Virus record (IMG/VR): IMGVR_UViG_3300036791_000441
Coordinates: 1-44,358 of that record
Reading direction: 5' to 3' (one strand)
Length of the DNA stretch: 44,358 nucleotides
Source of the DNA: a virus
The notes under the pieces are model-generated. The model had not been told where the DNA came from. It did no database searches and worked only from the letters and a program-made list of their open reading frames with translations. A program made the position numbers and the translations under genes. This document shows, in pieces, positions 1-44,358 of the stretch (its first letter is position 1; the number at the start of each line of letters is the position of its first letter).

Positions 1-2
1 CG

Positions 3-401
3 AGACATCTCAAGGCCTTCCTGCCTCTCGTCATCACGGGTTCGACCAGCATGGGCGAGCGCGTCAAGCTTATTCACAGCTTCCAGGAAGACCCGGCCTA
101 CCGGCTGATCATCCTGGCCATCGACGCGGCTGGCGAAGGCATCACTCTGCACGCCGCGCACAACGTCATCCTGGCCGAGCCGAGCCCGGTTCCCGGGCGC
201 AACGCGCAAGCCATCGCTCGCGCCCATCGTAAAGGTCAGAAGCACCCGGTCTTGGCGCGTTTCGTGACGCTTCCCGGCACCATCGACCAGCGCCTCATGA
301 ACATCATCGCGCGCAAGACGCGGGACATCCTGCGCGTCATCGATCCCGACCTTGCCAAGCCTGAGCCCCAGCAAGAAGAACTGTTCCCGGAGAGAATCTG
401 A
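3..401 (+). CDS. SNF2-family DEAD-like helicase, C-terminal fragment (cut by window edge)
   Basis: The reading frame is open from the window edge, so only about the last 132 residues of a larger helicase are present. They hold the end of the second RecA-like domain. A motif V-like AAGEGITLHAA lies about 42-52 residues into the fragment. A motif VI-like block, QAIARAHRKGQ, contains the arginines expected of SNF2/superfamily 2 enzymes. Such ATP-driven DNA translocases are common in phage replication modules together with DUF2800, DUF2815 and family A polymerase genes, which is the context here. The stop overlaps the next start in ATGA form, so the genes are probably co-translated. The first in-frame ATG (position 51) is internal to the domain and should not be taken as the start. 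Family call firm; exact role in replication or recombination inferred. Confidence 0.85.
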   Translation, partial: RHLKAFLPLVITGSTSMGERVKLIHSFQEDPAYRLIILAIDAAGEGITLHAAHNVILAEPSPVPGRNAQAIARAHRKGQKHPVLARFVTLPGTIDQRLMNIIARKTRDILRVIDPDLAKPEPQQEELFPERI

Positions 402-958
402 TGCTGAAAGCTACCTTGACCCTCGAAGGCACGCTCGAACAGATCGAGCGCGCCGCCAGTCTGCTGATCGCTGGCCGAACAAAGCTTCCGAGCGTTTCCG
501 AGATGATAGCGCAAACCGAACCCGAGCCTGAACCGCTGAACGAAGCCGAGCAACGGCTCATGACGAATGTCAACGTCGCCAATGATCCCGAGCCCGAGGC
601 TGAGGTCGCGCCCGAGCCCGCTAAGCGAAAACATCGTAAGAAAGACAAGAAAGCCGCAGCTCCGGCAACAGCGGCTCCAGTGGCAGAGACACCGGAGGCG
701 GCAGCTCCGGCACCGGAGACACCCAGTGAGTCGGTCCCTAACGGGAAAGACAACGGCACTCTCCCCGACCTGGAGACACTGAAAGGGCTCGTCGTGAACG
801 CCGTGAAGTCGGCCCGGGCCGGTGGCGACGGTGCCATCCTGACTTTCTTGCCCGCCTTCAAGAAGACGACGAAGCTGCCCTTCGTCATGGAGGCCAAGGA
901 CGAGCACCGCGCGGCGCTGCTCGATCTGCTCACCAAGGCGGGGATCGCCGTTGACTGA
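401..958 (+). CDS. Hypothetical protein with acidic, Ala/Pro-rich central linker
   Basis: A 185-residue protein that I do not recognise. Residues 1-45 look like a small folded domain. Residues about 45-115 are low complexity, rich in Glu, Pro, Ala and Lys. The last 60 residues return to ordinary composition, so this may be two small domains on a flexible linker. It starts on an ATGA overlap with the helicase gene and its stop overlaps the TTG start of the DUF2800 gene by 8 bases. It is therefore probably made together with replication proteins. The linker uses the rare Thr codon ACA in two Glu-Thr-Pro spots that each create an AGACAC hexamer. A role as replication accessory or adaptor is only inferred from position. 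Confidence 0.75.
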   Translation: MLKATLTLEGTLEQIERAASLLIAGRTKLPSVSEMIAQTEPEPEPLNEAEQRLMTNVNVANDPEPEAEVAPEPAKRKHRKKDKKAAAPATAAPVAETPEAAAPAPETPSESVPNGKDNGTLPDLETLKGLVVNAVKSARAGGDGAILTFLPAFKKTTKLPFVMEAKDEHRAALLDLLTKAGIAVD

Positions 959-1796
959 CGCGGTAGAAGGGGCGGTTCCCGAGAAGCGCCACGCGCGTCT
1001 CGGGCCTTCGTCGTCCGACATCTGGCTGAGCTGCCCCGGCGCGCCGGGGGAATGGGACAAGCACCCCGACCGCTCGACCACGGTCACGGCTGGCCTTGCC
1101 GCCAAGGAAGGCACCCTGGCGCACACGCTCTGCGAAGCCGCCATCCAGCTCCAGGATATTCCCTGGAAGGAAGGCATGAAGTTCGAAGTGGCGGGCGCCG
1201 AGATCGTCGTCACCGCCGAGATGCTGAACGCCGTGTCTCTCTACTGCACGACCATCATGAGCATCGCCGACATCGCCTCGTGGGTGGCTGTGGAAAAACA
1301 GCTCTCCTACAAGTGGCTCTGGAAGGACCTTCCGGTCGACGACCTGTTCGGCACCACGGACTTCGCGGCTTTCGCTGACCGGGTGCTCTACGTCATCGAC
1401 TTCAAGTTCGGGCGTGGAAAAGCTGTGAATGTCGTGGGGAATACTCAGCTTTTGCTCTACGCTCTGGGCGCCTACGGGCAACTCCAGAAAGACCGTCCCG
1501 ACCTGGCCGGGCAGATCGACTTCGTGTCTCTGGCCGTCGTGCAGCCGCGCGCCGGAGGCACTCCTGTGAGGCAATGGACGATCCCGGTGGGCGAGCTGTT
1601 CTACTGGGCCTACAGCACTCTCAAGCCGAGCGTCGAGGAGATCATCTTCGCGGTTGAGCCTCTACCTCTAAATCCAGGTAATCACTGCTTCTTCTGTGCC
1701 GCTTCCCTGGAGTGCCCCGCCTATGGCAAGCTGCGGCGCCAGCGCTCCATCGACAGCTTCCCTGATTGGGTGCCGGAAAACGAACAAGTGATGTAG
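951..1796 (+). CDS. DUF2800-family protein, PD-(D/E)XK (Cas4/RecB-like) nuclease fold
   Basis: A 281-residue protein matching the DUF2800 pattern. The N-terminal segment has SSSDIWLSCPGAPGEW, typical of the family. Then comes an alpha-helical stretch with EGTLAHTLCEAA and a nuclease-like motif, VIDFKFGRGK, around residues 145-155, with the Asp and Lys of a PD-(D/E)XK core. TQLLLYALGA follows, in the position of the QxxxY motif of RecB-type nucleases. A C-terminal cysteine group, CFFCAASLEC, resembles the Fe-S or Zn cysteines of Cas4-like proteins. It probably cuts or processes DNA ends in replication or recombination. The start is TTG at 951, overlapping the previous stop. Its neighbours (DUF2815, polymerase A, primase-helicase) are the usual partners of DUF2800. 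Family confident; nuclease activity inferred. Confidence 0.85.
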   Translation: MTDAVEGAVPEKRHARLGPSSSDIWLSCPGAPGEWDKHPDRSTTVTAGLAAKEGTLAHTLCEAAIQLQDIPWKEGMKFEVAGAEIVVTAEMLNAVSLYCTTIMSIADIASWVAVEKQLSYKWLWKDLPVDDLFGTTDFAAFADRVLYVIDFKFGRGKAVNVVGNTQLLLYALGAYGQLQKDRPDLAGQIDFVSLAVVQPRAGGTPVRQWTIPVGELFYWAYSTLKPSVEEIIFAVEPLPLNPGNHCFFCAASLECPAYGKLRRQRSIDSFPDWVPENEQVM

Positions 1797-1806
1797 AAAG
1801 GAGGCC

Positions 1807-1835
1807 TTGACACACATTCTTGTTTTACGTAAAGT
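1807..1835 (+). promoter_or_regulatory. Sigma70-like promoter upstream of the ssDNA-binding gene
   Basis: A perfect TTGACA (1807-1812) is followed after 17 bases by TAAAGT (1830-1835), four of six matches to a -10 box. It lies in the 77-base gap before the DUF2815 gene, and this gap is AT-rich compared with its surroundings. A TAAAGTAAC string (1830-1838) occurs again upstream of the gene at 7130, which may mark a shared promoter element. Assigned from sequence only. Confidence 0.55.
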
Positions 1836-1873
1836 AACCTAATAAGACCCAATAGACCGAAAGGATTAAAAAG

Positions 1874-2407
1874 ATGGCAACCCGTTCGATCCTCACCCCG
1901 CCGGGGGTGGCGAGCTTCCTCAACCTCGTCAAGCCGAGGGCCTTCACGGAGGGCGGCGAACCGCGCTTCTCGCTCACCTTGATCTTCGACAAGGCGGCGC
2001 AAGCGCGCGAGGAGTTCAAGAACCTCGAAAAAGCTATTGATGTCGCCGTCAAGGAGCGCTGGCCCAACAAGGTGCCGCCCAACTTAAAGTCACCCTTCCG
2101 GGAAGGTGGTGAGAAAGCCGGTGTCTACGAGGGCTATCACAAGGGGGACATTTTCATCTCGCCCTGGAGCAAGGACAAGCCTGGTGTCGTCAACGCGATG
2201 CGCCAGGACGTGATTGATTTCAGCGATATTTACGCGGGCTGGCTGGCCCGCGCCAACGTGCGCCCGTTTGCCTATGAGACGGGCGGCAATCGCGGTGTCG
2301 GGCTCTTCCTCGACAGCGTGCAATTCCTGCGCGAAGGCAAGCGCCTCGATGGCCGCAAGGCCGCATCCGAGAGCTTCCCCGACGACTTCGACGAAGAGTT
2401 GGTGTGA
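1874..2407 (+). CDS. DUF2815-family protein, likely single-stranded DNA-binding protein
   Basis: A 177-residue protein of the DUF2815 family. It begins with a strand-rich segment (TPPGVASFLNLVKPRAF), has SLTLIFDK near residue 35, a KAGVYEGYHKGDIFI block around residues 77-92, and the C-terminal GGNRGVGLFLDSVQFLREG strands. The family is predicted to adopt an OB-like fold related to T7 gp2.5, and the acidic tail FPDDFDEELV fits an ssDNA-binding protein that contacts the polymerase or helicase through its C terminus. The RBS is AAAGGA before ATG 1874. It has its own upstream promoter-like sequence and is followed by a strongly structured 170-base gap, suggesting separate control of its dose. 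Family firm; function inferred from family and context. Confidence 0.85.
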   Translation: MATRSILTPPGVASFLNLVKPRAFTEGGEPRFSLTLIFDKAAQAREEFKNLEKAIDVAVKERWPNKVPPNLKSPFREGGEKAGVYEGYHKGDIFISPWSKDKPGVVNAMRQDVIDFSDIYAGWLARANVRPFAYETGGNRGVGLFLDSVQFLREGKRLDGRKAASESFPDDFDEELV

Positions 2408-2413
2408 TTTGAA

Positions 2414-2500
2414 CCCCCTGGTCTGAGGACCGGCGCGCCGGAACCCTGCCGTCCAGGGGATAGGGGGGTGGGGCTTTAGGACGCTGGAGGCCTACCCCCC
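2414..2500 (+). ncRNA. Two predicted stem-loops in the gap before the polymerase gene
   Basis: Hairpin A pairs 2415-2421 (CCCCTGG) with 2453-2459 (CCAGGGG) and encloses a 12-base palindrome, CCGGCGCGCCGG, at 2430-2441. Hairpin B pairs 2463-2472 (GGGGGGTGGG) with 2491-2500 (CCTACCCCCC), ten pairs with one G-U. They are followed directly by the long hairpin at 2501-2560. Together they fill nearly all of the 170-base space between the ssDNA-binding and polymerase genes. No known RNA family recognised. Confidence 0.5.
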
Positions 2501-2567
2501 GAAGAGGCTGGGGTTCGGTCTGAGCCATTGATCCCGGCTCCCCGAATACCCGGCCTCTTTTATTTTG
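2501..2567 (+). terminator. Long hairpin with T-rich tail, terminator or attenuator
   Basis: The left arm 2501-2518 pairs with 2542-2560: GAAGAGGC with GCCTCTTT, continued by TGGG...TTCGG with CCGAA...CCCG, with one bulge. An inner GAGCC (2522-2526) pairs with GGCTC (2536-2540). The tail reads CTCTTTTATTTT, as in an intrinsic terminator. It ends ten bases before the polymerase ATG, so it could attenuate transcription into the polymerase gene or act as a 5' RNA structure. Confidence 0.6.
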
Positions 2568-2577
2568 GAAAGCGTCG

Positions 2578-4533
2578 ATGCGCGTTCACCTCGATCTGGA
2601 GCTGGCGAGCCCGCTTCGTCTCGACGAAGTGGGCGTCGACGTGTGGTCGAAGCATAAAGACACTGTTCCCATCGTCTGCGGCTATGCCCTCGACGACGAT
2701 CCCGTGGAGAGCTTCACCTTTGGTTCTGGCGCCCTTCGCGGCGTCATTCTCAACCTGATGCTGGCCGTCCGAAGCAGCGCGGAAATCCACGCCTGGAACG
2801 CTACCTTCGAGCGCACCGTCTGGAACAATCTTCTGGTGCCGCGCTACCAGTTCCCCAAGCTTCCCATAGAGCAGTTCCACTGCACGATGGCGCAAGCCGC
2901 GTGCGCCGGTCTGCCGCTAGGCTTGGACGACGCGGCAAGCGCCGTGAAGGCGCCGCATCAGAAGGACAAGGCCGGTACGGCCCTGATGAGAAGAATGGCG
3001 CGCCCGCGCGCCTTCGATCAAGCCGGAAGGCCTCGCTGGTGGCACGACGAAGACCCGGGCAAGCTGATCCAGCTCATCGACTATAACCGAGCTGACGTGG
3101 AAGCCGAGCGCGCTGTCTGGCGTCTCATTCCCAGGATGACCAAGCGCGAGCGCCAAATCTGGCTCGTGGATCAATACATGAACGAGCGCGGCATGCCGGT
3201 CGATAAGGACCTGATCGGCGCGCTGAGCGCTATCACCCTGGAAGAGCTGCTCAAGCTCAACCCGCGTCTCGCCTTGCTGACCAACAACGAAGTGATTTCG
3301 ACGGCGCAGAACAGCAAGCTGCTGGCCTGGCTGAAAAACCAGGGCTATCCGCACGACACTCTCGGCAAAGACACCCTGCTCGACTTCATGGGCTCGGCGG
3401 AATGCTTGGCTCTTCCCCTTCAAGCCCGGGAGGCGCTGGCCGTGCGGGCCGAAGCCGCCAAGACCTCGACGGCGAAACTACGAGCACTTTCCAATTTCCG
3501 GGCCGATGACGGGCGGGCCCGCAATCTCGTGCAGTATGGCGGCGCGGTGAGAACCCTTCGTTGGGCTGGGCGAGGCCCGCAAATCCAGAATTTCCCGAGG
3601 CCGATCACCAAGCACGTAAAGACAGTAATCGAGCACATCCTGGGAGGGCTGGACGGGGAAGGCATCCGGGTCCTCTTCGGACGCCCGCTCGACGTGGTGT
3701 CTTCATGTCTCCGAGGGGTGTTCAAGGCACCCGAGGGTTACGCCTTTGTCGTGTGTGATTACCATGCCATAGAGGCTATCGTCCTGGCGTGGCTCGCTGA
3801 CTTCAAGCTGCTGCTTGACGTGTTCCGGCGCGGCGAGGACATCTACACCTTCACGGCGCAAAGCGTGGGCTCGACCGACCGGCAATTCGGCAAGGTGCTT
3901 CGCCTTGCCTGTGGCTACGGCATGGGGGCACCAAAATTCCGCAAGACGGCGAAGACCTACGGGCTCGATCTGAGCCTTGTGGAAGCCGAAAGAGCCGTGC
4001 ATGCTTATCGCGTCGCCAACTCGCCCATCGTCGATCTCTGGTATGCCTATGAGAGCGGCGTGCGTGAGGCTATCATGCACCCCGGCGTCCCTTTTTGGCG
4101 GAACGGGGTGGGGTTTCGCCGCGCCGATCCCAATGGCCGTCTAGCGGGCTCCCTGCTCATCGAGAAGCCTTCCGGCGGCAACCTTGTCTACCGCAACGTG
4201 CGTCTCCATTCGGGGCGCGTCACCTATGACGGCGTGAACCAGTTCACACGCCAGTGGGGACCGCAGGAAACCTATGGCGGCAAACTTGTGGAAAACGTCA
4301 CGCAAGCCGTCGCCCGCGACCTCCTGGCCGATGCTATGGTGACTTACGACCGGGCCTTTCCCAGGACGCTGGTGACGACTATCCACGACGAGATTGTCGC
4401 CCTCGTGGAGGAAGAGCATGCTGACGGCACGCTGCGCGTCTTGAAGCGGATCATGAGCACGCCGCCGGATTGGGCGCCGGGGATGCCCCTTTCGGCTTCC
4501 GGCTATGTCGCCGACCGCTACGCCAAAGCCTAG
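2578..4533 (+). CDS. Family A DNA polymerase with 3'-5' exonuclease domain
   Basis: A 651-residue replicative polymerase of the phage DNA polymerase I type. The N-terminal exonuclease domain keeps its three motifs: DLE at residues 6-8 (Exo I), NATFER near 75 (Exo II) and YNRADVEAE near 165 (Exo III), so proofreading should be intact. The polymerase domain has motif A around residue 395 (VVCDYHAIEA, with the metal-binding Asp), motif B around 436 (FGKVLRLACGYGMG) and motif C around 601 (TIHDEIV). There is no 5'-3' exonuclease domain, as usual in phages. The RBS is GGAAAG before ATG 2578. It ends 12 bases before the primase-helicase gene, so the two are probably one transcription unit. Identification is confident. 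Confidence 0.95.
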   Translation: MRVHLDLELASPLRLDEVGVDVWSKHKDTVPIVCGYALDDDPVESFTFGSGALRGVILNLMLAVRSSAEIHAWNATFERTVWNNLLVPRYQFPKLPIEQFHCTMAQAACAGLPLGLDDAASAVKAPHQKDKAGTALMRRMARPRAFDQAGRPRWWHDEDPGKLIQLIDYNRADVEAERAVWRLIPRMTKRERQIWLVDQYMNERGMPVDKDLIGALSAITLEELLKLNPRLALLTNNEVISTAQNSKLLAWLKNQGYPHDTLGKDTLLDFMGSAECLALPLQAREALAVRAEAAKTSTAKLRALSNFRADDGRARNLVQYGGAVRTLRWAGRGPQIQNFPRPITKHVKTVIEHILGGLDGEGIRVLFGRPLDVVSSCLRGVFKAPEGYAFVVCDYHAIEAIVLAWLADFKLLLDVFRRGEDIYTFTAQSVGSTDRQFGKVLRLACGYGMGAPKFRKTAKTYGLDLSLVEAERAVHAYRVANSPIVDLWYAYESGVREAIMHPGVPFWRNGVGFRRADPNGRLAGSLLIEKPSGGNLVYRNVRLHSGRVTYDGVNQFTRQWGPQETYGGKLVENVTQAVARDLLADAMVTYDRAFPRTLVTTIHDEIVALVEEEHADGTLRVLKRIMSTPPDWAPGMPLSASGYVADRYAKA

Positions 4534-4545
4534 AGGGGAGGAACG

Positions 4546-7062
4546 ATGTTCACGCTCGATGCCGTGCAACTGTTCGACATGGGCTTTGGCCCGCATCTCG
4601 TCCCCGTCACGCCGCCCGAAGCCGCCCCCATCTCGCTTACTTCGAAGCTGACCCGCAAGTCGCTCGGCAAGGCACCGGGACGCTATACCGTGGGCGGCTG
4701 GACCGGCGTCGATCTCACCGATGCGCGCTTCCGTTGTCATAGTTACGACACGGCAAAGCTCTGGCAGGACTGGCACGCCAATGTCGGGCTCGTGGTGGGC
4801 GACGGCTTCGCCGTCATCGACAACGACCAGGGCAAGGAGTTCTCGGACATTCTAAGTGAGGCGTTCCGGGCGCTCGGCATGCAGCCGCTTCGCCGCTACG
4901 TCGCCGATCCCAAGCATCTCCGAGATGCCTTTGTCTTTCGAGTGAACAAGAACGTAGCCAACTGCAACCTGAAGTTCCGCAACGGTGTCTCCGAAGCCGA
5001 AATCCAGCTCCTGGGGCACGACAAGCAGGCCGTCATTTTTGGCACGCATCCCGGGACCAAGTGCTCCTACGTGTGGGATAGGCGCATCTTCAAGCTCGAA
5101 GAGATACCATTGCTGGATGAGGCCAAGCTCGTCGAGCTGCTGCGCCTGATTGTCGAGTTGGGAGATCAACAAGGTTGGCAACTTCAAGGGAACCAGAATC
5201 TCGAAGGCCTGGCTGCGGGGCACAAGCCCGCGGTGTCTTCGGTGCCTCCGAACAGTTCACCCCCGCAAAATCCCAAGGTGATCCAAACCGCCATCCAGGA
5301 CGCCTCCCGCCTCCTGGCCTCGCTTCCCAATCGCGACGTGCCGCCGGGCGAGACGAGCAACGGCATCGACTTGTGGCTCGACGATTACGACAACTGGATC
5401 AGCGTCGCCTACGCGCTTGCCGCGCATCTCGGCCCGGTCGCCAACACGCTCCAGGCCGAGATGCTCTGGTTGGAATGGGCCTTCGGGCGGGCCCAGACAC
5501 AAGACCCCGAGGGCGTCTGGCGCAGCGTCTTGCAGCAGCCTCTCAAGTATGGGCCGCTGGGATTGCTCAAGCTGCTCAAGGGCATCCCCGGTGTCTTGCC
5601 GCCGACCGGCTTCCCCGGCCTCGATCCCGATGACCCGATCCTGCTGACCCCGATCTGGAACCACATCAAGCAGACCTATGCCCACTACACCCCGGACGGG
5701 CGCATCCTGAACACCGTGACCGGCGCCCTGCTGCCTCGGCAGTCCTTCGCCGATCTCTTTGCGCCAAACATTGGGACCTTGCTGCAAGAGCTGCAAATCC
5801 CCTCGCCGAAGAAGATCGCCCGCCAGCTCGCCGCCGACATCTTCATGGCGCGGCCCGACAAGCCCGTGGTGCATGGCTTGACCTACGCTCCCGGCGACAT
5901 GCGTATCTCGCGGGACGGGGTGTTCAACTACTGGAACGAGACGACCATTCCCCGCCCTTCGGTCCCGGTGCCGCCCGGGCAAGTCAAGGTCTGGCTGGAT
6001 CACGTCGACCTGGTGCTCGGCAAGGACGAGCGCGAGCAGTTCGTGAAGTGGTGCGCCTACGTGGCCCAGTTCCCGGGGAAAAAGCCCAATTGGCACTACA
6101 TCGTGATGAGCGACCAGGGGCTCGGCAAAGACACCATGCTCGGGCCGATCAAGCTGGCCGTCGGCGCCCATAACTATCGCAACGAGCAAGTCGATTACTT
6201 GGCCGAGAACCAGTTCAACGATTACCTGAAATCCAAGCTTCTGATCATTTCTGAAACCGGGCAGTCGCGAAACAACTTCGTGTCTCGGCGGATCGAGCTG
6301 CGCCTCAACCAGCTCCTCGCCTCGCCGCCGGAAACGCTGGCCGTCAACCTCAAGAACCGGGATCGCTTCTGGATACCCAACCGGCACGCCATCATTCTCT
6401 TCTCGAACGAGGCGAGGCCGCTGCATCTCGACCGGGGCCAGCGGCGCCTCTACGTCATCAACCGCATGGGGGTGAAGCGCAAGCCCGAAGCTTACTACGA
6501 GAGCTTCAACCAGTGGCTCGATCTCAATGGTCCTTTGGTGGCGTCCTACCTCCTGACCCTGCCTTTGACGCCCGCCGAGAAGCGCAAGTTCTCGGGAGGC
6601 ACGGCTCCCGACAGCGCCGACAAGGCCTTGCTCGAACAACTCAGCGTCGAGGCCCATCTCGACGAGCTGGAGCAGCTCATTGCCGACACGCAAGCCGGTG
6701 TCGGCGGCATGGCGCCTCTCGCCACCATCGACGAGATCGTCAGCCACCTGAGCGCCAGGAACCCGCGCGACCGCAGTGGCTTGAGCGGCCAGAAGGTGCG
6801 CGGCTGGCTGCTCGACATGGAACGCCGCAAGAAAGGCGTCGGCAGGGTTCGCAAGGACCCCACTCACCCGGGCGGCGTCGGCGTCGTCAGTCGCGGCGGC
6901 AAGGGCGGCAGGCTTTGGCATCTGGTGCCCGACTACAAGGGGCATGCCTGGAAAGACTTACGGGACAGTGAGTTGATCGCCATCTGGGAAGGCCAGAAGC
7001 TCCCGCCGCGCCGTGGCAAGGCCCTGTTTCCCGACACTAAAGACCTAGATGAAAAGATTTGA
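4546..7062 (+). CDS. Bifunctional primase-polymerase / DUF5906-type helicase
   Basis: An 838-residue two-part replication protein. The N-terminal part (about residues 1-200) looks like a prim-pol domain, with GLVVGDGFAVIDNDQGKEF near residue 80 giving the acidic metal-site cluster. The C-terminal part is a superfamily 3/D5-like helicase: Walker A SDQGLGKDTML near 521, Walker B-like LLIISETG near 565 and a sensor motif, IILFSNEARPL, near 615. The GKD form of Walker A is common in the DUF5906 helicases. It should prime synthesis and unwind the fork for the upstream polymerase. The RBS GGGGAGGA sits just before ATG 4546. Residues 700-838 are less conserved and may bind DNA or partners. Helicase part confident; prim-pol part likely. 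Confidence 0.88.
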   Translation: MFTLDAVQLFDMGFGPHLVPVTPPEAAPISLTSKLTRKSLGKAPGRYTVGGWTGVDLTDARFRCHSYDTAKLWQDWHANVGLVVGDGFAVIDNDQGKEFSDILSEAFRALGMQPLRRYVADPKHLRDAFVFRVNKNVANCNLKFRNGVSEAEIQLLGHDKQAVIFGTHPGTKCSYVWDRRIFKLEEIPLLDEAKLVELLRLIVELGDQQGWQLQGNQNLEGLAAGHKPAVSSVPPNSSPPQNPKVIQTAIQDASRLLASLPNRDVPPGETSNGIDLWLDDYDNWISVAYALAAHLGPVANTLQAEMLWLEWAFGRAQTQDPEGVWRSVLQQPLKYGPLGLLKLLKGIPGVLPPTGFPGLDPDDPILLTPIWNHIKQTYAHYTPDGRILNTVTGALLPRQSFADLFAPNIGTLLQELQIPSPKKIARQLAADIFMARPDKPVVHGLTYAPGDMRISRDGVFNYWNETTIPRPSVPVPPGQVKVWLDHVDLVLGKDEREQFVKWCAYVAQFPGKKPNWHYIVMSDQGLGKDTMLGPIKLAVGAHNYRNEQVDYLAENQFNDYLKSKLLIISETGQSRNNFVSRRIELRLNQLLASPPETLAVNLKNRDRFWIPNRHAIILFSNEARPLHLDRGQRRLYVINRMGVKRKPEAYYESFNQWLDLNGPLVASYLLTLPLTPAEKRKFSGGTAPDSADKALLEQLSVEAHLDELEQLIADTQAGVGGMAPLATIDEIVSHLSARNPRDRSGLSGQKVRGWLLDMERRKKGVGRVRKDPTHPGGVGVVSRGGKGGRLWHLVPDYKGHAWKDLRDSELIAIWEGQKLPPRRGKALFPDTKDLDEKI

Positions 7063-7108
7063 CATTTAGACAAACAGCGGCCATATCAGGCAAGGATCGA
7101 CTTAAAGT
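7059..7108 (+). promoter_or_regulatory. Promoter-like sequence before the small HTH gene
   Basis: TTGACA at 7059-7064 overlaps the end of the primase gene. An AT-rich stretch with CATATC lies 17 bases on. Further down, CTTAAAGTAAC (7101-7111) repeats the TAAAGTAAC found in the promoter region at 1830. The two boxes are not at one consistent spacing, so the exact -10 is uncertain. This 67-base gap is the only real break between the replication genes and the small-gene block. Confidence 0.4.
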
Positions 7109-7129
7109 AACAAGAGAAAGTCACGACCA

Positions 7130-7375
7130 ATGGCCAAGACTACGGCAAACAAGCCTATGACCGTCGGGATGCTCGCTAACGCTGTCGGCATCGACACGCA
7201 GCGGCTCTACTCGATGGTGCGCCGGGGCGACATCCGTTCGCAGCGCCTTGTCGGGCGCCGCGTCGTCATCCCACCGGACGAGGCCAACCGCGTGATCGCC
7301 AGCGTGATGCACGTCGACACGAAGGGCGGCCCCCGCGTGTATTTCAACCTCGAAAAGGCTGAGGACCGGATTTGA
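7130..7375 (+). CDS. Small helix-turn-helix DNA-binding protein (excisionase/MerR-like)
   Basis: An 81-residue protein with a winged-helix or HTH_17-type core: MTVGMLANAVGIDTQRLYSM gives the turn-helix pair, followed by RRGDIRSQRLVGRRVVI, the wing that normally holds the basic DNA contacts. It resembles excisionase-like regulators found in phages. It stands first in the small-gene block behind a promoter-like region, so it may regulate that block or the gene itself. The RBS is AAGAGAAAG before ATG 7130. The stop codon lies inside the outer arm of the RNA structure at 7371-7463. DNA binding is likely; the target is unknown. Confidence 0.75.
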   Translation: MAKTTANKPMTVGMLANAVGIDTQRLYSMVRRGDIRSQRLVGRRVVIPPDEANRVIASVMHVDTKGGPRVYFNLEKAEDRI

Positions 7376-7463
7376 TGGAGGGCGTTTCTCCCGCAGCGGG
7401 CGTGTAGCCATCCGGCGAGCGTGAAAGGCGCTACAAGGCCGAGTTCCGTTTTCCTCCATCAAA
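7371..7463 (+). ncRNA. Candidate structured RNA or 5' leader, three-helix arrangement
   Basis: An 11-base perfect inverted repeat (TTTGATGGAGG, 7371-7381, with CCTCCATCAAA, 7453-7463) closes a 71-base interior. That interior contains a CCCG-CAG-CGGG hairpin (7390-7400) and a GTAGC/GCTAC stem (7404-7408 with 7430-7434). The outer arm includes the stop of the HTH gene on the left and part of the AAAGGA ribosome site of the next gene on the right, so pairing could limit translation of the secreted protein at 7470. No known family recognised. Confidence 0.45.
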
Positions 7464-7469
7464 GGACAT

Positions 7470-7790
7470 GTGGCGGTGAAACTCGGTAAAGCTGCACTTC
7501 TTCCCCTCTTGTTCCTGGCGAGTAGCGAGTATGCCCTGGCGCGTGCCCATTGTCCTCATGGCGAGTTCTTTCGAGTGCATCTGGCCCGGTGTGTGCCTCA
7601 TGGTTCTCCTCTGGCTCATGATTTTAGGCATTCCGCTCGCGGCGCTCATTTCGCGCAACTTCACGATCCGCCCTCCCGGCCTCTCACCTATGTGCAAGTG
7701 ATCGAGCCGGAGATCGACATTCCCTTTGATATTCCCTCGTCGCGCCTGAACCACCAGCCGGTGGTCTATTTTCGTCTGCCCAAAGAGTAA
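7470..7790 (+). CDS. Small exported protein with signal peptide and two cysteines
   Basis: A 106-residue protein. The N terminus has a Lys, a hydrophobic stretch (AALLPLLFLAS) and an Ala-rich cleavage-like site (EYALARA), as in a Sec signal peptide. The mature part begins HCPHGEFFRVHLARC, with Cys and His residues that could form a disulphide or bind metal, and ends in a Pro-rich segment. I know of similar CPHG...RVHL small proteins in phages of alphaproteobacteria but not of a proven function. The start is GTG 7470 or, with better spacing from the AAAGGA site, GTG 7476. It follows the structured leader at 7371-7463. It could act in the periplasm; not assigned. Confidence 0.6.
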   Translation: MAVKLGKAALLPLLFLASSEYALARAHCPHGEFFRVHLARCVPHGSPLAHDFRHSARGAHFAQLHDPPSRPLTYVQVIEPEIDIPFDIPSSRLNHQPVVYFRLPKE

Positions 7791-7808
7791 CCAGGAAAGG
7801 ACTGCTCC

Positions 7809-8129
7809 GTGAAAGAAGCGATGCCCAAGGTCGACACCGACGCCATCGAAGAAGGGATCAAGGAGGCGCTGCGGCCCCCGGTCCAGCTTCATCCCGTTCC
7901 GGCAACAGCAGAGGAGACACCGATGCGCCAAGCGATGCGCAATGTCGACCGCCACGTCGACAAGGAGAATCTCCAGATCGAAGCCTTCATCGACGAGGCC
8001 GTGCATCTGCGCATCGCGATGATGCGCGGCGCCTATGTGCCCGGGCCGAGAGACACCTGGGTGCGCAAGATGATGCTCGATGCCGTGATGAGCATCAGCG
8101 CCGTCAACGCGGGCGACCTGGGATCGTGA
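7809..8129 (+). CDS. Hypothetical helical protein
   Basis: A 106-residue protein with no family I recognise. It is mostly charged and helical (for example NVDRHVDKENLQIEAFIDEA) with a short Pro-rich piece at residues 22-36. The start is GTG 7809, with AGGAAAGG eight bases upstream. The stop overlaps the GTG of the next gene (GTGA). The Arg codon AGA in RDTW and the Thr codon ACA in EETPM both create AGACAC hexamers in different frames. Confidence 0.65.
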   Translation: MKEAMPKVDTDAIEEGIKEALRPPVQLHPVPATAEETPMRQAMRNVDRHVDKENLQIEAFIDEAVHLRIAMMRGAYVPGPRDTWVRKMMLDAVMSISAVNAGDLGS

Positions 8130-8428
8130 CAGCCTCGCTGGAGACACTGGGGCTGCGCTGGTTTGGGGTGCCCATTCACTCCATCCAGCGCGCCGCTGGC
8201 ATTCTCGGCACGAGCCAGCACCGGATCGAGAGTTTGCTGGAGGATGGCACGCTCAAGGCTGTCGTCTTCACAGGCGAAAAGGAAAAGCGGCTGGTCACGA
8301 CCGAATCGCTCGTGGCGTATCTGGCAACGGCGCAGGAGTGGACACCGCCGCTGCTGCGCTCGCCGCCCAAGCGCAAGACCTACGACAATTCGCCTGGGGA
8401 GCCTTACGAGGAGGCGGGACATGAATAA
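8126..8428 (+). CDS. Putative helix-turn-helix protein
   Basis: A 100-residue protein. Residues about 15-65 (HSIQRAAGILGTSQHRIESL, then a strand pair with FTGEKEKRLVT) have the spacing of an excisionase-like HTH with wing, as in the protein at 7130. The C-terminal 35 residues are Pro- and charge-rich. GTG start at 8126 overlaps the previous stop, so translation is coupled. It may be a second small regulator. The fold is suggested by pattern only. Confidence 0.6.
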   Translation: MTASLETLGLRWFGVPIHSIQRAAGILGTSQHRIESLLEDGTLKAVVFTGEKEKRLVTTESLVAYLATAQEWTPPLLRSPPKRKTYDNSPGEPYEEAGHE

Positions 8429-8657
8429 CCAAGAGCGCGCGGAAATGACCGACAAGATTTATGAGCTACAGGCGCGCGAAGCCGACGTAACCAACGCCCA
8501 CGAGGCAGGCTACCGCGCTGGCCTAGAGGCAGCGGCGATAATTTTGGCCAATAGGATTGCCCGATACGATCCCAACAACGATCAGGAAAATGCACTGCGG
8601 GGAGAACTGCAAAGCGCTCTTAAAGCCATACGCGCGGACGAGTGGCGTGACCAGTAG
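8421..8657 (+). CDS. Small helical hypothetical protein
   Basis: A 78-residue protein starting at ATG 8421 behind GAGGAGG, an excellent ribosome site inside the end of the previous gene (8-base overlap). The longer open frame upstream (from 8163) reads as a shadow of the previous gene and was not used. The sequence is mostly helical and charged (ERAEMTDKIYELQAREADV, AGYRAGLEAAAIILANRIA), probably a coiled coil. Function unknown. Confidence 0.65.
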   Translation: MNNQERAEMTDKIYELQAREADVTNAHEAGYRAGLEAAAIILANRIARYDPNNDQENALRGELQSALKAIRADEWRDQ

Positions 8658-8751
8658 GCAGATCGCCTGGTGTCTCACGGGTGGCGTCATCGCCTGGTCG
8701 TGGCTCAACTATTTTATCGGCTACTTCGTAGGGAGCCACTACTGCCGATGA
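8647..8751 (+). CDS. Membrane miniprotein, 34 residues
   Basis: GTG 8647 opens a 34-residue frame with one clear membrane span (IAWCLTGGVIAWSWLNYFIG) rich in Trp and Gly. It overlaps the end of the previous gene by 11 bases, and its stop overlaps the next start as ATGA. The ribosome site is weak (GGACGA), so this gene depends on coupling. One of a run of tiny membrane proteins. Too short for a family call. Confidence 0.5.
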   Translation: MTSRQIAWCLTGGVIAWSWLNYFIGYFVGSHYCR

Positions 8752-8825
8752 ACCATTTCCTCTGGGTGTGGACCGCCATCTGCCTGACGCTCACGCTTGT
8801 CCTGCAAGTGCTCAACCACGACTGA
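8748..8825 (+). CDS. Membrane miniprotein, 25 residues
   Basis: ATG 8748 overlaps the previous stop (ATGA). The 25-residue product is almost entirely one hydrophobic helix (FLWVWTAICLTLTLVLQVL) with a short polar tail. The coupling and the membrane-span pattern shared with neighbours support it, but a peptide this small could be chance. Confidence 0.45.
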   Translation: MNHFLWVWTAICLTLTLVLQVLNHD

Positions 8826-8828
8826 CCC

Positions 8829-9035
8829 ATGAGTATCCGTAAAGTTCTTCCGCGCCGTCTGGAATACTGGTGCCAGGTGCGTCGGCGCGGCCCGAAATTC
8901 CTGCTGATGGGCAAGTATCTCGGCAAGGATAACGTCTTCGCGATTTCGGTGCATGAGACACCGCAAGAGGCGCACGCGCACGGACGCGCCTACCTGGCGG
9001 CGCGCCTGGAGGAACAGGTCAGAGAGGCTTTATGA
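8829..9035 (+). CDS. Small basic hypothetical protein
   Basis: A 68-residue protein with a basic N-terminal half (RKVLPRRLEYWCQVRRRG) and a helical C-terminal half (PQEAHAHGRAYLAARLEEQV). Three bases separate it from the previous stop, and its stop overlaps the next start (ATGA). No family recognised. A nucleic-acid-binding role is possible from charge alone. Confidence 0.6.
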   Translation: MSIRKVLPRRLEYWCQVRRRGPKFLLMGKYLGKDNVFAISVHETPQEAHAHGRAYLAARLEEQVREAL

Positions 9036-9382
9036 CGCTCGATGATGTAGAGGAAGCCATCGAGCGACTGGAGAAGACTGGCCTTCTCCAGGAAGCCGCC
9101 GTCATGCGGTGCCTCATGGAAGAAATTGCCTGGATGCGTGTCGCCATGGAAATGATCGGCGACACGATGGAAGCCGCATTCAACCGGGGGAGCGCCCAAT
9201 ATGCCAAGATCGGCACTCGACGCGAAACTGCGCTACTTGATTCGAATGGAGCGCGCTTCAAACCCCGGCGAGGCGCATGTCGCCGCCCTGATGCGCTTCC
9301 TGTTAAACCGCACGCGAACTGTCGAAAGCGAGAACTTCCAGCTTCGCAGGCGGCTCCAATTGTTGTCGCCACAGAGGATTGA
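9032..9382 (+). CDS. Hypothetical helical protein; second half overlaps another frame
   Basis: A 116-residue frame. The first 55 residues look genuine: helical and acidic (DDVEEAIERLEKTGLLQEAA, then MEEIAWMRVAMEMIGDTMEA). After about residue 57, where the gene at 9201 begins in another frame, the composition becomes Arg/Pro/Ala-rich, like an out-of-frame translation. Either the two genes overlap by 182 bases, or the true protein is shorter and a frameshift in the sequence hides its stop. The start is on an ATGA overlap. Confidence 0.5.
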   Translation: MTLDDVEEAIERLEKTGLLQEAAVMRCLMEEIAWMRVAMEMIGDTMEAAFNRGSAQYAKIGTRRETALLDSNGARFKPRRGACRRPDALPVKPHANCRKRELPASQAAPIVVATED

Positions 9383-9395
9383 GCATGTCCCGTAA
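9201..9395 (+). CDS. Small helical protein overlapping the previous frame
   Basis: ATG 9201 follows a good ribosome site (GGGGGAGC, seven-base spacing). The 64-residue product (LDAKLRYLIRMERASNPGEA, then LLNRTRTVESENFQLRRRLQ) is typical helical, coiled-coil-like protein. In this stretch it is the more protein-like of the two frames. It overlaps the next gene by 11 bases. Function unknown. Confidence 0.6.
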   Translation: MPRSALDAKLRYLIRMERASNPGEAHVAALMRFLLNRTRTVESENFQLRRRLQLLSPQRIEHVP

Positions 9396-9618
9396 GAAGC
9401 ACAAGAAACTGGCCTTCACGGTCACGCTCGTCCGCCCCGACGGGGCGGCGATCACGGACGTGCGCGATTACGTCTACCAGGCCGTGAGGAGCTGGCACGG
9501 CTCGCTCAATCCGGGCCACCAGTATCCCGATCAGCCGAACGCGCCGGAAAATGAGCCCGATCCGATGTTCTACCTCGACGAGAGTTCAGTCCGCGTGAAG
9601 AGGGCTTCCGTCGTATGA
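9385..9618 (+). CDS. Small hypothetical protein
   Basis: A 77-residue protein starting at ATG 9385 with AGAGGA six bases upstream; a TTG at 9379 is possible but poorer. It has a basic start (SRKKHKKLAFTVTLVRPDG), a central helix (DVRDYVYQAVRSWHG) and an acidic Pro-rich patch. Coupled to the next gene by a 4-base overlap. No family recognised. Confidence 0.65.
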   Translation: MSRKKHKKLAFTVTLVRPDGAAITDVRDYVYQAVRSWHGSLNPGHQYPDQPNAPENEPDPMFYLDESSVRVKRASVV

Positions 9619-9845
9619 ACGAAAAGAGCTACCGTTACCGGCTGGAAGGCACGGGCCGCGACAACGCGGCTTGGATGGTGGAGGGCGTCGCCAAGGCCGA
9701 ATGGCCCGACCTCTTTGACGTGATCAACCGCGACGGCTTCCGCAAGCTGACCAACGGCAACGCGACTTACGGCCAGCCCGGGGTGGGCGGCTGCAAAGGT
9801 CCCTATGAAATCAAGTCGCTGCTCATTACCCTGGTGATGCAATGA
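9615..9845 (+). CDS. Small hypothetical protein
   Basis: A 76-residue protein that reads as one mixed alpha/beta domain (SYRYRLEGTGRDNAAWMVEG, then WPDLFDVINRDGF). It starts and ends on ATGA overlaps, in the middle of a tightly coupled gene chain. Function not recognised. Confidence 0.65.
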   Translation: MNEKSYRYRLEGTGRDNAAWMVEGVAKAEWPDLFDVINRDGFRKLTNGNATYGQPGVGGCKGPYEIKSLLITLVMQ

Positions 9846-10105
9846 ACGACATCTTCTGCTTCGAGGTGCAGTGCCTCGGCTGCGGGCGCAACATGAACGC
9901 GCACAGCGAGGTCACGCCGAATCCCGATCCCCAGCCGCCCGTCGAGGGCAACATCGCCATCTGTTTCAAGTGCGGCGCCGCTATGATCTTCGATGAAGAC
10001 CTGAAACTGCGCTGGCCGACCGAGCAAGAGAAACTCGAGTTCAAGAGGGACGACACCGATAAAGCCATCGAGTGGGTGCGCTCGCAGCGCCCGGTGCATC
10101 ATTGA
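9842..10105 (+). CDS. Small zinc-ribbon protein
   Basis: An 87-residue protein with two CxxC pairs: CLGC near residues 11-14 and CFKC near residues 41-44, the spacing of a zinc ribbon. A polar Pro-rich loop lies between them, and the C-terminal part is charged and helical (PTEQEKLEFKRDDTDKAIEW). Such ribbons bind nucleic acid or act as protein docks. Starts and ends on short overlaps with its neighbours. Metal binding likely; partner unknown. Confidence 0.7.
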   Translation: MNDIFCFEVQCLGCGRNMNAHSEVTPNPDPQPPVEGNIAICFKCGAAMIFDEDLKLRWPTEQEKLEFKRDDTDKAIEWVRSQRPVHH

Positions 10106-10212
10106 GCCGGGAAGCCTGGCAGTGGTTTAACGCCGCTTGGCTCTTCGGGCTTGCGCTGGTGGTGACTGTCGGCCTTTACCTTCTGGTCGAGAAGATCAAA
10201 CGACGGGGATAA
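10102..10212 (+). CDS. Membrane miniprotein, 36 residues
   Basis: TTG 10102 overlaps the previous stop (TTGA). The product has one membrane span (AAWLFGLALVVTVGLYLLV) followed by a basic tail (EKIKRRG), giving a positive-inside anchor. Part of the membrane miniprotein series. Function unknown. Confidence 0.55.
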   Translation: MSREAWQWFNAAWLFGLALVVTVGLYLLVEKIKRRG

Positions 10213-10216
10213 CAAG

Positions 10217-10432
10217 ATGCACCCATCCACCTACGAATATCTGAAGCCAACCGACGATCAGATGAAGCGCATGGAAGCACTGCGCGAAGCCGCCAGAGTT
10301 TATGGCGATGTGCTGGAGCATTTGCTGCCGGATGGCCCCGACAAGACCTTCGTGATCCGGGCGCATCGGTCGAATGCCATGTGGGCCAATGTCTGCGTAA
10401 CGCGACTGCCCGACGGCACGCCAAGAGAATGA
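10217..10432 (+). CDS. Acb2/Tad1-type cyclic-nucleotide sponge (hairpin domain)
   Basis: A 71-residue protein that fits the Acb2/Tad1 hairpin pattern: an N-terminal YLKPTDDQMKRMEALREAA (Tyr...Pro...Gln, then the RM/RY-E-x-x-R helix), a Pro-led turn (LLPDGPDKTFVIR) and the strongly characteristic MWAN motif at residues 54-57, followed by an Arg four residues later. Proteins of this family form compact oligomers that bind cyclic di- and trinucleotides or cyclic ADP-ribose variants. They thereby switch off CBASS and Thoeris defence. The position, among tiny accessory genes behind the replication module, is usual for anti-defence genes. The segment between the Pro turn and MWAN departs from the commoner L-R/E-x-A form, so ligand preference cannot be predicted. 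The family call is from recalled motif, not a search. Confidence 0.68.
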   Translation: MHPSTYEYLKPTDDQMKRMEALREAARVYGDVLEHLLPDGPDKTFVIRAHRSNAMWANVCVTRLPDGTPRE

Positions 10433-10542
10433 TCGCGATCCCGGTTTTCCTGGGAATTCTGCTCGCCATCGCCATCGAGCTGTGGGTTCGCTACTACACG
10501 AAAAGACACTTCTTGCGCAGGCGCCGGAGGCGATTAGGGTGA
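10429..10542 (+). CDS. Membrane miniprotein with basic tail, 37 residues
   Basis: ATG 10429 overlaps the stop of the sponge-like gene (ATGA). It has one span (AIPVFLGILLAIAIELWV) and a very basic end (RHFLRRRRRRLG) that should stay in the cytoplasm. Coupled translation with the gene before it is notable. Function unknown. Confidence 0.55.
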   Translation: MIAIPVFLGILLAIAIELWVRYYTKRHFLRRRRRRLG

Positions 10543-10564
10543 TGGCTTCGAGGGGAAGGCCATC

Positions 10565-10684
10565 ATGGAGACACGGAGATACACGCGGACACCGCGCTGG
10601 GGTGCGTATCTCTATACCCTCTTTCTCATGGCCATAAGTTTTCTTATGGTCCGCTACTTTCACCAGAGGGGAGCCGGGCCGTGA
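10565..10684 (+). CDS. Membrane miniprotein, 39 residues
   Basis: ATG 10565 has GAGGGGAAGG upstream. Basic N terminus (METRRYTRTPRW), then one span (GAYLYTLFLMAISFLMV) and a short basic tail. The stop overlaps the GTG start of the next gene. Good ribosome site, so likely expressed; function unknown. Confidence 0.55.
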   Translation: METRRYTRTPRWGAYLYTLFLMAISFLMVRYFHQRGAGP

Positions 10685-10851
10685 ACATTGTCATCCTCAT
10701 TCTCATCTTGGTGCTGCTCCTCGGGGGCGGCTATGGCTATTACGGCGGCTGGCACAGCAACTTCGGCGGGCCCTACTACTATGGCGGCGGCATCGGCCTC
10801 GTCGTGCTTCTTCTGATCATTCTTCTCATCTTCGGCGGCAGGGTCTTCTAG
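10681..10851 (+). CDS. DUF3309-like small membrane protein
   Basis: GTG 10681 follows GAGGGGAG. The 56-residue product has two hydrophobic segments (IVILILILVLLLGG and IGLVVLLLIILLIFGG) around a Gly/Tyr-rich loop (YGYYGGWHSNFGGPYYYGG). This is the layout of the DUF3309 family of small bacterial membrane proteins, often found in alphaproteobacteria. It may have been taken from a host. Role unknown; a holin-like role is possible but there is no specific sign of it. Confidence 0.6.
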   Translation: MNIVILILILVLLLGGGYGYYGGWHSNFGGPYYYGGGIGLVVLLLIILLIFGGRVF

Positions 10852-10860
10852 GAGGGGTCA

Positions 10861-12189
10861 ATGGCGAAACAAAAAGTCGCGACGTTCCAAGCCGACGTGA
10901 CCGTTTCTGGAAGCACCGACGACGGCACCGCACAGATTCTTATCGTGCAGCGCCTCGAAGCCGAGACACCGCCGCCGGACACCGAACAGCCTCCGGTTTC
11001 GCCCCCAGTGTCCCCTCCAGTGTCCCCGCCCGTCTCGCCGCCTGGCGCCTTTACGCCGCCCTCTTACCTGCGCACCGACACCAGCAAGGTGCCCGTGCCC
11101 AACGTGGCGCGCCCGGCCTATCTCGCTCCTTATACCGACCCGAACTTCAAGACCCGGATCGTGCGCATCACCGGCAACGAAGGGGCCAGCATTGAGGGCA
11201 TCCCAGGAAGTCGCTGGGGCGAGCTGTGCAGGCATCACTACAACAGCGACCAGGCCTGGAGCTGCGACGAGAAGCTCATCTACCTGGACATGAACGACGG
11301 CGGTTCGCCGAGTGCCCTTTTTCTCGATGGCGAAAGCTATCGCCCCCTGTTCGGGCCCGCGAACAAGCCGTCGAGCGCGGATATTCGTTGGCACCCGACC
11401 AAGCCGGGGATCATGCTCGCCGCCTCGGGCTCGAAGTTCCTTGAATGGAACCCGAAGACCGGAGCGCAGCAAGTCCTTGGAGACTTCGACGACTTCGACG
11501 ATCTGACGATGGGGCCTTGGGAAGGCTCGCCGAGCGCTGACGGCAAGTTCGTGGTGCTGACTTCTGATAGTCAAAAGAATGCTTTCGTCTTCGACATCGA
11601 GCATGGGGATGCGCACCCCACCATCAAGGGCTCGAAGTTTGGTGAGTTCTCCGATTGCCGCATTTCGCGCGGTGGCAATTACATGGTCTGGAAAACCTCG
11701 CCAGACGAGGTGACGATCACCGACTTCCAGGGCAATAAGATCACGCACCTCCCCAACAATTACGTGTCTCACTTCGACGTGACCGTCGACGCCGCTGGCA
11801 ACGAGGTTCTCTGCGGAAGGGTGAACTCTTCGAGTGTGGGGCAAGGCAGCTCAGGCTTGGTGAGCAAGTATCGCTTGAAGGACGGCAGGCGCACTTCCTT
11901 GCAGGCCGCCAAGGGCTGGAGTTCGCACACTTCCTGCCGCTCGAACGTGAATTACTGTGTCTCGGGGCCGACGCTGGAAGGTGGAGATTACATCTACAAT
12001 GGCGAACTCATCCTGATGAGCCTGGACGGCGGGAAGGTCTGGCGTCTGGGGCACACCCACACCCTGAACGAAGTGGAATACGTGCAGGAGACACAGCCCT
12101 CACACTCGCCCTCGGGCGGAAGAGTGATCTTCGCCTCGCCTTGGGGCACATCTGGCGTTGGCGCATATGTCGTGGATTTCAGGACGTAG
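10861..12189 (+). CDS. Beta-propeller protein with Pro-rich stalk
   Basis: A 442-residue protein with an AGGAGGGG ribosome site just before ATG 10861. Residues about 35-62 form a repeat of PPVS units. The rest (residues 75-442) reads as a beta-propeller: repeated blades with patterns such as SWSCDEKLIYLDMNDG-type and SPSADGKFVVLTSDS, FSDCRISRGGNYMVWKTS and HSPSGGRVIFASPW. The blade style (asp/gly turns before strands, HSPSGGRV near the end) resembles TolB-like or oligogalacturonate-lyase-like propellers. No signal peptide is visible. It might be a virion-attached carbohydrate-binding or degrading protein, but it sits on the early strand, away from the tail genes. Fold likely; activity not established. 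Confidence 0.65.
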   Translation: MAKQKVATFQADVTVSGSTDDGTAQILIVQRLEAETPPPDTEQPPVSPPVSPPVSPPVSPPGAFTPPSYLRTDTSKVPVPNVARPAYLAPYTDPNFKTRIVRITGNEGASIEGIPGSRWGELCRHHYNSDQAWSCDEKLIYLDMNDGGSPSALFLDGESYRPLFGPANKPSSADIRWHPTKPGIMLAASGSKFLEWNPKTGAQQVLGDFDDFDDLTMGPWEGSPSADGKFVVLTSDSQKNAFVFDIEHGDAHPTIKGSKFGEFSDCRISRGGNYMVWKTSPDEVTITDFQGNKITHLPNNYVSHFDVTVDAAGNEVLCGRVNSSSVGQGSSGLVSKYRLKDGRRTSLQAAKGWSSHTSCRSNVNYCVSGPTLEGGDYIYNGELILMSLDGGKVWRLGHTHTLNEVEYVQETQPSHSPSGGRVIFASPWGTSGVGAYVVDFRT

Positions 12190-12224
12190 CATGTGGAGCG
12201 GCTGGCGCGAGGAGGTAAGGCACT

Positions 12225-12347
12225 ATGCGGACCTTGCGAGATGGGGCAATGCTTTTCGCTTTGGCTGCATGCGTCGCCGCCCTAAGCCCCATCCTCTGGC
12301 TGGGGAACTATCTCCAGAAGCGGGAGCGCCGGAAGCACGCGAGATGA
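12225..12347 (+). CDS. Membrane miniprotein, 40 residues
   Basis: ATG 12225 lies behind GAGGAGGTAAGG, one of the best ribosome sites in the window. The product has a span (AMLFALAACVAALSPILWL) and a basic tail (QKRERRKHAR). The stop overlaps the next ATG (ATGA). Function unknown. Confidence 0.6.
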   Translation: MRTLRDGAMLFALAACVAALSPILWLGNYLQKRERRKHAR

Positions 12348-12556
12348 CACGCGAAGAGAAGATTCGGAAAGTCCTCGCGCTGCGAAAAGAGATCGTGGCG
12401 ATGGCGGGTTACACCGCTGGCGTCGAGCACGGCGAGGACGGGGAAATTCCCGAGGAACTGTGGGAACGGGCGGCGAAGCACTACGCGCGCCTGCTGAAGG
12501 CGGAAGGCCTCGTCGACGACCTCACGGAAGAGGAAGTCGAAAAATACGATTCCTAG
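12344..12556 (+). CDS. Small acidic helical protein, last gene of the rightward block
   Basis: A 70-residue protein from ATG 12344 (ATGA overlap), highly charged and helical (REEKIRKVLALRKEIVAMAG, then PEELWERAAKHYARLLKAEG). The open frame extends upstream to 12158, but that part is in a different frame from the well-supported miniprotein and was not used. Its stop TAG shares the palindrome CTAG with the stop of the convergent minus-strand gene. Function unknown. Confidence 0.65.
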   Translation: MTREEKIRKVLALRKEIVAMAGYTAGVEHGEDGEIPEELWERAAKHYARLLKAEGLVDDLTEEEVEKYDS

Positions 12557-13017
12557 ATGCGCGTCGCTCCGCTTCCCGAACCTCCGGCCCGATCCATCAG
12601 CATCGCCGTCATGCCGCGATTGCCGCCCAGGCCGAACATCTGTTGCCACCAGCTCGGCTGAGCTGCCGGATTCGGTTGTGGTCCCCCGCCTTGCTGGACT
12701 GGCGGCGGCAGAGACACCGGCATGGCTTGGACACGCGCTGGCGGGATACTTGTGGGCCCCGTCGCGAATCCGGTTCCTTGAAGCCCGGAAGGGGCGCTCG
12801 TCGGAAAAGACGGGACACCCGTCGGGTTGCCCGACGGCTGGCTCTGGTAGGCGCCCGCCGGGAAGGACGCCGGTCCCGTGGGATTGGGACGGAGCGGCGG
12901 CACGACAGCTTGTTGCCGCCCCGGCTGGTTCAGGAAGGTCAGCGGGCTGGCGTAAGGATTGTTGAAGGCCGGGATGGACTGGATCGGGTCCCCGGTTCCG
13001 TAGGGATTGGCGGGCAT
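12553..13017 (-). CDS. Pro/Gly-rich protein, last gene of the leftward virion block
   Basis: A 154-residue, Pro/Gly/Asn/Gln-rich protein starting at ATG 13017 behind AAAGGGGAG; an ATG at 13041 lacks that site. There is little predicted structure apart from a short aromatic segment near the C terminus (PSWWQQMFGLGG). It lies after the virion lysin and two further Pro-rich genes, so it may be a minor virion part or ejection partner. Convergent with the rightward block through a shared CTAG. Function unknown. Confidence 0.6.
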   Translation of the reverse strand: MPANPYGTGDPIQSIPAFNNPYASPLTFLNQPGRQQAVVPPLRPNPTGPASFPAGAYQSQPSGNPTGVPSFPTSAPSGLQGTGFATGPTSIPPARVQAMPVSLPPPVQQGGGPQPNPAAQPSWWQQMFGLGGNRGMTAMLMDRAGGSGSGATRI

Positions 13018-13038
13018 CGGTGTCTCCCCTTTGAAAGG

Positions 13039-13066
13039 CACCGCCGTCCCTTACGGGACGACGGTG
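13039..13066 (-). terminator. Hairpin after the Pro/Gly repeat gene
   Basis: CACCGCCGTCCC (13039-13050) pairs with GGGACGACGGTG (13055-13066) around a four-base loop; twelve positions with one mismatch. It lies 14 bases after the stop of the minus gene at 13080. There is no clear U-tract, so it may be a weak terminator or an RNA-stability hairpin. Confidence 0.45.
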
Positions 13067-13079
13067 TGCAGGCCCCAAA

Positions 13080-13793
13080 CTACTTGTGTCGGCGAGAAGG
13101 TGTCGGAGCTATCGGGTTGTCAGTCCCAGGCAAGTCCCCCGGCAGCGTCTGATCCGGGGCGGCGCCGCCTTCGCTCCCGCCTTCGCCACCGCCATTGCCG
13201 CCACCACCGCCGGGGTTCGGCGGATGCGGCTTGTCGCCGCCGCCGCTCGGCAGCCAGACCCAGCCATAGATGGGCGAATAGGCCCAACCCCCTCCCATGT
13301 CCTCGGTCGGAGGCGTTCCCGGCTGGCCGCCGCCGCCAGGCGCGATTGGGTGCGCAGGGTGGCCAGGCTGGTAAATCGGATGGGACGGATAGCCAGGCGC
13401 GCTCGGAGGGCCAGCACCGCCGCCAGGCGCAATCGGATGCGCCGGGTAGGGCGGCAAAGAGCCGGGGCCGCCCCAGATGCCAGGTGGCTGCCCGCCAGGC
13501 GCAATCGGATGCGACGGATGGCCGGGTTGGTAGATCGGATGTGATGGATAACCAGGCGCCCCGCCACCGCTCGGCGGGTAATAGATCGGCGGCATGACTG
13601 ACGGCGGTAGCGAGCCGGGACCGCCCCAAATGCCCGGCGGTTGCCCACCAGGTGCAATCGGATGGGCCGGATAGACCGGCGGCGGGTAATAAATAGGCGG
13701 CATGACGACAGGTCCGCCCGGCATCGGCCCCCCGCCGACTTCGAGGCCGCTATAGGTCAGGACGCCGGTAATGGTGATCGGAATACTAGGCAT
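13080..13793 (-). CDS. Pro/Gly-rich repeat protein
   Basis: A 237-residue protein built from repeated short blocks: HPIAPGG (five copies), GGQPPGIWGGPGSLPP (two copies), MPPIYYPP (two copies) and YPSHPIYQPGHP (two copies). A Gly/Asn-rich tail follows. The repeats are also visible in the DNA (around 13429-13455, 13496-13515 and 13649-13668), so the gene has probably grown by slippage or unequal exchange. The N terminus (PSIPITITGVLTYSGLEV) may be the only folded part. There is no signal peptide. Such extended Tyr/Pro proteins may be structural or adhesive virion parts. Likely a real gene from position and start; function unknown. Confidence 0.6.
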   Translation of the reverse strand: MPSIPITITGVLTYSGLEVGGGPMPGGPVVMPPIYYPPPVYPAHPIAPGGQPPGIWGGPGSLPPSVMPPIYYPPSGGGAPGYPSHPIYQPGHPSHPIAPGGQPPGIWGGPGSLPPYPAHPIAPGGGAGPPSAPGYPSHPIYQPGHPAHPIAPGGGGQPGTPPTEDMGGGWAYSPIYGWVWLPSGGGDKPHPPNPGGGGGNGGGEGGSEGGAAPDQTLPGDLPGTDNPIAPTPSRRHK

Positions 13794-13817
13794 TGTTCCT
13801 TCTCCGTTTTTGGCCCC

Positions 13818-14306
13818 CTACTGAGGCACGCCTTTGGGGCGGTTCATGGCGTGCAGCATCGGCGGAACGTGTATCGGCGGGATGACTCCCGGCGCGAAAC
13901 TCTGCGGAACTCGCGGAATAGCCCCCGCCAATGGGTATCCCGAAGGCATAGGCTGGACAGGCACCCCGTTCGGCATCAAGGTCGGCGACGGCGAACGGGC
14001 GTCGGGGTAGGGCGGCGACACCCCGGGGTGCGGTGTCGGCATCCCGGTCTGAAGCCCGATCATGGGCATAGGCTTTTGTGACTGCGGTGGCAAAAGCCTC
14101 TGGGAAGCCCCAGGAGGGGCCTTGCCGCGCGCTCCCGGTGGGAACAGGGCATGCGCCAGGCCAGCCCCTGGCGAGCCTCCTGGCGCGCTTCCTGGTGTCT
14201 TTTGCACGACACCTCCCGTCTGCCTGCTGCTGTTAAGGGGACGCGTGGTCGTGCCAGCAGGCGGCGGGTCGGCCATTCCGGCAATCGAAGAAGCTACGGA
14301 AGCCAT
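13818..14306 (-). CDS. Pro-rich hypothetical protein
   Basis: A 162-residue protein, rich in Pro, Gly, Ala and Ser throughout, with Met-Pro repeats towards the end (PMPMIGLQTGMPTP, then QPMPSGYPLAG). The first 12 residues look like a short helix. It lies four bases after the lysin gene, in the same direction, and is the first of three Pro-rich proteins ending the virion block. No family recognised. Confidence 0.55.
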   Translation of the reverse strand: MASVASSIAGMADPPPAGTTTRPLNSSRQTGGVVQKTPGSAPGGSPGAGLAHALFPPGARGKAPPGASQRLLPPQSQKPMPMIGLQTGMPTPHPGVSPPYPDARSPSPTLMPNGVPVQPMPSGYPLAGAIPRVPQSFAPGVIPPIHVPPMLHAMNRPKGVPQ

Positions 14307-14310
14307 GGGA

Positions 14311-15747
14311 TCACCCTAAGCGAACGCCTCGGTTTGTCATCGAAGGTGTCACGGTGCGGCGCGGATCGAAATAGTTGTAGTTCGCATCGGTGCCGACGGG
14401 GCTCACCGGCATGTTGCCGGTGTAGTTGAGCATCTGGGTCATGCTGGGCGCGCCCTGCGTGATGCTGACGGTCGGGTCGGTGATATTTGGTAGAACGGTA
14501 TTACCGAGTTGGCTTCCCAGCTCGCCCCCCACTCGTGTCTGCGGTGCCGGTGTCTCCATGGCGAGGGTCCTGATTGGGGGTTGGTCGGGAACTTCTTCAA
14601 CGGGGGCGCTGCCGCCCCCGCCCATGGTGCGGCCCAGGTTCGCCAGGGTCGCTCCCAGGCTTTGCCCCCATGACTGGGCTGGCGTCAACAAGGGTGCCTG
14701 CGGTGTCTGCGTGCGCGGGTCGCTCACCGCGCCGGGTGTCGTCGAGGCGGGCGCGGTTGACGCTGGCGTGGTGGTGCTGGGCGCTCCCGACGGGAACTTG
14801 CCGCTGATGGCGCGCTCGATCATGGCGTCCGGGTAGGCCTGGCCAGCCTGGCCCTGCTCCTGCGTGACGAGCGCTTTCATGAAAGACTTGGCTTGGGCCG
14901 GATTGGTGAACCTGATGTCGTCGTCCGGGCCGATGCCCATGGTCTTCGCCACGTTGGCCGCAGCTTGCAGATTGCCCGGTGTCCAGCCGCCCTGGCCAGC
15001 GATGAGCTGGTTCGGCGTCAGCATGCCGCTCGTGTATTTCTTGTTGATGAGCTGGTAGGCGGCATTCCAACCGGCCTGCGGTGTCTTGAAGACGAATTGC
15101 GGATCGCCCTGGTCGGTGTTCTTCGAGGGTCCTACGACATCCGCGTAGGGCAGCCCCTCGCGATACTTCATGTTCAGTGGGTTGTTGTTGCCCATGCCCA
15201 TCGGCGCGTTGGCCGGGAGGGTGAAGGGAATGTCGGCTTCGGCAGTCGCTGTCGGCGTCGCCGTCACTGCGTGGTTCACCATCCCGGCGTTGGCGATCTG
15301 GATGTTGGGGATGGCGCGCACCGCGTTAGTGATGGTGCCGCCTTCGTCGGCTTCCTTGTGCCCGGGGTTCACCTCGCCGTGTCCGTAGATCGAGACACCG
15401 GGGTGCTGCTGCACGTAGCCCTGGGCGAAGGTCTTGGCCGAAGCGACCTGGGCTGGCGTCACGTCGTGGTCGTTCTGGGCAATGACCTCCATGCCTTCGG
15501 TGTTGGTGTTGTTCAGCGGGGTGTTGGGCGAGTTCTGGATGTGCGCGCCCTGCGCGCCCGGCGGCAAGGTGCGATAGATGCTGCCGTCGCGGTCCATGAC
15601 GTATTGCACGCCAAGGTGCCGCTGGTTCAGCGTGTTGACCACGCCTTGCGGCGTGCCGCCGCCGCCCGTGTGATGAAAGATGAAGCCCTGGATGGGGCCG
15701 AGCTGGCCGCCGTTGTAGGTCGATTGATTCGAGATGTCGGTGATCAC
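14311..15747 (-). CDS. Virion-associated lysin: amidase domain plus P5-like domain
   Basis: A 478-residue protein with two recognisable domains. Residues 1-165 match the N-acetylmuramoyl-L-alanine amidase (amidase_2/PGRP) fold: FIFHHTGGGGTPQ near residue 22 supplies zinc-site histidines, VQYVMDRDGSIYRTLPPGA follows, and GHGEVNPGHKEADEG near residue 125 supplies the rest. Residues about 180-320 match the phage P5-like structural or lysin domain (GNNNPLNMKYREG, then FKTPQAGWNAAYQLINKKY). The last 150 residues are Pro/Thr-rich linker. It follows the ejection proteins and overlaps the gene before it by four bases. It probably rides in the virion and opens the cell wall during DNA entry. Confidence 0.78.
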   Translation of the reverse strand: MITDISNQSTYNGGQLGPIQGFIFHHTGGGGTPQGVVNTLNQRHLGVQYVMDRDGSIYRTLPPGAQGAHIQNSPNTPLNNTNTEGMEVIAQNDHDVTPAQVASAKTFAQGYVQQHPGVSIYGHGEVNPGHKEADEGGTITNAVRAIPNIQIANAGMVNHAVTATPTATAEADIPFTLPANAPMGMGNNNPLNMKYREGLPYADVVGPSKNTDQGDPQFVFKTPQAGWNAAYQLINKKYTSGMLTPNQLIAGQGGWTPGNLQAAANVAKTMGIGPDDDIRFTNPAQAKSFMKALVTQEQGQAGQAYPDAMIERAISGKFPSGAPSTTTPASTAPASTTPGAVSDPRTQTPQAPLLTPAQSWGQSLGATLANLGRTMGGGGSAPVEEVPDQPPIRTLAMETPAPQTRVGGELGSQLGNTVLPNITDPTVSITQGAPSMTQMLNYTGNMPVSPVGTDANYNYFDPRRTVTPSMTNRGVRLG

Positions 15748-17990
15748 GGGAACATCCCCTGCGGCGCTTGCGACAGGTCAGGCTGTTGCTGTTGCGGCTG
15801 GGAGTAGAGTTGCTGCGCCACGTTGGCGCTGACGGGAAGGTCGGAGGCGATCTGGCCCCAGGTGGGAGGCGTTCCCGCCAGCGTCCGCTTCATGGCGTCG
15901 GAAGTGAGCCCCCGGGAGATCAGCCAGGGAAGGGTCAGGCCGGAGGCACCGGCAACGAGGCTGGAATGAGCGGGACTGCTCCCGGTAAGCAAGTCGCCCA
16001 GGCCGCCAGCCAAGGCGCTGACGCCATGGCCGAGCAGGCTGGAAAGCACGACGGTCCTTTGCAGGCCTTGCCTCTCCGGGGCCGGGACGACGTTTTCGGC
16101 GACCGTGGCGGCGTCCTGGATGGGCTGGTGCAGATTGATCGGATTGCCTTGCGCGTCCGTCTGGCTGTTGAGCAGAACTTCCCGGCTCTGGGGACTGACG
16201 TTGCGCACGCTTTCGGCGAAGTGCTCGGGCCTGAAATCGCCGCTTCGGTTGCCCCATTGCGTGACGACGTGCCCCGCGTAGTTGCCCCAATCCTCGGGGC
16301 GCATGGCGTCTGCGGTAGTCGTTAACTGCGTGGGGTCATGCAGAATTCGGTTGCTCTGCGTGTAAGCACCTAGATCACCGCCAGTGGGTTCGCCGAATTC
16401 TTGGCCAAAAAGCCTTCCGGTCGAAGGCTTGAAGGTGTTGTAAAGGTTGTTGGCGACTTGCGAGGAGTGCTCGGCGTAATCCACCAAGTCGGGGTTGGCG
16501 CCCGTGCGCGCCACGGCATCGCGGATGACGGCTGTCGTGGCGTCCTTGATGGGCACCTCGATGTGCCCGGGCACATTGAGCTGGTCGTTGCCCATGCCTT
16601 CGCGAATATCGGTGCGGAAGTCCTTCACCAGGGAACCCGGCACCTCGACCGTCGGCCTCGGGAAGACGGGGCCTTGCGGCACCGGGCCGCGCGAAGTGTC
16701 GTAGCGCGGCCCGCCGGGGGCGACGGCGGTGATGTTCCGCTCCACTTTCCCTCGAATGGCGTCTTCGATGTCGGGCGTCGTCTTGTTGCCGGAAAGCGCT
16801 TCGTTCGTGGCGCTGAGAATGGGCGCGGCGTTGGCGTCCGTGGTGTCGAGGATTTGATTGACCGGGCTCCAGGCCTGGTTCTCCTGTTGCTTGGCGTCCA
16901 CAACGGCGTTGCGGGTGCCTTGCTGGAAGGCCGCCCCGACTTCCGCCTTGGTTGCCGGTGTCTCCGGAGCCGTGCCGCCTTCCACTCTCCCAGTTTGTGG
17001 GTTGCGGGTGCCTCCCGAGAGCTGCTGCGCCACGTCGTTCTTGATGGCTTCTATGCCCTGAGAAGTGCGCGTGTTCTCGCGGGCGATGGACTGCCCCGTG
17101 GCCGGGATCGAGCCGAAGAACTTGGTGATGGTCTGCCCTTGCGGGTTCATCAAGGACTGCGTGCTCACCGGAATGTCCTGGCGCTGACCGGCTGTGGCGA
17201 TGTCGGCGGCGCGCGGGTCCCTCAGAATTCGGTTGCCGACGCGCAACGCGCCTTCCCAGGGAGCACGGTTGCCGCCTACCAGACCGCCTCCGAGTTCGAG
17301 AACGTCGCCGAGCTTCCCGGACGGGTCGATGGCGTCGCCAAGCTGTCGGCCTCCGTAGCCACCCGCTGCCGAAGCCCCGGCGCCGACCGCCGTGCCGAGA
17401 AGACCGGCGCCTCCGGCAACGCCCCCAGCGAGAGCGCTTTCGCCGAACTGCTGAGCGCCGCTGCTGGCTTCGGGGAGGTTCATGAAATCGCGCCCGAAGC
17501 GATAGACGGACCCCTCGGGGAGATTGCCCGACGGATCGGCGCCGAAGACGTGCCGCGCCACGTTGTAGGCGTGCGGCAGGACATCGAGCGTGCCCGGAAT
17601 ATGCGCCAGGATGCGCCCGCTGGAACGCCAGCCCTCCTTGTAGGCGTCGCCGACGGTCGAATCGGTCAGCGGGATATGCACGCCGCCGACATAGCTCGCC
17701 GCCGGGGCCACGAAATCGGCGGCGTTGCCGACCGCCCTTTTCATGGTGTTGACGTAATCGCCGAGAAGTCCGGTCGTCGGAACGGCGTTGGCGACGGCCT
17801 GGCGCGCTTGCCCCCCGGTGGTCTTCGAACGGATGCCTTCCTCTTCGGCGGCGAGGCTGCTCTTCACGTCGTCGGGGCTCGTGCCTTTGGGCACCCAGAC
17901 GATTTGTCCGTTGCTCAAGGCATAGTGCTCATACTGATCGGCGCTGCCGGGCGCATCGTTGGGGCCTGGGGGCTGGGGACCGGCCATCAT
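15744..17990 (-). CDS. Large internal virion (DNA ejection) protein
   Basis: A 748-residue protein (747 if the second ATG is used) with no catalytic motif visible. Residues 1-60 contain a small domain (HYALSNGQIVWVPKGTSPDD). Residues 165-235 include a Gly/Ala-rich hydrophobic stretch (AGGVAGGAGLLGTAVGAGAS) that could cross a membrane. The middle is helical and polar, and near residue 690 another Gly/Ala hydrophobic stretch follows. These features fit podovirus ejection proteins, which leave the capsid and build a conduit across the envelope. It is overlapped by the preceding and following genes (four bases each), as in an operon. Role from context and composition. Confidence 0.65.
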   Translation of the reverse strand: MMAGPQPPGPNDAPGSADQYEHYALSNGQIVWVPKGTSPDDVKSSLAAEEEGIRSKTTGGQARQAVANAVPTTGLLGDYVNTMKRAVGNAADFVAPAASYVGGVHIPLTDSTVGDAYKEGWRSSGRILAHIPGTLDVLPHAYNVARHVFGADPSGNLPEGSVYRFGRDFMNLPEASSGAQQFGESALAGGVAGGAGLLGTAVGAGASAAGGYGGRQLGDAIDPSGKLGDVLELGGGLVGGNRAPWEGALRVGNRILRDPRAADIATAGQRQDIPVSTQSLMNPQGQTITKFFGSIPATGQSIARENTRTSQGIEAIKNDVAQQLSGGTRNPQTGRVEGGTAPETPATKAEVGAAFQQGTRNAVVDAKQQENQAWSPVNQILDTTDANAAPILSATNEALSGNKTTPDIEDAIRGKVERNITAVAPGGPRYDTSRGPVPQGPVFPRPTVEVPGSLVKDFRTDIREGMGNDQLNVPGHIEVPIKDATTAVIRDAVARTGANPDLVDYAEHSSQVANNLYNTFKPSTGRLFGQEFGEPTGGDLGAYTQSNRILHDPTQLTTTADAMRPEDWGNYAGHVVTQWGNRSGDFRPEHFAESVRNVSPQSREVLLNSQTDAQGNPINLHQPIQDAATVAENVVPAPERQGLQRTVVLSSLLGHGVSALAGGLGDLLTGSSPAHSSLVAGASGLTLPWLISRGLTSDAMKRTLAGTPPTWGQIASDLPVSANVAQQLYSQPQQQQPDLSQAPQGMFP

Positions 17991-19582
17991 TGCCTCCCGG
18001 CGGTGTTGCTAGGCGCGAAAGAGCCGTCTGGGTTCTGGATGTAGATTTTCGGAGGTGGCGCGGGAGCCGTGACCACTGGAGGTGCCACGGGAGCCGCGAC
18101 CGCCGCCGGAGGTGTCACGGGTGTCACGGGTGTCACGGGGGGCGCTGGTGTCTCAGGTGCCGGTGTCTCGGGCGCGGGTGCCTTATACACGGGCGCCGGG
18201 ACTTGCTCTGGACGCAAGGGCTTGGGCCCTCCCGCCGTGGCCGGGTCGATCTGCGCTCCCTTCGCCGTGATGTATTTATCGGTCAGCTCTGGAATACGCG
18301 CTAGCGATTGCGTCTTGTAAGCATCGTAGTCGTTGAACTTGGGGACCTGGCCATTCGGATCGGCGATCTGGTCGCGCACTTTCTGGGCGTAGGAGCCCTG
18401 CAAGGACTGCACCTGTGACTTGGCGTTAGCGGTCGCCAGCGTTTGCGTGAAGGTCTGGTAAGACATGTGCGCCGGGTCGCCGAGCATCTTTTCGAGAAGC
18501 ACGATTTCCGGCTGCGCCAGGCGCGTGATGCCAGCCTGCGCGCGGGCGTCGGGCATTTCGGCCAAAACTAAAGTATGGGCGAGCTGCAAGGCTTTCGCCT
18601 TGGTGTCGACGGAGACACCGAAGATGTTCTGGATGGCGTTGCGGGCATTGGCGCCAAGCTGCTCGCCAGGCGTGTCGCTATGCACGATGTCCACCAGGTT
18701 CTGAATGCGATCCAATGTCGGAAGGAGCTTCTGCGCGCTGTCGCCCTCGGCGACGGCCTGATCTAGCATGCCGCCCTGGTTCTTCTGCCTTTCCTTGGCG
18801 ATGTCGACGGCGCCCGGAGGCGCGCCGATCAGCCTGCCGCCTCCCGGCGTGGGCTGGTCGATGGGAACGTCCGGGGAGCTTCCGTAGGGATTGACTTGCT
18901 GCGTCACGACCGGCGAGGACGGCGCTTGCGGCTGGCCTGTCGTGTCCGTCTGGGCAGGCTGCACGGGTTGCTTGACGGCAGGCGAGGTGGGCGAAGGTTG
19001 TTCGCCCGGCATCTGAAAGGTCGGCGCGCCCGGGGAGACACCGCCGGGGAAGTAGCGCTGCTGCGAGGTGTCGTAGCCGGTGGCGTCGATGCGGCCCTGC
19101 TCCTGCGCCCTTGTCGTGGCGTAGGTCTGGTTGGTCTTTACCTGGTTGCCGTATTTTTCAAGGAACGGCGACAAGGGCGGCGGGTAGAGTTCCGTCCACG
19201 GCGCATTCGGATGCAGATCGTTCCAGAGCTGGATGTTGTAGGTCGTGGCGTCGCGGTCGGTGCGGTCGATGGGCTGGTGGTTGCCGTAGCGGGCCACCAG
19301 CTTCGTCACTTCGTCGGGAGAGGCACCGCTGTAGATGGCGTTGGTCACGATGTCGCGCGACTGCTGGTCCGGGAGCTGGGCGCCGAAAGTGCCGATGGCG
19401 GACAACTGCGCGTTCTGTTTACGACGTTCCTGGTCGATCTGCATGCGTTCGAGCATGAGGCGCTGCTGAAGCAAGTAGGCCTCGGCCCGTGTCTTCGGGT
19501 CCCAGGCGGCGCCCAGGCCCTCGATCATCGGGTTGAAAGCCTCCCCTAAAGAAGGCGTGCCGCCAATGCGAAGAACCGGCAT
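17987..19582 (-). CDS. Internal virion (ejection) protein
   Basis: A 531-residue protein. The N terminus is helical (AEAYLLQQRLMLERMQIDQE). Residues 180-260 are Pro/Gln-rich linker, residues 275-420 helical again (LLPTLDRIQNLVDIVHSDTP, then QLAHTLVLAEMPDARAQAG), and the last 80 residues a PETPAP/PVTP repeat. The pattern of helical blocks on long linkers and its place between two other ejection-type genes suggest a conduit or scaffold component of the ejected core. No enzyme motif seen. Confidence 0.6.
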   Translation of the reverse strand: MPVLRIGGTPSLGEAFNPMIEGLGAAWDPKTRAEAYLLQQRLMLERMQIDQERRKQNAQLSAIGTFGAQLPDQQSRDIVTNAIYSGASPDEVTKLVARYGNHQPIDRTDRDATTYNIQLWNDLHPNAPWTELYPPPLSPFLEKYGNQVKTNQTYATTRAQEQGRIDATGYDTSQQRYFPGGVSPGAPTFQMPGEQPSPTSPAVKQPVQPAQTDTTGQPQAPSSPVVTQQVNPYGSSPDVPIDQPTPGGGRLIGAPPGAVDIAKERQKNQGGMLDQAVAEGDSAQKLLPTLDRIQNLVDIVHSDTPGEQLGANARNAIQNIFGVSVDTKAKALQLAHTLVLAEMPDARAQAGITRLAQPEIVLLEKMLGDPAHMSYQTFTQTLATANAKSQVQSLQGSYAQKVRDQIADPNGQVPKFNDYDAYKTQSLARIPELTDKYITAKGAQIDPATAGGPKPLRPEQVPAPVYKAPAPETPAPETPAPPVTPVTPVTPPAAVAAPVAPPVVTAPAPPPKIYIQNPDGSFAPSNTAGRQ

Positions 19583-19594
19583 TGCTGTCTTCCC

Positions 19595-20305
19595 CTAGCT
19601 GCCCCAACCGCCGCCGGTCATCCCGGCGCTGATACCTTTACCGGCAAGGCCGCCGAGCGCCGTCGCCAGGCTGCCGAACATGTTGCCGCCCGTCGACGTG
19701 TATTGCAGCGGCTGCACTTGCTGCTCGACGCCATAGGTCTTGAGGTTCCCCTGGCGGATGTCATTGACCATGTTGATGTAGTTGCCGCCCTGCGTGAATT
19801 GCTGCGGCACCACATTTCCAAGTCCTCCAAATGAACCGCCATAGGACTGCGCCGTCGCCAGGGCGGCGATGCGGCCCCGGGCCTGCGCCGTGGCCTGGTT
19901 CAGTTGCTTGGTCATGCTGTCCTGCACTTGCTGGTTCCCGGTCTGCTGACCGGAAAGCAGGGTCGATGAGCCGACGGTGTTCGGGTCGATGGGCGTGCCG
20001 TCGGAAGTCGTGCCCTGCGGTGCATTGAACTGCGTGTTGAGGCGTTGCTGCTCGCTGATTTGTTCTTGTTGCTGGTTCTGCGGAGACACCTTCTGCAAGG
20101 TGTCTTCGCGCGCCGCGTTGGCGGCGCCGCGCGCCTGGTCTTCCGCAGCAGCCTGGTCACGCCGGATTTTGTTCTGGTAGGCAACCCATTGATCGTTGGC
20201 GGCCTGCTGCTTTTGCGCCAGCGCTTCGTTCTGCGATTGCTGGATGCCCGCCGAGGCGATGGACGCCGCGCCCGCGATCAAGCCGCCAACGAGAGGGTCG
20301 CACAT
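19595..20305 (-). CDS. Internal virion protein A-like (T7 gp14-type position)
   Basis: A 236-residue protein beginning MCDPLVGGLIAGAASIASAG, the Cys-Asp-Pro plus Gly/Ala hydrophobic start seen in the first internal virion protein of many podoviruses. A long Gln/Ala-rich helix follows (QSQNEALAQKQQAANDQWVA), then a Gly-rich end. The hydrophobic start may insert in the outer membrane during ejection. A perfect hairpin made of two inverted GTGTCT units lies inside the gene at 20084-20105. Assignment by start pattern, size and order. Confidence 0.65.
   Translation of the reverse strand: MCDPLVGGLIAGAASIASAGIQQSQNEALAQKQQAANDQWVAYQNKIRRDQAAAEDQARGAANAAREDTLQKVSPQNQQQEQISEQQRLNTQFNAPQGTTSDGTPIDPNTVGSSTLLSGQQTGNQQVQDSMTKQLNQATAQARGRIAALATAQSYGGSFGGLGNVVPQQFTQGGNYINMVNDIRQGNLKTYGVEQQVQPLQYTSTGGNMFGSLATALGGLAGKGISAGMTGGGWGS
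20084..20105. repeat. Perfect inverted repeat built from two AGACAC/GTGTCT units
   Basis: AGACACCTT (20084-20092) and AAGGTGTCT (20097-20105) form a nine-base stem with a CTGC loop. It is inside a coding region and so is not a terminator of that gene. It encodes Glu-Asp-Thr-Leu-Gln-Lys-Val-Ser on the minus strand. Confidence 0.7.
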
Positions 20306-20315
20306 GTCTCAATCC

Positions 20316-21182
20316 TCACCCAGGAGATACTACTTGTCCGGTGCCCGACTGGCCGCCCGGCGTGCTGCCGACGCCGGTCGGTTGATTGGGGTTCACATAG
20401 GCATAGGGGTTCATGAAGCCCGACATGGCGTTGCCGACGCCCGCCGTGATGGCGCTGAACATCGGCCCCACCGGGTTCAGGATGGGCTTGGTGAGATTGG
20501 CGTTGGCCACCATGCCCTGCGCCGTGTTGGCCGCCACGGACGGGTCCTCGGTCGAATAAAGCTGATTGAGGGCCGTCTCCTGCTCCTGCTGGATTTGGTT
20601 GCGCAGATTGCCGGTCTGGGTGTCGGCTTGCGAAGCGATCTGGGCGCGGTTGATGGCGTCCTGGTTGGCGAGCCGTCCCTTGTCGTAGCCAGCGATGGAG
20701 GAATCCAGCGTCCCGGCGCGCGCCAGTTGGTAGGTGAGGTTCGTGCGGGCCTGGTTGTATTGGTCCGTCTCCTGCGGCAGGGCGTAGTCGAGCTGGGCCT
20801 TTGTGTAGGTGTTGTAGAAGTCCGGGCCGAAGCCGCCCTCGATCTTGCTCGGGTCGCCGCCGACGTAGGGTGCCTGTTTCTGCAAATCATCAACCGTGTT
20901 CGCCACGGTGACGAGCTGCCCGTTCTGGAAGAGCCCGACCTTCGGGACGCCGCTGCCGTCGTCACCCGCGTAAGACATCATGTAGCCGGGAGGCAGCGCC
21001 GCCAGGTTGAGCTGCTGGGCGCCCGCAGGCCTGCCCTGGAACATCTCGTTGATCTGCTGCGCCCCGGTCGTCAGACGGGCGTTGCGCTGGGCATTCGCCA
21101 TCTGCGTCTGCGCCGCCTGCTGCATCTGCATCTGCACCATCTGGTCGTTGGTCGCAGTGCTGCCGCCGCCCTTGCCGCCCAT
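20316..21182 (-). CDS. Structural/ejection-associated protein
   Basis: A 288-residue protein. The start is Gly/Met/Gln-rich and helical (NDQMVQMQMQQAAQTQMANA). A small domain at residues about 60-110 (YMMSYAGDDGSGVPKVGLFQ) follows, then long helices (YNQARTNLTYQLARAGTLDS, RGRL-like segment and ATQQ-type repeats), and a Gly/Pro-rich end. The helix-rich, low-complexity style and position between the gp13-like proteins and the gp14-like protein fit an internal virion component. The stop is 10 bases before the next start. No specific family recognised. Confidence 0.55.
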   Translation of the reverse strand: MGGKGGGSTATNDQMVQMQMQQAAQTQMANAQRNARLTTGAQQINEMFQGRPAGAQQLNLAALPPGYMMSYAGDDGSGVPKVGLFQNGQLVTVANTVDDLQKQAPYVGGDPSKIEGGFGPDFYNTYTKAQLDYALPQETDQYNQARTNLTYQLARAGTLDSSIAGYDKGRLANQDAINRAQIASQADTQTGNLRNQIQQEQETALNQLYSTEDPSVAANTAQGMVANANLTKPILNPVGPMFSAITAGVGNAMSGFMNPYAYVNPNQPTGVGSTPGGQSGTGQVVSPG

Positions 21183-21676
21183 TAGAGTTTCCTCCGCAGC
21201 ATGAAGCCGAATTGCCCGAAGCCAGCCTTCGAGAACAGATTGAAGAGGGTGCGCGCCTCGGTCATCCCGGAAGCCACGGGGGCGTGATACGCCCCGGCGC
21301 CGTGTCTTTCCCCTTCGAGGATGGAAAGCCCCACCAGTCCCCGGCCCAGCGCGCTCTTGCGATACCCAGGAAGCACGTAAAGCTCCATCATCACCTGGCA
21401 GGGCTTCACGCTGAAAGAGTGATCGAAGACGTAGGCGATGAAGCCCACCATCTTGTCGCCGACGAAAGCCAGGATGTGGGGGCGCTTGTCCGAAGCAATC
21501 CCGCTCTGGATGGTGTATTCGGCGCGCTCGTCGTCCCAGTCGAGAAAATCCTTGTAGACCGCTTCGTCGTAGAACCTTCGATAGAGCTTCATCAGCTCGG
21601 GCACGTCGTCGAGTTCGGCGAAGCGGAACTTCGCCGTGTGGGTCAGGCCTTCGATGTCAATGGCGTGTCGGTTCAT
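21182..21676 (-). CDS. GNAT-family acetyltransferase-like protein
   Basis: A 164-residue protein starting at ATG 21676; an ATG at 21697 is possible. The GNAT fold shows as FRFAELDDVPELMKLYRRFY (first strand and helix), ILAFVGDKMVGFIAYVF (strands), ELYVLPGYRKSALGRGLVGL (the acetyl-CoA loop, Q/R-x-x-G-x-G/A in variant form) and a final FNLFSKAGFGQFGF. Free acetylation substrates are unknown. It lies next to a gp13-like protein of the same fold, and podovirus ejection regions often carry such genes. It may be a structural or chaperone-like relative rather than an enzyme. Confidence 0.75.
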   Translation of the reverse strand: MNRHAIDIEGLTHTAKFRFAELDDVPELMKLYRRFYDEAVYKDFLDWDDERAEYTIQSGIASDKRPHILAFVGDKMVGFIAYVFDHSFSVKPCQVMMELYVLPGYRKSALGRGLVGLSILEGERHGAGAYHAPVASGMTEARTLFNLFSKAGFGQFGFMLRRKL

Positions 21677-22160
21677 GTTGGTCGGCCAGCCACGCAAAGA
21701 GGATGAAATCTTCGCGTCGGGTGCCGAATTCCGACAGAACGGCTTCCTTCTTCCAGCCCAGCCCGGTCAGCCAGCGGCTTGAGTCTTCACGAGAAGCTAA
21801 AGCGCGGCACTCGGCGCGGTGAAACCCGGCCTTCAGAAGTGCCGGGATCATAATGCGCTGAACGTGCTTTGTCACGGCGAGCAGAACCTTGTCCCAGTCA
21901 GGTGTCCCGAAAGCCCAGCATCCCGCGCAAGTAGGAGTCATGGCGAATGCCCCGACACACGCCACCGGCTCCTTGGTGTCTTCGTGCCAGAACAGCCAGG
22001 CCCCCGAAGCAAGCGCCAGCTTGGAAAGCTCGACGGCCACTTTGACCGGTTCGAGCTTGCCCCTGACAGCTTCGATCTCGCGAAGATCGTCATCGCGCAG
22101 GTGCTCCAGGATGTGAACCAGGGGCGGCGGCGAAATGCCGGTGATGACGATGTTGCTCAA
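21657..22160 (-). CDS. T7 gp13-like / DUF2833 internal virion protein, GNAT fold
   Basis: A 167-residue protein. LEHLRDDDLREIEAVRG near residue 18, then LASGAWLFWHEDTKEPVACVG, the GCWAFGTPDWDKV block around residue 80 (Trp-x-Gly-Thr), KAGFHRAECRALASREDSS and WLTGLGWKKEA near the end are the layout of the DUF2833/T7 gp13 family. In T7 gp13 is needed for virion assembly although it is not in the mature particle. It overlaps the next gene by about 20 bases and starts four bases inside the tail-tube B stop. Confidence 0.75.
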   Translation of the reverse strand: MSNIVITGISPPPLVHILEHLRDDDLREIEAVRGKLEPVKVAVELSKLALASGAWLFWHEDTKEPVACVGAFAMTPTCAGCWAFGTPDWDKVLLAVTKHVQRIMIPALLKAGFHRAECRALASREDSSRWLTGLGWKKEAVLSEFGTRREDFILFAWLADQHEPTRH

Positions 22161-23923
22161 TCGGTTTCTGCCATGGCGTAGTGGATGAAAAGCTTGGCGA
22201 AAGTCGCGGGCCCCGGGGCTTGGTGCGTGGCCCGCACCTGGACGTGCGTGCTTCTTCCTGAGATGGGCACGCGGCCATCCATCACGGTAGGCGAATCGAG
22301 AAGGCAGATACGGTCGAAAGGCGCCGGAGACACGGTAGGATCGAAGGACATGTCGATGGCCCAGCCTTCCGAGGCGTTACTCGAGCACACTGCATCAAAA
22401 CCTTGGTAGAATTTAAAGCTGGCGGCCTTCTCGAAACTCAGGAAGGGCGTGAGGAACTGGACAGGGCAACTGTCGTAAGCGAGAGGACCCCCGAAACGGT
22501 AGATTTTCTGATCGGTGCCGAGCAGCACGACGTAGGGGTCGGCGAACACCAGGCCGTTAGGCGCGATGCCGAACTCGGGAAGGTAGACGCTCCAGGCCGA
22601 GATGTTCGGCGAGCCGAAATTCGACAGCACGAAAACCTGGTCGGAGAACGCCATCCAGATGCGTCCCGTGCGGGGTGACAAGATGGTCTGCACGCCGCTC
22701 ACTTCGGCGGTGGACTTGTTGGCGATCAGCTCCTGGATGAGCGGGTCGAGAGGCGAGCCGACATCAGCGACCGCAGCCGTCATCGTCATGTTCATGGCGC
22801 GCAAGGAGCGGATGCCGTGCTGCCCCAGGAAGTAGACATCCTGGGCCACATACTGGCGCACGCTCTGGGCTGCGAGGGTGCCCGCGTCCCGCAGGGTCTG
22901 CATGTATTGATCCAGCGAAGGGTCGACATCGAGGAACCAGAGCTGGCACGACAAGGGCGAGAAGATCGCCATCTTGTCGTAATAGACTTCCATCGCGAGG
23001 AGGTTCTCGCTGTCGGAATCGTTGGACCCGATGTTGATGAGGCCCGAGCCGTTGGCCGCGACGTTGCCCTTGGCGTCCGACGAAGGGTTCTCCCAGAGAG
23101 TGGGATCGCCGACGGAACTGAAATAGAGGTTGCGGCCCCCCAGGCTCCACATCTTTTCCTTGTAGGTGCGGACGTTGCTGCCTTTGCCGTTGGCCTCCGG
23201 CACCGCCACGCCGTTGTAGTAGTGATAGGTCTGCCCGTCAGTGCCCAGAAAGGTCGCGTAAATCTGGCCGTTGAAGGTGTCCCAGTCGAGCAGCTTCGAC
23301 GGAAAGACACCGCTGATGACGGGGCCTATGGCGCTGCTCGGGTAGGCAACCTGGGCGTTCCCGGTCACGGTGTAGTTGTAAGCATCGGTGGCGGTGGAGA
23401 CGTAGCACTCGCCCACATCGGTGCCGATGAGTCGCATGCCGTTGGTGAGCGGCAAGGCCATGCCGGAAACGCTGCCGTTGGGCAGCGCCCGGATTTGCAG
23501 GACGTTGCCCTGGACGGGCGTCGTGCCGCCCGTGCCGTCCGAAATCATCGCGTAGGCGAGGCCGTTGTTCGTCAGGTCGATGGCGGACTGCGGCTGCGGA
23601 ATGCTGACGACGCCGGGAGCGCTGCCGTCCGGGGGCGGGGCCGAGATGCCGCCCCCGCCTGAGACGAAGGCGTAGACGTTCGTGTTGATGGCGGCGAGGC
23701 CCATCGTGCCGGAAGGAGCGTTGCACCACGGCACGAAAGCGGGGCGCTTCTCGATCTCGCCTCCCGGCGTGATGTGGGCATTCTGAAGCATACGCAGGGT
23801 GCCTGCGGGCGCCGTCATGGCGTCCTTGCGCAAGTCCATGCCGAGCCGGAAGTCCTGGATTTCGTAATAGGTTGCGCCTGCGCTACCGCCGCCAGCCGCG
23901 CCGCCTCTCGGTCCCCTCGCCAT
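22157..23923 (-). CDS. Tail tubular protein B-like (nozzle), T7 gp12 type
   Basis: A 588-residue protein with the standard opening of the family: a short Gly-rich leader, then YYEIQDFRLGMDLRKDAMTAPAG, where the tail tube B proteins have GV/RLGMD. LQNAHITPGGEIEKRPAFV follows. The rest is strand-rich and includes NGQIYATFLGTDGQ-type propeller-like repeats. Nozzle proteins form the distal tail tube under the gatekeeper. It lies three bases after the tail tube A gene, in T7-like order. Assignment is firm from motif and order. Confidence 0.85.
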   Translation of the reverse strand: MARGPRGGAAGGGSAGATYYEIQDFRLGMDLRKDAMTAPAGTLRMLQNAHITPGGEIEKRPAFVPWCNAPSGTMGLAAINTNVYAFVSGGGGISAPPPDGSAPGVVSIPQPQSAIDLTNNGLAYAMISDGTGGTTPVQGNVLQIRALPNGSVSGMALPLTNGMRLIGTDVGECYVSTATDAYNYTVTGNAQVAYPSSAIGPVISGVFPSKLLDWDTFNGQIYATFLGTDGQTYHYYNGVAVPEANGKGSNVRTYKEKMWSLGGRNLYFSSVGDPTLWENPSSDAKGNVAANGSGLINIGSNDSDSENLLAMEVYYDKMAIFSPLSCQLWFLDVDPSLDQYMQTLRDAGTLAAQSVRQYVAQDVYFLGQHGIRSLRAMNMTMTAAVADVGSPLDPLIQELIANKSTAEVSGVQTILSPRTGRIWMAFSDQVFVLSNFGSPNISAWSVYLPEFGIAPNGLVFADPYVVLLGTDQKIYRFGGPLAYDSCPVQFLTPFLSFEKAASFKFYQGFDAVCSSNASEGWAIDMSFDPTVSPAPFDRICLLDSPTVMDGRVPISGRSTHVQVRATHQAPGPATFAKLFIHYAMAETD

Positions 23924-23926
23924 GGG

Positions 23927-24712
23927 TTAGGTCTGCGCGCTTGAGTAGGGCGGGATGAAGTCAAGGTAGGGCGTCAAGCGCCGACCGCTGTGGATGCCGC
24001 CCATGTTGCCGCCTTCCTTCGACAGGGAGCGCATGCGGCGCTGCTGGGCCCCGAGACGGGCAATCAGCATTCTCCGGTAGGCGTTCACTTTTTGCAGCTT
24101 CATGGCCGCGCCCTCGCTCTTTTGCACGGCGAGGATTTCAGCGGCAGCCATCAAGACGATCAAGGTCGCGTCGATGACGCACACATCGGTGTCTTCGACG
24201 AGAGGATTGAGCGGCGCGTTGCCTTCTATGCGCAACGAGTAAGGATAGTTCGCGGGAGGTATCGGCCAGACCTCGAACTGCGAGCCCGGGTCGGTGGCGT
24301 TGTTCACTTCGTCGTAGACGGGCATGTTGCGCCACCTTCGCGGTGGCCAGGCTTGCACGAATTCGCCGCCCATGGCCGCGTAGGTCTGCGGGCCGATCCC
24401 GTAGTCCAGGGGCACCCAGTTCACGCCTTGCGGCCACCAGATGCGGAAGATGCTGTCGAAGGGGAGCTGTGGCGGATAGTCGTAATAACGCTGGCCCGCC
24501 ACCATCGGCACGTCTTTGTAGATGGTGAGGTGCGGCCACTCGATCAGGTTCCACTGTTCGCGCTGCACGCGATCAAGCTGGTAGTTATAAAACGGCTGCG
24601 ACGAAGTGGTCTGCGCGGGCGACAGGGACTGGAAGGTTTCCGCCATCAACTCGTATCTGAGCTGGCTGAGCGGAATCCCCGTCCTGATGCCGAACTGCGT
24701 AGCTCCGGGCAT
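23927..24712 (-). CDS. Tail tubular protein A-like (head-to-tail adaptor), T7 gp11 type
   Basis: A 261-residue protein. Motifs: LRYELMAETFQSL near the start, YQLDRVQREQWNLIEWPHL around residue 45, then the strand-rich VAGQRYYDYPP. A helical part with DATLIVLMAAAEILAVQKSE follows and RMLIARLGAQQRRMRSLSK near the end. The size and order (next to the nozzle, after the capsid genes) match the adaptor ring under the portal. Its ATG overlaps the stop of the Ig-like gene in TAATG form, so translation is coupled. Confidence 0.82.
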   Translation of the reverse strand: MPGATQFGIRTGIPLSQLRYELMAETFQSLSPAQTTSSQPFYNYQLDRVQREQWNLIEWPHLTIYKDVPMVAGQRYYDYPPQLPFDSIFRIWWPQGVNWVPLDYGIGPQTYAAMGGEFVQAWPPRRWRNMPVYDEVNNATDPGSQFEVWPIPPANYPYSLRIEGNAPLNPLVEDTDVCVIDATLIVLMAAAEILAVQKSEGAAMKLQKVNAYRRMLIARLGAQQRRMRSLSKEGGNMGGIHSGRRLTPYLDFIPPYSSAQT

Positions 24713-25062
24713 TAGGCCACCACCGGGCCGACAGTGTTGGAGGTGCTTGTCCCGGTGCCGCCGCTGCCGGTGGCGGTCACTGTGCAGCTTACGAGGTGTC
24801 CTACATCGGCGGCGACCAAGGTGTAGCTCGCGGCGGTCGCGCCCGCGATGTTCGCACCGTCACGCAGCCATTGGTAGGTGTAGCCTGTCGGCGCTCCGGT
24901 CCAGACGCCCGTCGTCGAACTCGCCACGCCGGTCGCCGCCACCGACAGCGAGGTCGTCGTGACCTTGGGAACGGTCGTGGCGACCGGCCCCGTCAGCCAG
25001 TTCTTATAAGCTGGCGAGGCGGGCGAGGCGGGTGAAGCCGGGGGATGGTTGGGTTGGGGCAT
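24712..25062 (-). CDS. Ig-like domain protein, likely virion decoration
   Basis: A 116-residue protein. A Pro/Ala/Ser repeat leader (PPASPASPASPAY) is followed by a single bacterial Ig-like domain: VWTGAPTGYTYQWLRDGANI, then AGATAASYTLVAADVGHLVS and CTVTATGSGGTGTSTSN, with the usual Trp and Cys positions. Such domains often sit on phage capsids or tails and bind surface sugars weakly. Located between capsid and tail-tube genes, so exposure on the head or connector is likely. Confidence 0.78.
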   Translation of the reverse strand: MPQPNHPPASPASPASPAYKNWLTGPVATTVPKVTTTSLSVAATGVASSTTGVWTGAPTGYTYQWLRDGANIAGATAASYTLVAADVGHLVSCTVTATGSGGTGTSTSNTVGPVVA

Positions 25063-25065
25063 GGC

Positions 25066-25476
25066 TTAAATCCTCGCGTCGACAGCCTCGGCGTCGGGCT
25101 TCCTGACTTGCGGTGGTTTAGGCCTGTCAGGCTTCTTGCGCCGTGCCTTGGCCGGGTCGAGAGGCCAGCCCGGGACGAACCATTCCATGTAAAAGCTGCG
25201 GCCCGCGTAGACCCTTTCCACCACGTCCCGGCCATAGCGGAGGACGAAGCTCTCTTTTTCATGGTTCGGCAGATCGCGCGGTCCCAAGGCGACCGGACGG
25301 ATGTCGTAGATCGCCGCTTCGCCATGCACCTCTTGCAGCACTTTGATCTCGGCCCAAGACACGGGGTTCGTCTCGTCGCGGGCGATGGTTGTGAACCCCT
25401 CGCCGTTGAGGTCGATGGTGCAGGCACAAAGGTGTTGCTGCGTGCGTTCGATGTCGGTGTCTTCCTCGTTTTTCAC
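25066..25476 (-). CDS. Hypothetical virion-block protein
   Basis: A 136-residue protein not recognised. It has mixed composition with a central GRDVVERVYAGRSFYMEWF and a basic Pro-rich C terminus (KKPDRPKPPQVRKPDAE). It overlaps the preceding gene by four bases and precedes the Ig-like gene by three, so it is part of the capsid-tail operon. It could be a small adaptor or decoration protein. Confidence 0.65.
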   Translation of the reverse strand: MKNEEDTDIERTQQHLCACTIDLNGEGFTTIARDETNPVSWAEIKVLQEVHGEAAIYDIRPVALGPRDLPNHEKESFVLRYGRDVVERVYAGRSFYMEWFVPGWPLDPAKARRKKPDRPKPPQVRKPDAEAVDARI

Positions 25477-25679
25477 GGTGCTGTCCTGTGTCTCTGGGCC
25501 CGGGTCATGTTACCGCGGTGAACTCCCTTCGAGGTCGGCTGATTGGTGCCCTTCTTCAGCTCGCCCGCCTTCTGAAGGGTGGCCGAGGCCACGGCATAGG
25601 GATTGACGCCGGGGCTCTGCTTTTTGATCTGCGTCACCGCCTTGTCCATGATCGGCGGCAGCTTTCCTTTTCCTGGCAT
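25473..25679 (-). CDS. Small basic hypothetical protein
   Basis: A 68-residue protein starting at ATG 25679, where GGAGGAAAATCTC gives a good ribosome site; a longer frame from 25718 lacks one. It is basic, with a helix (IMDKAVTQIKKQSPGVNPYA, then SATLQKAGELKKG). It resembles small basic proteins that follow the capsid gene in many podoviruses (PGVNPYAVATATL-type pattern). Function not known. Confidence 0.65.
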   Translation of the reverse strand: MPGKGKLPPIMDKAVTQIKKQSPGVNPYAVASATLQKAGELKKGTNQPTSKGVHRGNMTRAQRHRTAP

Positions 25680-25715
25680 GAGATTTTCCTCCTTCATGCA
25701 CCGCCCCCGCGATAG

Positions 25716-25747
25716 CACCGGGAGCAGGACTTCTCCTGCTCCCGGTG
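25716..25747 (-). terminator. Strong hairpin just after the major capsid gene
   Basis: CACCGGGAGCAGGA (25716-25729) pairs perfectly with TCCTGCTCCCGGTG (25734-25747), 14 pairs and a four-base loop, starting 14 bases after the capsid stop on the minus strand. No U-tract follows, so it may be a partial terminator or a 3' stability hairpin for a highly expressed capsid message. T7 also has a terminator after its capsid gene. Confidence 0.65.
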
Positions 25748-25761
25748 TCCCCTCTTCGTCG

Positions 25762-26877
25762 TCAGGCGATGTCCATCACCACCGACGAATTCAGCATCGA
25801 CGCCACCATCTGCCCCGTGCTCGTGATCGACTTGTAGAGCACGAAGATGTTGTAAGGCCGCGCCGGAGTGTGGTCGCTACGCCATTCGTCTTCCATCGCC
25901 ATGAGGAAGATCGCCTTGGGGTCGAACCAGTAGAGGCGCTTGGAGAACCCCAGGTCGTCCAAGGTGGGGTCGTATTGCACCTTGGTGCCTCCCGGCAAGA
26001 TGGTGTCTCCGACCGACACGTCTTGCGAGCCCGAGAAACCCGTCATGCTGTAGTAACCATTGGCGCGCCGTTCGATCATGAGGGCGTCAATGAAAGCCGA
26101 CCCGGCGAAGGCGATTGAAGGCTTGCCGCCATACCGGATGAGCTGGAAGTAAGTGTGCTGCAACTGCTGCAACAAAGCGCCGCCGTTGGCAGGATTGGAG
26201 GTAATTGGCCCGCCGCCGGAGATGGCGTCTCCCGGCACCGTGCCGATCTGCGCCGCCATGGCCGCCGTGAAGGCCCGGTTCCTCCACCAGGTGAAGCCGG
26301 TCGCCGCCGTCTGGTCGAGGCCGCCCACTGTTCCGACGCAGGGGTTGGCCTTGATGATCGACTGCATGCCAGCAAGAGCTTTGGCGTCGGTCGAGCCGTC
26401 GCCCCAAAGCAGGGCGTTCATCGTCCGCGCGTATTGCTCGCCGAGCGAGAAGAGCTTCTGCTCAAGGAGGTTCACGAGGACCGTCATCTCGCGCTTCGAG
26501 TGCTCCGTGGTGCGCTCGCCGTTGGTGTCCACCACGGAAATGCCGTCGATCTTCAGCTCGGTGTGGGTGAGCGTCAGGCCGATGTGATGTTCACGCCAGG
26601 GGTAGTTGGCCCGCTTGATGTTCGCGGGCGTGAAGAAGGTCACGGCGTCGTTGTGGGTGTAGCCCTTGACGACATCGTTGCCGGAACCGTCGCCGTAGGC
26701 GCCGACGACCGCAAGGGAGATGTTGCCCTTGCCGCCGGGGAAGGTCTTCTTGCGGCCTTCGAGAAGGTTGAGGAGCGGCTTCTCCTGGATGGTCTGGTCG
26801 AAGGCGCCGCCCTTGTTGAAGTAGTAGTCGAGAGACGCGTTCGCGATTGAGGCGATTTCGCCTGCCGTGAATGCCAT
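25762..26877 (-). CDS. Major capsid protein
   Basis: A 371-residue capsid protein. The N terminus is helical (AGEIASIANASLDYYFNKGG), followed by FDQTIQEKPLLNLLEGRKKTFPGG, an insertion-like GYTHNDAVTFFTPANIKRANYPW and the helix EMTVLVNLLEQKLFSLGEQYARTMNALLWGDG (given here in outline). The C-terminal half has strands and WFDPKAIFLMAMEDEWRSD. The layout and size suit an HK97-fold coat protein. It lies directly downstream of the scaffold gene, with an upstream site GCACGAT near 26,880 being poor, and is followed by the hairpin at 25716. Identified by order, size and composition. Confidence 0.85.
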   Translation of the reverse strand: MAFTAGEIASIANASLDYYFNKGGAFDQTIQEKPLLNLLEGRKKTFPGGKGNISLAVVGAYGDGSGNDVVKGYTHNDAVTFFTPANIKRANYPWREHHIGLTLTHTELKIDGISVVDTNGERTTEHSKREMTVLVNLLEQKLFSLGEQYARTMNALLWGDGSTDAKALAGMQSIIKANPCVGTVGGLDQTAATGFTWWRNRAFTAAMAAQIGTVPGDAISGGGPITSNPANGGALLQQLQHTYFQLIRYGGKPSIAFAGSAFIDALMIERRANGYYSMTGFSGSQDVSVGDTILPGGTKVQYDPTLDDLGFSKRLYWFDPKAIFLMAMEDEWRSDHTPARPYNIFVLYKSITSTGQMVASMLNSSVVMDIA

Positions 26878-26895
26878 TATCGTGCTCCGTCAGGG

Positions 26896-27942
26896 CTAGG
26901 CCCTGCTTTGAGCACGCTCCAGACCCAACATAGCCGCTTCCATCATCGACTTGGGTTCCGGGCGCGCGCCTGGGGCAGAGCGGTTGACACTGCTCGGAAC
27001 TGCTCGGGTCGGTCGTGGAGGAGGGGTGAAACTGCGGTAGATGCTGTTGGCGCGATTATAGGCTTCGCGTGCAATTTCGACTGCCTGCTCGGGGGAACGA
27101 GGGGCACCCTTCTCTTGGACGACAGCCCAGAGAAAGTTCCTAACTGCCTCTTCTTTCCGCCCATAATCCGGGTCGCTTTGACGGACGCCGTTCTCCCACT
27201 CCTGCACGGTTTGCTGGATGCTGGAAGACAGTGCATTGGTCGCGTTGACCTGATGCTGGTTCGACAGGATTTGCGTCGCCCGTTGGGCGTGCTGGTCCGA
27301 AAGAACCCGCTGGTAGCGGTCACGCGAGGCTTGCGCGGCGAACTCTTGCGACATGCGCCCCGATTGAACTTCGGCATGAAGATCGGGCGGGAGCGCCAAG
27401 CCCAAGGCCTGATTGGCGAGGTTGACGTAGGGCGCGACGCCTTGAAGGAACGTCCGAAAATCACCCCTGCGCATGGCCGCAGCGAGGTCCAGCGTGAGCT
27501 GAAAGTCTTCCCTGGCGATGTCGTTAGTGACCAGGAAGTCTCTCAGGACCCGCGTGACATCGGCTTCGGCCCGGAAGGAGTTGCGCTGCTCGATCAACTG
27601 AAGAATGCGCTCGCGCGTGTTCTTCTTGTATTGATTCAGCTCTTTTTCGTCCGGGTCCTTCGAGAGGTCGAGCTTGTCTTGCTCGTCCTTCGTGCCTTCG
27701 GCTTCGGATGTCTGGGTGTCTTTTCCCGAGTCAGGCGATTTCTCGGCGGAAGCCTCTCCTTCGGTGTCTTTGGGCTCGACGGCCCGCAGGACAGCCTCAA
27801 GAAGAGTTTCCTTCTTAGGTTCGCCTTTTGCCTCTGACGGGGAGGCGCTTGCGTCGGCAGGCGTAGTGACTTCCGGCGCGGGCGGCGGGGTTTCCGCAGC
27901 TTCTACCGGAATGGTAGTTTCGGCAGTTGACGGTTCTGCCAT
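26896..27942 (-). CDS. Capsid scaffold protein
   Basis: A 348-residue protein. The first 110 residues are acidic and Pro/Thr/Ser-rich (PPPAPEVTTPADASASPSEA type), then a helical middle (YKKNTRERILQLIEQRNSFR, then DVTRVLRDFLVTNDIARED) and a basic tail (RPTRAVPSSVNRSAPGARPE). This acidic-disordered plus coiled-helix build and the position between portal and capsid identify a scaffold. It should guide capsid assembly and leave before packaging. Confidence 0.8.
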   Translation of the reverse strand: MAEPSTAETTIPVEAAETPPPAPEVTTPADASASPSEAKGEPKKETLLEAVLRAVEPKDTEGEASAEKSPDSGKDTQTSEAEGTKDEQDKLDLSKDPDEKELNQYKKNTRERILQLIEQRNSFRAEADVTRVLRDFLVTNDIAREDFQLTLDLAAAMRRGDFRTFLQGVAPYVNLANQALGLALPPDLHAEVQSGRMSQEFAAQASRDRYQRVLSDQHAQRATQILSNQHQVNATNALSSSIQQTVQEWENGVRQSDPDYGRKEEAVRNFLWAVVQEKGAPRSPEQAVEIAREAYNRANSIYRSFTPPPRPTRAVPSSVNRSAPGARPEPKSMMEAAMLGLERAQSRA

Positions 27943-28001
27943 TACGTCATTCCCCTCTAAGTGCCGTATCTTTTAGGTCGATTTGTCTCCTCGCGCAATG
28001 A

Positions 28002-30329
28002 TTACGCGACGGCGCGCCCACCAGGGACGACGTGCGTCGGCCCCGGCATAGGCCCGGGAGGAGGCGGCCCGGGGACTTGTCCCGGCGCGCGCTGCGCCCC
28101 TGGCGGCGGCCCCTGCGGCGCGTTTGCGGCGCCCGCCGGTCCTTGTGCGGGGCCCGCGCCGGGGAAGTCCATCGGGCCTCCCATCGCCTGCGGGCCTTGT
28201 GCTAGACGAGACGCCATGCCGTTCATGGCGAGAATGCTGGGGAGCATGCTTTGGAACGCCTGCGTAATATCGAGCTTATCGTCAAGGCGCTTGATCAGCT
28301 CCTTCGCGAGGAACTCGGGCTTGATCCCCGGTATCTGCATGAGGAGCGGAAAGATGCGCTCGGCGTTGGCGATCTCCTGGCTCTGGTTCGGGCGTCCCGT
28401 CGACCCGGCCTCGATCTGAAGCCAAAGCTCGTCGGCAATCTGCTGTTTCGACAGCTCCGGCCAGACGGCGCCTTCGCCGACGACGCGCTTGACCTGATCG
28501 ACGCTCATCTCCTGCAAGAGGATTTGCGAGCCCGAACGGGCGATGCCGGTGAGCAGATCGTCGATGTCGTCGATGGAGGCGCCCATGGCGGTCGCGCGTG
28601 AGGCCTCGGCGATGTTCGAGGTGGTGGCGTTGGGCTGCGAGCCCTGGCCGCCGATATTGGCGTCCTGCAAGCCGGAGACACGCATCATGTCCCCAAACAA
28701 TTGCTCGGTCTCGTAGAGGTTGGGATCGATAGGTGGACCTCTGAAGGCCTGAAGTAGATCGTCGATCTTCTGGCCTGGCTGAAGCCCGTTCAGCTCGATG
28801 ATGGCGTTGTCCGGGTGGTTCTCCAGCTTGTTGAGGTCTTCCTCGTCGATGACACCCGCCGAAACCAGTGTCTTCGGCCTCGCCGCGCGACGATGCTCGC
28901 GCATGCCCTGGCGAGAACGATTATACTCCGTCTGCATGTCGCGGATGAGCTTCACGTCGCTCGGCGGGAAGATCATGTAATCGTGGTCGGTGGCGTTGAG
29001 GGTCAGCACGAACCAGGGCCAGAAACGATCCGTGTAGACCTCGGGCGCGGCGGGTTCGCGCAGGAAATCCGGGTAGCCGTCGCAAACGACGTAAACCATG
29101 CCATCCTTACGATGGTAGATTTCCCAGATGCAGCAAGAACGACCGTCCGGGCCCTCCTTGGTAGAGGTCTTGGCCGTCTTGTCCTGAAGCACGACGAAGC
29201 CGTGCCTCGTGGTCACGGTCACGCCGTCGTCGACCCCTTTATAGGCGTTGTAGCTGGAACCGACATCGACCTCGTATATTTCCTTCACGTCGTTCGGCGA
29301 CAGGATGAATTCCTGCGCCACCCAGTCGGCGCCCAGGAACTCGCGCAGCTCGACGGTCTTCGGATCGGGGATGATCGCAGTAGAAGCGGGGTAATCGAAT
29401 GTCAGCCCTTCGCGCACCACGATGTCGACTTGCTGAGCCAGGTCCCGCACCAGAAGCCGCATCTCCTCGGCCTCGGGACCATTCTCGTCCACCTCGTCGT
29501 CATGCAAGTCCGCTGATAGACGTTCCAATGTTGCGAGACGATTGGAGATGTCCGCGATCCGCGCCTCGATCTCGGGGCGCTTCTGCATCACCCGCTCGAA
29601 GCCCAGCTTGACGTAGCCCACTCCCGTCGTGCAGGCGCGGCGCACCGTCATCTTCATCATCTGCTTGAAGTTCTGCGGTGTCTCGTCGACGTTCTGGCGG
29701 AACAGGTATTCGAGTGTCTTGGCAATCTTGTCGAGCTGCTGCTCTTCTTGCTTAACGCGAGCCGCGTCTTCGAGGATGGGCGCGGCGGCGTTCTGCGCCA
29801 TCTGCGCCTGCATGGGATTGATGGCAGGCGGCCCTGGCGGCATGCCGGGCGCCGGAGGCGGTGTCGGCATAGCCTGCTGGATCATCTGCTGGGCGGACTG
29901 CTGAAGCGAAATTAGAGTGCTCTGATCGCCGTCCCACACCGTGTTGAGAATTCGCTTCCTGCGATGCGCGATGAATTTCGGGTTCTTGGCGTAGAAGAAG
30001 GCGACCCGCTGGGCGATGATGCGCAGTGTGAGATTGGCGATGTAGCGGTCGTCTTTTTCCTCTTTCGACCACTGGTAGCCAGCCGCGAAGTCCTGGTCGG
30101 CTTTCATCCGGTTGAAGACGGGCTCCCAGTATTTTCGGGCTCGCTTGAGCTTGTCGTTCCACTTGCTGACGAGTTCCTTGCGCTGAAGCGGTGGATCTGG
30201 CGCGTCGCGATCCATCAGGTCTTTTTCGTTGCCCTTCAGCGCCTGCTCGGCCATCTGCAAGGGCACGCCCGGCTGATCGGCGAGCGCGCTTTCCATCTGC
30301 GCTTCCTGCGGGGTCAATTGCACCGGCAT
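28002..30329 (-). CDS. Portal protein (head-tail connector)
   Basis: A 775-residue portal. The start chosen is ATG 30329 with GGAGGGTGGTGAC upstream, one base after the terminase stop region; the frame is open to 30404. Features include the crown-side KWNDKLKRARKYWEPVFNRM near residue 60, FAAGYQWSKEEKDDRYIANL, and the stem/clip part with AFFYAKNPKFIAHRRKRIL. Central LREFLGADWVAQEFILSPND and QTEYNRSRQGMREHRRAARP follow (the last near residue 500, typical of podovirus portals). The final 100 residues are Pro/Gly-rich. The size suits P22/N4-like large portals more than T7 gp8. Confidence 0.85.
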   Translation of the reverse strand: MPVQLTPQEAQMESALADQPGVPLQMAEQALKGNEKDLMDRDAPDPPLQRKELVSKWNDKLKRARKYWEPVFNRMKADQDFAAGYQWSKEEKDDRYIANLTLRIIAQRVAFFYAKNPKFIAHRRKRILNTVWDGDQSTLISLQQSAQQMIQQAMPTPPPAPGMPPGPPAINPMQAQMAQNAAAPILEDAARVKQEEQQLDKIAKTLEYLFRQNVDETPQNFKQMMKMTVRRACTTGVGYVKLGFERVMQKRPEIEARIADISNRLATLERLSADLHDDEVDENGPEAEEMRLLVRDLAQQVDIVVREGLTFDYPASTAIIPDPKTVELREFLGADWVAQEFILSPNDVKEIYEVDVGSSYNAYKGVDDGVTVTTRHGFVVLQDKTAKTSTKEGPDGRSCCIWEIYHRKDGMVYVVCDGYPDFLREPAAPEVYTDRFWPWFVLTLNATDHDYMIFPPSDVKLIRDMQTEYNRSRQGMREHRRAARPKTLVSAGVIDEEDLNKLENHPDNAIIELNGLQPGQKIDDLLQAFRGPPIDPNLYETEQLFGDMMRVSGLQDANIGGQGSQPNATTSNIAEASRATAMGASIDDIDDLLTGIARSGSQILLQEMSVDQVKRVVGEGAVWPELSKQQIADELWLQIEAGSTGRPNQSQEIANAERIFPLLMQIPGIKPEFLAKELIKRLDDKLDITQAFQSMLPSILAMNGMASRLAQGPQAMGGPMDFPGAGPAQGPAGAANAPQGPPPGAQRAPGQVPGPPPPGPMPGPTHVVPGGRAVA

Positions 30330-30330
30330 G

Positions 30331-31899
30331 TCACCACCCTCCGACGCGGCGTTGTTCGCGTTCGTGCTTGCGTTCCTTCTTGGCGCTCTCGATGACCCAG
30401 CCATAGGTCAGCAGCGCGGGCTCCTTCTTCTTCACCACGGCTGACCGTTGTCCCCTCAAGCTGAACAACCCCAGACCGAACAGGGAGAGCGTGTCAACGA
30501 AATCGTCGTGCGCGCCTTGCGGAAACTTCAGCAACTGGTCGTAGGCCTCGGGCCACCAGCGCGTGAAGCCGGGAAAGAGAATCTTCATCATCGAAGTGCG
30601 GGCCTGCACGCTTTGCGCGCGGGTTTGTTTATCCCCCGTCGGCGTCAGCTCGTTGATCGAGCAGAAGACACGCTTCTCCAGCATGCGCTTTCTGAGGAAA
30701 GGCCCTATGGACTTGGAAATATGCCCTTTTTCGGCCCACCAGAACAAAGGTTGATAGCGCTCCATCATGAGCACCATTGTCTCGACCACGAGCGCCGTGT
30801 CAGCCTGCCGCCAGAAGATTTCCGGCTGCACCCAAATCTGGTCGTTCTCGTCGATGCCGATGACCATGAGACACGTCTTGTCACGCCCCTGTTCGAGAGA
30901 CACCGCATGATCAGACGCCGCATAGAACCGCATCTTCTCCTTTGGCGGCATGTCCTGGACCCGGGCATATGTGCGCAGATTGACAGCCTTGAAGAACGAG
31001 CCCTCCTCCGGTGTTGGCCGCCCCTGGTAGAGCGCCTGAAAGCCCCGGATGTCCGTCTCTCGGATGTTGTCGAGGTAATCGCGGTCGAAACGCTCGGGCC
31101 ACAGTGCCTCGCCCTTCTGGCGGCCCAAAACGTCCTTCTCGCCTGCGATGGCAGGCATGTTGATGACACGCCAGCGCTTCGCCTCGGTTTCCGAGTAGCA
31201 CGCGTTCAGCGGATCGGTGAGCCGACCGATCAAATCGTCTTCGTGCCAGCGGGTTTGGATGATGACGATGGCACCGCGCTTTGTGGTGAGGCGCGTTTGC
31301 AGGACTTGGGTGTACCAAGACCACAATTGCTCGCGGATGGTCGGGGAATCAGCTTCTTTGCGGTCTTTTATCGGGTCATCGAGCAAAATCACGTCGGCGC
31401 CGCGCCCGGTGGCACCCGAACCGCGCCCCAGGAAGAACAAAATGCCGCCGTCGGTCGTTTCGAGGCGATCCATGCTCGCCGAGCCCGCTCGAAGCTGCGT
31501 TTTTGGGAAAACTTGGTTGAAAAGTGGGTTTTCCACGAGGTTTCGGACGGCTCTACCATGGTCCCACGCAAATTTTTCACTGTAAGTCGCCATGATTACG
31601 GATTTGGACGGGTCCCGGCCCGCTAACCAGGCCGCAAACATGTGCGTGGCGAGCTTCGTCTTGCCGTGCCTCGGCGGCATCGACACCTGAAGCCGCAGAA
31701 AATTGCCTTTTTCGACTTCTTCGAGGGCAGCACCCAGCACTTGAAGGTGTTTCGCCGGTCGATAGAGGCTCAGAGACACGTCATCGGGGTCGTCGGGGAC
31801 CGGCATCATGAACTTGGCGAACGAAACAAGGTCCTGGCGAGCCGCGAGAACTGCTTTTTTGCGTTCGAGAAGCCGTTTAAGCTGATGCCGGTCGCTCAT
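30331..31899 (-). CDS. Terminase large subunit
   Basis: A 522-residue packaging motor. The ATPase half has Walker A SMPPRHGKT at residues 73-81, the P-loop type found in P22/T7-like terminases, and Walker B ADVILLDDPI with the acidic pair at 174-175. A coupling motif-like TRWHEDDLIG lies near 220. The nuclease half has the first Asp in YAASDHAVSLE near residue 330 and the last metal-site cluster in HDDFVDTLSLFGLG near 485. It should pump and cut concatemeric DNA at the portal, whose gene follows it by one base. It is far from the candidate small terminase at 39431. Confidence 0.93.
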   Translation of the reverse strand: MSDRHQLKRLLERKKAVLAARQDLVSFAKFMMPVPDDPDDVSLSLYRPAKHLQVLGAALEEVEKGNFLRLQVSMPPRHGKTKLATHMFAAWLAGRDPSKSVIMATYSEKFAWDHGRAVRNLVENPLFNQVFPKTQLRAGSASMDRLETTDGGILFFLGRGSGATGRGADVILLDDPIKDRKEADSPTIREQLWSWYTQVLQTRLTTKRGAIVIIQTRWHEDDLIGRLTDPLNACYSETEAKRWRVINMPAIAGEKDVLGRQKGEALWPERFDRDYLDNIRETDIRGFQALYQGRPTPEEGSFFKAVNLRTYARVQDMPPKEKMRFYAASDHAVSLEQGRDKTCLMVIGIDENDQIWVQPEIFWRQADTALVVETMVLMMERYQPLFWWAEKGHISKSIGPFLRKRMLEKRVFCSINELTPTGDKQTRAQSVQARTSMMKILFPGFTRWWPEAYDQLLKFPQGAHDDFVDTLSLFGLGLFSLRGQRSAVVKKKEPALLTYGWVIESAKKERKHEREQRRVGGW

Positions 31900-32403
31900 T
31901 CAGCGGCGTTTCTTTGTTAGGGAGCTTTTGACGTGTGGCTTGTGCTCCTTTGCCTTGGCGGAACCCTTCTTTGGCTCGTCCTTGCGCTGCTGGTGCTTTT
32001 TGCCGAGGGAGAGATTTAAAGGGGTTCCCTCTTCCAGCGTGGCGACGCGCTCGTCGAGGGCGGCGATGGCCGCCTCGTTGGCCGAGACACGCGCTTCGAG
32101 CGCTTCGAAGCCCGCCTGGACATCGGCGGGATCAAAGGCGGTCTTGGCCACGGTGACGTAGAGCGTCTGCGCCGGTTGCCACTCGCTGCCGGTGTCATTG
32201 GCCACATCGACGGAGCTGAAGTCCCCGGCCCAGGTGCAAGGCGCCTGGTCCCTGGTGAGCACGGTGCCGTCGAGGACCACTGACGTTTCGTCCGTGTTGT
32301 AGTTATCGGCGGCCAGGAAGCCCGGTGTCTTTACCGTGACCACTCCGGCGTCGGGCACCGCCTCGTCAAGGCGATGCTGCCACGCATACGAAGATGCCGT
32401 CAT
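31900..32403 (-). CDS. Hypothetical protein with coiled-coil segment
   Basis: A 167-residue protein. Residues 1-90 are strand-rich (PDAGVVTVKTPGFLAADNYN, then WQPAQTLYVTVAKTAFDPAD). Residues about 95-130 form a coiled coil (FEALEARVSANEAAIAALDE). The end is very basic (KKHQQRKDEPKKGSAKAKEH). The ribosome site is GGAGAAGGCACC. It abuts the terminase gene. It might be a DNA- or head-binding accessory; not recognised. Confidence 0.6.
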   Translation of the reverse strand: MTASSYAWQHRLDEAVPDAGVVTVKTPGFLAADNYNTDETSVVLDGTVLTRDQAPCTWAGDFSSVDVANDTGSEWQPAQTLYVTVAKTAFDPADVQAGFEALEARVSANEAAIAALDERVATLEEGTPLNLSLGKKHQQRKDEPKKGSAKAKEHKPHVKSSLTKKRR

Positions 32404-32415
32404 GGTGCCTTCTCC

Positions 32416-32784
32416 TTACTTTCGTTGCGGAGAATGCCCGTGCGGCCCGCGCTGCTGCTGGTCCGGGTGCCGCTGCTGCTGGTCGTGCAGCCGCTCGGCG
32501 TCTTTCCGGCGCCGGTCGGCGTCTTCCATGCGGTGCTTGAGCTGGTTCTCCGTCTCGTCGGCCTCGGCGTCGTCGACGGGCTGACCGGCGACGTAATCCT
32601 TGTCGCCCGGCTGCGGCAGGGGCCGGTCGTATTCGACTTGCACCGGGTCGCCCTCGACCGGGAGCGGCTGCTGGTGCTGCTCGGCTTCGCGCTTTCTTAC
32701 ATCGGCTTGCTCTTCGACGGCATTCTTGGTGGGATGACCCTGCGCCTGGCCAGGGCGCTCGTCGGAGGATTTGGGCTTGTTCAT
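32416..32784 (-). CDS. Charged low-complexity hypothetical protein
   Basis: A 122-residue, very polar protein (Gln, Glu, Asp, Arg, His), starting at ATG 32784 with GGAG nearby. It contains a patch QPLPVEGDPVQVEYDRPLPQPG and helix-like ENQLKHRMEDADRRRKDAER. The composition suggests a disordered or coiled-coil protein. Located between the lysis genes and terminase. Function unknown. Confidence 0.55.
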   Translation of the reverse strand: MNKPKSSDERPGQAQGHPTKNAVEEQADVRKREAEQHQQPLPVEGDPVQVEYDRPLPQPGDKDYVAGQPVDDAEADETENQLKHRMEDADRRRKDAERLHDQQQRHPDQQQRGPHGHSPQRK

Positions 32785-32829
32785 GGTATATTCTCCAATG
32801 TCTTCAAGGACTTAGTTCTGTGTCTTTCG

Positions 32830-32852
32830 GTGTCTTAATACTTTTAAGACAC
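32830..32852. repeat. AT-rich inverted repeat made of two GTGTCTTAA units
   Basis: GTGTCTTAA (32830-32838) and TTAAGACAC (32844-32852) form a perfect nine-base stem with a TACTT loop. It spans the end of the minus gene at 32844 and the start of the gap before the gene at 32784. A third unit, GTGTCTTTC, lies at 32820. It may be a terminator (AT-rich), an operator, or simply two copies of the genome-wide hexamer. Confidence 0.65.
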
Positions 32853-33203
32853 TCTCACGGGGGAAGGCCTAACACGAATTCCGCCAGCTCCGGCTTTTGG
32901 CGCCCTGGCGCGCGGCGCGGGAGGACGAGGAGCTGCCGGAGCACGGGGCGCTGTCATCGGTAGTGGCGGCCCCGCCATGCCGGGAGGCGCGCCGATCCCT
33001 GGCGGCGGTCCCCCTAGCCCAGGGCTGGGAGGGCCGCCGCTGCCGGGAGCGATGGGCGGCATGGCTGGGGGGCCACCCATCCCTCCTGCTCCGGGGTGCA
33101 TGGTAAGGCTGGCGGGCGCGCCGTGCGCGGCGGCCAGCCCCGCGAGAAGATGCGGAATCCCGGCGCTGCCAGCACCAGGAGCGGGAACGGGAGGAAGGGG
33201 CAT
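32844..33203 (-). CDS. Pro/Gly-rich hypothetical protein
   Basis: A 119-residue protein starting at ATG 33203 behind AGGAG (CTAGGAGAGTGAAA). The frame is open further upstream but that part is a shadow of the lysozyme gene. It opens MPLPPVPAPGAGSAGIPHLL and then is mostly Pro/Gly/Ala/Met repeats (GGPPSPGLGGPPPGIGAPPG) with a basic end. No membrane span. It lies in the lysis cassette. Function unknown. Confidence 0.55.
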   Translation of the reverse strand: MPLPPVPAPGAGSAGIPHLLAGLAAAHGAPASLTMHPGAGGMGGPPAMPPIAPGSGGPPSPGLGGPPPGIGAPPGMAGPPLPMTAPRAPAAPRPPAPRARAPKAGAGGIRVRPSPVRVS

Positions 33204-33205
33204 TT

Positions 33206-33679
33206 TCACTCTCCTAGGGTTTGAACTCGCGGCACGTAGCCCCCGAGAAATTGCACATATTCGCCCTGACGGCGGGGGATGATTTCGGGCGGCTTGTCCC
33301 ACCACAGGATGGCTTCGGCGCAGCCCGCGATGTCGTTGGCATTGAAGCGCTCGACGAAGGTAGCCCCGGTGAAGGCCCCGGTGCCGATGTTGAAGCAGAT
33401 CGAGGCGAAGGCGTCGAACTGATGCTGGGCGATCTGCTGCGTGACGCACTCCATGACGCATTCTTCAAAGTCTTCCAGGTCGGCGGCCAGTATCGCTGCC
33501 GCCTGGTCTTCGGTGATGGTCATGCCGGGTCCCACTTCGGGATCGCCTGCCGCTGAAGTGTGGCCGACGCCAATCGTCCACACGCCCACGCTGTCCTGGT
33601 AGGCCTCCAGCCGCAGGCCTTCGCGCTGGATCAGCATTTCCAGACCGGCCTCCGACATGGCTTGCGGCTGCATCATCAT
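33206..33679 (-). CDS. Endolysin, T4-type lysozyme (GH24)
   Basis: A 157-residue GH24 lysozyme. The catalytic triad fits T4 lysozyme spacing exactly: Glu20 in IQREGLRLEAY, Asp29 in QDSVGVWT, Thr35 just after. GVGHTS and the C-terminal FDAFASICFNIGTGAF and RRQGEYVQFLGGY blocks are also typical. There is no signal peptide, so export relies on a holin or on the small anchored protein upstream. Three consecutive ATG codons open the gene; any may be used. It cuts the glycan strands at the end of infection. Confidence 0.92.
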   Translation of the reverse strand: MMMQPQAMSEAGLEMLIQREGLRLEAYQDSVGVWTIGVGHTSAAGDPEVGPGMTITEDQAAAILAADLEDFEECVMECVTQQIAQHQFDAFASICFNIGTGAFTGATFVERFNANDIAGCAEAILWWDKPPEIIPRRQGEYVQFLGGYVPRVQTLGE

Positions 33680-33680
33680 G

Positions 33681-33911
33681 TCAGCGGGAACCCCCGGATT
33701 TCTCGATCAGCTCGCGCACTTGTTCGCAAGTCTCGACCACGGCGGCGAGCTTGCCGTCGGTGAAGAAGATCGCGCACTGCGTTCCCTGCACCATGTGCTC
33801 ACCTTCTCGTGGTTCACGCAGCATGGTCACTTCCTTGGGATTGACGATGACCTCGTGGCCGCCGCCGTTGTGCAGCACCACCAGGCTCAATGCCAGGACG
33901 AGCGGCCACAT
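33681..33911 (-). CDS. Small membrane-anchored or exported protein of the lysis cassette
   Basis: A 76-residue protein starting at ATG 33911, overlapping the stop of the fibre gene (ATGA). The N terminus is a hydrophobic stretch (MWPLVLALSLVVLH) that may be a signal peptide or anchor. The rest is a small domain (EVIVNPKEVTMLREPREGEH, then GTQCAIFFTDGKLAAVVETC) with two Cys. Directly upstream of the lysozyme. It could be a spanin-like or periplasmic protein, but it lacks a clear holin pattern. Confidence 0.6.
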   Translation of the reverse strand: MWPLVLALSLVVLHNGGGHEVIVNPKEVTMLREPREGEHMVQGTQCAIFFTDGKLAAVVETCEQVRELIEKSGGSR

Positions 33912-35731
33912 CACTGCCCTTCCAGCTCGGCGACGCGCCTGCGCAGCGCCTGAAGCTCGGCGATCACGTAAGGCATCAGCTTCGCGGCATCGACGCCCCA
34001 CGGCGTATGCCCGGGCTCACCAAAGTTTCCGAAGTCCTCGCGCTCGCCGTCGTCGGGCGCATGCACGGCGATGGGCGCGATCTTGATGAGTTCCTGGGCG
34101 ATGAAACCGTGTCCCAGGTCGGTGCCTTTGGCGGCACGCTCATACGCCATGAGTGAAGGTTCGGGCAGATTATCGGGGTTCTCCGGCTTGGCGCCGGAAT
34201 ACAAGACACCGCCGGGCTCACCAATGACGCTGCGCCGGTTTTTCCACCGGAAAGCCACCGGGCGGATGCCGTCGATCACGGCGCCGATGTCCACCTCCTC
34301 GGTGATGTCGCGGACATTCTTCTTCAGGCGCCCGTCCGAGGTGGTGTTGTAGGAGACGCTCGAACCGTTGGTCGAAATGGTGCCGACCAGCGAACTCGTG
34401 CCCCACAGCCAGCCCGCCATGTAGATGTTGGTGTTGTCGGCCCGCCCGAACAGGGCGCCGCCGCCGCCCGAATAGCCCCAGTGCCCCGAGCCCCAGATAT
34501 AAGACGGATTGCCAGCGAACGAATTAGGTGTCGCGCCGAGCGGGCCGACGTAGGTCGAGGCGCGGATGGCGACGTTGTAGAACTCGGCAAGCCCGGCAGC
34601 GGGATAGGTGCCGCTGGGGTTGTAGCCAGCGCTGTAGTATTGCGTGCCGCCTTGGATGGAGAGGCCGCCGAAGGTGGTCAAGGCCTGCGTATTGGTCCCG
34701 CCATTCAGCGTCGTGGTGCCGGAGACCGTGAGATTGCTGGCACAAACCAGCGCCCCGTTCATCGTGTCGCCGCCCTTGCTAAGCGGGAAATTCCAGCTCG
34801 GCGTGATCTGCGCGCCGCCGGTCACGGTGCCAGCGCTGGCACCGCTCGTCGCCCAGGCGAGACACGGCGCGCCCGCCGCCGTAATCACCAGCAAGCCCCA
34901 GCCCTGCGTGGAGTTGGCGGCGACGTAATACTTGGACGTGCCGGGGTCGAAATAGGCGTTGGCGCCAAGATAAGCCTGGCCGCTGTTGTCGCCGGAAACA
35001 CAAGGCTGCCCAGCAGCGCTGGCGGGGCCGACCTTGAGCGCTGGAACATTGGTCGCCGGGTTGAGCGTCAGGTGGTCGAAGGTCACGGCGGCGGTCGCGG
35101 TCAAGGTCGTAAACTTGCCCGCCGCTGGCGTGACGCCGCCGATGGCCATGTTGTCGATGGAGCCCGCCGTCGAAGGCTTGATGACGACGTTGCCGGAAGC
35201 CGGTTGCAGCGAAATCGAACCCGTCGCCGGGTTCATGTTGGTGACGCCGTTCAGCGCCGTGGTGCCGGAAACCGTGAGGTTGCCCGAGACGGTGCCTCCC
35301 GAGATCGGCAGGAAGGCGCCCGTGAGCTTGCCGTCCACGTATTGCTTGGTCGCCGCGCCGAGATTGGCGGAAGGATCAGCATTAAGCACCAAAGCGCCCG
35401 TGAGTGTTCCTCCGGCGATGGGAAGATAATTCCCCACCACGTCGGTCATCGAAGCCAGCTTGTTCCACTGCGAAGGGGTGAATGCTCCAGCGGGCACATT
35501 GGTGTTTGCCGCGTAGATGGCGCCAGCCTGGGACACCATGTCCCCGGTCACGTAGGCCGCAGCCGTCGAAAAGATTCGCACTGCCAGGAGTTTCTGGGCG
35601 TTCTGCGAAGCGTCGATCACCCCGAGCTGCTTGTCCGGGAAATTCGTCCACAGCTCACCGGGCGAGCGCACACCATTGGCGGGAATGTTTCCGGCCACCG
35701 AAGAGCGGAGCGTCTGGATTCTCGATGTCAT
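33911..35731 (-). CDS. Tail fibre/appendage protein with S74 chaperone domain
   Basis: A 606-residue fibre protein. The N-terminal part is strand-rich, with a DVVGNYLPIAGGTLTGALVL repeat and collar-like GAFLPISGGTVSGNLTV. The long middle has repeats of the form NLTVSGTTALNG. The last 140 residues are the intramolecular chaperone (peptidase S74): TTSDGRLKKNVRDIT around residue 470, with the Ser-Asp and Lys that drive self-cleavage, then IRPVAFRWKNRR and GFIAQELIKIAP. A coiled coil ends the protein (LQALRRRVAELEGQ). The chaperone folds the trimer and then cuts itself off. It binds a host surface receptor or glycan. Confidence 0.88.
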   Translation of the reverse strand: MTSRIQTLRSSVAGNIPANGVRSPGELWTNFPDKQLGVIDASQNAQKLLAVRIFSTAAAYVTGDMVSQAGAIYAANTNVPAGAFTPSQWNKLASMTDVVGNYLPIAGGTLTGALVLNADPSANLGAATKQYVDGKLTGAFLPISGGTVSGNLTVSGTTALNGVTNMNPATGSISLQPASGNVVIKPSTAGSIDNMAIGGVTPAAGKFTTLTATAAVTFDHLTLNPATNVPALKVGPASAAGQPCVSGDNSGQAYLGANAYFDPGTSKYYVAANSTQGWGLLVITAAGAPCLAWATSGASAGTVTGGAQITPSWNFPLSKGGDTMNGALVCASNLTVSGTTTLNGGTNTQALTTFGGLSIQGGTQYYSAGYNPSGTYPAAGLAEFYNVAIRASTYVGPLGATPNSFAGNPSYIWGSGHWGYSGGGGALFGRADNTNIYMAGWLWGTSSLVGTISTNGSSVSYNTTSDGRLKKNVRDITEEVDIGAVIDGIRPVAFRWKNRRSVIGEPGGVLYSGAKPENPDNLPEPSLMAYERAAKGTDLGHGFIAQELIKIAPIAVHAPDDGEREDFGNFGEPGHTPWGVDAAKLMPYVIAELQALRRRVAELEGQ

Positions 35732-35768
35732 GGGTATCTACCCTCCCTCGTTGCGCATGTGCGCGGGA

Positions 35769-36275
35769 TCAGAATGTGCCAGCATCAATTGAGAAGTTGT
35801 CGATCTCCGATTTCGTCGGATCGCCGCCGTCGAGACGCGTGGCCATGCTGAGAGAAGCGGTGAAGGCGAGCACCGAAGTGCTGTCGAAAGTGTAAAGCGC
35901 GCCGCCATTGGTGACGACGGCATTGCCCGCGCTCAAGAACGCCGAGAGCGCCGTGTCTTTCCAGGTCAAGGTCGAATCGCTCATCAAGACACGGTTCGCC
36001 CCCGTCGGAGGAGGCACAGTGGCCGCCACAGCCGGATTGGTAGCCAAGCCCCAGGGGTAAGTCGGGCCCGAGCCTGAGACCAGGATTTGGTTTTGCGCAT
36101 TGGCCTTGGGCACCGAGGCGTCGACAGTCACGCCGGGCGTCGAAGACACCACGACCGGCGCGAACTTCATCGACAGCGGAGGACCCAGGCTTTGAACAAC
36201 AGGCGCGTCGTTCACATGCTGCGGCGGCACATTGTCGATGACCAGCGCCAGGTCGAAGGCTGGAGTGGTGCTCAA
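35769..36275 (-). CDS. Small fibre-associated protein
   Basis: A 168-residue protein starting at TTG 36275, overlapping the previous stop (TTGA) behind GGGAGGC. The longer open frame upstream is a shadow of the fibre gene. The sequence is strand-rich (LALVIDNVPPQHV, then NAQNQILVSGSGPTYPWGLA and AFTASLSMATRLDGGD). It lies between two fibre genes and likely attaches to or assists them. No family recognised. Confidence 0.62.
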   Translation of the reverse strand: MSTTPAFDLALVIDNVPPQHVNDAPVVQSLGPPLSMKFAPVVVSSTPGVTVDASVPKANAQNQILVSGSGPTYPWGLATNPAVAATVPPPTGANRVLMSDSTLTWKDTALSAFLSAGNAVVTNGGALYTFDSTSVLAFTASLSMATRLDGGDPTKSEIDNFSIDAGTF

Positions 36276-38839
36276 TTGAGCCTCCCGCGCGTGTCCTTCC
36301 AGCCGAGCGTGTAGATGTTCAGCGTGGTGCCGGTGGTGCCGACAACCCCGTAGATTTGCTGCGTCGTGTTGCTCAGCAGCCAGGCATCGAGATAGCCGTA
36401 GCCGCTCGCCGGGCAATACATGTTGTTGATCTGCGAGCTGTAGGGCGAATAGAGGCCTCCCACGGCGCCCGTGCTGTAAGTGATATTGGCCGACACATGC
36501 GCCTCGACGCTCAGCCCCGGCGGCACCAAGAGCGTGCATAGGAACGGCACATTGCCGGTCGGCGTGCCGCTGTAATTCGCGACCCACGTCGTCCAACTGC
36601 ACTGATCGCCGATCTGCGTGTAGTTGGTGATGTTGAAGGGGGACGGCCCGGTGACGATTGTCCAGATGCGTCTTTTCTTGGTGTAGCCTGACGGCATCGT
36701 CGGCGAGTTGAGCGAGGTCGAAGCCAAGACATCGACCACGCCGCTCGTCGTGTTTTCGATCAGGAAGACGTGGTAGAAGTTGTTGCCCAGCACGCCCGTG
36801 TCGAGCATGCCGCCGTTGCCCGGCGCCCAGGCCGCTAAGCTCTTGGTCAGGCCACTCGGCAAGGTCATCAGCGTCGTCATGTCGTCGCTGAGTGCCACGC
36901 CGCTATTGACGAGGATCGTGGTGTTGCTCTGCCACGCCGTGATCAGGCCGCCGATGAAGCCGCGCAGCGTCTGCTGCACGATGGCCGGAACCGAGGTGAG
37001 CCCGGTCAAGGCCGTGATGTCGCCATTCGCTCCCGACTGCGCCGCCAGGAGGTTCCCTCTGGCTGTCGGCACGCTGGCCACGTCCGAGAGATTGCTGGCC
37101 TTCTGCAAGCCGAGCGCCGCCAGCACCGCAGCGAAGGCGGTCGTAGCGATCTTGGTTGAGTTGTCGCCAGGTGCTGGCGTCGGCGCCGTCGGCGTGCCAG
37201 AGAGGTTCGGCGAAGCGAGAAGCGCGCCACCTACGCCAGTGACATCCGAGGCCTGAAGAGTGACGGCGCCAGCTCGGCCATTGAAAGTGGCCACGCCCGA
37301 AGCCGAGAGCGCGCTGGTGACGAAAGCCGTGGTCGCCAACTGGGTTGTCGAGCTTCCCGGCGATGCCGTGGCCGCCGTCGGCGTGCCGCCGAAATTCGGC
37401 GAGGCGATGGGCGCGCCGCCGATCCCGGTGATGTCCGAGAGCAGCAAGGTCACGTCGCCGCCGCGCCCGTTCCAGCTCGTCACGTCGCCCGTGCCGGTGG
37501 CAGCGTTGGGACCGAACCAGAGGATAAAAATCTTGGCGTCGGCAGGAGGAGCTTCGGTAAAGCTGATCGAGGCGCCGGAAGCCGCATAGGACACTCCCGG
37601 CTGCTGCTGCACGCCGTCGACACTGACTAGCAGTTCTTCGTTGCGCGCCACGCTCACCGGATTGCCGCTGGCCGCCACTGTCAGGCCCGCGAAGGTCGTC
37701 GTCGTGCCGTCCGGGACGATCTGCGTCAAAAGCACCGTATTAGCGCTGCCAGCAGGGCTAAGCTGCGAGGCTGGCGTCAGCACGTCGAAGCCGACTACCG
37801 CGCCGCCGGGGACCCCTCTCAGAAGATGGATCGTAGAGTTGGGAATATCGACCGTGTAGTCGTAATTGGGCTCGATCCGCACCCCGTTCACGAAGGTGTG
37901 AATGCCTTCCGGTGCCTTCGGGTTGAAGCCGAAGGTCAGGCCCGCGTTGTCGGGCACGCTCAGCGGAAAGACCGTCTGCCCCACCGTCGCCGAGTAATAC
38001 ATCGACATGGTGGCCGCCTTGTTCGGCGCGCTCTGGTTGATCCAGGCGGCGCCGTCCCACACCATCATGGCGTCGTCGGTGGTGTTGAAATACATGGCGC
38101 CCACCGGGATCGGATCGCCCGTCGGAGTGAGAGGCGTCGTGGGAGGTCCTGGTAGGGGCCAAGCGCCCTGATACCACCAGGCCATCATCCCAAAAGCGTT
38201 CCCGGCCTTCATGGCCCACCAGCGGGAAGACCAGTGCTCGCCCGTGATGGCATTGATGGCCAGGATGTTCGGCGGGATGGTGCCGGGCATGTATTCGGCC
38301 CAGTCGATGGCTACTTGCGCGTAGTCTTGCGCAGTCGGCGCGGCGCCCGTGTCTACGCCATAAAACCCTCCCGCGTCGTGTCCGAGAACGCCGGTCGGCA
38401 AGGCAGGCGTCACTACCTGGGGGGCTGGGGATTCCTGCATCGCGTTCAGGCGTTCCCGGACGACGTGTAGAGCCGCCAGCGAGCGGCCCACGTTATTAGC
38501 GCTGGTTTCCTCGCGCGCCTTGATCTCTTCGAGTGCCGCCTTGGCTTCGGCGGCGGCACTTAGCGCACTCGCGGCGACGCCGCGCACCTCTCCAAGAAGT
38601 TGACCGGCTTCGTTCACGAGGCGCTGGGAGAAGGCCTGGAAAAGATCGGGATTAAACTGCTCGGCTTCGACCAAACCATTCCTGAGTTTGCCGTCGTCGC
38701 GCACGATGTTTCGCAAGAAGGCGATCATCTCGCGGAAGGCGCGGGCGTGCTCGTCGAACTGGCGCTCCAGGTCGTGAGGCGCCACGGGGCCCGAGCGGAA
38801 AGGGACGATCTTCGAGGGAGGCTTGGGAAACCCGGCCAA
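36272..38839 (-). CDS. Long tail fibre protein
   Basis: An 855-residue fibre. The start chosen is TTG 38839 with AGGA upstream; the frame is open to 39232 but the upstream part is non-coding in style. Residues 1-140 are helical (DLERQFDEHARAFREMIAFL, then coiled coil) and probably attach to the tail. Around residue 255, YFNTTDDAMMVWDGAAW is a common phage appendage motif. The middle has two copies of a repeat (VTSWNGRGGDVTLLLSDITG, then ATFNGRAGAVTLQASDVTGV), typical of fibre shafts. The end may be the receptor-binding tip. It begins 590 bases after the small terminase-like gene. Confidence 0.82.
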   Translation of the reverse strand: MAGFPKPPSKIVPFRSGPVAPHDLERQFDEHARAFREMIAFLRNIVRDDGKLRNGLVEAEQFNPDLFQAFSQRLVNEAGQLLGEVRGVAASALSAAAEAKAALEEIKAREETSANNVGRSLAALHVVRERLNAMQESPAPQVVTPALPTGVLGHDAGGFYGVDTGAAPTAQDYAQVAIDWAEYMPGTIPPNILAINAITGEHWSSRWWAMKAGNAFGMMAWWYQGAWPLPGPPTTPLTPTGDPIPVGAMYFNTTDDAMMVWDGAAWINQSAPNKAATMSMYYSATVGQTVFPLSVPDNAGLTFGFNPKAPEGIHTFVNGVRIEPNYDYTVDIPNSTIHLLRGVPGGAVVGFDVLTPASQLSPAGSANTVLLTQIVPDGTTTTFAGLTVAASGNPVSVARNEELLVSVDGVQQQPGVSYAASGASISFTEAPPADAKIFILWFGPNAATGTGDVTSWNGRGGDVTLLLSDITGIGGAPIASPNFGGTPTAATASPGSSTTQLATTAFVTSALSASGVATFNGRAGAVTLQASDVTGVGGALLASPNLSGTPTAPTPAPGDNSTKIATTAFAAVLAALGLQKASNLSDVASVPTARGNLLAAQSGANGDITALTGLTSVPAIVQQTLRGFIGGLITAWQSNTTILVNSGVALSDDMTTLMTLPSGLTKSLAAWAPGNGGMLDTGVLGNNFYHVFLIENTTSGVVDVLASTSLNSPTMPSGYTKKRRIWTIVTGPSPFNITNYTQIGDQCSWTTWVANYSGTPTGNVPFLCTLLVPPGLSVEAHVSANITYSTGAVGGLYSPYSSQINNMYCPASGYGYLDAWLLSNTTQQIYGVVGTTGTTLNIYTLGWKDTRGRLN

Positions 38840-38898
38840 CGTCAGTCCTGCGTAGAGACACCGAAGGGCCGTGCCGAGGGGCCGAGTGGCTGGGCTGC

Positions 38899-38984
38899 GG
38901 CAGAAATTACCGATTTTCTGCCACGGATACAAGACCGCCCGGGACTGGTTCGAAAGGGGCAAGATCAACCGGGGTCCCGGGCGG
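38899..38984. other. Two adjacent hairpins in the 590-base gap before the long fibre gene
   Basis: GGCAGAAA (38899-38906) pairs with TTTCTGCC (38915-38922), eight pairs. CCGCCCGGGAC (38935-38945) pairs with GTCCCGGGCGG (38974-38984), eleven pairs, with an inner GGTT/AACC (38947-38950 with 38967-38970). They lie about 60-145 bases upstream of the fibre start on the minus strand, within the probable leader. Possible terminator pair or leader structure. The rest of the 38,840-39,430 gap has no convincing gene or promoter that I could fix. Confidence 0.5.
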
Positions 38985-39281
38985 CTTCTCCCTGGCTTGC
39001 TTGGGACACTAAAGCCGAGAGGCCGAGGAGACTGGCCGAGACACGCGGCCAAAGCAAGGGGGGCCGGGCCGGTCCTTTGGCATACGTCTTGCAATAAAGT
39101 ATCCCTGCCGTTTGCTTCCGCAGTCCAATTAGGTTTTCTTAGCGTCTCGACGTATCTGAACCCCTCCCTAAAGACAGCGTGCGACCGGACATCTCGATCA
39201 AGGACAGAAGGACCGCGCCCGCCCCTGTGCACGGCCTTTGAAGCTGGGAATCAGGTCCCGGCCCGACGGACTTAATCCCGG

Positions 39282-39315
39282 ACTTCAGCCGACGGACGAA
39301 ACTTCAGCCGACGGA
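39282..39315. repeat. 15-base direct repeat, 19-base period
   Basis: ACTTCAGCCGACGGA occurs at 39282-39296 and again at 39301-39315, separated by four bases, in the non-coding gap. Two direct copies about two helical turns apart suggest an operator or binding site, but no regulator is assigned. Confidence 0.6.
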
Positions 39316-39400
39316 GAATTTTCTCCAGGGACCGGGCCCGGGCCACGGACGCACGCGCAGGCACCCCCGGGGGCGGACACGCGGGCCTGCCCGCGCGCGA

Positions 39401-39428
39401 GCGCCCGCGCGCCCATGTGCGCGGGCGC
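39401..39428 (-). terminator. GC-rich hairpin after the small terminase-like gene
   Basis: GCGCCCGCGC (39401-39410) pairs with GCGCGGGCGC (39419-39428), ten pairs and an eight-base loop, two bases after the minus-strand stop at 39431. No U-tract. The surrounding 39,340-39,440 is alternating C/G-rich and could also adopt other shapes. Confidence 0.45.
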
Positions 39429-39430
39429 GC

Positions 39431-39715
39431 CTACGCGCGCGAGGGTGTCTCCGTGTCTTTGCCAGCTAAAGACACCAGCGCCGAATCTAGTTCTTCCGAA
39501 GTCATTTCCGAGGGGACCGGCGCGCCGTTCGAGGCGCCTTGACGCAATGCTCCCGAGGCCTCCAACAAGGTCCTGGCCGCTTGCGCCCGAGCCGAAGCCG
39601 GTGCTCCCGCCTCCCTGCAAATCGCCTCCAACGTTTGCCTAGCAAGTTCGTCGCCCGAGGCGCCCGAGGCCTCGCGCCTCGATGCCTTCGCCCGGAAAGG
39701 CCTCACGGCGCGCAT
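39431..39715 (-). CDS. Candidate small terminase subunit
   Basis: A 94-residue protein starting at ATG 39715, overlapping the previous gene by 13 bases. The core ELARQTLEAICREAGAPAS, then ARAQAARTLLEASGALRQG, then SEMTSEELDSALVSLAG matches the helix pattern I know from small terminases of phages of alphaproteobacteria, where apaSaRvqAArtLLE is followed by an E-L-D helix. If so, it recognises the packaging site and recruits the large terminase. A perfect hairpin (39453-39460 with 39468-39475), built from GTGTCTTT, lies in its last codons. It is separated from the large terminase by eight genes, which is unusual but seen in some podoviruses. Alternative: an unrelated small helical protein. Confidence 0.45.
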   Translation of the reverse strand: MRAVRPFRAKASRREASGASGDELARQTLEAICREAGAPASARAQAARTLLEASGALRQGASNGAPVPSEMTSEELDSALVSLAGKDTETPSRA

Positions 39716-40026
39716 TGGAAGCCCGCTGGCGCCTCTCGACGCGCTCGCCCTTGTCGCCCTAGCTTGAAAACAAACGGGCGCTGGCGAGCCTCGTAGCGCG
39801 ACCCGAGATGGAAGCGGCAAAGCCCGCAATGCTTGAAGGCGAAGCGCTTGCACCCGTCGACCTTGCAACGCTTCTGCGTGCCCTTGCCGAAGCCGTGAAG
39901 GGCGCCAGCGGCAAGGAACGCCAGCGGCGCGCGCTTCTGGCCTCCCCAAGCATGTTTGCGCGGCCTCGTCGCCCTCTTGCGCGACGGGCGCCAGTCTTCG
40001 CGGGTGAACTGCGTTTCGCTGGCCAT
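39703..40026 (-). CDS. Small basic Cys/His protein
   Basis: A 107-residue, very basic protein. Residues 53-75 hold a Cys/His cluster, RCKVDGCKRFAFKHCGLC followed by RFHLG: four Cys and a His, like the small CRFHGG zinc-type proteins of phages and alphaproteobacteria. ATG 40026 lacks a strong ribosome site. It is the first gene of the minus-strand block and is divergent from the AAA+ gene, sharing a 153-base control region. It may bind DNA near the terminase. Function inferred from composition. Confidence 0.55.
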   Translation of the reverse strand: MASETQFTREDWRPSRKRATRPRKHAWGGQKRAPLAFLAAGALHGFGKGTQKRCKVDGCKRFAFKHCGLCRFHLGSRYEARQRPFVFKLGRQGRARREAPAGFQCAP

Positions 40027-40085
40027 GGCGGCGCCGAGGGAAGCCCGAGGGGAACTTTAAGTCCAGGGCAAACGTGCCTTTCGTT

Positions 40086-40139
40086 TTGACACGTAGTGTC
40101 TTTCCATGGTAAGTGTCTTTTGGCGCTAGACGTGTCGTT
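40086..40139 (+). promoter_or_regulatory. Promoter and repeated operator-like sites before the AAA+ gene
   Basis: TTGACA lies at 40086-40091 and TAAGTG at 40110-40115 (spacer 18, weak -10, preceded by TGG). Three copies of a similar word follow or overlap it: AGTGTCTTT at 40095-40103, AGTGTCTTT at 40112-40120 and CGTGTCGTT at 40131-40139, spaced 17 and 19 bases. The first copy also forms a GACAC-GTA-GTGTC hairpin with the -35 box. This layout fits repressor sites over a promoter. The gap is shared with the divergent minus gene at 40026. Confidence 0.5.
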
Positions 40140-40179
40140 TAGTTGCCATGAGACCTAACCCATTGAAAAGGAACGACAA

Positions 40180-41706
40180 ATGTCCAAGTTTTCGCACATC
40201 CCCATGCCTCGCGCTTTCCGCGACGAGATCAAGAGCGAACTCACTGCCATTCCCGGGTGGGAGCAATATCGCAAGGCGCAAGCCAAGAAACCCGCCTTTT
40301 GGGGCCGCGACGAGATTTGCGCCGCGTGCGAGGCATTAGGCCTTGATCTAGCTGACAGGCACGCGCTGTGGATTGCCCGAGGCGGCGCCCGGGACGACGA
40401 CGAAGAAGGGACGGCGCCAGCGCCGAGCGCCGAGGCCTCGTCGCCCGAGGCGGCGCCGAGCGAAAGCTTCGAAGGGCGCGACGCGGCGACGCTCATTGCC
40501 GAAGCGCTGGCGCCCGCTGGCGTGCATATGACGCCATGGCTGCAAGCCGAGTTGCCGAAACTCTTGGCACCCATGGCGCAAGCCGCCGTCACGGCGCCGC
40601 GCGAGCGCGTCGTGGAGCGCGTCGTGATCAAGAGCGCGCCGAGCGCTGGCGCCTCGACGCCGCCCGTCGTGAACGTCACGCATTGGAAGCCGGCTCGCGA
40701 GATTTTCGGCATGCGGCGCAACGCGGGCGGCGCGGCTTTGAAGCACGCGCTCGAAAACGCGCTTCTGCCAGTGTGCGATTTCGCTGGCGCGCCAAGCCTT
40801 GATCCAGACTACGCTTGGCAAAACGAGATCGTGGCGCAATTCGCCGCCATGGACAGCGAAGGCTTGAACGTCTGGACCTTCGGCGCCGCTGGCACGGGCA
40901 AGACGGAAGCCGCGATGCAATGGGCGGCGCGCATGCGGCGCCCGTTCTTCCGCATCGCCATGGACAGGACGACCGAGCCCGTCGACCTGATTGGCCAGAT
41001 GGTCTTGGCCAAGGGCGGTGGCATGGAATGGCAAGACGGCAAGCTTACGAGGGCGTTTCGCACGCCTTATGCCGTGATCCTGATTGACGAACCGACACTC
41101 TTGCGCAGCGGCACGCTTGCCGTGTTCCAAACCGCCCTCGACACGCGCAAGCTTTGGCTTGGCACTGGCGAGGTGGTCGAGGCGGCGCAAGGCATTTTCG
41201 TGATCGCGGCTGACAATACGGCTGGCGTTGGCGACGACAGCGGGCGCTATGTCGACACGAGTGCTGTGAACGTGGCGTTCCTCGATCGCTTCGCCTTGCG
41301 CATCGCCTTCGATTATCTCGACGCCGACAGCGAGACGAAAATGCTGGCGCATCGCGCCCGCCTTTCCGAGAAGGCGGCGCGCATCATGGTCGAGTATGCC
41401 AGCGCCACGCGCAAGGAAGCCAGCGCCGGGACCTTGACCATTGGCGTGACGCCTCGTCGCCTCATTGCTTGGGCGAAAGCCGTTCGCGCTGGCGTTGGCT
41501 CGCAAGTCGCCTTCTTGTCGAGTGTGATCCAGGGCAGCGCGCCCGAGGATCGCGAGGCGCTGATCATGCTCGAAACCACGTCCCTTAAGTCACGCCATGG
41601 CGAGATTGACGCCATCGCGCGAGGCCTCGTCGCGCCAGCGGCGCCGAGCGTCGAGGGCGAGGGCGAGCCGAGCGCGACCGGCATCAAGTTCCCCGAGGGC
41701 GAATGA
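40180..41706 (+). CDS. MoxR/CobS-like AAA+ ATPase
   Basis: A 508-residue AAA+ protein. The first 70 residues may be a small helical domain, then a Pro/Ala/Glu linker. The ATPase has Walker A GAAGTGKT at 235-242, Walker B VILIDEP at 299-305, sensor-like AADNT near 345 and the arginine finger region FLDRF near 368. These match the MoxR/CobS group that works with VWA-domain partners. RBS AAAAGGAA precedes ATG 40180. The VWA partner gene follows, 82 bases on. No cobalamin-pathway gene (CobN) is visible, so cobalt insertion is unlikely; a remodelling or quality-control role for the pair is more likely. Family firm; role inferred. Confidence 0.88.
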   Translation: MSKFSHIPMPRAFRDEIKSELTAIPGWEQYRKAQAKKPAFWGRDEICAACEALGLDLADRHALWIARGGARDDDEEGTAPAPSAEASSPEAAPSESFEGRDAATLIAEALAPAGVHMTPWLQAELPKLLAPMAQAAVTAPRERVVERVVIKSAPSAGASTPPVVNVTHWKPAREIFGMRRNAGGAALKHALENALLPVCDFAGAPSLDPDYAWQNEIVAQFAAMDSEGLNVWTFGAAGTGKTEAAMQWAARMRRPFFRIAMDRTTEPVDLIGQMVLAKGGGMEWQDGKLTRAFRTPYAVILIDEPTLLRSGTLAVFQTALDTRKLWLGTGEVVEAAQGIFVIAADNTAGVGDDSGRYVDTSAVNVAFLDRFALRIAFDYLDADSETKMLAHRARLSEKAARIMVEYASATRKEASAGTLTIGVTPRRLIAWAKAVRAGVGSQVAFLSSVIQGSAPEDREALIMLETTSLKSRHGEIDAIARGLVAPAAPSVEGEGEPSATGIKFPEGE

Positions 41707-41788
41707 CACTTCGAAGGGCGGCGCCGAGCGCGCCGCCTCACGAAGCGCCAATGCTTCAAACCGTAACCTGAACCAAGGAACCAACACC

Positions 41789-43792
41789 ATGTCTTCGAAG
41801 ATGATTTTACCGATGGAAATTTACGAGGCGGCGCGCGAGACGTGCCTTCGCCTTTACGTGACCAATGGCGGCAACGCTCACGACCTTTGGAAAGTGCAAC
41901 CCTATCCCGGGACAGCCGCCATCTCTTGCGAGACGAATTACAACGGGCGCCGCACCTGGACGCTCGCCATGCCGGCGCTGCCGCTCGACGTGCGCGTGCC
42001 TCGCTGGCAAGCGGACTTGATCGCGGCTTACACGGTTCACGAACTCTTGCACGCGCTTTGGTCGAATTGGGACACGGTGGCGCAATCCAAGCGCGAAGGC
42101 CTTGGCATGCTCACCAATGCGCTTGAGGATTGCCGCATCGAAGCCAAGGCCAGCGCTGGCGCCCTTCGCCTCGTTTCCGAGGCACGCCGCTTGCTGCAAA
42201 TTCTCAACGCGCACATCTACCAGCGCGCCGCCGAAAAGCCCGCCTTCAACATTGCCGACGAGAACCAATTCGCCTTCATCCTGACGCTGGTAATTTTCAG
42301 CGAAAAGCTTGGCTACGTTTCCGCCTTCCCGGGCGATTGGCGCAAGCGCGTCGCGAAGCACCTGATCCCGGTTTTCGAGCATGCGCTGGCACGCTTCCCG
42401 GCGCTGGCCTCGACCGAAGACGCGTTGCAACTCGCCCGGGAGCTTCGCGACATGGCGAAGGCGACGAAGCCCGAGCCGAAGGCGCCGAGCGCTGGCGAAG
42501 GCAAGCCCGAGACGCCGAAGGGCGACGAAGGCGACGACGACGAGGCCAGCGAAGGCGCTGGCGCTGGCGAAGGCGACGACGACGAGGCCAGCGAAGGCGA
42601 CGACGAGGGCGAAGGCGCTGGCGAAGGCGAAGGCGACGACGACGAGGCCAGCGAAGACGACGACGAGGGCGAAGGCGACGACGAGGGCGAAGGCGACGAC
42701 GCTCAGCAAGGCGCCTCGCATGGCTCAGGAAGCCCGTTCGGCGACAAGGGCGACGACGACGAGAACGACGACGGCGAAGCCGCTGGCGAGGCCTCTAATC
42801 GCGACGGCGAGACAGGCAAAGCCGGGAAGGGCGGCGACGGCGCTGGCCTCTCGAATGACGCAAGCCAAGGCGACGACGAGGCGCCCTCGCCCGATCTTTC
42901 CGACAAGGGGCAGGACTACAGCGAAGCCAATCTAGACGAGTTGTCGACAGCGCAAGGCATGCAAGAGGCGCCCTTCGCTGGCGCCGTCTTGAATGCCAGC
43001 GCGCCGCGCGTCGAGGATTGCACGCGGCGCGGCAACGCGAAGCAAATGGGCGCCGTCATCTCGACGCCAGCGAAGCTTCGCCGCCACGTCACCAGCGCCG
43101 TCAAGGCGCCCGAGCGCGTCGGCAACGAACGCTACCAGACAAGCGGGCGCCTCGACACGCGCAATGTTGCTGGCCTCGCCAGCGGCGCCGAGACGGTGTT
43201 TCGCAAGCGCGTCGAAGACGAAGGGCGGGAAGCCGCCGTCACCTTGCTGATCGACGTGTCGTCTTCGATGGAAGGCGAGCGCATCGACGCGGCGCGCGCC
43301 ATGGCGCTGCACATGGGCGACGCGCTCAAAGCCGCTGGCGTGCGCTTCGAGATCGCAACTTTCCGTCACGCTAGTGGGGACCGCGCCAGCATGTCGTTTC
43401 CGAAACCGATGAAGGCGACGTGGAACGACACGACGCGAAGCTTCGCCGCTGGCATCAGGGCGCAAGGCGGGACCGTGATGCTTCCGGCAATCAAGCATTG
43501 CGCCGAGCAATTGCTTGGCGTGCGCGCCGTGTCACGGCGAATTCTGATCGTCTTGACGGACGGCCTCGACAGCTTCGACAGCCGCGCCAACGAAATACAG
43601 TGCAAGGCGCTGGCGGCGAAGGGCGTCGAGGTTCTCGGCATTGGCTTGATGCTGACGGGGCGCGAGCTTCGCGACATGGCGACGACGTTCGCCAAGAACG
43701 TCGTTTACGTGAACGATTGCGCGGCGCTGGCGACGACCGGCCTCGCGCATCTCGTCAAGCAACTCGACAAAGCCGCGCCGAAGGGAGCTTGA
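41789..43792 (+). CDS. HExxH plus VWA-domain protein (CobT-like / DUF2201-like)
   Basis: A 667-residue protein. The start chosen is ATG 41789 with AAGGA upstream; the frame extends to 41597 but that part overlaps the ATPase gene. Residues 1-230 hold a metallopeptidase-like domain with HELLH at 84-88 (HExxH zinc motif) and a DCRIEAKA helix near 115 that may supply the third ligand. Residues about 240-375 are an extreme acidic linker of Asp, Glu, Gly and Ala repeats. The VWA domain (about 480-667) has MIDAS-type DVSSSM near 489 and TDGLDSF near 590. It should bind the ATPase through the VWA domain, and the N-terminal domain may cut or bind a target. Family likely; catalytic activity not shown. 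Confidence 0.82.
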   Translation: MSSKMILPMEIYEAARETCLRLYVTNGGNAHDLWKVQPYPGTAAISCETNYNGRRTWTLAMPALPLDVRVPRWQADLIAAYTVHELLHALWSNWDTVAQSKREGLGMLTNALEDCRIEAKASAGALRLVSEARRLLQILNAHIYQRAAEKPAFNIADENQFAFILTLVIFSEKLGYVSAFPGDWRKRVAKHLIPVFEHALARFPALASTEDALQLARELRDMAKATKPEPKAPSAGEGKPETPKGDEGDDDEASEGAGAGEGDDDEASEGDDEGEGAGEGEGDDDEASEDDDEGEGDDEGEGDDAQQGASHGSGSPFGDKGDDDENDDGEAAGEASNRDGETGKAGKGGDGAGLSNDASQGDDEAPSPDLSDKGQDYSEANLDELSTAQGMQEAPFAGAVLNASAPRVEDCTRRGNAKQMGAVISTPAKLRRHVTSAVKAPERVGNERYQTSGRLDTRNVAGLASGAETVFRKRVEDEGREAAVTLLIDVSSSMEGERIDAARAMALHMGDALKAAGVRFEIATFRHASGDRASMSFPKPMKATWNDTTRSFAAGIRAQGGTVMLPAIKHCAEQLLGVRAVSRRILIVLTDGLDSFDSRANEIQCKALAAKGVEVLGIGLMLTGRELRDMATTFAKNVVYVNDCAALATTGLAHLVKQLDKAAPKGA

Positions 43793-43795
43793 GCC

Positions 43796-43918
43796 ATGGT
43801 CGAATTGATCCTGTTTCCCCTCGTCGTCGCCGCCATGGCTTGCGCCGTGTCAAAGGCGACGAGGCGCCGCCACGAAACCCGCTGGCGCGCCATGGAAGCC
43901 CGCTGGCGCCGGTACTAA
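43796..43918 (+). CDS. Membrane miniprotein, 40 residues
   Basis: ATG 43796 lies three bases after the VWA stop with AAGGGAG upstream. The product has one span (LILFPLVVAAMACAVS) and a basic tail containing two copies of a short motif (RHETRWRAMEARWRR). The tight spacing implies one operon with the ATPase and VWA genes, which could place their action at the membrane. Too small for a family call. Confidence 0.55.
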   Translation: MVELILFPLVVAAMACAVSKATRRRHETRWRAMEARWRRY

Positions 43919-43949
43919 TCCCGAGGGGGATGCTTAGGCCTCGACAATC

Positions 43950-43983
43950 CGAAGGGCGCCAGCGGTTCCGCTGGCGCCCTTCG
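43950..43983 (+). terminator. Strong hairpin after the AAA+/VWA operon
   Basis: CGAAGGGCGCCAGCG (43950-43964) pairs perfectly with CGCTGGCGCCCTTCG (43969-43983), fifteen pairs with a GTTC loop. It lies 31 bases after the stop of the miniprotein. The following CGCTTTGAGCTTG has only a short T run. Most likely the operon's terminator. Confidence 0.75.
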
Positions 43984-44094
43984 CGCTTTGAGCTTGTGGG
44001 GCCGAAGCGGCGCCTTGATCCTGCCAAGCCCGGGCGCCGAGGGCGACGGGCGAAAGGCGCCAAGGGCGCCTCGCTTAGGTAGCGTAGCGTTAAG

Positions 44095-44187
44095 CGCGTT
44101 TCCAGCCTCGCCAGCGGCTTTTCCGGTCTGGCGGCTAGGGCGACACCTGGGAGCATGCCTTTGGCCGCTGGCGAGGCTGGAAACGCG
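44095..44187. repeat. Perfect 24-base inverted repeat with 45-base spacer
   Basis: The arm 44095-44118 (CGCGTTTCCAGCCTCG... to ...AGCGGC) is the exact reverse complement of 44164-44187. The 45-base interior (44119-44163) contains no gene. The 44,000-44,358 stretch has no supported coding region. The structure could be a cruciform-forming site, a transcript-end hairpin, an origin or a remnant of element ends; no transposase is nearby. Confidence 0.8.
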
Positions 44188-44227
44188 ATCTAGGGGCCAT
44201 CAAACCTGGTATGAGGCCTCCATGGGA

Positions 44228-44285
44228 GCGCCCGAGGCCTCGACGCGGCGCCCGAGGCGCCCGAGGCCTCGACACGGCGCCCGGA
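44228..44285. repeat. Two tandem 29-base units of CCGAGGCCTCG-type sequence
   Basis: Unit 1 (44228-44256) and unit 2 (44257-44285) agree at all but two of 29 positions. Each carries GCGCCCGAGGCCTCGAC. The same words recur in the coding part of the right-hand region. A further perfect hairpin follows: GCCGGCA (44327-44333) with TGCCGGC (44338-44344). No gene seen here. Confidence 0.65.
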
Positions 44286-44358
44286 TCGGCGCGAGCCAAT
44301 CGACACAAGCCCGAGCCAATTGCCACGCCGGCAACTTTGCCGGCGGCGCCCGGCAAAC

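Follow-up and report, generated by a model that had tools for sequence, protein, structure and literature searches.

Acb2-family sponges are known to differ in ligand. Hexamers of the family hairpin bind cyclic di- and trinucleotides, while Tad1, which has an N-terminal beta-sheet domain (PMC12043709), binds gcADPR (PMC12043709, PMC10419184). The described protein with the top PDB match to the one studied here is T4 Acb2 (Vs.4; PDB 7UQ2, with cGAMP), which has the hairpin fold and belongs to Pfam family PF24729. Acb2 homolog 43, solved with 3'cADPR (PDB 9PTQ), is in the same Pfam family and, among solved structures, is the best match to the canonical group. This group, which includes gp54 of Paenibacillus phage Heath, consists of short Acb2-like proteins (phrog_1454) of ~70-76 aa that align gaplessly with the window clade along the hairpin. 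Tad1 (PDB 7UAV, 8KBB-8KBH and others) shares the Pfam family and carries SRE...T..EE..MW.N in a C-terminal hairpin, but its chains are 123-138 aa long and include the N-terminal domain, which the window protein lacks.

Some family members were found under other names or without one. In Paenibacillus phage Heath (MH460826.1), the product of L089:783-998 is named 'putative phosphomannomutase' and is really an Acb2/Tad1 hairpin (86 bits to PF24729); five Paenibacillus phage records carry this misannotation at the match. Gene 23 of Gordonia phage ScarletRaider (L086:577-795), between the portal and RNA ligase genes, is an unannotated Acb2/Tad1 hairpin. T4 Acb2 matches only positions 202-287 of the 289 in phrog_717, and this confinement to the C-terminal third suggests that fused Acb2 forms exist in some phages.

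Family membership of the 71-residue protein

The window is the whole of a 44,358-base virus contig (IMG/VR record IMGVR_UViG_3300036791_000441). Its ORF at 10217-10432 (+) has 71 codons and translates as MHPSTYEYLKPTDDQMKRMEALREAARVYGDVLEHLLPDGPDKTFVIRAHRSNAMWANVCVTRLPDGTPRE (Table 1). The first-pass annotation had placed this ORF in the Acb2/Tad1 family on the basis of a helix motif, a Pro turn and MWAN. The Pro turn (P38) and MWAN (residues 55-58) are present as described; the helix motif, given there with a Q-x3 spacing, actually reads Q-x2-RME-x2-REAA in the translation. The profile search proposed with that assignment returned a match to PF24729 (Acb2/Tad1 hairpin) with E = 1.4e-5 and 25.6 bits, 1.4 bits short of the curated Pfam cut-off of 27 bits. 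The same profile was matched by 70 out of 70 clade members (best E = 9.2e-11), the curated cut-off was exceeded in 17 out of 22 relatives (phage records tested), and a Rhizobiales relative reached 38.5 bits. Among 14 control genomes, PF24729 had no matches in the cut-off search and sub-threshold matches in two genomes in a looser search. When the clade was compared with canonical members, T4 Vs.4 included, hhalign aligned them over the full length with 97.3% (E = 7e-11), against 0.3-1.1% for five column-shuffled controls. Sequence searches of the PDB with the window protein alone or with the clade profile matched no family member; a profile of canonical members matched chains of 9PTQ and of Tad1 structures. 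None of these proteins has a model in NCBIfam.

Table 1. Features in and around the hairpin gene (window coordinates)
Feature	Position	Strand	Basis
36-aa basic single-helix membrane ORF, TTG start, directly upstream	10102-10212	+	sequence
Acb2/Tad1 hairpin-family protein, 71 aa, divergent GPDKT/RxxR/DGxPR clade	10217-10432	+	profile, alignment, AlphaFold
Y8 codon, aligned with T4 Acb2 Y8; 69/70 in clade	10238-10240	+	alignment
Predicted helix 1, residues 13-36	10253-10324	+	AlphaFold model
Predicted helix 2, residues 41-62, bearing PDKT, R48, R51 and MWAN	10337-10402	+	AlphaFold model
R48-A-H-R51, replacing canonical T-x-L-E	10358-10369	+	column comparison
Conserved C-terminal tail DGxPR, residues 66-71 (DGTPRE)	10412-10429	+	column comparison
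37-aa basic single-helix membrane ORF, ATGA overlap with the sponge stop; unconserved beside relatives	10429-10542	+	sequence
Predicted membrane mini-protein, DUF3309	10681-10851	+	Pfam
Predicted membrane mini-protein	12225-12347	+	sequence

A predicted fold unlike the helical hairpin hexamer had, like the lack of a profile match, been named beforehand as evidence against the family assignment. The AlphaFold monomer (mean pLDDT 95.9) is a hairpin of two long antiparallel helices, residues 13-36 and 41-62, joined at the Pro turn as in PF24729, and its nearest structures are Acb2/Tad1 proteins. In a BFVD structure search, ranks 1-16 were Acb2/Tad1 hairpin proteins, bar one unnamed, with probabilities of 0.93-1.00 and an rmsd of ~1 A for the best match. 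Ranks 1-2 of the PDB structure search were T4 Vs.4 (Acb2) with cGAMP, at a weak E-value of 0.92. Weak values are normal for such short hairpins, since a canonical member (86 bits to PF24729), modelled and searched likewise, reached a best E of 0.39 (9PTQ), followed by T4 Vs.4. The 71-aa window model contains no Tad1-type N-terminal beta-sheet domain, having no strand of at least 3 residues. The PF24729 match, the hhalign result and the predicted fold bear out the original family call and support the window protein as a divergent PF24729 (Acb2/Tad1 hairpin) member.

The short length of the ORF and its score slightly below the Pfam cut-off would also fit a spurious open frame in which motif-like residues arose by chance. 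Homologues are encoded, however, by 132 IMG/VR relatives when searched with the single query and by 206 with the clade profile, the best 80 of these 206 having 60-80% identity. The alignment of 70 distinct homologues spans 71 columns without a gap, 16 of them invariant. Gene pairs among the relatives have a median pN of 0.18 and pS of 0.75, and the median dN/dS is ~0.13 in the 35 out of 79 pairs for which it was computable, the other pairs being near synonymous saturation. Given this alignment and dN/dS, the sponge-family ORF is a real gene under purifying selection, far beyond chance. The existence of more than 200 relatives and their substitution pattern, together with the confidently predicted fold, refute a chance frame, whose probability we regard as negligible. 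The window clade occurs widely among uncultured viruses, with no close relative in ~50,000 isolate phage records; these gave no DNA match, and their protein matches were weak only (E = 0.3-0.8).

Residues kept and exchanged in the clade

Column comparison showed a core common to the clade and the canonical members, consisting of F/Y6, Y8, P11, Q15, R23, P38, K43, S/T44, M55, W56, A57, N58, I/V61 and R63. T4 Acb2 is similar in having Y, then K and P, ahead of helix 1 and MW in helix 2, but it contains a long inter-helix insert that is missing from the window clade. By direct count, T4 Y8 corresponds to window Y8 and T4 T68 to window R48. The former is the ligand-essential Tyr of Acb2, whose replacement in T4 (Y8A) gives a binding-deficient protein with activity abolished (PMC12657230); it is retained throughout the window clade except for a single member.

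Helix 2 and its surroundings differ. Residues G40, P41, D42, R48, R51 and T62 are fixed in both window sub-clades, against S, R, E, T, E and A, respectively, in canonical members; that is, the canonical S-R-E...T..E block is replaced by G-P-D...R..R. Both sub-clades also have L9 in place of the canonical H and a DGxPR tail that is absent from canonical members. As the first-pass annotation had noted, the residues preceding MWAN depart from the common form. The canonical RE...T..E pattern also occurs in Tad1 and, largely so, in the 3'cADPR-binding homologue 9PTQ; the latter and the canonical short proteins keep REK...T..E in helix 2, whereas the window clade has PDK...R..R and the new tail. T4 Acb2 lacks GPDKT, RxxR and DGxPR alike.

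In T4 Acb2, T68M lowers affinity, and T68 alone among the helix-2 Thr/Glu positions has a reported binding effect (PMC12657230). The window clade does not have this helix-2 Thr and Glu (T..E); R48 and R51 are invariant instead. The missing T..E weakens the claim that the same ligand is bound, but not the claim of superfamily membership. Both the loss of the ligand-affecting T68 (Arg in the window) and the change of the conserved Glu to Arg also weigh against a nucleotide-sponge reading.

In a tree from this short alignment, with deeper placement unsure, one branch with 100/100 support separated the window group of 90 sequences from all canonical members. The two window sub-clades are distinguished by HRSNAMW and KLREVxMW. 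The sister sub-clade (L187, L190-L194 and L085) has RKLREVxMW where the window form is RAHRSNAMW, and is intermediate between the window form and the canonical one, which has L50.

Genome context, host and adjacent mini-proteins

The plus strand of the window starts with replication genes, encoding an exonuclease, a ssDNA-binding protein, a DNA polymerase and a primase, and the structural genes are on the minus strand. The sponge gene lies downstream of the replication genes, on the plus strand, within a run of small ORFs. Neighbour comparison indicated that it occurs singly, as a mobile gene, in phages of various kinds. This position past the replication genes and this single-gene mobility, as with counter-defence genes, support the sponge reading.

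In the same early operon, predicted membrane mini-proteins are scattered at four sites (Table 1). At 10861-12189 (+), a Pro-rich stretch lies close to the start of a 442-aa protein that had no Pfam or PHROG match. Further along, adjoining genes at 40180-41706 and 41597-43792 (+) encode a MoxR-like AAA ATPase and a VWA protein resembling CobS/CobT.

The first-pass annotation had described the sponge as coupled to an unusual membrane partner. The stop-start overlap (ATGA) with the downstream ORF is real, and could suggest that the sponge and this basic mini-protein form one unit, e.g. a membrane-anchored signal trap. The downstream gene, however, differs in almost all of the 70 relatives, with a hydrophobic small protein there in few, and the largest true neighbour family is found at no more than 11 out of 70 loci (after removal of the two largest neighbour clusters, both antisense shadows of the sponge gene). 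Several unrelated membrane mini-proteins also flank the sponge gene on both sides in the operon, so that compact packing of genes accounts for the overlap. The partner being neither conserved next to relatives nor unusual in the window, we rejected such a unit as very improbable.

The terminase has its closest counterparts in a Microcystis phage and in Rhizobium phage RHph_N65. A genome search for relatives of the sponge retrieved only one Rhizobiales and one Verrucomicrobia assembly; in the former, the clade relative is flanked by replication and terminase genes, and this same assembly was the only positive among 397 genomes of its order. An alphaproteobacterial host is plausible.

Proposed function and ligand

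The gene encodes a small Acb2/Tad1-family protein with a predicted helical hairpin; by likeness to solved members, it most likely assembles as a hexamer. The pockets between subunits would take up a nucleotide second messenger from host defence, with cyclic oligonucleotides of CBASS or cyclic ADP-ribose forms of Thoeris as candidate signals, and this uptake would keep the defence effector off during infection. By analogy with its relatives, we infer sequestration of a signal from CBASS or Thoeris. That it is a hexameric Acb2/Tad1-type sponge for a host-defence nucleotide signal seems to us highly probable.

The retention of the tyrosine Y8 and the basic R23 argues that the nucleotide pocket survives. 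The protein might nevertheless be a hairpin by descent only, having lost nucleotide binding through the T-to-R and E-to-R changes and acquired another role, e.g. as a binder of a host protein or nucleic acid. The clade-wide replacement of a T and E common to Tad1 and the 3'cADPR-binding homologue is consistent with such a loss, as are the basic patch formed by R48, H50 and R51 and the new tail. We consider it unlikely: the clade retains Y8, R23, K43 and the MWxN core, and its exchanged positions do not vary, whereas loss of the pocket would relax rather than fix them. Moreover, that the clade keeps a nearly fixed sequence across unrelated phages is easier to reconcile with a target of invariant chemistry than with a variable host protein.

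Under the sponge reading, the invariance of the exchanged residues points to a specific role for them, most simply an altered ligand choice. As helix 2 is more basic near a position that affects affinity in T4 Acb2, a ligand range other than that of T4-type Acb2 appears plausible to likely, binding itself being predicted. A stronger version, in which the GPDKT/RxxR/DGxPR clade is a distinct sponge group capturing an immune nucleotide unbound by known Acb2/Tad1 proteins, is tentative and, in our estimation, somewhat doubtful. If true, the ligand would perhaps be more negatively charged or pyrophosphate-containing, and the clade would indicate a defence signal with wide occurrence among the phages' uncultured hosts.

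The Acb2/Tad1 family is already known; what is new is a widespread variant clade with change at likely ligand-affecting positions. The exchange is coordinated and affects positions common to Acb2-like proteins, Tad1 and the 3'cADPR sponge. Members of the GPDKT/RxxR clade bear on whether this exchange sets ligand choice, and possibly on an unrecognised host signal.

Follow-up and report, generated by a model that had tools for sequence, protein, structure and literature searches.

We propose that a CobS/MoxR-type AAA+ ATPase and a CobT-like protein, encoded side by side in a viral DNA, form an ATP-driven remodelling protease that acts on DNA-bound or replication complexes, and not a B12 enzyme. 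We put the probability of this reading, in which complex formation, zinc binding, catalysis and the class of target are what we infer, at roughly one half. The proposal is based on the HELLH and NALED.RIE motifs that are invariant in related phages, on the HExxH motif across other lineages, on the predicted structure of the N-terminal domain, on the relatives of the ATPase, and on the placement of the pair ahead of replication genes; the architecture, motifs and placement can be read from the sequence itself. Phage cobS and cobT are now counted as vitamin B12 auxiliary genes, and if the zinc motif belongs to a working protease, that reading will need revision. The DNA analysed, hereafter the window, is the whole 44,358-nucleotide IMG/VR record IMGVR_UViG_3300036791_000441. 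Coordinates are those of the window, and features lie on its plus strand unless the minus strand is given.

The first gene of the pair (40180..41706) encodes a 508-aa protein that matches AAA_5 (2.5e-17) and CbbQ_C (1.7e-7), in agreement with the CobS/MoxR-like ATPase of the initial annotation. Besides an N-terminal extension of about 200 residues, it has a Walker A motif (GAAGTGKT, residues 235-242) and a Walker B motif (ILIDEP, residues 300-305), whose key residues are invariant in a 7-member alignment; the Walker motifs and the CbbQ_C-type C-terminal domain place the protein in the MoxR family of AAA+ ATPases. The nearest solved structures are those of midasin (4.8e-33) and CobS (1.7e-28), and structures of NorQ and CbbQ also match.

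The second gene (41789..43792) encodes the 667-aa CobT-like protein, with a zincin-like N-domain, an acidic linker and a VWA/MIDAS C-domain; its best start, the ATG at 41789, is common to relatives. The metallopeptidase-like N-terminal domain (residues 1-225, 41789..42463) carries HELLH (residues 84-88, 42038..42052), a putative zinc-binding and catalytic motif, and further downstream NALED.RIE, in which E113-D114 (42125..42130) are the candidate third zinc ligand. HELLH, E113-D114 and NALED.RIE are each invariant in 8/8 related phages, whose CobT-like proteins are 49-55% identical overall to the window protein. The HExxH and the downstream acidic pair, as candidate metal ligands, make up the gluzincin motif. 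The low-complexity linker (42476..42928) varies in length and sequence among relatives, and D/E account for 38% of residues 230-380 compared with 11% elsewhere in the protein. The VWA domain (43226..43771) contains the MIDAS residues D489-x-S491-x-S493, T562 and D591, again invariant in 8/8. Thus, the protein does join an HExxH domain to a MIDAS-bearing VWA domain through an acidic linker, as annotated initially, and the adjacent genes for a CobS/CbbQ-type AAA+ protein and a VWA protein with an intact MIDAS form a cobST-like pair.

AlphaFold2 predicted the N-terminal domain with a mean pLDDT of 84.9, while the model of the full-length protein (pLDDT 52) was too poor for use. A Foldseek search of the domain against the PDB returned no match under 0.001; the zincin signal comes from the second aligner, VIA, and the motif together. 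Most of the best 20 VIA structural matches are HExxH peptidases, with Z up to 6.5, a range in which a shared fold is uncertain. These 20 include the minigluzincins jannalysin and selecase (Z of 5.2-5.4 over about 103 residues), and Wss1 is at rank 21. In BFVD, the significant matches with a name are CobT/VWFA proteins of phages plus one uncharacterised protein of HHTV-2, and a sequence search of the domain against the PDB gave chance matches to glutathione transferases only. From its motif and its predicted structure, the N-terminal domain looks like a gluzincin. The invariant HExxH...E, the zincin-like predicted fold, and the intact AAA+ and MIDAS residues argue for the proteolysis or remodelling that had been suggested for these genes.

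Of the 21 further proteins that we read (phage, plasmid or divergent), 17 have an intact HExxH motif. The carriers are the proteins of phages Mae-Yong1326-1 (whose CobT is sister to the window phage family), CRP-810, ICP2, Woes, ReqiDocB7, RHEph10, SSU5, T5S1 and syn9 (gp150), a Salmonella genomic island protein, and the proteins of three plasmids and four divergent genome-encoded cases. The motif is degenerate in nickie and BUCTxx99 and missing from L112 and L115, so catalysis would not be universal. The N-terminal domain might be a non-catalytic scaffold and the pair a pure chaperone, as the loss of the motif in canonical CobT, nickie and BUCTxx99 with retention of the rest of the protein could indicate; this is highly improbable given that HExxH and the ED pair are invariant in the window family and that HExxH is retained over long branches elsewhere.

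Nine related contigs in IMG/VR carry relatives of the pair. A scan of IMG/VR with the single CobT-like protein gave no match, and alignment-based searches were needed to find the relatives; a scan of bacterial genomes with alignment A3 of the window family returned no relatives. Where the region is covered, the gene order in relatives is tail fibres, a small divergent gene, cobS and cobT, followed by helicase, exo, ssb and polA. The pair is flanked by the divergent tail arm on one side and helicase-exo-ssb-polA on the other, heads the replication arm of the phage, and is found in every relative with the region covered. The small divergent gene of the window (39703..40026, minus strand) encodes 107 aa with a zinc-finger-like cysteine motif, and such a gene also lies upstream of cobS in L005, L007, L008, L009, L011, L012 and L015. 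Since the 5' end of the window contig is the interior of the helicase gene that follows cobT in relatives, the genome is incomplete and is broken just past the miniprotein gene described below. A chimeric contig was ruled out: nearly all genes compared, in both arms, put the window furthest from the other members, and synteny is kept. Among other lineages, which were picked by hand and compared without a null model, the pair is no more than about 2 kb from a primase, polymerase or sliding clamp gene in ICP2, nickie, RHEph10, BUCTxx99, SSU5, T5S1 and syn9, and lies in recombinase/exonuclease clusters in plasmids and the Salmonella island; for CRP-810, Woes and ReqiDocB7, either the replication genes lie far away or the neighbouring genes have no annotation.

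This placement bears on a role in virion assembly or maturation, in which an AAA+/VWA chaperone with a peptidase would process structural proteins. Such a role was proposed by Iyer et al. (2021) for the MoxR and metallopeptidase-vWA proteins of group 2.2 jumbo phages (PMC7824862), and there is an analogy with the ATV tail proteins p618 and p892, as cited in PMC7911831. The window family resembles the jumbo-phage system in having an AAA+ protein plus an N-terminal metallopeptidase fused to vWA; unlike the group 2.2 jumbo phages, as compared by description, its members are about 45-50 kb, with the pair ahead of replication genes and a TM small ORF behind it. We consider virion assembly unlikely, because the pair precedes the replication genes in the window family and is oriented divergently to the structural arm, is beside polymerase, primase or clamp genes in several other lineages, and has related proteins on conjugative plasmids, which are virion-less.

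The position at the head of its arm and the presence of relatives on conjugative plasmids and an island would also fit host takeover or anti-defence, in which the machine, recruited to the membrane by the TM miniprotein, would unfold or cut a DNA-bound or a defence protein of the host. However, anti-defence genes are typically patchy whereas the pair is in all relatives with the region covered, and no PADLOC defence match was found (PADLOC covers defence, not anti-defence), which makes this role quite unlikely. In PADLOC, the VWA protein and the miniprotein had no match and the ATPase had weak AAA matches only (E 0.009 or worse), and a literature search for cobST-like pairs in defence or anti-defence returned no paper. 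The defence-related role raised in the initial annotation thus found no support, with no PADLOC family for the VWA protein or the miniprotein and with the genes standing at the head of the replication genes of the phage itself.

Phages with cobST pairs are already well known (PMC8651126, PMC11288001), as that annotation had noted, and the function of the phage genes has been termed uncertain (PMC11288001). The system is therefore not undescribed as to its two-gene core, for which the jumbo-phage MoxR and metallopeptidase-vWA proteins (PMC7824862) are another precedent. The pairs of Mae-Yong1326-1, CRP-810, ICP2, SSU5 and T4-like cyanophages have the same two-gene architecture as the window and, in the proteins that were read, share its N-domain motif; phage pairs elsewhere are annotated as B12 genes, and their gene order varies by lineage. 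A B12 role has been proposed for phage cobST (PMC8651126, PMC9503304), in which phage CobST and host CobN would form a cobaltochelatase, as auxiliary metabolic genes boosting cobalamin for nucleotide synthesis. The window pair is indeed related to CobS/CobT, and it shares with cobaltochelatase CobS/CobT (TIGR01650/TIGR01651; CobT chain 9uka_G) the AAA+ protein and the layout of N-domain, acidic linker and VWA. In contrast to the phage proteins, cobaltochelatase CobT has no HExxH (0/30 canonical CobTs), and the phage proteins miss its family cut-offs by far: the window VWA protein scored 16.7 bits against the TIGR01651 (CobT) equivalog cut-off of 759.05 bits, compared with 870 for the canonical L064, and the window ATPase scored 78.8 against the TIGR01650 (CobS) cut-off of 558.55. 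No phage-encoded CobN (PF02514) was found in 13 phage records (the window and 12 others with the pair). Because of the scores far under the cut-offs, the lack of CobN in these records and the absence of HExxH from all 30 canonical CobTs, which form one supported clade, we consider it very unlikely that the pair is a cobaltochelatase. The location of the pair among replication genes also argues against a B12 role, as do related pairs in phages of E. coli, a species that lacks corrin ring synthesis; one of these phages, PhiR41_1, is listed with a K-12 host and is related to SSU5 and pHXH-2.

A second HExxH-less clade, which includes a Burkholderia gene, is joined to canonical CobT. The N-domains of mobile-element proteins are homologous to those of canonical CobTs (hhalign 3.8e-9), and PF06213 (CobT N-terminal) is matched by the CRP-810 and Salmonella island proteins. 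The window protein had no PF06213 match over the cut-off, and the direct N-domain comparison of the window phage family with canonical CobT was not significant, so the link to canonical CobT runs via other mobile-element members. The comparison also points to an inactivated protease domain in cobaltochelatase CobT. It is possible, though less likely than not, that phage and plasmid 'cobST' are one family of AAA+/zincin-VWA machines for proteolytic remodelling in DNA replication, from which cobaltochelatase CobT derived by zinc-site loss and which gained a miniprotein subunit here. Such a family would take in cobS, a member of the T4-like cyanophage core set (PMC3037559), and its 'peptidase' neighbour. 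The 'peptidase' annotation of cyanophage cobT has been declared mistaken (PMC8651126), yet syn9 gp150 has an intact HEVGH...NVLEDARIE.

In the remodelling protease that we propose, the MoxR/CobS-type ATPase would work with the CobT-like adaptor in the phage replication arm, with predicted early expression of the pair. The VWA/MIDAS domain of the adaptor may hold the target or dock on the AAA+ ring, and the gluzincin-type N-domain, tethered through the long acidic linker, would cut the target, which is probably a DNA-bound protein or one attached to replication/recombination complexes in the infected cell. The AAA+ similarity of the ATPase extends to Midasin/Rea1, where an AAA ring, an acidic linker and a MIDAS domain pull on substrates. 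Midasin/Rea1 is one giant eukaryotic chain acting on ribosome precursors, and to our knowledge it has no zincin domain. RavA-ViaA, CbbQ-CbbO and NorQ-NorD are likewise remodelling pairs of a MoxR-type AAA+ with a VWA partner; they differ in that their targets are cellular and metabolic, and we know of no HExxH N-domain in them.

A 40-aa ORF (43796..43918) begins 3 nt past the stop of the CobT-like gene and has a single TM segment close to its N terminus and a strongly basic C-terminal tail, as expected from the membrane protein annotated there. A TM-bearing small ORF starts -10 to +100 nt from the cobT stop in 6/8 relatives, compared with 1.5% of background positions (binomial 3e-10, with relatedness ignored). 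The sequences of these ORFs are mostly unconserved, with conservation only between L005/L006 and L007, and no TM ORF directly after cobT was seen in lineages outside the window phage clade; in the sister phage Mae-Yong1326-1, a TM ORF of 29 aa lies one gene further downstream. Thus, when checked in related phages, the proposed three-gene cassette held for the position of a TM ORF in most of the clade, but not for sequence conservation or for other lineages. Linked to the pair by its position only, the miniprotein would be an accessory specific to this clade, with a possible role in anchoring the complex at the membrane or regulating it there.

The promoter region, terminator and distinct composition ascribed to these genes stood in part. 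Upstream of cobS, a putative promoter found by eye (TTGACA-18-TAAGTG, 40086..40115) has an aligned position in relatives, and one 9-nt direct repeat (AGTGTCTTT, at 40095-40103 and 40112-40120) lies inside this element; a consensus promoter scan, however, called nothing at the -35/-10-like element. The operon is followed by a perfect 16-bp hairpin (43950..43983), a possible end-of-operon structure, but it has no T-run and was not called by the terminator scan as the strong terminator described. A G+C island was ruled out by G+C analysis, whereas word usage and codon usage do set the region apart.

The three genes described in the initial annotation, encoding an ATPase, an HExxH-VWA protein and a membrane miniprotein, were found at the right end of the 44358-base viral record on the plus strand: a CobS-like AAA+ ATPase gene (cobS, 40180-41706), a CobT-like gene (cobT, 41789-43792) and a 40-residue ORF with one transmembrane (TM) segment (43796-43918). 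The left arm of the window encodes a helicase C-terminus, an exonuclease, an ssDNA-binding protein, a DNA polymerase and a primase on the plus strand, and the genes for endolysin, major head protein, portal, terminase and tail fibres are on the minus strand. The helicase gene is cut by the start of the record. In related phage contigs the helicase part matching the window start, where found and outside L007, lies 2.7-5.4 kb past cobT, so the window's two ends would face each other across a gap. Two 24-bp arms near the contig end (44095-44118 / 44164-44187) form a perfect inverted repeat around a 45-nt spacer. The 107-residue product of a divergent gene at 39703-40026 has a conserved N-terminal motif of WRPS type together with a cysteine/histidine motif; it may be a small regulator that binds DNA at the shared promoter region.

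Alignment-based scans found nine IMG/VR contigs with a cobT relative (L005-L013, of which L005 and L006 seem near-duplicates and L013 is partial), and ATPase relatives on further IMG/VR contigs. In contigs that cover the region, tail fibres come first, followed by the small divergent cysteine-motif gene, cobS, cobT and, further on, helicase, g401, exo, ssb and polA. Thus, the pair is a stable component of this phage family, placed ahead of the replication genes and pointing away from the structural arm. In nearly every gene compared, the window is the most distant of the members. In two relatives (L010:3125-3222, L012:5025-5060), long tracts of alternating purines and pyrimidines (CG/CA), up to 64 nt, lie between cobT and helicase.

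In the CobT-like protein, HELLHALW and NALED.RIE are invariant in all eight aligned family members, as are the MIDAS residues D489, S491, S493, T562 and D591, and the acidic linker is variable. The AlphaFold2 model of the N-terminal domain alone was good (pLDDT 84.9). Foldseek returned no significant match to this model in the PDB, and among predicted viral proteins the significant named matches were phage CobT/VWFA proteins and an uncharacterised HHTV-2 protein. With a second structural aligner, HExxH peptidases made up most of the top 20 rows, including DUF885 (Z 6.5), other peptidase-like entries, DPP III, BlaR1, ERAP1 and the minigluzincins jannalysin and selecase (Z 5.2-5.4 across ~103 residues). 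All these Z values are modest, and the aligner cautions that Z <8 can reflect a common arrangement. Motif and fold taken together suggest a zincin-like N-domain.

Neither window protein reached its cobaltochelatase cut-off: the CobS-like protein scored 78.8 bits against 558.55, and the CobT-like protein 16.7 bits against 759.05, a cut-off that a canonical alphaproteobacterial CobT passed with 870 bits. The window and 12 other pair-carrying phage records gave no CobN family match. None of 30 canonical CobTs sampled from Pseudomonadota genomes had HExxH in the N-domain; the sole such string, in L089, lies ~180 residues before the conserved VEQARVE and therefore probably upstream of the true start. 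A simple pattern was found in 21 of the 30; in these the segment reads RG.AD..A and, by eye, occupies the place of the HExxH helix. HExxH is intact in 17 of 21 other phage, plasmid or divergent proteins read, namely those of phages Mae-Yong1326-1, CRP-810, ICP2, Woes, ReqiDocB7, RHEph10, SSU5, T5S1 and syn9 (gp150), a Salmonella island, plasmids of Marinobacter, E. coli and Aeromonas, and four divergent genome-encoded proteins (L110, L111, L113, L114); nickie and BUCTxx99 carry a degenerate form, and L112 and L115 lack it. The syn9 protein (L126, 4796-6919), listed without function, has HEVGH...NVLEDARIE and a VWA motif, lies close to CobS, and is the probable cyanophage CobT partner.

In profile comparisons, the N-domains from mobile elements resembled those of both canonical CobT (3.8e-9) and the window family (2.3e-13); direct comparison of the window family with the canonical N-domain gave no link. 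A tree built from 42 VWA domains grouped the canonical CobTs in a single supported clade (98/97); a second HExxH-less clade was joined to it (100/99), both amid HExxH-bearing proteins, and Mae-Yong1326-1 was sister to the window family (99/95). Because this tree is unrooted with long branches, loss of the zinc site in the canonical CobT line is the simpler reading, short of proof. The second clade comprises L105-L109 and the Burkholderia sequences L036-L044; a gene resembling sulfoacetaldehyde acetyltransferase was seen by eye near a Burkholderia plasmid copy.

Phage cobST have been treated as B12 genes (PMC8651126, PMC9503304, PMC11288001), and for MoxR with a metallopeptidase-vWA protein in jumbo phages a role in virion assembly was proposed (PMC7824862). 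The two-gene core is thus already known in kind; the window pair adds a member. What is added here is the zinc-motif survey against canonical CobT, the finding of replication genes near the pair in several lineages, and the TM ORF that recurs after cobT.

Counting genes adjacent to or within ~2 kb of the pair, ICP2 has a primase, with helicase and polymerase beyond; nickie, RHEph10, BUCTxx99 and SSU5 have polymerase III alpha; T5S1 has a polymerase; and syn9 has the sliding clamp and loader on one side and recombination genes gp46/gp47 on the other. Relatives in the Salmonella island and the Marinobacter and Aeromonas plasmids sit in recombinase/exonuclease clusters. The primase/polymerase of CRP-810 is ~9 kb away, and the surrounding genes in Woes and ReqiDocB7 are mostly unannotated. 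The lineages were hand-picked from match lists and several are mutually related, so this neighbourhood is a descriptive pattern rather than a statistical result.

The pair itself displays AAA+ motifs, a MIDAS, an HExxH...E motif and a defined gene order. MoxR proteins form rings, and the window ATPase, related in sequence to midasin, CobS and NorQ-type ATPases, may do likewise. On the model of midasin, CobST and NorQ-type pairs, the VWA protein would dock or bind via its MIDAS, and the acidic linker would allow the predicted peptidase to reach a pulled or unfolded target. The pair's setting among replication genes suggests that this target is bound to DNA or part of the replisome. Wss1 (rank 21) and SprT-like repair proteases are among the structural neighbours of the modelled N-domain; given their low ranks, they are no more than a lead.

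For the third gene of the proposed cassette, position is conserved within the clade and sequence mostly is not. A small TM-bearing ORF begins -10 to +100 nt from the cobT stop in six of eight family members; the background rate over that DNA is 1.5% of positions (binomial 3e-10, kinship ignored). In L012 one gene stands between cobT and a TM protein, and L010 has a TM ORF 581 nt further on. The sequences are similar only between L005/L006 and L007, and no TM ORF directly adjoining the pair was seen in the other lineages read; Mae-Yong1326-1 has a 29-residue TM ORF one gene further along. That the miniprotein belongs to the machine is a guess.

The locus had also been called compositionally distinct, which is correct for word and codon usage (39241-44358 is sharply unlike the remaining contig) but not for G+C, which is similar. 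CGCTGGCG/CGCCAGCG occurs at 5.7 per kb in 40180-44358 versus 0.31 per kb in 1-39000, GAGGCCTC differs ~24-fold, and GGC makes up 84% of Gly codons in the right-end region versus 59% elsewhere. In the relatives' loci, CGCTGGCG/CGCCAGCG occurs at only 0.2-0.9 per kb.
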